22,835 nucleotides of DNA from a virus: IMG/VR virus record IMGVR_UViG_3300025652_000591, positions 1 to 22,835 of that record; one strand, written 5' to 3'. Position 1 is the first letter of the stretch; every line of letters begins with the position of its first letter. This document shows positions 1-22,835 of this stretch, in pieces. The notes beneath the pieces are model-generated. The model had not been told where the DNA came from. It did no database searches and was given only the letters and a program-made list of their open reading frames with translations. The position numbers and the translations under genes were made by a program.

Positions 1-16
1 ATAACTTAACAAACAT

Positions 17-36
17 TAAGTTTCCTAATAAACTTA
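17..36 (+). promoter_or_regulatory. Leader hairpin before the scaffold gene
   Basis: TAAGTTT (17-23) and AAACTTA (30-36) form a perfect 7-bp stem around a 6-base loop in the leader of the scaffold gene. No T-run follows, so it is not a normal terminator. It may stabilise the leader or be the end of an upstream intergenic element. An A/T-only stem like this can occur by chance in such DNA. Confidence 0.3.
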
Positions 37-65
37 TTCCAAAAAATACATTGAGGAGAAATATC

Positions 66-1043
66 ATGGGAGATATTTTAAAAGAAGCTATCGCTGATGC
101 TAAGGCAGTTAGAGAAACTGCATTAGAAAACGCTAAAATGGCTTTAGAAGAAGCATTCACACCTCAAATCAAATCTATGCTTTCGGCTAAACTAAAAGAG
201 GATGAACTTGAAGAAGGTGATCCAGTAGTTGAAGACGAAGAAGTGGGTGATGATGATGAAGGTGATGCTGAAGAAGGTTATCACGAAGATGACGAAGTAG
301 GTGATGAAGATGAAGTAGAAGTTCCTGCTGAAGATGCACATGTTGATGATGCTGAAGAAGGTGAACACGAAGAAGGTGCTCACGATGATGAAGCTGAAGA
401 AGGTGCTCACGAAGGTGAAGATGATGAAGAAGTTGATGAATCTAATTTAGATTTAGAAGCTATCATCAAAGAACTTGAAGCTGAATTAACAGAAGATGAA
501 GACGAAGACGAAGAAGTTGAAGAGTCTACTGAAGCTGTTGAAGAATCTGATGAACCTGTTGAAGAATCTACAGAAGAAACTGTTGAAGAAGAGTATGAAA
601 TTGACGAAGCTGCACTTACAGAAGACGAAGACGAAGACGAGAAAGAAGTTGAAGAGTCTAATACTTCTGCTATTGAAGCTGAATTAAAAGAGTACAAAGA
701 AGCAGTTCATTTCTTAAAAGATAAACTTCACGAAGTGAATATTCTGAATGCTAAATTATTGTTTACAAATAAGCTTTTTAAATCTTATTCATTAGACAAT
801 AACCAAAAACTAAAAGTGGTTGAAACTTTTGACAGAGCTCAAACTACAAGAGAGATTAAACTTGTTTATTCTACACTTGCAGAACAGTTTGGTGATAATA
901 ATTCAATCGTAACAAAAAAATCAATAAGTGAATCGGCTAGTGCTCCTGTTCAGTCAACTAAACCATCTAAAGAATCTCGTAAAGTGATTTCTGAAGAGAC
1001 ACAAGTTGCTAACAGGTTTAAAAAACTTGCTGGATTACTTTAA
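66..1043 (+). CDS. Prohead core scaffolding protein, gp22-like
   Basis: The 325-residue product is the likely internal scaffold of the prohead, on which the capsid assembles before the maturation protease degrades it. The ATG at 66 is chosen because GAGGAGA (53-59) is a good ribosome site for it; an in-frame TTG at 51 overlaps that site. Residues 1-45 form a helical N-terminus (ILKEA near the start, then FTPQIKSMLSAKLKE). Residues 46-207 are extremely acidic and repetitive. Residues 208-325 are helical and end in VANRFKKLAGLL. The segment NILNAKLLFTNKLF (225-238) and the VETFDRA motif (252-258) are typical of marine T4-like scaffolds. The gene sits directly before the capsid gene, as gp22 does before gp23. 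Several L/I-x-E sites (LKE 5-7, LTE 141-143 and 185-187 region) would suit a gp21-type protease. Family assignment is strong; the cleavage sites are inference. Confidence 0.88.
   Translation: MGDILKEAIADAKAVRETALENAKMALEEAFTPQIKSMLSAKLKEDELEEGDPVVEDEEVGDDDEGDAEEGYHEDDEVGDEDEVEVPAEDAHVDDAEEGEHEEGAHDDEAEEGAHEGEDDEEVDESNLDLEAIIKELEAELTEDEDEDEEVEESTEAVEESDEPVEESTEETVEEEYEIDEAALTEDEDEDEKEVEESNTSAIEAELKEYKEAVHFLKDKLHEVNILNAKLLFTNKLFKSYSLDNNQKLKVVETFDRAQTTREIKLVYSTLAEQFGDNNSIVTKKSISESASAPVQSTKPSKESRKVISEETQVANRFKKLAGLL
486..659 (+). repeat. Imperfect acidic repeat inside the scaffold gene
   Basis: Two copies encode LTEDEDEDE followed by (K)EVEES, at 486-527 and 615-659. The first codes for residues 141-154 and the second for 184-198, which has one residue more. 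Between and before them are further EESTE and AEEG/H-rich units. The repeats are also visible at DNA level as GAAGACGAAGACGA runs, so the region can probably expand and contract by slippage. Confidence 0.75.
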
Positions 1044-1063
1044 CAATATAGGAGATAATAATC

Positions 1064-2803
1064 ATGAGTGATTATGTAAATGACGCCTTATTAGGCGCAA
1101 GTCCTTACAAAAAACAAGCTGATGAATCAAAAGCTCTCGTTGCAAAATGGGATAAGACTGGTTTATTAGATGGTTTAAATGAGGATTTTCAAAGATCTGG
1201 AATGGCTACAATGCTTGAAAACCAAGCAAAACAGTTAATTTCAGAAAATAGTGGAACTGGTGGTACTGCTGGTGGTTCTACAAATGGTGCTAGTTCAGAA
1301 GAATGGTCTGGTGTTGCACTTCCGTTAGTTCGTAGAATTTTCGGTGAGATTGCAGCTCAAGACTTTGTATCTGTACAACCAATGAACTTACCATCTGGTC
1401 TAGTATTTTACTTAGACTTTAAATATGGTAAAACAACTGCTGGTTCAGAAGCTGAAGGTTTCGGAGCATCAAGTGCTACAGGATTTGCTGTACCTGGTGG
1501 TTCTGTAAAATCAATTGGTGGTAAAACTGGTCCAAGTTCACCTGGTGGACAAGGTGATCAAGTTGCTCCATTTGGTGTTGGTGGTTTGTATGGTGAAGGT
1601 AGATATGATTATTCAATCAATTCTGCATTATCTGATGAATTAACACTAGGTAGTGCATTAGGTAGTGATGGATATACAACTGGTTCAGTTTCATATAAAG
1701 ATATTAACTTTAATCAAGAGTTTTCATCTTCATTAGACGGACTTAAAAAAATAACTGTTGGTACAGGTGATTTAGATTCATTAGATAAAAAAGCTGTTCG
1801 TGCATTTAATATTACTGGTTCTGCTGGATTTACTTCAGCTGAAGCTGCATCTATTAAAGTGTTTCCTCAGTTTACAACACATGATGAATCAGCTGATTCA
1901 ATAGCGTTTATTGTATCTGGTTCAGTTGCTGGTATAAAAAGTTTATTAGCAGCTAATAAACTTAAAGTTGTTTATTCTAAACAACCTATAGAATCTGCTA
2001 GAGGTGATTTTGAAGATACAACTGGTGATGCTACAAGTGATACTTTAGCAATACCTGAAGTTGACTTACAATTACAAAGTTCAGCTATCGTTGCGAAAAC
2101 AAGAAAACTAAAAGCTGTATGGTCTCCTGAGTTAGCTCAAGACTTGAATGCTTATCATTCTGTTGACGCTGAAGCTGAATTAACATCTATGTTAAGTGAG
2201 TATATTTCAATGGAAATTGATTTAGAAATCTTAGATATGTTAATTTCAGATGCTGCTACAACTGATTATTGGTCTACCACTCCTGGTGAAGACTATGATG
2301 GTTCTGGTACTTCTGAAGCTAATTGGAACATTACAACATTCTACGGAACAAGATATGAATGGTATCAAACTCTATTGGGTAAAATCCAAAAGGTTTCTAA
2401 CGAAATCCAAAGATTAACTCTTAGAGGTGGTGCTAACTTCGTAGTTGTTTCACCGACTGTTGCTACTATCTTGGAATCAATTCCTGGATATTCAGTAAGT
2501 ACAGATGGAAATAAATCTCAGTTCGCTGCTGGTGTTCAAGTTGCAGGAAGTCTACAAAATAGATTTACTGTTTATAAGAACCCATATATGACTGAAAATA
2601 CAATACTTGTTGGTTTCAGAGGAAGTAACTTCCTTGAAACAGGTGCTGTATATTCTCCATATGTACCACTAATCATGACTCCATTAGTATATGATCCAAG
2701 TGACTTCACACCAAGAAAAGGTGTAATGACACGATATGCTAAGAAAATGATTAGACCTGAGTTCTATGGTAAAATCCATTGTAAAGACTTAAACTTAGTA
2801 TAA
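1064..2803 (+). CDS. Major capsid protein, gp23-like
   Basis: This 579-residue protein is the main shell subunit of the head. Recognisable family segments are LVRRIFGEIAAQDFVSVQPM (first third), the central KTRKLKAVWSPELAQDLNAY block matching T4 gp23 (AKTRALKAEYSVELAQDL), the SMEIDLEILDML helix, FVVVSPTVATILESIPGY, and a C-terminus with RYAKKMIRPEFYGKI. The N-terminal 61 residues are helical and end in LISE, followed by a Gly/Thr/Ser-rich linker. This fits a gp21-type prohead protease cut after Glu61, comparable to the T4 cut after Glu65. It is somewhat longer than T4 gp23 (521 residues). An extra Ser/Gly-rich section lies around residues 125-330, probably surface loops or an inserted domain. 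GGAGA lies just upstream of the ATG, and a strong terminator follows. Confidence 0.95.
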   Translation: MSDYVNDALLGASPYKKQADESKALVAKWDKTGLLDGLNEDFQRSGMATMLENQAKQLISENSGTGGTAGGSTNGASSEEWSGVALPLVRRIFGEIAAQDFVSVQPMNLPSGLVFYLDFKYGKTTAGSEAEGFGASSATGFAVPGGSVKSIGGKTGPSSPGGQGDQVAPFGVGGLYGEGRYDYSINSALSDELTLGSALGSDGYTTGSVSYKDINFNQEFSSSLDGLKKITVGTGDLDSLDKKAVRAFNITGSAGFTSAEAASIKVFPQFTTHDESADSIAFIVSGSVAGIKSLLAANKLKVVYSKQPIESARGDFEDTTGDATSDTLAIPEVDLQLQSSAIVAKTRKLKAVWSPELAQDLNAYHSVDAEAELTSMLSEYISMEIDLEILDMLISDAATTDYWSTTPGEDYDGSGTSEANWNITTFYGTRYEWYQTLLGKIQKVSNEIQRLTLRGGANFVVVSPTVATILESIPGYSVSTDGNKSQFAAGVQVAGSLQNRFTVYKNPYMTENTILVGFRGSNFLETGAVYSPYVPLIMTPLVYDPSDFTPRKGVMTRYAKKMIRPEFYGKIHCKDLNLV

Positions 2804-2828
2804 GTTAACTCTTTATAAACTTAGTTGA

Positions 2829-2860
2829 AAAGCCCCCTGTTTTTTAGGGGGTTTTTCTTT
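2829..2860 (+). terminator. Rho-independent terminator after the capsid gene
   Basis: CCCCCT (2833-2838) pairs with AGGGGG (2846-2851) around a T-rich loop of 7 bases and is followed by TTTTTCTTT. AAAAG upstream can extend the stem against the T-run. It closes the scaffold-capsid unit. Confidence 0.92.
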
Positions 2861-2867
2861 TATATTT

Positions 2868-2883
2868 GATATTTATATAAGAA
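2868..2883 (+). promoter_or_regulatory. Late-promoter-like element, copy 1 (variant)
   Basis: GATATTTATATAAGAA differs at one base from the 16-base element found in front of several other late units. It lies just after the capsid terminator and about 100 bases before the next start codon, the longest leader of the set. Promoter function is inferred from repeated placement between a terminator and a gene. Confidence 0.6.
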
Positions 2884-2971
2884 TCAATGAAAGTAGTACT
2901 AACCAACATTGATTGCAGTAAACTAACAATTAATTTTAGTATAACCTAAAAAGTAGTACTAAACATTTAGG
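2882..2971 (+). promoter_or_regulatory. Twin-hairpin leader with repeated loop sequence
   Basis: AATCAATG (2882-2889) pairs with CATTGATT (2907-2914). CCTAAA (2945-2950) pairs with TTTAGG (2966-2971). Both loops carry the same sequence: AAAGTAGTACTAA is present at 2890-2902 and 2950-2962, with a 60-base period. The 3' arm of the second hairpin includes the AGG of the AGGAG ribosome site for the gene at 2981. This looks like a translational operator, possibly bound cooperatively by a protein. The pairing is read directly from the sequence; the regulatory role is inference. Confidence 0.55.
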
Positions 2972-2980
2972 AGAAAAAAA

Positions 2981-3502
2981 ATGGCAAAAAGAGGCTATCG
3001 TGGAAAACATCCACACAATGATATGAAAGTATCACAAAACGCAGCAAATAATAAAGCTGCTAACAATTCCAAATTAGTAAATGAATATAATAAAACTGGT
3101 GTTAAAAATAAGTATGACTATATAAAAAGTCACGAAGGATTTTATCCACAATCAACTACTACATTGACAGTAAATGGTACACAGGCTGCTGATAAAAATA
3201 TAGTGATAACATCAACAGATGGAACTTCTGTAACTTATGTTGCAAAAAATTCAGAGACTGCTGGAAGTAACCAATTTAAAAGAACTGCAGACAATTCAGG
3301 TTCATTAATTAATTGTATTAATCATGCATCTGGTCATGGTGGTAAAATTCTTGCATCCTTATCGTCACATAAAAATATACTATTAACACAACTAGAGCCT
3401 GGTCCTGATGGTGATACAATTGTTAGTGGAAGTTCTCCTAATATGACAGCTAGTAATCAATCAGCTAACCAAATATCAATTAATGGAAGTTTTTCATTTT
3501 AA
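2981..3502 (+). CDS. Probable virion surface or decoration protein, unknown family
   Basis: I do not recognise a named family for this 173-residue protein. Residues 1-60 are basic and Asn/Lys-rich (MAKRGYRGKHPHND). Residues 60-173 are Thr/Ser/Gly-rich and look beta-stranded: NIVITSTDGTSVTYVAK, then INHASGHGGKILAS, then LLTQLEPGPDGDTIV, ending in SFSF. This strand-helix-strand layout resembles a small beta module often seen in marine phage structural proteins, and a similar stretch is inserted in the tail sheath at 7435-9615. The gene is a single unit with its own putative late promoter, structured leader and terminator. It lies between the major capsid and neck genes, a usual place for a head decoration or head fibre gene. 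High late expression is likely; the virion role is inference. Confidence 0.5.
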   Translation: MAKRGYRGKHPHNDMKVSQNAANNKAANNSKLVNEYNKTGVKNKYDYIKSHEGFYPQSTTTLTVNGTQAADKNIVITSTDGTSVTYVAKNSETAGSNQFKRTADNSGSLINCINHASGHGGKILASLSSHKNILLTQLEPGPDGDTIVSGSSPNMTASNQSANQISINGSFSF

Positions 3503-3523
3503 TACTTAAATAAAAACAACTTT

Positions 3524-3560
3524 AAAGGGTGTGATTTTTATCTCACCCTTTTTTGTTTTC
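3524..3560 (+). terminator. Rho-independent terminator after the 173-residue protein gene
   Basis: AAAGGGTG (3524-3531) pairs with CACCCTTT (3544-3551), with GA/TC pairs inside, and is followed by a T-rich tail to 3560. Confidence 0.88.
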
Positions 3561-3563
3561 TTT

Positions 3564-3579
3564 GATATTTATATATGAA
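3564..3579 (+). promoter_or_regulatory. Late-promoter-like element, copy 2 (exact)
   Basis: An exact copy of GATATTTATATATGAA lies directly after a terminator and 29 bases before the start codon of the neck operon. Confidence 0.65.
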
Positions 3580-3608
3580 GAATAATACCCAATTTTGGAG
3601 AATAGTAG

Positions 3609-4793
3609 ATGTCAAAATTTAATTTTATATATGAAGAACCAACTGTAGCTTTACAAGTTACTGGTTCTACACCGCATGGAATATACGATGCAGATTCTGA
3701 ATTTCAATCTGATAGTTTAACCACTTGTAAATATGTTGCAAGTAAACTTGGACATCCAGTAATGCAACTTGAATTTAATAGTGGTTCTATATACGCTTGT
3801 TTAGAAGAAGCTGTTTCAGAATACTCACAACAAATCAATCATTACAATACAAAGAATTGGATGTGGGAACATTATGGAAATACTGATACCACCACTGGAA
3901 TGAGTTCAACAGGTTCTCATCAAGCTGAAACTCCTGTGGGTGGAATGTCTTTATTTACTTTAGCAGAACAATATGGACAAGCTGTAAATGTTGGTGGAAA
4001 TACCACTATGTTTACTGGTTCTATAACTTTATCATCATCAAAACAAGTTTATGATTTAACAAGTGAAGCAACTTTAGAGTCAAGTGTTACAACTACAAAT
4101 CCAATGGTAGTTCAACGAGTATTCAACGAAGGTCCTGCTGCTATATCTAAATTCTATGACCCATTTGCTGGAGCATATGATAATATTGAATTATTAGATT
4201 CATTCGGTATGGGTAGTGTATCACCTGCAGTTTCATATATAATGAGACCAATATCATATGATTTAGCAAGAGCTAATGCAATCGAAACAAATGATAAAGT
4301 AAGAAAATCTGCATATTCTTTTGAATTGGTAAATAATAAAATAAGAATATTTCCCTTACCAAAAGACAGTGACGATGGGGGTAAAATATATTTTCATTAT
4401 TATAGACGAGGGGATATGACAGATGTTACTCAAACTAAGACAAGTGGTAAAGTATCTGACCCATCAAATATCCCATATAAATTTATAGTTTACAGTGAAA
4501 TAAATTCAATGGGTAGAAATTGGATTCGTAAATACACATTAGCATTATCTAAAGAATTATTAGGAATAATCAGAAGTAAATATGCTTCATTACCATTACC
4601 AAATGGTGAAGTCTCTATGGATGGTGAAGCTTTGAAATCAGAGGGTAGAGAAGAAAAGGCAAATCTATTAGAAGAATTAAAAGAGTTCTTTGAAGCTGTT
4701 AGTAAAAAAGAACAAGCTACTACTGAACAAGAAGTAGCTAATTCTCAACAAGAAGTATTGAATAAAGCTCCATTAAAAATATACATAGGATAA
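3609..4793 (+). CDS. Probable neck / head-completion (connector) protein
   Basis: This 394-residue virion protein is the first gene of the neck operon, in the place where gp13-type head-completion proteins occur in T4-like phages. Residues about 35-80 contain KYVASKLGHPVMQLEF and then YACLEEAVSEYSQQINHYN. This helical signature is seen in marine myovirus structural proteins and resembles head-tail connector helices. The C-terminal part (LGIIRSKYASLPLP, then an EGREEKANLLEEL helix) is helical and ends in a Gln/Glu-rich tail. A TGGAG ribosome site precedes the ATG. The next gene follows 4 bases after the stop. Membership of the structural set is firm; equating it with T4 gp13 rests on order only, because no convincing residue match to T4 gp13 is visible. 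Confidence 0.55.
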   Translation: MSKFNFIYEEPTVALQVTGSTPHGIYDADSEFQSDSLTTCKYVASKLGHPVMQLEFNSGSIYACLEEAVSEYSQQINHYNTKNWMWEHYGNTDTTTGMSSTGSHQAETPVGGMSLFTLAEQYGQAVNVGGNTTMFTGSITLSSSKQVYDLTSEATLESSVTTTNPMVVQRVFNEGPAAISKFYDPFAGAYDNIELLDSFGMGSVSPAVSYIMRPISYDLARANAIETNDKVRKSAYSFELVNNKIRIFPLPKDSDDGGKIYFHYYRRGDMTDVTQTKTSGKVSDPSNIPYKFIVYSEINSMGRNWIRKYTLALSKELLGIIRSKYASLPLPNGEVSMDGEALKSEGREEKANLLEELKEFFEAVSKKEQATTEQEVANSQQEVLNKAPLKIYIG

Positions 4794-4797
4794 GACA

Positions 4798-5271
4798 ATG
4801 AGTCAAACAAAACCATTTTTTATACCACAAAAAGAGTTTGATTTAATTAATCAAATGAATGAAGAATTGATTGACGAAATTGTCGGACAATCTGTTGATA
4901 TTTATAAAGTGAATGTTGAAAGAACAGAAGACAATGTTTATGGTGAATCAACTGCTAAATACTATGATATAGGATTTAGAGTTAATTGTTTGATTAATTA
5001 TAATGAACCTGAAGTAACTCAAGATGAGTTTGGCGCAGATACTAATTCTTCAATTGAAATGTTTTTCCAAAGAGAAAATCTATCAAGTGGTTCATTGAAT
5101 TTTTATCCTGAAACTGGTGACATTGTGGATTGGAATGATTTCTATTGGGAAATTAATGGAACAACAGAACCAAAATTATTTGCAGGACACCCAAACTTTA
5201 AACACAACATTGTTGCAACAGCACATCGTTCAAGATTATCATCTTTACAAATTGAAGAGAGACCAAGATAA
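4798..5271 (+). CDS. Neck protein, gp14-like
   Basis: The 157-residue protein probably belongs to the head-completion/neck collar that closes the portal after packaging. The key stretch is ETGDIVDWNDFYWEINGTTEP with KLFAGHPNFKHNIVA. It parallels T4 gp14 ([21 protein letters not shown], then PFYQLG): a GD-I/L motif, then a F-x-EIN strand, then a conserved EP. The family fold is a small beta barrel. T4 gp14 is longer (256 residues), so this is a compact version. It is coupled to the next gene by a TAATG overlap. A general head-closure protein is the alternative. Confidence 0.6.
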   Translation: MSQTKPFFIPQKEFDLINQMNEELIDEIVGQSVDIYKVNVERTEDNVYGESTAKYYDIGFRVNCLINYNEPEVTQDEFGADTNSSIEMFFQRENLSSGSLNFYPETGDIVDWNDFYWEINGTTEPKLFAGHPNFKHNIVATAHRSRLSSLQIEERPR

Positions 5272-5633
5272 TGATTAAATTAAAAGATATATTAACGGAA
5301 GGTAAGATGTCTATTGGTAAGGGTAAATATGCCAATATCTATGATATGAAGAAAGAAATGGGTGAAGGAAAGTTCGACCCAAAGAATCCAACTATTGCAG
5401 TTACTGGTCTTGGAGTGTACAATCTTAAACAATTAGAAAAAAGAATACAAAAAGATTTAGGAAAAGCTGTTAATGATTTAGGATATGAAAGTGGTATAAA
5501 TAATCTAATGTATCATTTATATAAGGATAAATCACCACTAAGTTCTAAAATAAAAGGATTATCAGAAGTTTATCAACAAATGAACTCACCAGCTTTCAAA
5601 AAAGCTGTAACATTATATAAGAGGAAAAGATAA
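5271..5633 (+). CDS. Small protein with capsid-targeting-like N-terminus
   Basis: This is a 120-residue basic protein of no recognised family. Its first ten residues, MIKLKDILTE, followed by GKMSIGKGKY, resemble the capsid targeting sequence of T4 internal proteins (MKTYQEFIAE, then A). Those form a short amphipathic helix ending in a gp21-type L/I-x-E site. If so, the mature protein would begin at Gly11, be packaged in the head and be ejected with the DNA. The remainder is mixed helix with many Lys (LKQLEKRIQKDLGKAV; SPAFKKAVTLYKRKR). It starts on the A of the preceding stop (TAATG) and ends in another TAATG. The packaged role is inference. Confidence 0.65.
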   Translation: MIKLKDILTEGKMSIGKGKYANIYDMKKEMGEGKFDPKNPTIAVTGLGVYNLKQLEKRIQKDLGKAVNDLGYESGINNLMYHLYKDKSPLSSKIKGLSEVYQQMNSPAFKKAVTLYKRKR

Positions 5634-5752
5634 TGCCAAACAAAGCAGCAAAACATAGAAAACAAGAAAGACAGAAAAAGAATAAGATGTTAGAAAGAAC
5701 TGGTAGAACACCTGCACAAATAAAAAGATTTAAAAAACGAGGTATAAAATAA
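5633..5752 (+). CDS. 39-residue highly basic protein
   Basis: A very small coding region lies exactly between its neighbours, starting and ending in TAATG overlaps, which argues strongly for real coding. The product starts MPNKAAKHRKQERQKKN and ends in QIKRFKKRGIK; about 40 percent is Lys or Arg. Similar tiny basic proteins (MPxKAxKxRKxER...) are familiar from marine T4-like phages, where their role is unknown. Nucleic acid binding is a reasonable guess from composition only. Confidence 0.75.
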   Translation: MPNKAAKHRKQERQKKNKMLERTGRTPAQIKRFKKRGIK

Positions 5753-6138
5753 TGGCTGTTCAACAAATCATAGGAAAGAAAATTACGAAGTATGATACTT
5801 CAAATCCTAACTTTATAGAAAAACCTAAACCTGAAGTTAAGGTAAGTGGTAATGTTCAAGATGATGAAGATGTTTATGGTGAAAGAAAACATCATTACAC
5901 ACCTGAACCTAATGGTAATCTACAAATGGAACAAATGATGGGTAAGTTGATGAATAAATTGGACAACTTTGATTCACCAAGTCAAACAGGTATAAAGGCT
6001 GTTGAAGTAGATATTAAAAAAGAAATTGCAATTGGTAAAGCTGATATGAGTAGTATTAAATCGGAAGAAGTAAAAGGTAAGGTAAACAATAAACTTGATA
6101 AACTTAAAAAATTGAGAAGACGAAATGGCAGTAAATAA
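5752..6138 (+). CDS. Hypothetical 128-residue neck-operon protein
   Basis: I do not recognise this protein. Residues 1-60 are probably unstructured (Pro, Asp and Glu rich, with HHYTPEPNG). Residues 60-128 look helical with MEQMMGKLMNKL and end in a Lys/Arg cluster (NNKLDKLKKLRRRNGSK). It starts on the stop of the 39-residue gene and overlaps the following tail-terminator gene by 14 bases. Its position among neck genes suggests a minor structural or assembly role. Confidence 0.7.
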   Translation: MAVQQIIGKKITKYDTSNPNFIEKPKPEVKVSGNVQDDEDVYGERKHHYTPEPNGNLQMEQMMGKLMNKLDNFDSPSQTGIKAVEVDIKKEIAIGKADMSSIKSEEVKGKVNNKLDKLKKLRRRNGSK

Positions 6139-6988
6139 GATTACAAACAAAGGTGTGGTGAATAAAGAGTTAGTTAATAGAGCTAATGAAGTATCTACTA
6201 AAGGAACTACGATTCGTGGTAATAGAGAAACCACTATTGTACCAGGTAACAATTTTTCAGACAATTATGCAATTACTTTAAAAGATGTTGATACTGCGGT
6301 TTTGAATCACGTTAAGAATGTAATGAAACCAAGAGTTAGAGAAGCTAATGAGACTTTAAAAATACCTGTTTATTATGGTAATGAGGAAAGATGGAAAGCA
6401 GTAAGAAAAAGAGGAGTATTGAGAGATAAAAACAATTCATTAATACTTCCATTAATAATGTTACGAAGAACAGAAATTGCAAGAAATGATTTATCGGGAC
6501 AATCTTTTCCACACGATGTTAAAGGTAATCATATAGATGTGGTTAGAGCTAATAAATGGAGTAAAGACAATCAATACGATAGATTTTCAGTTCAACAAGG
6601 TGTTCAACCTACTTATGATGTAATCACAACTGGAATGCCAAACTATACTGATGTAACTTATGAATTTGTACTATGGACAAACTTTATTGAACAAATGAAT
6701 CCATTAGTGGAATCTTTTGTCGACCAATCACATACATATTGGGGTGACGGAACAAATAATAAATTCTTATGTACAATTGATAGTGTATCAGATGCATCAG
6801 AAATGAATCAAGATGGTGAAAGATTTATTAAATCAACATTTAGTGTTACATCAAAGGCTTATTTATTACCAGAATACTTAAATTCAGTAATAACGAATAA
6901 AGTATCAAATATGAAAAAATTCACAACAACATCACGAGTTACTTTTGGTATGGAAGGTGATGCTACAGACAAACAAGTGGGAAAATAA
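6125..6988 (+). CDS. Tail terminator / sheath stabiliser, gp15-like
   Basis: The 287-residue protein likely forms the ring that ends the tail tube and joins tail to neck. Three blocks line up in order with T4 gp15 as I recall it. IPVYYGNEERWKAVRK...LILPLIMLR matches the VPITYASKEHF...ILPRINL region. YDVITTGMPNYTDVTYEFVLWTNFIEQMNPLVESF matches the NPSPIKMIYELSIFTRYEDDMFQIVEQ region. DASEMNQDGERFIKSTFSVTSKAYLLPE matches the DGDNLSRRRIEWSLTFEVNGWMYPP region. Length is close to T4 gp15 (272). The ATG at 6125 overlaps the previous gene by 14 bases. No clear terminator follows the stop. Confidence 0.8.
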   Translation: MAVNKITNKGVVNKELVNRANEVSTKGTTIRGNRETTIVPGNNFSDNYAITLKDVDTAVLNHVKNVMKPRVREANETLKIPVYYGNEERWKAVRKRGVLRDKNNSLILPLIMLRRTEIARNDLSGQSFPHDVKGNHIDVVRANKWSKDNQYDRFSVQQGVQPTYDVITTGMPNYTDVTYEFVLWTNFIEQMNPLVESFVDQSHTYWGDGTNNKFLCTIDSVSDASEMNQDGERFIKSTFSVTSKAYLLPEYLNSVITNKVSNMKKFTTTSRVTFGMEGDATDKQVGK

Positions 6989-7004
6989 ATCACTCGTTTT
7001 CAAA

Positions 7005-7025
7005 ATTTATATATACTTATATATA
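7005..7025 (+). promoter_or_regulatory. Weak late-promoter-like element
   Basis: AATTTATATATACTT followed by ATATATAG lies between the gp15-like gene and the small gene at 7057. It matches the core TTTATATAT of the repeated late element but lacks the GATA start and the GAA end. It may be a weak promoter or simply A/T-rich spacer. Confidence 0.3.
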
Positions 7026-7056
7026 GACAATAAACAATTCACAATTGGAGGTTATA

Positions 7057-7320
7057 ATGCCAGAAGAAGTAAAATTTACAGAAGAAGAACTTATACAAGT
7101 TCAAAAAATACAACAAAGTTATTCTAGTGTTCAAAATCAATTCGGACAATTAAAATTAGCTCAAATTAGATTAGATAATGACGAAGTAACTTTGGAAGAT
7201 GCCTTAAAATCAATTCAAGATGATGAAAAGAAATTTCTTGATGGAATTACTGAAAAATACGGACAAGGTTCTCTAAATCCCGAAACAGGTGTATTTACAC
7301 CAACTGAAAATAAATCATAA
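7057..7320 (+). CDS. Small coiled-coil protein, conserved in marine T4-like phages
   Basis: The product has 87 residues. The ATG at 7057 is chosen because GGAGG (7047-7051) is well placed before it; a longer reading from TTG at 7045 would contain that site. Residues 5-65 are helical with heptad spacing (FTEEELIQVQKIQQSYSSVQ; FGQLKLAQIRL). Residues 70-82 contain KYGQGSLNPETGVF, a short tail I associate with a frequent small protein of marine myoviruses. It sits just before the sheath gene, so a tail assembly role is possible. No function is known to me. Confidence 0.75.
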   Translation: MPEEVKFTEEELIQVQKIQQSYSSVQNQFGQLKLAQIRLDNDEVTLEDALKSIQDDEKKFLDGITEKYGQGSLNPETGVFTPTENKS

Positions 7321-7321
7321 T

Positions 7322-7355
7322 AAACAAAAAAAAATCATTGTTTGAGTTTTTAATC
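7322..7355 (+). terminator. Possible weak terminator
   Basis: AAACAA (7322-7327) can pair with TTGTTT (7339-7344), followed by GAGTTTTT. The stem is A/T-rich and weak, but the place, right after a stop codon and before a late-promoter-like element, matches the other terminators. Confidence 0.3.
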
Positions 7356-7356
7356 A

Positions 7357-7372
7357 TATATTTATATATGAA
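7357..7372 (+). promoter_or_regulatory. Late-promoter-like element, copy 3
   Basis: TATATTTATATATGAA differs from the exact element only in the first base. It lies 62 bases before the tail sheath start codon. Confidence 0.6.
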
Positions 7373-7434
7373 TAATACTAATGCGCAAAATAGTATATTT
7401 ACCTCAAAAAATAAGTTAACTTAGGAGAAATTCA

Positions 7435-9615
7435 ATGGCCGAAAAAATTATTTCACCTGGTGTATTTACGAATGAAATAGACCAGACATTTTTACCGGCT
7501 GCTGTGGCTGATATTGGAGCTGCTCTTATCGGACCGACACTTAAAGGTCCTGCAGGAATCCCAACTGTTGTAACATCATATTCTGATTTCCAAGCGAAAT
7601 TTGGAGATGTATTTAAATCAGGTTCGGATTCAGTCCAATTTTTAACCTCACATGCAGCTGAAGAATATTTAAAAAATTCAGACACATTAACTGTTGTTAG
7701 AGTACTTGCAGATGGAACACAAGGTGTTTCAAAAGCTACAGCTAATGTACTAACTTCTGATAGTACTGTAACAACTGGAACAACATTTGGTAGTGGTTCA
7801 ATGACAATGATAGCATCAAGTATTGAAGAATCAGATGTTATCAGAGTAACAAATGGAAGTACTGTAATTGACTTCATTGGACAAGCTGTTCCAAATGAAG
7901 ATGCGAGTGATGATTCAATAAGATTCTTTGCTAGAGGTGGTAGTGCTACAGCCTTTGCAACTAACTTTAAAAATGAATTTAATACAGTAAGTGGATTAAG
8001 TGGTTTTACCGCAACTAGTATTGCAGGTTTGATTGGTATATCAGGTTCATCTGCTGGATCTGCTGGTAATGGTTTAGTTGTTGCAACTGGTTCAGGTGCA
8101 ACATTCACAACTCAGTTTACAACTGCAGGTGGTACTGATACTGATGGAACTGAAACAATTGCATTTACATTGGAAACATTAGCTGATGGTTCAATAATGA
8201 ACAATGCTAGTACAACTGCTACAACCAATAGTATATTGATAAGTGGTTCAAAACATAATGTTAGATTTGAAGTTACTTCAAAAAATAACAACAAAGGTAC
8301 TTTTAATTTAGCTATTAGGGCTGGTAATGACAATGTTAAGAGAAAACAAACACTTGAAACATTTAATAATTTAACATTAGACCCTAATTCAACTAATTAT
8401 GTTGCAAAAGTAATCGGTGATCAAACTCAAACTGTTCAAACTGATGATGGTGTAAAATATATTAAATTAGATGGTGATTATCCAAATGCATCTAGATTCG
8501 TAAGAGTTAAATCTGTTGGTAAACAATTGATTGATTACTTAGATGAAAATGGAAACGTGAGAGTTGCTGCAAATTCATCTTCGTTACCAGCTGCTGGTAG
8601 TGGTTCATCACAAGGTGGATTTAGTGGTGGTAAAGACGGACATAGTGGATTTGATGCGTTAGGTATACAACGTGGTGATACAGCAGCTAGTCCAACTGCT
8701 CTTTTCTATGATAAGATTGTAGAAGCTAATTCACAAGGACTTAATCCAACAGCAGATGATGATGGAAAAACTGCTTACACAAATGCTCTTGACTTACTTG
8801 CTAATCAAGATGAATTTGATATTAATTTAATATTAATGCCAGGTATTATTGATTCAGTTCATACAACTGTAGCTGCTAAAGCAATAGATGTATGTGAGTC
8901 AAGGGGTGATTGTTTTACAATTCTTGACCCAGTTCCTTATGCTTCAACATTAGCAGCTGCTACTACACGAGGTGAAGCTAGAGATTCAAACTTCGCAGCT
9001 ATGTATTGGCCGTGGGTTAAAATACCTGATTCACAACTTGGAACTCAAAGATGGGTGCCACCATCAACAGTAATGGGTGGAATCTATGCATTCAATGATA
9101 GAGTTGCTCACCCCTGGTTTGCTCCGGCTGGTTTAAATCGTGGTGGAATCACAACTGCAATTCAAGCTGAAAGAAAACTAACTCAAGGTAATAGAGATTC
9201 ATTATATGATTCAAATGTTAACCCAATTGCAACATTCCCAGGACAAGGGGTGACTGTGTTTGGACAAAAAACATTACAGAAAAAATCAAGTGCTCTTGAT
9301 AGAATCAATGTAAGACGATTATTAATCAGAGTTAAGAAGTTTGTTGCTTCTTCTTCAAGATTCCTTGTATTTGAACAAAATACAGCGGCAACACGAAGAA
9401 GATTCTTAGGAATTGTTAATCCATTCTTAGAACAAGTTCAATCACAAAGTGGTTTGAGTGCGTTTAGAGTAGTGATGGATGAAACGAATAATACACCTGA
9501 CACAATTGATAGAAATCAATTAGTCGGACAATTATTCTTACAACCTACAAGAACTGCTGAGTTTATTGTATTAGACTTTACAGTACAACCAACTGGTGCT
9601 TCTTTTCCAGAGTAA
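7435..9615 (+). CDS. Contractile tail sheath protein, gp18-like
   Basis: The 726-residue subunit of the contractile sheath. The N-terminus ISPGVFTNEIDQTF followed by ALIGPTLKGPAGIPTVV is the family signature, and TLTVVRVL follows near residue 85. The C-terminal third carries the conserved assembly domain: AYWPWVKIPD-like MYWPWVKIPDS, GQGVTVFGQKTLQ, INVRRLLIRVKKFV, FEQNTAATRRRF and FIVLDFTVQPTG at the end. Residues about 120-232 form a Ser/Thr/Gly-rich insert with a strand-helix-strand layout, resembling the C-terminal half of the 173-residue protein at 2981. Surface-exposed inserts at this place are usual in T4-type sheaths. AGGAG precedes the ATG, and a terminator follows. Confidence 0.95.
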   Translation: MAEKIISPGVFTNEIDQTFLPAAVADIGAALIGPTLKGPAGIPTVVTSYSDFQAKFGDVFKSGSDSVQFLTSHAAEEYLKNSDTLTVVRVLADGTQGVSKATANVLTSDSTVTTGTTFGSGSMTMIASSIEESDVIRVTNGSTVIDFIGQAVPNEDASDDSIRFFARGGSATAFATNFKNEFNTVSGLSGFTATSIAGLIGISGSSAGSAGNGLVVATGSGATFTTQFTTAGGTDTDGTETIAFTLETLADGSIMNNASTTATTNSILISGSKHNVRFEVTSKNNNKGTFNLAIRAGNDNVKRKQTLETFNNLTLDPNSTNYVAKVIGDQTQTVQTDDGVKYIKLDGDYPNASRFVRVKSVGKQLIDYLDENGNVRVAANSSSLPAAGSGSSQGGFSGGKDGHSGFDALGIQRGDTAASPTALFYDKIVEANSQGLNPTADDDGKTAYTNALDLLANQDEFDINLILMPGIIDSVHTTVAAKAIDVCESRGDCFTILDPVPYASTLAAATTRGEARDSNFAAMYWPWVKIPDSQLGTQRWVPPSTVMGGIYAFNDRVAHPWFAPAGLNRGGITTAIQAERKLTQGNRDSLYDSNVNPIATFPGQGVTVFGQKTLQKKSSALDRINVRRLLIRVKKFVASSSRFLVFEQNTAATRRRFLGIVNPFLEQVQSQSGLSAFRVVMDETNNTPDTIDRNQLVGQLFLQPTRTAEFIVLDFTVQPTGASFPE

Positions 9616-9638
9616 TAGTTAGTTAAAATAAACTAAAG

Positions 9639-9677
9639 AAAAGGGATTTATTTAAATATAAGTCCCTTTTTTTTATA
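9639..9677 (+). terminator. Rho-independent terminator after the sheath gene
   Basis: AAAAGGGA (9639-9646) pairs with TCCCTTTT (9663-9670). The loop contains the self-complementary TATTTAAATA, and a T-run follows to 9674. Confidence 0.85.
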
Positions 9678-9683
9678 TTTTTA

Positions 9684-9699
9684 GATATTTATATATGAA
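9684..9699 (+). promoter_or_regulatory. Late-promoter-like element, copy 4 (exact)
   Basis: An exact copy of GATATTTATATATGAA lies between the sheath terminator and the tail tube gene, 34 bases before its start codon. Confidence 0.65.
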
Positions 9700-9733
9700 T
9701 TAAAGGTTTAAGTATTTTAATAGGAGAAATTAA

Positions 9734-10222
9734 ATGGCCGAATTATTAGAACCACAAGATATAATGTTTACCCCTTTTGAGCCAAAGCTCAAAAATAGAT
9801 TTATAATGCAAATAGATGGTATTAATGCATACTTGATTAAAACTATGAATCGTCCACAAGTTGATTCGGATGAAGTAGTGTTAGAACATATGAATGTAAC
9901 AAGATATGTTAAAGGTAAAACAAGATGGCAACCATTAGAGATTACTTTATACGACCCAATCGTACCAAGTGCCTCACAACAAGTAATTGAGTGGATTAGA
10001 TTACACCACGAATCAGTTACTGGTAGAGATGGATATGCTGACTTTTATAAGAAAAACATCACATTTAATGTTTTAGATCCTGTAGGTGCTGTTGTTGAAG
10101 AATGGGAACTAAAAGGTGCATTTATTCAAAGTGCTAATTTTGGTGACTTAGCATTTGACTCATCAGATCCTGTAGAAATTGCACTAACATTAAGATATGA
10201 TTACGCAATACTTAAATTCTAA
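9734..10222 (+). CDS. Tail tube protein, gp19-like
   Basis: The 162-residue subunit of the inner tail tube. Length equals that of T4 gp19 (163). Typical features are FTPFEPKLKNRFIMQIDG at the start, YLIKTMNRPQVDSDEV, the KGKTRWQPLEITLYDPI strand pair, a WIRLHHESVTGRDGYADFYKK segment and a final ALTLRYDYAILKF strand. It follows the sheath gene as gp19 follows gp18 in T4, but here as a separate unit with its own promoter-like element and terminator, which suits the large copy number needed. Confidence 0.94.
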   Translation: MAELLEPQDIMFTPFEPKLKNRFIMQIDGINAYLIKTMNRPQVDSDEVVLEHMNVTRYVKGKTRWQPLEITLYDPIVPSASQQVIEWIRLHHESVTGRDGYADFYKKNITFNVLDPVGAVVEEWELKGAFIQSANFGDLAFDSSDPVEIALTLRYDYAILKF

Positions 10223-10246
10223 TAAAATACTTAACTGAAATATAAG

Positions 10247-10284
10247 AAAACCCCCAATACAAAGAAATATTGAGGGTTTTTTTA
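10247..10284 (+). terminator. Rho-independent terminator after the tail tube gene
   Basis: AAAACCC (10247-10253) pairs with GGGTTTT (10274-10280). C10255 pairs with G10272, and AATA pairs with TATT inside, with one C/A mismatch. A T-run follows. Confidence 0.88.
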
Positions 10285-10291
10285 TTTAATA

Positions 10292-10307
10292 TATATTTAT
10301 ATATGAA
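10292..10307 (+). promoter_or_regulatory. Late-promoter-like element, copy 5
   Basis: TATATTTATATATGAA, identical to copy 3, ends 14 bases before the muramidase start codon. This is the shortest leader of the set. Confidence 0.6.
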
Positions 10308-10321
10308 ATGAGGATGTTTAT

Positions 10322-10801
10322 ATGAAAACAACATTTGACGAAATAATAGAAATAGTTTTAGACCACGAAGGTGGTTATGTGAATGATCCAGATGATGCTG
10401 GTGGTGAAACCAAGTATGGAATTGCTAAAAGATGGTATCCTAATGTGGATATTAAAAATCTTACCAAAGAACAAGCTAAAAAAATATATCATACAGACTA
10501 TTGGAGACGAGGTAAGTGTGATTCAGTTCCTCCACAATTAAGACATATCTATTTTGATATGTGTGTTAATTTCGGTAGAAGTGGTGCTGTTAAGGTATTA
10601 CAACAGGCTGCTAATTCTAAGAGTAGAAACAAAATTAGTGTAGATGGTGGAATAGGACCAAATACAATAAATGCTATACAGAAAATAAGTGTAGATGTAG
10701 TAAGAGCATATCGTGTGTTACGATTTGCAAACATAGTTATAGACAAACCAAATCAAGAGAAATTTTGGTTAGGTTGGTTTAGACGAGCAATTGAAGTTTA
10801 A
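10322..10801 (+). CDS. GH108-type N-acetylmuramidase (lysozyme)
   Basis: The 159-residue enzyme is predicted to cut the glycan strands of peptidoglycan. The N-terminal glycosyl hydrolase 108 domain has the catalytic HEGGY motif (Glu16), then GGETKYGIAKRWYP, and YFDMCVNFGRSGAVKVLQQAAN. The C-terminal part (VDGGIGPNTINAI) matches the peptidoglycan-binding segment paired with GH108. No signal peptide or membrane segment is seen, so release would need a holin, which I do not find here. Expression from a late-promoter-like element inside the tail module leaves two options: endolysin, or virion-carried lysozyme replacing the T4 gp5 lysozyme domain. The ATG at 10314 runs into a stop at once, so 10322 is the start, with GAGG just before it. 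Confidence 0.88.
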   Translation: MKTTFDEIIEIVLDHEGGYVNDPDDAGGETKYGIAKRWYPNVDIKNLTKEQAKKIYHTDYWRRGKCDSVPPQLRHIYFDMCVNFGRSGAVKVLQQAANSKSRNKISVDGGIGPNTINAIQKISVDVVRAYRVLRFANIVIDKPNQEKFWLGWFRRAIEV

Positions 10802-10822
10802 CCAAAGTTATAGGAGACAAAA

Positions 10823-11002
10823 ATGTCAACAGATAAATTATATAGTGAAATAAAAGAATTATTCGAACAATTTGAAGAAAATCATTCAGTATTTTCAGAT
10901 AAGGGTACAAAAGCAGCTGGTGGTAGAGCAAGAAAAGCTATCGGTGAAATTAAGAAGTTAGTTACAGGTTATAGACAAGCGTCTGTTTCCGAATCAAAAT
11001 AA
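10823..11002 (+). CDS. Histone H1-like small basic protein
   Basis: A short gene of 59 residues with TAGGAGA directly upstream. The sequence has an N-terminal helix (LYSEIKELFEQFEENHS) followed by KGTKAAGGRARKAIGEIKKL and VTGYRQAS. The pattern K-G-x-K-A-A-G-x-R-A-R-K-A-I is that of the small histone H1-like (Hc1-type) proteins of Bacteroidetes and of several phages. It probably binds or condenses DNA, or follows DNA into the head. It lies between muramidase and baseplate genes and ends 12 bases before the next start. Confidence 0.7.
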   Translation: MSTDKLYSEIKELFEQFEENHSVFSDKGTKAAGGRARKAIGEIKKLVTGYRQASVSESK

Positions 11003-11014
11003 TCGGAGGTTACA

Positions 11015-11764
11015 ATGGCAGATAATAAATTTCCAAGTGAAATGATTGATTTACCAAGTGAAGGTAAGTTATATGGAAAAGATTCCCCATTAAAAGATGG
11101 TAAAATCGAAATCAAGTATATGACTGCAAAAGAAGAAGATATATTGACATCACAGAATTTAATTAAAAAAGGTGTGGTGATTGATAGATTAATAGATTCT
11201 TTAATATTAACAACGGGTGTTAAATCGGATGATTTAGTTCTTGGTGATAAAAATGCAGTGATGGTTGCAGCTAGAATATTAGCATACGGACCAGAATATA
11301 GTTGTGAAGTTAGTAATCCCAGTACAGGTGAGGTTTCAACTCAAACATTTAATTTAGCAGATTGTCCATTTAAAAAATTACCAGAAGGAATAACAGAAAA
11401 TAAGTTTGAAGTTGATTTACCAATAGCTAAGAAAAAAGTAACTTTTAAATTATTGACTGGTAAAGAAGAAGTTCTAATAAATGAAGAACTAAAAGCTTCA
11501 GAAAAAGTTAATGCTGAGGTAAAACCAGAGTTAACTACAAGATTAAGACATACCATTACATCAGTTGATGGTGATGATTCGGGTACTACAATTAATGGTT
11601 TTGTTCAAAATATGTTAGCTAGAGATTCCATGTATTTGAGAAATGAAATTAGAAAAGTAACACCTGATATTGAGTTATCTCAAGAAATAGAAATAGGAGG
11701 AGAAACTGTCAAGGTAGATATACCAATGACAGTTGGGTTTTTTTGGCCTAGCACCGAAGGATAA
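11015..11764 (+). CDS. T4 baseplate family protein (gp26/gp51-like), tail assembly
   Basis: The 249-residue product carries the family signature FPSEMIDLPSEGKLYGK followed by IEIKYMTAKEEDILTSQN, LIKKGVVIDRLIDSLI, AARILAYGPEY and the closing PMTVGFFWPSTEG. In T4 the family comprises gp26 and gp51, late proteins needed for baseplate hub assembly. It lies directly before the tape measure region, where long-tailed phages keep tail assembly chaperones (G/GT type). GGAGG precedes the ATG. The last codons contain GGG TTT TTT TGG, where ribosomes probably shift into the frame of the next coding region, giving a longer minor product. Confidence 0.85.
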   Translation: MADNKFPSEMIDLPSEGKLYGKDSPLKDGKIEIKYMTAKEEDILTSQNLIKKGVVIDRLIDSLILTTGVKSDDLVLGDKNAVMVAARILAYGPEYSCEVSNPSTGEVSTQTFNLADCPFKKLPEGITENKFEVDLPIAKKKVTFKLLTGKEEVLINEELKASEKVNAEVKPELTTRLRHTITSVDGDDSGTTINGFVQNMLARDSMYLRNEIRKVTPDIELSQEIEIGGETVKVDIPMTVGFFWPSTEG

Positions 11765-11963
11765 ACCTAAACTTCACGAACAAATATTTCAATTAATGTA
11801 TTATGGACAAGGATTCACTCATTCTGATGTGTATGATATGCCCGTATATTTACGAAACTTTTACTACAAACAATTAGCTGATACTCGTAAAAAAGAAAAT
11901 GAAGAGGTGAAAAAAGCTCAACAAAAATCAAAACCCCCAATGAATCCAAGATTTAAAAGATAA
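11733..11963 (+). CDS. Frameshift extension of the gp26/gp51-like protein
   Basis: An open frame overlaps the end of the preceding gene. It has no credible initiator: a TTG at 11733 lacks a correctly spaced ribosome site, and the ATG at 11796 lacks one too. It is therefore best read as the C-terminal part of a fusion. The part after the shift is 72 residues: GLAPKDKPKLHEQIFQLMYY, then GQGFTHSDVYDMPVYLRNFY and YKQLADTRKKENEEVKKAQ, with a Lys-rich end. The GxGFTxxDVYxxPVYLRNFYY motif occurs in a small protein next to the gp26/gp51-like gene in other marine T4-like phages, as far as I recall. By analogy to the T domain of GT chaperones it may contact the tape measure. Confidence 0.7.
   Translation: MGFFGLAPKDKPKLHEQIFQLMYYGQGFTHSDVYDMPVYLRNFYYKQLADTRKKENEEVKKAQQKSKPPMNPRFKR
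11735..11746 (+). other. Probable programmed frameshift site (+1 or -2)
   Basis: In the zero frame the bases read GGG TTT TTT TGG, with seven T from 11738 to 11744. A peptidyl-tRNA reading TTT can re-pair with TTT after +1 (or after -2) slippage, moving into the frame that reads GGC CTA GCA. The product would be about 315 residues (+1) or 316 (-2). The second frame has a stop at 11727-11729 and no plausible ribosome-bound start before 11796, so slippage is the best explanation for its translation. No strong downstream hairpin is seen. Confidence 0.65.
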
Positions 11964-11977
11964 TTTTCTACATTATT

Positions 11978-11993
11978 GATATTTATATATGAA
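11978..11993 (+). promoter_or_regulatory. Late-promoter-like element, copy 6 (exact)
   Basis: An exact copy of GATATTTATATATGAA lies 26 bases before the start codon at 12020 and probably drives the tape measure and baseplate genes. No terminator separates it from the upstream gene. Confidence 0.65.
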
Positions 11994-12019
11994 TACATCT
12001 ATCTAATTAGGAGAATAAT

Positions 12020-12280
12020 ATGTCGAGTGGAAAATCATATATGAATAACAAAAATATTTTAGCTGAAGGATTTTTTAGTAAATTAGCTAAATTGTTAAAA
12101 TTGTCTTCTAAAGAAGAAAAAATACTTCAAAAAGATAAAAAAATAATGTCTCGATTTAAATCGTTAAACAAAGGTGTTAACGATATAGAATCAGAGTTAA
12201 ATAAAAAATTTAAAGAATTAAACCCAAACCATAAACCTATCAAACTTAGTAAATATAAACTAAGTGATTTCTTAAAATAG
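12020..12280 (+). CDS. Small protein with capsid-targeting-like N-terminus
   Basis: An 86-residue, Lys-rich, helical protein of unknown function. Near the start lies NNKNILAEGFFSKLAKLLKL: a short polar stretch, an ILAE site like those cut by T4-type prohead protease, then an amphipathic helix. Cutting after Glu would release a 70-residue basic peptide. The rest (KEEKILQKDKKIMSRFKSL; FKELNPNHKPIKLSKYKL) is charged. AGGAG precedes the ATG at 12020; ATG at 12041 (Met8) is an alternative but lacks such a site. It is the first gene of the unit and ends 9 bases before the tape measure start, so a tail-assembly role is the main alternative. Confidence 0.65.
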   Translation: MSSGKSYMNNKNILAEGFFSKLAKLLKLSSKEEKILQKDKKIMSRFKSLNKGVNDIESELNKKFKELNPNHKPIKLSKYKLSDFLK

Positions 12281-12289
12281 AGAATATAA

Positions 12290-14074
12290 ATGGCTAATAA
12301 ATTCAAAGAACAATTAGATTTTGCTAGACAGGCTAATGAATTAACTAAAAAAAGAATGGAAAATGAAAAGTTTATTGATTCTACTCTTCAGGATAGGTCA
12401 AAAATTTTAGATAATATTGTTGCAAACGAAAAAGATATAAGTAAACTAACTAATATACAGAAAGATATTACATCTAAAATAAATAATTTAAATAAAACAG
12501 GTCATACTGAAGCAGCTAAAAGATATAAAACTGAACAAAAAATTGTTACAAATAAAATAAAAGAAATAAAACTTCAGCAAATGGCCAATAATTTAATTGA
12601 AGGTGCAACAGAAGCCGCTAATGAAGTTGATAGTGCTTTTGGTGGAATAGGTTCAAGTATAAAAGGATTTGTATTAAATCCACTAACCGCTGGTATTGCT
12701 CTATTATTAGCATTTAATGCTCAACAAGAAACAATCGCTAAACAATTTGGTGGAATAGGTGTTACAAAATTTAGAGATGAATTAGCTGGAGCAAATCAAA
12801 ACTTTGTAAGATTAGGTTTATCAAGTGAAGATGCTCAGTCTTCAATATCACAGATAGCTAATGATTTTGGTATTGGTGTAAGTGAAGCTAGTAAATTATC
12901 AAACAATGTAGCTAGAATTGCATCTTCAACTGGTATAAGTGTAGAGGAATCTGCAAAATTAGTTGGATTATTTACACAAACTCAAGGACTGACTGGACAA
13001 CAAGCTGAAGATTTATTATTAGGGGCTAGACAACTCGCGGATGCAAACAATATTCCATTTGATAAACTTCTATCAGATGTAGCTACAGATACAGAAGTAT
13101 TTGCAAGATTTTCAAAAGATGGTGGTGAGAATTTACTAAGAGCAGCAGTTCAAGCTAGAAAACTTGGACTTGATTTATCAACAGTAGCAAAAACAGCAGA
13201 TGATTTACTTGACTTTCAAGGTTCATTGAATGCTGAAATTGAAGCTTCAGTTCTTTTAGGTAGAAATGTAAACTTACAAAAAGCAAGAGAATTATCTTTA
13301 GCAAATGATATAGAAGGATTACAAAAAGAAATAGTAAGACAAGTTGGTACAGAAGCTGAGTTCAATAAATTAAATAGAATAGAGAGAGATGGGTTGGCTC
13401 GTGCATTTGGTATGAATGTTGCTGATATACAAAAATTAGTTTCAAAACAAGGTGAACAACTATCTTTACAAGGTGAAATCAATAAATTAACTGCAGAAAA
13501 TGAAATACCAGAGGATACACTTACAAGTGTTGCGAAGATTTTAGCAGACTTTCAAACAATTGGTTTGGAATTGGCTGAAAGTATTGGCCCCTCATTAAAT
13601 GCTGTTTTGGGATTTGCTAATGGTATTTTGAGTGCACTTCAAGCCACGGTTGGAGTTGGACCAGGTTTGTTAGGAATATTTGCAGCTATGAAAGGTCACT
13701 TATTACTTTCTGCATTCAGTATGAGAACAATAGCATCTAGTGCTATTTTAACAGCGTTTGCTAGGAATCCTATTATGGGTTCTATAGGATTTGGTTTGGG
13801 TGTGGCAGCAGTTACTTCAGCTATGTCAGCGATTAATAATGTAGCCAAACCTGCATCTGCTCAAGAAGGTGGTATCACAACACAGGAAGGTTTGGTTAAT
13901 GTTCACCCACAAGAAGCAATTGTTCCAATTGAAAAATTAGGTGGAATGATTAAAGATGCTATGAGGCCTGTGGTTGAAGAAAATAAAAGAATGAGAGAAC
14001 AAAACGACACATTGATAGCTGAAACCAGAAAACAAGCTGGAAGATTTGCTACAGCTATGGAGGGTTTATCGTAA
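12290..14074 (+). CDS. Tail tape measure protein
   Basis: The 594-residue protein would set tail length and be ejected through the tube. Residues 1-100 are a charged coiled coil. Residues about 126-142 (VLNPLTAGIALLLAF) are hydrophobic. Residues 150-400 are long Ala/Leu/Ser-rich helices (ISQIANDFGIGVSEASKLSN; LVGLFTQTQGLTGQQAEDLL). A second hydrophobic part (about 440-520) contains GLLGIFAAMKGHLLLSAF and GSIGFGLGVAAVTSAMSAI. The end has GGITTQEGLVNVHPQEAIVP and a final helix, a common end for tape measures. At roughly 1.5 angstrom per residue the tail would be near 90 nm, a family rule of thumb. No strong Shine-Dalgarno precedes the ATG, so coupling to the upstream gene is likely. Confidence 0.85.
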   Translation: MANKFKEQLDFARQANELTKKRMENEKFIDSTLQDRSKILDNIVANEKDISKLTNIQKDITSKINNLNKTGHTEAAKRYKTEQKIVTNKIKEIKLQQMANNLIEGATEAANEVDSAFGGIGSSIKGFVLNPLTAGIALLLAFNAQQETIAKQFGGIGVTKFRDELAGANQNFVRLGLSSEDAQSSISQIANDFGIGVSEASKLSNNVARIASSTGISVEESAKLVGLFTQTQGLTGQQAEDLLLGARQLADANNIPFDKLLSDVATDTEVFARFSKDGGENLLRAAVQARKLGLDLSTVAKTADDLLDFQGSLNAEIEASVLLGRNVNLQKARELSLANDIEGLQKEIVRQVGTEAEFNKLNRIERDGLARAFGMNVADIQKLVSKQGEQLSLQGEINKLTAENEIPEDTLTSVAKILADFQTIGLELAESIGPSLNAVLGFANGILSALQATVGVGPGLLGIFAAMKGHLLLSAFSMRTIASSAILTAFARNPIMGSIGFGLGVAAVTSAMSAINNVAKPASAQEGGITTQEGLVNVHPQEAIVPIEKLGGMIKDAMRPVVEENKRMREQNDTLIAETRKQAGRFATAMEGLS

Positions 14075-15705
14075 TGGGTTTAGAAAATTTAAAAAGTGTA
14101 TTTCAAGAAGAATTAATTAATAACATTGAATCATTTTCATCAAATGTAATAACTAATGTAAATGATACAAAGTTAACACAATTCACTACACCTGAGTTGA
14201 GTAAATTAATAGGACAATCACCACTTGATGGGAAAAGTTGGGAAACATTATATAATCCAAATCACTCACCTAAAGATGATGTTGGTTATAATTATCCAAA
14301 TGCAAGTAGAGATAAACTAAATATAAGAAATCCTGAAGATGGTAGATTTGGATTTGCAGGTTCTTCAAGAACATCAGTAATTAGTGCGGTTGGAAAACTT
14401 ATTGGAGCATCTGGACTTTCAGGTAACTTTCAAGAATTTTTACAAGATATGGGTAAAGAGCCATATATTGTTAGTAAAATAGCTTCTAGTGGTGATTTTG
14501 GCTTAAATGGTAGATTAAATAATTTTGGTGGTAGAGATTTACCAATAGCTCGGTCTGTTACGGATGCACTAAGACTTACTAAATTTTTAACATCTCCTGC
14601 AGGTGTAGATTTTATTGCGAAACAAAACTTTTTAGGGTCTAATTCTAAGTCAGTATTTATTAGTAAAGATGGTAAATTACAACAATCAAGACAAAGATTT
14701 AAACAAACATATAATCCTATTTCTTCATTAATTCAATCTGGATTTAGAGCTGGTGGAGTTCCAATAACTTTATTTGATAAAACAGAACCAAATTTAGGAC
14801 TTGATATATTTGAATCAGATGAATATCCTGGTAATTCAACTTCATACAAAATAAACGATACTTTTACAGATGGATCTAATGAAAGTGGAAATAGTACAAA
14901 TCTTTCAGATTTTGGTAATAAATTAGTTAACTCAATAAAAGGTTTAAGTGGTATTCCAACAGATGCTAAAAGCACCTATAGGGGTAAGGGTGATAAACAC
15001 ACCTTATTAGATTTTGGTGTTAGTAATTCGGAGGTTTCAGCAAGATTAGGTAGAATACAATATAAAGAAAAAATAGAAGATGCTCACCCCAACTCAACGA
15101 AAGATGGAACAATAGAGGGTGAAGAAAACGGAATGCCATTTTATTTCAAAGATATGAGAGATGGTGCATATGTGTTTTTTAGAGCATTCATTGAGGGATT
15201 ATCAGAAAACATTTCACCAAGTTATAATTCAACACAATATATTGGGAGAAGTGAACCTGTTTATACTTACAGTATGTCGGAAAGAGAATTATCATTAACA
15301 TTAAAATTATTTGCACAAACAAAAGATGAGTTAAGTATGATTTATAAAAAAATGAATAAATTAACATCACTTTGTTATCCTGAATATTTTAAAGATGAGG
15401 TTATAACATTAGTTGAAGATGAAGCGACACAAACAAGTTCAGAGGTATTAACAAAAATTGGTTATGGTAATAGAATGAAAGCACCCTTGACAAAATTAAG
15501 AATAGGTGATATGTTTGGTGGTAGTAACTCTGAACTTCAAGGATATATAAAATCATTATCTTATTCAGTAGACCAAGCTTCACCATATGAAACAGAAGTT
15601 GGAAAAAGAGTTCCAAAATTTGTAACAGCAACCATTGGTTACCAAGTTATACATTCTACAGTGCCAAATCTTGAAACTAAATTTTATGGATATATCGGAG
15701 ATTAA
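14074..15705 (+). CDS. Baseplate tail-tube initiator / cap protein
   Basis: The 543-residue protein starts in a TAATG overlap with the tape measure and precedes the LysM baseplate gene. This is the place of tube-initiator proteins (T4 gp48/gp54 type). Residues 1-330 are Gly/Asn/Ser-rich with helices (MGLENLKSVFQEEL; TDALRLTKFLTSPAG). Residues about 360-540 include FKDMRDGAYVFFRAFIEGL, YIGRSEPVYTYSMSERELSL, TKDELSMIYKKMNKLTSL, then GYIKSLSYSVDQASPYET and KFVTATIGYQVIH. This beta-rich tube-like segment is typical of initiators. Which T4 protein it replaces cannot be settled by eye. Confidence 0.65.
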   Translation: MGLENLKSVFQEELINNIESFSSNVITNVNDTKLTQFTTPELSKLIGQSPLDGKSWETLYNPNHSPKDDVGYNYPNASRDKLNIRNPEDGRFGFAGSSRTSVISAVGKLIGASGLSGNFQEFLQDMGKEPYIVSKIASSGDFGLNGRLNNFGGRDLPIARSVTDALRLTKFLTSPAGVDFIAKQNFLGSNSKSVFISKDGKLQQSRQRFKQTYNPISSLIQSGFRAGGVPITLFDKTEPNLGLDIFESDEYPGNSTSYKINDTFTDGSNESGNSTNLSDFGNKLVNSIKGLSGIPTDAKSTYRGKGDKHTLLDFGVSNSEVSARLGRIQYKEKIEDAHPNSTKDGTIEGEENGMPFYFKDMRDGAYVFFRAFIEGLSENISPSYNSTQYIGRSEPVYTYSMSERELSLTLKLFAQTKDELSMIYKKMNKLTSLCYPEYFKDEVITLVEDEATQTSSEVLTKIGYGNRMKAPLTKLRIGDMFGGSNSELQGYIKSLSYSVDQASPYETEVGKRVPKFVTATIGYQVIHSTVPNLETKFYGYIGD

Positions 15706-15707
15706 AA

Positions 15708-15977
15708 ATGTCAAGATATAAATCTACAGATAAAAACAAAAAAAGTAATAAAAAATATTATGAAACAACTATTTACAAAAAAGTAGAAGAAAAGAATAGT
15801 GATTCATATTTTATTGCTGTTGAAGGTGATAGGTGTGATAATTTAGCAAATAGGTTTTATGGTGATTCCACATTATGGTGGTTCATAGCTAAGGTTAATA
15901 ATCTAACTACAAATAACATTCCTGCGGGAACATCATTGAGAATACCAGCCACAACAGTAGACGCTGAGGGTAGTTAA
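15708..15977 (+). CDS. LysM-domain baseplate protein, gp53-like
   Basis: An 89-residue protein. Residues 1-32 are Lys-rich. Residues about 34-80 form a LysM fold: DSYFIAVEGDRCDNLANRFY, then GDSTLWWFIAKVNNLTTNNI, then PAGTSLRIP. In T4-like and P2-like phages such a small LysM protein (gp53 or gpX type) joins the baseplate hub, where it acts as a structural binder and not as a cell wall enzyme. It sits between the tube initiator and hub genes with 2-base gaps on each side. Confidence 0.82.
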   Translation: MSRYKSTDKNKKSNKKYYETTIYKKVEEKNSDSYFIAVEGDRCDNLANRFYGDSTLWWFIAKVNNLTTNNIPAGTSLRIPATTVDAEGS

Positions 15978-15979
15978 AA

Positions 15980-18900
15980 ATGTCAATCAATAAACGAATT
16001 TTTGGAACACCTTTAACAGGTATTGTCAAGAAAAAATTAGAAGCTAGACAAGGAGTAACTGATAATTTAGAACCAGGACAATCCTTAGAGGGTAGAAATA
16101 TAGCAGTATCTAATTATGATTATGCTAATAAATTACCATTTGTAAGAATGTGGACATCTGTTAAAATCTTTGAAACTGCTGATATAGAGGAACTTGAAAC
16201 AATACCAGCTTCTGAACTCAATGACCCAAGTCCTGAAACTCTTGTTAATTTAAGAAAAAAAGCTATTAAAGATAAAAAACTTGATATAGAATTAGATAAA
16301 ACAAGAGTTAAAGAGATAAAAGATAAAAATGGTAAACTTAAATACTACGCAATTGTAGCTGCTACAAGAGACCAACAAACATTTGACCGTAAAATATATG
16401 AAATTGGAAATCATAATTATTTAAAAAATTATGGTGAAGCTACACCAAATGAATCTGTTTCTAAAGCATTTTCAAATGAATCAGAAAAAAATCCATTAAT
16501 GAAACCACAATCAGGTATTACATCTATAACATCTGAAACAGAAGGTTCATTAGGTTTAATAAAAAAAACAGTTGTAAATTTTGTAGTTCATAACTTTTAT
16601 GATTTTGATAACATATTTTCAAAATACTTTTTAGCTCCAGGTGCACAAATATTTGTAGATTTTGGATTCGCAGATATACCTAATTTATACAGACCTCAAG
16701 ATTTAATTACTTTTTCTGAACAAGACAATGGTGGTTTACAGAAATATTTGTATGATGAAAAAATAGGATTCATAACAAAAAATCTCGGTGATGTAGAAGT
16801 ACTACAAGGAATAGTTACTGATTATAGTGCTACTGTAAGACAAGATGGTGGTGTGGATTGTTCAGTTACCTTAACATCAAAAAATGGTGCACTACTTAGT
16901 TTTGCAACAGATGATGACATTGTAATGAGAGTAAAATCTATTTTAACAAGAGGTATTTTGTATTTAGGTTTAAGAGCAGTAGTTGGAAATTTAGATAATG
17001 ATGGTAATTATATTGATGATGATGACAAAGATTTAGAACAATTAATGTCAACACCAAATGCTAGTTCAACATCAGACACTATTGAAACTTATAATAAAAA
17101 TTTAATATTATTAGCAAAACAAGAATTGTCAGGTAAATCTGGTCCTGAAGGAAATTCAATTAGGACAGGTGTTTTTGTAGAAAATTTAAATGCAGACAAC
17201 ACTTTTATTACTTGGGGTCTATTTGAAGATTTAATTATTAATTCTCAATTTGGTTTTGGAAAAGATAATGACGACATAGATAAAGGTAAAAATCTACAAG
17301 TTAAAATGAACTCATCAAATTCATTTACACGGTGGACAAATCTGAGTATAGCAAAACAACATGTTTTATCTCAAGTACCTGAAGATATACCAACTTTTAT
17401 GTTTCCTGAATGGTGGTATAATGATGATCCAGATGAAGCTGGTGGTTCTTATTCATATCAAAAAGGAAAATCACCTGTGGCATTTAAAGATTTTTCTGAA
17501 GAAGAAGATTCTGAATCATTGGAATTGGAAACTAAAGCAGATATAATATTAAACAGAATACCAATCAGAGAAGTTTTTATTAATGTAGATATGATTGTAG
17601 AAGCTTTTGAAAAAAACTCAGATGTTAAAAAAGTGGTACAAGAAATTTTAGAAAATGTAAATAAACAAGGTAATGGTTTATTTGATTGGAGAATGAAACA
17701 AGGTGAAACAGATGCTGAAATAGAAATAATAGATGCCAATTATACAATTACATCTGAAAATAAAGATTTAAATGAAGATGAACTTTTTGTGTTTAATGTC
17801 AATTCTCCCAACTCAATGATTAAAGATTATAATTTAGACTTTAAGTTACCATCAGGTAATATTGGTAATATGTATGCGATACAAGGAATGGGTGTGGGTG
17901 ATACATTGTTTTCAACAAATAAAGCTGTTCAAGAAGCAATAGCTATAAATTCACTTGATAAAGATTTATTAAAAATCATATATGAACCTGATATGGGTAA
18001 TTATAGAGCTGAACAATTATTAGACGAACCAAAGGTAGATTCGGAAGTCTTCAATGTGTTTACATCAGTTGACAATTTGTTTGATAACAATGTTTATAAA
18101 ATATCAACAACAGATAGTCCTAAAATAATAGAAGGTACTGAATTACCATTAACATCTGAAAAAGCTACAACCTCAAATCAAGATAATCAACCAAAAATCA
18201 CAGCTGATGAAATAATGAAAACAAGTAATGAAACTCTTGAGTCTGCAGGTTATAAAATAGCTAAAACTTTTAAAGAATATTATAATTATAAAATAAACTC
18301 ATCTGTTCAAGAAGATATACCCAATTTATTACCTTATACTTTAAATTTAACAATTTTAGGTATAGCTTCAATTCAAGTGGGTGATACTTTTAAAGTAGAT
18401 TATTTACCTAAAAGGTATCAAGAATCAAGTTATTTACAGGTGATAAAAGTAACACATGAAATTGGTCCAGGTGGTTGGTATACCGCATTAGATACACAAT
18501 TCAGATTATTACCTGAAAAAACTGGTATAATAAATAATACTAATCAGAAAGAGAGAATCAGATTATCTCCAACAGCTGTATCAAGTTTACCTTGTGAAGA
18601 CAAAATTGAATCTAATGATGGTTGGTTTGATGATACTGTAAAAATAGCAGATTTTGCACCTTACATGACTGATATTGAAGTAAAATCTAATCCAGATTGG
18701 GCATTTGACTTCGCTTTAGAGTTCAATGTCTCTAGAGAATTAGAAGGTAAAATTAAGGATGCAGATGGTGAGATTCAAAATTTTGAGGGAGGTTTCAATG
18801 CTACATTTTTTGATAAAAATAAAGTAAATGCAGCTTTACGAAGTGTTCAAGGATCTCAAAATGATAATGATTTTCTTGACCAATATGATAGAGGAAGATC

Positions 18901-19099
18901 AGTTGGTTTAGGATACTCCTATACTGGAGGATCAAGTATTTTTATCGTTCATCCACCTGACATAATATTAAGACCTGGTGACAGATACACAATGTTAGTT
19001 TATGGTGATAAAATAGCTATATTAGACCAAAGTAATCCATATTACCAAAAAACTTTTAAATTTTTTCAAAATTTTATTGGTAGTCAATTTCGAAAATAG
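15980..19099 (+). CDS. Large baseplate hub protein
   Basis: A 1039-residue structural protein, the last gene of the tail operon. Residues about 50-65 read NKLPFVRMWTSVKIF, seen at the start of hub proteins of marine myoviruses. Residues about 190-310 include LGLIKKTVVNFVVHNFYDFD, FVDFGFADIPNLYRPQDLI and LQGIVTDYSATVRQDGGVDC, a strand pattern like the gp27/gpD hub fold. Residues about 775-845 (NLLPYTLNLTILGIASIQVG, then GGWYTALDTQFRLLP) resemble the closing part of that hub fold. The C-terminal 190 residues form a further beta domain. I see no lysozyme domain, so the T4 gp5 activity must come from elsewhere, perhaps the GH108 protein at 10322. Confidence 0.7.
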   Translation: MSINKRIFGTPLTGIVKKKLEARQGVTDNLEPGQSLEGRNIAVSNYDYANKLPFVRMWTSVKIFETADIEELETIPASELNDPSPETLVNLRKKAIKDKKLDIELDKTRVKEIKDKNGKLKYYAIVAATRDQQTFDRKIYEIGNHNYLKNYGEATPNESVSKAFSNESEKNPLMKPQSGITSITSETEGSLGLIKKTVVNFVVHNFYDFDNIFSKYFLAPGAQIFVDFGFADIPNLYRPQDLITFSEQDNGGLQKYLYDEKIGFITKNLGDVEVLQGIVTDYSATVRQDGGVDCSVTLTSKNGALLSFATDDDIVMRVKSILTRGILYLGLRAVVGNLDNDGNYIDDDDKDLEQLMSTPNASSTSDTIETYNKNLILLAKQELSGKSGPEGNSIRTGVFVENLNADNTFITWGLFEDLIINSQFGFGKDNDDIDKGKNLQVKMNSSNSFTRWTNLSIAKQHVLSQVPEDIPTFMFPEWWYNDDPDEAGGSYSYQKGKSPVAFKDFSEEEDSESLELETKADIILNRIPIREVFINVDMIVEAFEKNSDVKKVVQEILENVNKQGNGLFDWRMKQGETDAEIEIIDANYTITSENKDLNEDELFVFNVNSPNSMIKDYNLDFKLPSGNIGNMYAIQGMGVGDTLFSTNKAVQEAIAINSLDKDLLKIIYEPDMGNYRAEQLLDEPKVDSEVFNVFTSVDNLFDNNVYKISTTDSPKIIEGTELPLTSEKATTSNQDNQPKITADEIMKTSNETLESAGYKIAKTFKEYYNYKINSSVQEDIPNLLPYTLNLTILGIASIQVGDTFKVDYLPKRYQESSYLQVIKVTHEIGPGGWYTALDTQFRLLPEKTGIINNTNQKERIRLSPTAVSSLPCEDKIESNDGWFDDTVKIADFAPYMTDIEVKSNPDWAFDFALEFNVSRELEGKIKDADGEIQNFEGGFNATFFDKNKVNAALRSVQGSQNDNDFLDQYDRGRSVGLGYSYTGGSSIFIVHPPDIILRPGDRYTMLVYGDKIAILDQSNPYYQKTFKFFQNFIGSQFRK

Positions 19100-19100
19100 A

Positions 19101-19141
19101 TTAAAAAAAAGCTTGTTTTATTCAAATAAATGTTATATATT
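19101..19141 (+). promoter_or_regulatory. Sigma-70-like promoter for the polymerase-like gene
   Basis: TTAAAAAAAAGC (A-tract like an UP element) is followed by TTGTTT (19113-19118), a 17-base spacer, and TATATT (19136-19141). The A-tract through GCTTG is shared with the promoter at 22239. The start of transcription expected 6-8 bases downstream falls at about 19147-19149, right at the ATG (19150). Confidence 0.65.
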
Positions 19142-19149
19142 GAGATACG

Positions 19150-20394
19150 ATGTATTGTGTTATACCTATATTTAAAGAACCTTTCCTACATCCATTACAC
19201 AAAAACAATGGATTATCAGCTCTATGGTGTCAACCAGAATCTGCAGAAGAACCATTCTTTATAATTCAAAAACATCCTGATTCGGATGATATACTTCAAG
19301 ATTACAAGTGGTTAGATGAAGAATTTATTGTAACACCTGATAAAAAAATATTAAATCATTTCTATGAATTTAAAGATGTAGTGGATAAAAACTTCATTTG
19401 GTGGAATGAAACGGGTAAACCATTTGATAAAAATATATCTAATAATGCAATAGATTTTCTGAGTAATAAGTTCTACAATGTTAAAAAACTTAACGAAATC
19501 ATACCATTATCGAAACATAATGAGTATTGTAGTGACATCTATAAGGGAATGGCTAGAGCATATACAGGTGAGAATGATGATTATATGAATGATGTTGTGA
19601 ATGCATTTACATCAATTGAGAAAAATGGTATCAAGGTTTCAGATGATATTTGTGACATATTTGATATGAGAGTTAAGAAACATATATCTAATGGTAAATT
19701 ATATTCACAATACAATCTATGGACAACAACAGGTCGTCCAAGTAATTCATTTGGTTCAGTTAACTTTGCAGCTCTACCACCTGAGAAGAGAAAAGGGTTT
19801 GTGGCTGAAAATGATTCATTGATAGAATTTGACTTTGATGCATATCACTTGAGGTTAATCGCTGACTTGGTTGATTATGATTTTGGTAAAGATTCAGTAC
19901 ATCAACACCTTGCAGATTTCTATGGTTCAACATATGAAGAATCTAAACAAATATCATTTAAATTACTTTATGGGGGAATAACAAAGGAAATAAGAGAAAA
20001 AGTACCTTTTTTCAATAAAGTACATAATTATATAAATAAGAAGTGGAGTGAAATAAATACTCATAATCTTGTTTATACTGATATTTATAGACGGAAACTA
20101 TTATTTAAGAACTATGAAGATATGAATAGAAATAAAGTTTTTAACTATTTAATTCAGGCTTATGAGACAGAATCAAATATTAAGAAGATTTTATTAATTC
20201 AAGACTATTTATTAGGGAAGAAGACAAAATTGGTTTTATATGGATATGATAGTTTCTTATTTGACTTTTCAAACCAAGATGGAGTGGAAACTTTGAGAGA
20301 AATAAAATCAATTTTAGAAGAAAACAAACATTACACCAAATCCAAAATGGGTTTAAATTATGGTGAAATGCAAGACATTACAAAGAGGTTATAA
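19150..20394 (+). CDS. Compact family-A DNA polymerase-like protein with altered motifs
   Basis: A 414-residue protein whose residues 190-414 follow the order of PolA motifs. TGRPSNSFGSVNFAALP (194-210) matches TGRLSSxxPNLQNIP. Motif A is FDFDAYHLRLIA (Asp228, Arg235). Motif B is ESKQISFKLLYG (Lys266, Phe270, Tyr274, Gly275). FNYLIQAYETES (331-342) matches the NxxIQG region, and motif C is LYGYDSFLFDF (Asp367). Both metal-binding Asp residues are kept. The motif A Glu (ELR) is His233, and motif C His-Asp-Glu is Tyr-Asp-Ser. The first 190 residues show no exonuclease motif I recognise. T4-like phages normally use a family-B polymerase, so this may be a repair or accessory enzyme, a primase-like activity or a non-catalytic relic. 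The start lies directly at the promoter, without a good ribosome site. Confidence 0.75.
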   Translation: MYCVIPIFKEPFLHPLHKNNGLSALWCQPESAEEPFFIIQKHPDSDDILQDYKWLDEEFIVTPDKKILNHFYEFKDVVDKNFIWWNETGKPFDKNISNNAIDFLSNKFYNVKKLNEIIPLSKHNEYCSDIYKGMARAYTGENDDYMNDVVNAFTSIEKNGIKVSDDICDIFDMRVKKHISNGKLYSQYNLWTTTGRPSNSFGSVNFAALPPEKRKGFVAENDSLIEFDFDAYHLRLIADLVDYDFGKDSVHQHLADFYGSTYEESKQISFKLLYGGITKEIREKVPFFNKVHNYINKKWSEINTHNLVYTDIYRRKLLFKNYEDMNRNKVFNYLIQAYETESNIKKILLIQDYLLGKKTKLVLYGYDSFLFDFSNQDGVETLREIKSILEENKHYTKSKMGLNYGEMQDITKRL

Positions 20395-20395
20395 T

Positions 20396-21844
20396 ATGAC
20401 AAATATTTCAGAAATCATAGAAGAGATTTTAGTAGAATGGGCATATCGTGTTCACGATGGAATGCCTAATCCAAAAAACGCACAACACATCCACGAACTT
20501 CGTGAATCAATGGAAGAATTGAATTTACCAAATAAAGTTATATATGAAGTTATTAATAATTTAATTAATGAAGAAGATGATGATGAAGAAAAAGTAACAT
20601 TTAAACACGATGGTGAAACACATACAATTACAATGAAAACTGCTAGAAAATATGCTTCAGATATAAAACAAGGTAATTCAACTAATGAAAAAGAGGCTGC
20701 TGTAAAAGCAGCTAACTTAGATAGTGGTGATGGTAGTGAACCTGAAAAGGAAACCAAACCACCTATGAAAATTGATGCTAACCCATTTGATGATAACGAA
20801 GATAAAGAAAAAGAAAAACCAACGGATGACAATAAATCATTACAAAAAGAAAAACAAGAATTTTTATTAGATATAACTTCTGGATTATTAGAAACATCGA
20901 GTGAGGTTAGTGGTGAGGGTAGATTTAATATGTCTAAAGACGATTTAGGAAAATACAAATCTTATCTTGAGGGAAATAAACCTGAAATACCAAACTATGA
21001 TATAAGTGATGATGAAGTGGATGAAGTTATTGGTATATTGAAATCTACATTAGGTGAAAATTATCAAAAATTTGTACAAAGAGTTAAGAAAAAAGGTGAC
21101 CCACCTAAACAATATTCTACTGGCGATGCTGGAAAAGAAAGAGTATTTTCTTGTTTAAAACATTATATGTCAACTGGAGGTAGAAGTACAATAACAGGTG
21201 AATTTGTTCCATTTTCAGAATCACAATTAGATCATGTAACATCATTAGATAATGGTGGTGTTGACGGACCTGAAAATTGGGAATGGATGGAATCAAGATT
21301 TAATCAATTTAAAGGAGCTCTGTCAGATGAGGATGTAATGAATAAAATTAAATCTGATTTAGATAAATCTCCTGATGAAGATAAATTAAAACAATTAAAT
21401 CAATCCTTTAGAAAATATTCAAAAGAAGCATTTATAAATTATTATAGTAATAAATTTAAAGATGGTGGAACTGCTGGTATAACTGAAGAATCTTTAAAAA
21501 GTATGACTGGTAAAAACATTGAGGCTATGATTAAGGGGTGGAATAAAAATAATCCAGATGGCACTGAGTTTTTTATACCAAGATATGGTTCTAAAAAAGA
21601 CGATACAGGTAAAGCTATTGATAGAAAATCAGGAAGAGCTTCAGGTGGTCGTATAGCTTCTAAACCAGAATTGATAAGTAGATTTTTAGAAAAATCTAAA
21701 GCTAGTGGTGTAGATATACCAACTAAAGCTGAAACTGATAGTATTGACAAAGATTTTGAAATTATTACTAATGAGTTGAATAAACAAAAAGGTAAAATAT
21801 CTAATTTAAAACAAAAAATTAAAACACAAAAAGCTGAACAATAA
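20396..21844 (+). CDS. HNH-like domain protein with marine-phage N-terminal domain
   Basis: A 482-residue protein. The ATG at 20396 has AAGAGG (20382-20387) before it and overlaps the polymerase stop region. Residues 1-60 (ISEIIEEILVEWAYRVHDGM, then PNPKNAQHIHELRESMEEL) form a conserved domain I know only from marine T4-like phages. Residues 60-170 are acidic and disordered. Residues about 250-310 look like an HNH fold: TITGEFVPFSESQLDHVTSL, then NGGVDGPENWEWMESRFN and QFKG. The first His is His280 (after Asp279) and the central Asn is Asn294; the usual last His is Asn303, followed by KG (306-307). Zinc cysteines are absent. The C-terminus is a long Lys-rich coiled coil. It may be a nuclease acting on DNA, possibly packaged, since ILVE at 11-14 resembles a prohead protease site. 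Confidence 0.65.
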   Translation: MTNISEIIEEILVEWAYRVHDGMPNPKNAQHIHELRESMEELNLPNKVIYEVINNLINEEDDDEEKVTFKHDGETHTITMKTARKYASDIKQGNSTNEKEAAVKAANLDSGDGSEPEKETKPPMKIDANPFDDNEDKEKEKPTDDNKSLQKEKQEFLLDITSGLLETSSEVSGEGRFNMSKDDLGKYKSYLEGNKPEIPNYDISDDEVDEVIGILKSTLGENYQKFVQRVKKKGDPPKQYSTGDAGKERVFSCLKHYMSTGGRSTITGEFVPFSESQLDHVTSLDNGGVDGPENWEWMESRFNQFKGALSDEDVMNKIKSDLDKSPDEDKLKQLNQSFRKYSKEAFINYYSNKFKDGGTAGITEESLKSMTGKNIEAMIKGWNKNNPDGTEFFIPRYGSKKDDTGKAIDRKSGRASGGRIASKPELISRFLEKSKASGVDIPTKAETDSIDKDFEIITNELNKQKGKISNLKQKIKTQKAEQ

Positions 21845-22242
21845 TGAAATCTCAATTACTAGCTACATTCACAACAAAAGATAATCTTGATGATACGATT
21901 GAGAAAATCACGGACGCATACACGATTATATTTGATAAAGTATATGTATTACAAAATGAAAACAATGTGAATGAATTAATCTGTACTTATAATGTAGATA
22001 CACAAAATGGTGTGGATTATAATAAAGTAGAGGGAACGATTTCCTTACATAGAAAAAAACATTCCAATACATTGTATACTATTAATGCATTGAATGAATG
22101 TATCAAGAATTTAAACAATGGTGTTATGGATAATAAATTTATGGTGCCGTGGGAAAACTTTAAGAATATGTTAATGGTAACAAATTCAGATGGTTTGAAC
22201 AAAATCAATACAAGAATATTCAAAATAGAAAAAATAAATTAA
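21844..22242 (+). CDS. Hypothetical 132-residue protein upstream of gp32-like gene
   Basis: This protein starts in a TAATG overlap with the HNH-like gene, so they are co-transcribed. The sequence opens MKSQLLATFTTKDNLDDTIE, continues with alternating strands (IIFDKVYVLQNENNVNELIC; EGTISLHRKKHSNTLYTINAL) and ends in WENFKNMLMVTNSDGLNKIN. This looks like a small alpha/beta fold with a helix near residues 85-95 (LNECIKNLNNG). Similar proteins occur in marine myoviruses without known function. It is soluble, with no signal peptide or membrane segment. Confidence 0.72.
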   Translation: MKSQLLATFTTKDNLDDTIEKITDAYTIIFDKVYVLQNENNVNELICTYNVDTQNGVDYNKVEGTISLHRKKHSNTLYTINALNECIKNLNNGVMDNKFMVPWENFKNMLMVTNSDGLNKINTRIFKIEKIN

Positions 22243-22280
22243 AAAAAAGCTTGACTTATATGCGATTTGTTTCGTATATT
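22239..22280 (+). promoter_or_regulatory. Sigma-70-like promoter for the gp32-like gene
   Basis: TTAAAAAAAAGC is followed by TTGACT (22251-22256), an 18-base spacer and TATATT (22275-22280). The -35 is close to consensus. The leader would be about 80 bases. TATAAATA, identical to the T4 late promoter core, lies at 22291-22298 and could add a late start. Confidence 0.75.
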
Positions 22281-22302
22281 GTAAAGATAGTATAAATAGG
22301 TT

Positions 22303-22327
22303 TTATGGTTATACGAATTAACCATAA
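22303..22327 (+). promoter_or_regulatory. Leader hairpin of the gp32-like gene
   Basis: TTATGGTTA (22303-22311) pairs perfectly with TAACCATAA (22319-22327) around a 7-base loop. From 22328 to the AGGAG ribosome site (22354-22358) the leader is A-rich and looks unpaired. The layout resembles the T4 gene 32 operator, where a structured element is followed by a single-stranded tract bound by gp32 itself. No pseudoknot partner for the loop was found. Confidence 0.55.
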
Positions 22328-22366
22328 CTGATAAACGATAAATAATAAAACACAGGAGAAGTACAA

Positions 22367-22835
22367 ATGGATATAAATGCTATAAAATCCAAACTAGCAA
22401 CACTACAATCAACATCAAATACAAAAGATAACTTTTGGAAGCCTGAACCAGGTCAACAAGTTGTTCGTGTTGTTCCTTACAAACATAATAAAGATAACCC
22501 ATTCATTGAGTTATTCTTTCATTATAACTTAGGTAATAATAAAACTTACCTATCACCTCTTTCATTTGGAAGACCAGACCCAGTAGCTGAATTTGCTGAC
22601 AAACTAAAATCAACAGGTAATAAAGACGAATGGATTCAAGGTAAAAGACTTGAACCTAAAATGAGAACTTTTGCTCCTGTAGTAGTTCGTGGTAAAGAAT
22701 CAGAAGGTGTTAAATTTTGGGGATTCGGTAAAACAGTATATCAAGAGTTACTTGGTGTAATTGCTGACCCTGATTATGGTGACATCACAGATGCTACTAA
22801 TGGTAGAGATATTGGTATTGAAAGACAAACACCTG
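22367..22835 (+). CDS. Single-stranded DNA-binding protein, gp32-like (5' part)
   Basis: The first 156 residues are present; the gene continues beyond the window. AGGAGAAG precedes the ATG at 22367. Residues 1-20 form a short N-terminal helix, then FWKPEPGQQVVRVVPYKH (23-40) matches the opening strand of the gp32 core. FFHYNLGNNKTYLSPLSFGR (50-69) corresponds to the zinc region, and MRTFAPVVVRGKESEGVKFW with GFGKTVYQELLGVI gives the following strand and helix. The protein coats single-stranded DNA during replication and recombination. In other members the region has His and three Cys for zinc; here His52 remains but Ser63 and the DPVA segment (71-74) replace the Cys positions, so a zinc-free version is likely. 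The acidic C-terminus is not in the window. Confidence 0.85.
   Translation, partial: MDINAIKSKLATLQSTSNTKDNFWKPEPGQQVVRVVPYKHNKDNPFIELFFHYNLGNNKTYLSPLSFGRPDPVAEFADKLKSTGNKDEWIQGKRLEPKMRTFAPVVVRGKESEGVKFWGFGKTVYQELLGVIADPDYGDITDATNGRDIGIERQTP

Follow-up and report, generated by a model that had tools for sequence, protein, structure and literature searches.

The window, by which we mean the whole 22,835-nucleotide stretch of the viral record IMGVR_UViG_3300025652_000591, represents a structural module of a T4-like myophage. Its genes are arranged in the order gp23 capsid, gp18, gp19, GH108 lysozyme, a small Hc1-like gene, the two frames studied here (ORF1 or TAC-N, and ORF2 or TAC-C), a small open reading frame and a tape measure candidate (Table 1). 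The ORF1/ORF2 locus is flanked by the tail tube gene and the tape measure candidate, as expected of a chaperone gene of the G/GT type. In Flavobacterium phage immuto, the tape measure is annotated at the position equivalent to that of our candidate, and the order of sheath, tube, hub and tape measure is common to the window and immuto. The isolate immuto and the Flavobacteriales bins among the relatives hint at the hosts of this large, mostly uncultivated T4-like lineage, which are probably Bacteroidota. The Hc1-like gene encodes a histone H1-like protein of 59 aa (10823–11002; PF07432, E = 2.8e-15), whose position amid tail genes is unusual for a phage. A 414-aa frame adjoining the baseplate genes (19150–20394) gives a weak match to DNA polymerase A (E = 1.7e-5, below the cutoff).

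Table 1. Features of the candidate chaperone locus and its neighbours in the window.
Feature	Position	Strand	Basis or remark
Tail sheath	7435..9615	+	context
Tail tube gp19	9734..10222	+	context
TAC-N (ORF1), putative short chaperone of the T4 gp26/gp51 family, 249 aa, 27.5 kDa	11015..11764	+	PF12322, phrog_150, AlphaFold2
AGGAGG, 37 bases 5′ of the T-run	11695..11700	+	stimulator role unsupported, given its distance and variable position
TGA shutting the +1 frame upstream	11727..11729	+	sequence
Putative slippery site TTT TTT TGG CCT (0 frame), read TTT GGC CT in the +1 frame	11738..11749	+	site comparison across loci
Base presumed skipped in a +1 shift	11744..11744	+	inferred from site variants
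TAC-C (ORF2), 72-residue C-terminal domain, +1 frame, predicted helical hairpin	11745..11963	+	frame, profile, model
0-frame stop TAA, four codons past CCT	11762..11764	+	sequence
Probable tape measure protein	12290..14074	+	TMP_3 match E 0.017, below cutoff (weak)

ORF1 scores 27.8 bits against PF12322 (cutoff 24.5) and matches phrog_150 with an E-value of 8e-9. Its alignment with the T4/cyanophage gp26 profile by hhalign gives an E-value of 2.2e-5, the hhalign probabilities of 63–77% for the T4 gp26/gp51 profile matches being moderate. The two frames were modelled separately by AlphaFold2, and both models are confident (pLDDT 90.8 for ORF1 and 85.4 for ORF2). A sequence search of solved structures returned no relative, and a PDB search by Foldseek alone with the ORF1 model gave nothing significant. 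Among 834 chains compared by VIA-align, the ORF1 model is closest to YqbN (3klu; Z 5.4, rmsd 4.4, 88 aligned) and then to the HK97 tail assembly chaperone (2ob9; Z 5.2, rmsd 3.4, 78 aligned), both matches being modest with Z below 8, and the third-best chain reaches a Z of 3.8. The 3klu entry, titled only 'protein yqbn' in the PDB, is the tail chaperone of the SKIN element. The analogy with tail assembly chaperones drawn in the first-pass annotation is supported by this structural match together with the homology to T4 gp26/gp51.

ORF2 comprises 72 residues counted from GGC at 11745, with its stop at 11961–11963, and its predicted fusion with TAC-N would have 315 aa and 35.6 kDa. In the +1 frame, the differences in ORF2 between relatives number 679, 403 and 1769 at the first, second and third codon positions, respectively; ORF2 is therefore a coding frame. 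A fold search with the ORF2 model gave no informative match, and the single-sequence match to phrog_634 reaches only 0.087. Against the C-terminal profile of gp51, hhalign gives a moderate match (E = 6.9e-5, probability 63%, 39 columns), which makes ORF2, with moderate confidence, the counterpart of the T4 gp51 C-terminal domain.

The relation of the two frames to the T4 proteins can be read from phrog_150, to which T4 gp51 aligns over the full length and T4 gp26 in all but the tail. Within this PF12322/phrog_150 family, gp51 of T4 carries the N part and the C domain (which here lies in the +1 frame), and gp26 carries the N part alone. T4, whose gp26 and gp51 are hub assembly chaperones, would be the two-gene version of this chaperone pair, as the 2022 study of Vladimirov et al. 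is cited as proposing (PMC10885494 and PMC12846349); it differs from the window in having two separate, divergent genes and no frameshift. The same phrog is split across two frames in P-SSM2, S-PM2 and HTVC008M, and the matches to gp26 and gp51 in KVP40 likewise occupy overlapping frames. Cyanophages, pelagiphage and KVP40 all resemble the window in having a single gp26 gene and, overlapping it downstream, a frame for the gp51 C domain; unlike in the window clade, their shift is −1. In all 80 P-SSM2-like loci, a single codon separates T TTT TTC from a stop, and the −1 frame leads into the gp51 domain; T TTT TTC is also present in P-SSM2, S-PM2 and KVP40, and HTVC008M has T TTT TTT. The gp51 of cyanophages and of the marine vibriophage was described as missing the first ~200 residues (Sullivan et al. 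2010, PMC3037559).

Near its 3′ end ORF1 reads GGG TTT TTT TGG CCT in frame, with a run of seven T at 11738–11744. The 0-frame codons are TTT (11738–11740), TTT (11741–11743), TGG (11744–11746) and CCT (11747–11749). The canonical X XXY YYZ arrangement for a −1 shift does not apply to the window, as ORF2 is in the +1 frame. The junction peptides predicted for the phage of the window are VDIPMTVGFFGLAPK for a +1 shift, VDIPMTVGFFFGLAPK for a −2 shift and VDIPMTVGFFWPSTEG for no shift. The first-pass annotation is correct in every coordinate that it gives.

Among 80 IMG/VR relatives of ORF1 (46–84% identical), nearly all have the same junction. The comparison was made over 233 distinct loci from IMG/VR relatives, scans seeded from distant members, genome contigs and annotated phages, with the frame of ORF2 assigned by an HMM of ORF2; these loci are related, so that the counts are not counts of independent events. 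In 226 of the 233, including the isolate genomes of Mel-JY01, immuto, SP-15, LIS04 and GXN1, ORF2 is a +1-frame continuation of ORF1. Each of the 226 carries, at one or other of the slip codons, a TTT in frame with T or C as the next base, which would place UUU-(U/C) at the P site in each case (the sites of three, L084, L085 and L087, were read by eye and not anchored by script). The proposal of the first-pass annotation that a frameshift joins a gp26/gp51-family frame to a second one is thus supported by 226 relatives as well as by the homology of both parts. Homopolymers are error-prone, and the T-run could in principle come from an error of sequencing or assembly, or the gene could be a decayed one. 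However, 226 loci drawn from independent assemblies and isolate genomes show this relation of the two frames, which refutes the explanation for the family, and its probability for the window is practically nil. No in-frame fused version occurs among the loci of this clade. A scan seeded with SP-15 recovered SP-15 alone. Shewanella phage 1/4 carries an annotation of a tail assembly chaperone, whose gene is not within 1–45 kb.

The composition of the site departs from chance. The sites are TTT TTT TGG (177 loci), TTC TTT TGG (16), TTT TTT TAC (13) and TTT CTT TGG (11), plus single variants. Of the isolates, Microcystis phage Mel-JY01 has TTT TTT TGG CCT and immuto has TTT CTT TGG CCT. The first codon is either TTT or TTC, and the second is never TTC (TTT in 122/122 Phe cases), the Phe codons elsewhere in ORF1 being TTT in 81%. 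With clusters at 80% identity, the second codon is TTT in 96/96 Phe cases against a baseline of 683:175 (Fisher p 2e-9, with relatedness not fully removed). The +1 A-site codon ends in C in 101/101 (GGC 91, ACC 9 and TCC 1); where it encodes Gly it is GGC in 91/91, whereas GGC makes up 7% of the Gly codons there. The C-ending codon is consistent with efficient capture through a Watson-Crick pair, although the same base also fixes a 0-frame Pro.

Four distant +1 loci, SP-15 (L085), LIS04 (L087), GXN1 (L086) and L310, have the sites TTT TTT CAC, TTT TTT AGT, TTC TTT CGT and TTC TTT CGG, respectively, and share CCCGAT shortly downstream, possibly a second +1 motif. Two further chaperone loci (L307 and L308) lie near both ends of a single 306-kb MAG contig, NHDW01000006.1, which is probably an overlapping, circularly permuted contig of a jumbo phage binned as Methylococcaceae.

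An alternative interpretation might be that ORF2 is a separate small protein, made by its own initiation or by termination-reinitiation and not fused to ORF1. According to the first-pass annotation, the second frame has no usable start codon. This does not hold strictly for the window, in which a TTG (11733–11735) lies in the +1 frame between the TGA and the T-run and could serve such an initiation, but it holds for 57 of 117 complete relatives, whose +1 frame contains no ATG, GTG or TTG ahead of the site. In 25 of the 117 a +1 stop directly abuts the first slip codon, and the first ATG past the site is mostly 19–35 codons inside the conserved ORF2 domain. gp51 is annotated as a gene of its own in KVP40 and P-SSM2, yet T4 gp51 carries both parts in one chain. 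A stand-alone ORF2 with an ATG does exist in three loci. L285 (TTC TTG TAT) and L290 (TTC CTT TGG) have a stop codon barring the fusion, and the ATG of ORF2, which adds ~28 N-terminal residues, overlaps or abuts the ORF1 stop (locus position 2208). The three loci nearest to L290 (L385, L387 and L388, 68–69% identical) have TTT CTT TGG and are +1, whereas L290 is closed. In L404, the frame of a GIY-YIG homing endonuclease (227 aa, named from its sequence) sits exactly at the junction, from locus position 2190 onwards; the site has decayed to TTC TTC TGG, and ORF2 has its own ATG farther down together with a stub similar to the ORF1 terminus (VPLGLNLF). Homologues whose second frame has its own start, which the first-pass annotation had named as counting against frameshifting, are thus found, but only in two of the 233 loci and in the endonuclease-split one, and all three have lost the slippery site. 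Initiation of ORF2 as a separate protein in the window is therefore very unlikely.

Seven of the 233 loci are not +1, six inside the clade and one in the distant phage LR756511 (L088). Besides the three above, the clade includes three loci (L208, L240 and L317) that read A AAT TTC TTC TGG, without TTT-(T/C), and have ORF2 in the −1 frame; the A AAT TTC ahead of ORF2 fits the form X XXY YYZ. The site and the frame therefore change together in the clade, since the 226 loci with TTT-(T/C) are +1 and the six without it are not. LR756511 has T TTT TTC with ORF2 in −1, and the canonical −1 arrangement is present in it, in these three loci and in Kyanoviridae. Given that in-frame UUU-U is also found in the −1 sites of the cyanophages and LR756511, UUU-U appears to be necessary, yet does not set the direction by itself.

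What, then, is the direction of the slip at the T-run? The first-pass annotation left it as +1 or −2, and the seven T of the window indeed permit tRNA-Phe to move two bases back, as phage Mu tail genes are said to do, with an identical frame outcome and one extra Phe (TVGFFFGLAPK). However, at the 17 +1-open loci with TTC TTT TGG or TTC TTT TAC, a −2 shift would put tRNA-Phe on UCU, and at the 11 +1-open loci with TTT CTT TGG it would put tRNA-Leu on UUC. A +1 shift is favoured over −2, because the 17 TTC TTT loci need only a move from UUU to UUU for +1, and we regard the −2 shift as very unlikely. It might also be imagined that the RNA polymerase slips on the 7-base homopolymer, giving transcripts shortened by one base or lengthened by two. 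Variants with only three or four T (TTC TTT TGG and TTT CTT TGG) nevertheless keep the arrangement, and we give hardly any credence to this explanation.

The first-pass annotation further proposed that AGGAGG might make the ribosomes pause. Motifs resembling Shine-Dalgarno (SD) sequences are enriched at −45 to −24 (89 loci vs 57 ± 5 in the synonymous null), but their position varies within some 17 bases and is too distant from the P site, and AGGAGG in the window belongs to this scattered, moderately enriched class, 27–43 bases upstream. Close upstream, SD-like motifs are depleted (5 loci vs 16 expected), and GAGG or GGAG within 20 nt upstream is found in 5/127 loci. In view of its distance from the P site, the scattered position and the depletion of closer motifs, AGGAGG was not adopted as a pausing element and is probably not a stimulator. 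Bacteroidota make weak use of SD sequences, which would fit the absence of a close one if the hosts are Bacteroidota. No excess stability of a hairpin or pseudoknot was found downstream, with a mean z of −0.71 compared with −0.39 and −0.70 elsewhere.

We consider it very probable that this locus gives rise, through +1 programmed frameshifting, to two forms of a tail assembly chaperone of the G/GT type. Most likely, one gene gives a short and a long chaperone, with some ribosomes skipping one base at TTTTTTTGGCCT. The best reading of the products as TAC-N and TAC-NC comes from the conservation of the frame, the co-variation of site and frame, the homology to gp26/gp51, the modest fold match and the position of the gene; that the shift takes place in cells, its direction and frequency, and the chaperone role are what we infer from these. 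In the proposed mechanism, most ribosomes would reach the 0-frame stop of ORF1 and release TAC-N (249 aa). In a minority, when tRNA-Phe in the P site is paired with the second TTT (11741–11743) and the A site is occupied by TGG, the Trp codon, tRNA-Phe would move one base forward and re-pair on TTT at 11742–11744. tRNA-Gly would then enter at GGC and reading would go on to 11963, giving TAC-NC (315 aa) with the junction TVGFF/GLAPK. If lambda G and GT are a guide, the short form in many copies and the long form in few would together cover the tape measure protein and recruit the tail tube subunits.

Lambda G/GT and the tail assembly chaperones of other long-tailed phages are reportedly covered by Xu, Hendrix and Duda in 2004. 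Like lambda G/GT, the window has a short protein and a C-terminally extended form, a slip near the 3′ end and a position between tube and tape measure, and its modelled N domain shows a modest resemblance to HK97 2ob9 and YqbN 3klu among chaperones of this type; unlike lambda, its shift would be +1 instead of −1, and there is no detectable sequence similarity. In bacterial prfB (CUU UGA C), the P-site tRNA slips forward onto a U-rich codon and the +1 codon ends in C. The proposed slip shares both features, but the window clade has no SD element 3 nt upstream, and its A site holds a sense codon (UGG or UAC) and not a stop. The abstract of the 2022 study by Vladimirov, Gautam and Davidson is said to name genes 26 and 51 and to report frameshifting kept in several T4-like groups. 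As cited by others, this study (Virology 566:9-15) proposes short and long chaperone genes in T4-like phages (PMC10885494) and poly-T −1 signals in other T4-likes (PMC12846349). A recoding review of 2016 regarded G-T frameshifting as conserved among long-tailed phages 'except T4', and noted a very likely +1 frameshift in the tail chaperone gene of the haloarchaeal myovirus HSTV-2 (PMC5009743), which resembles our case in the +1 shift in such a gene and differs in its archaeal host. The two texts citing Vladimirov et al. do not mention the +1 site, and we found no description of the +1 form or of a switch of direction in a literature in which that study is represented by the papers citing it. 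Frameshifted chaperones of T4-like phages had already been proposed; what is added here, unless contained in Vladimirov et al. itself, is the +1 version and the switches of direction.

It seems reasonably likely to us that this lineage uses a +1 slip at UUU UGG C that calls for no stop codon, SD element or RNA structure, and that the fusion has been re-made repeatedly, as +1, −1, two genes or a separate frame. If this is true, selection would hold the fusion and leave the direction of the slip free to switch. On the practical side, ORF2 goes unannotated or is labelled hypothetical in the isolates checked. The +1 site, short and apparently free of helpers, with natural variants that switch direction, would offer a system for asking what decides between +1 and −1.
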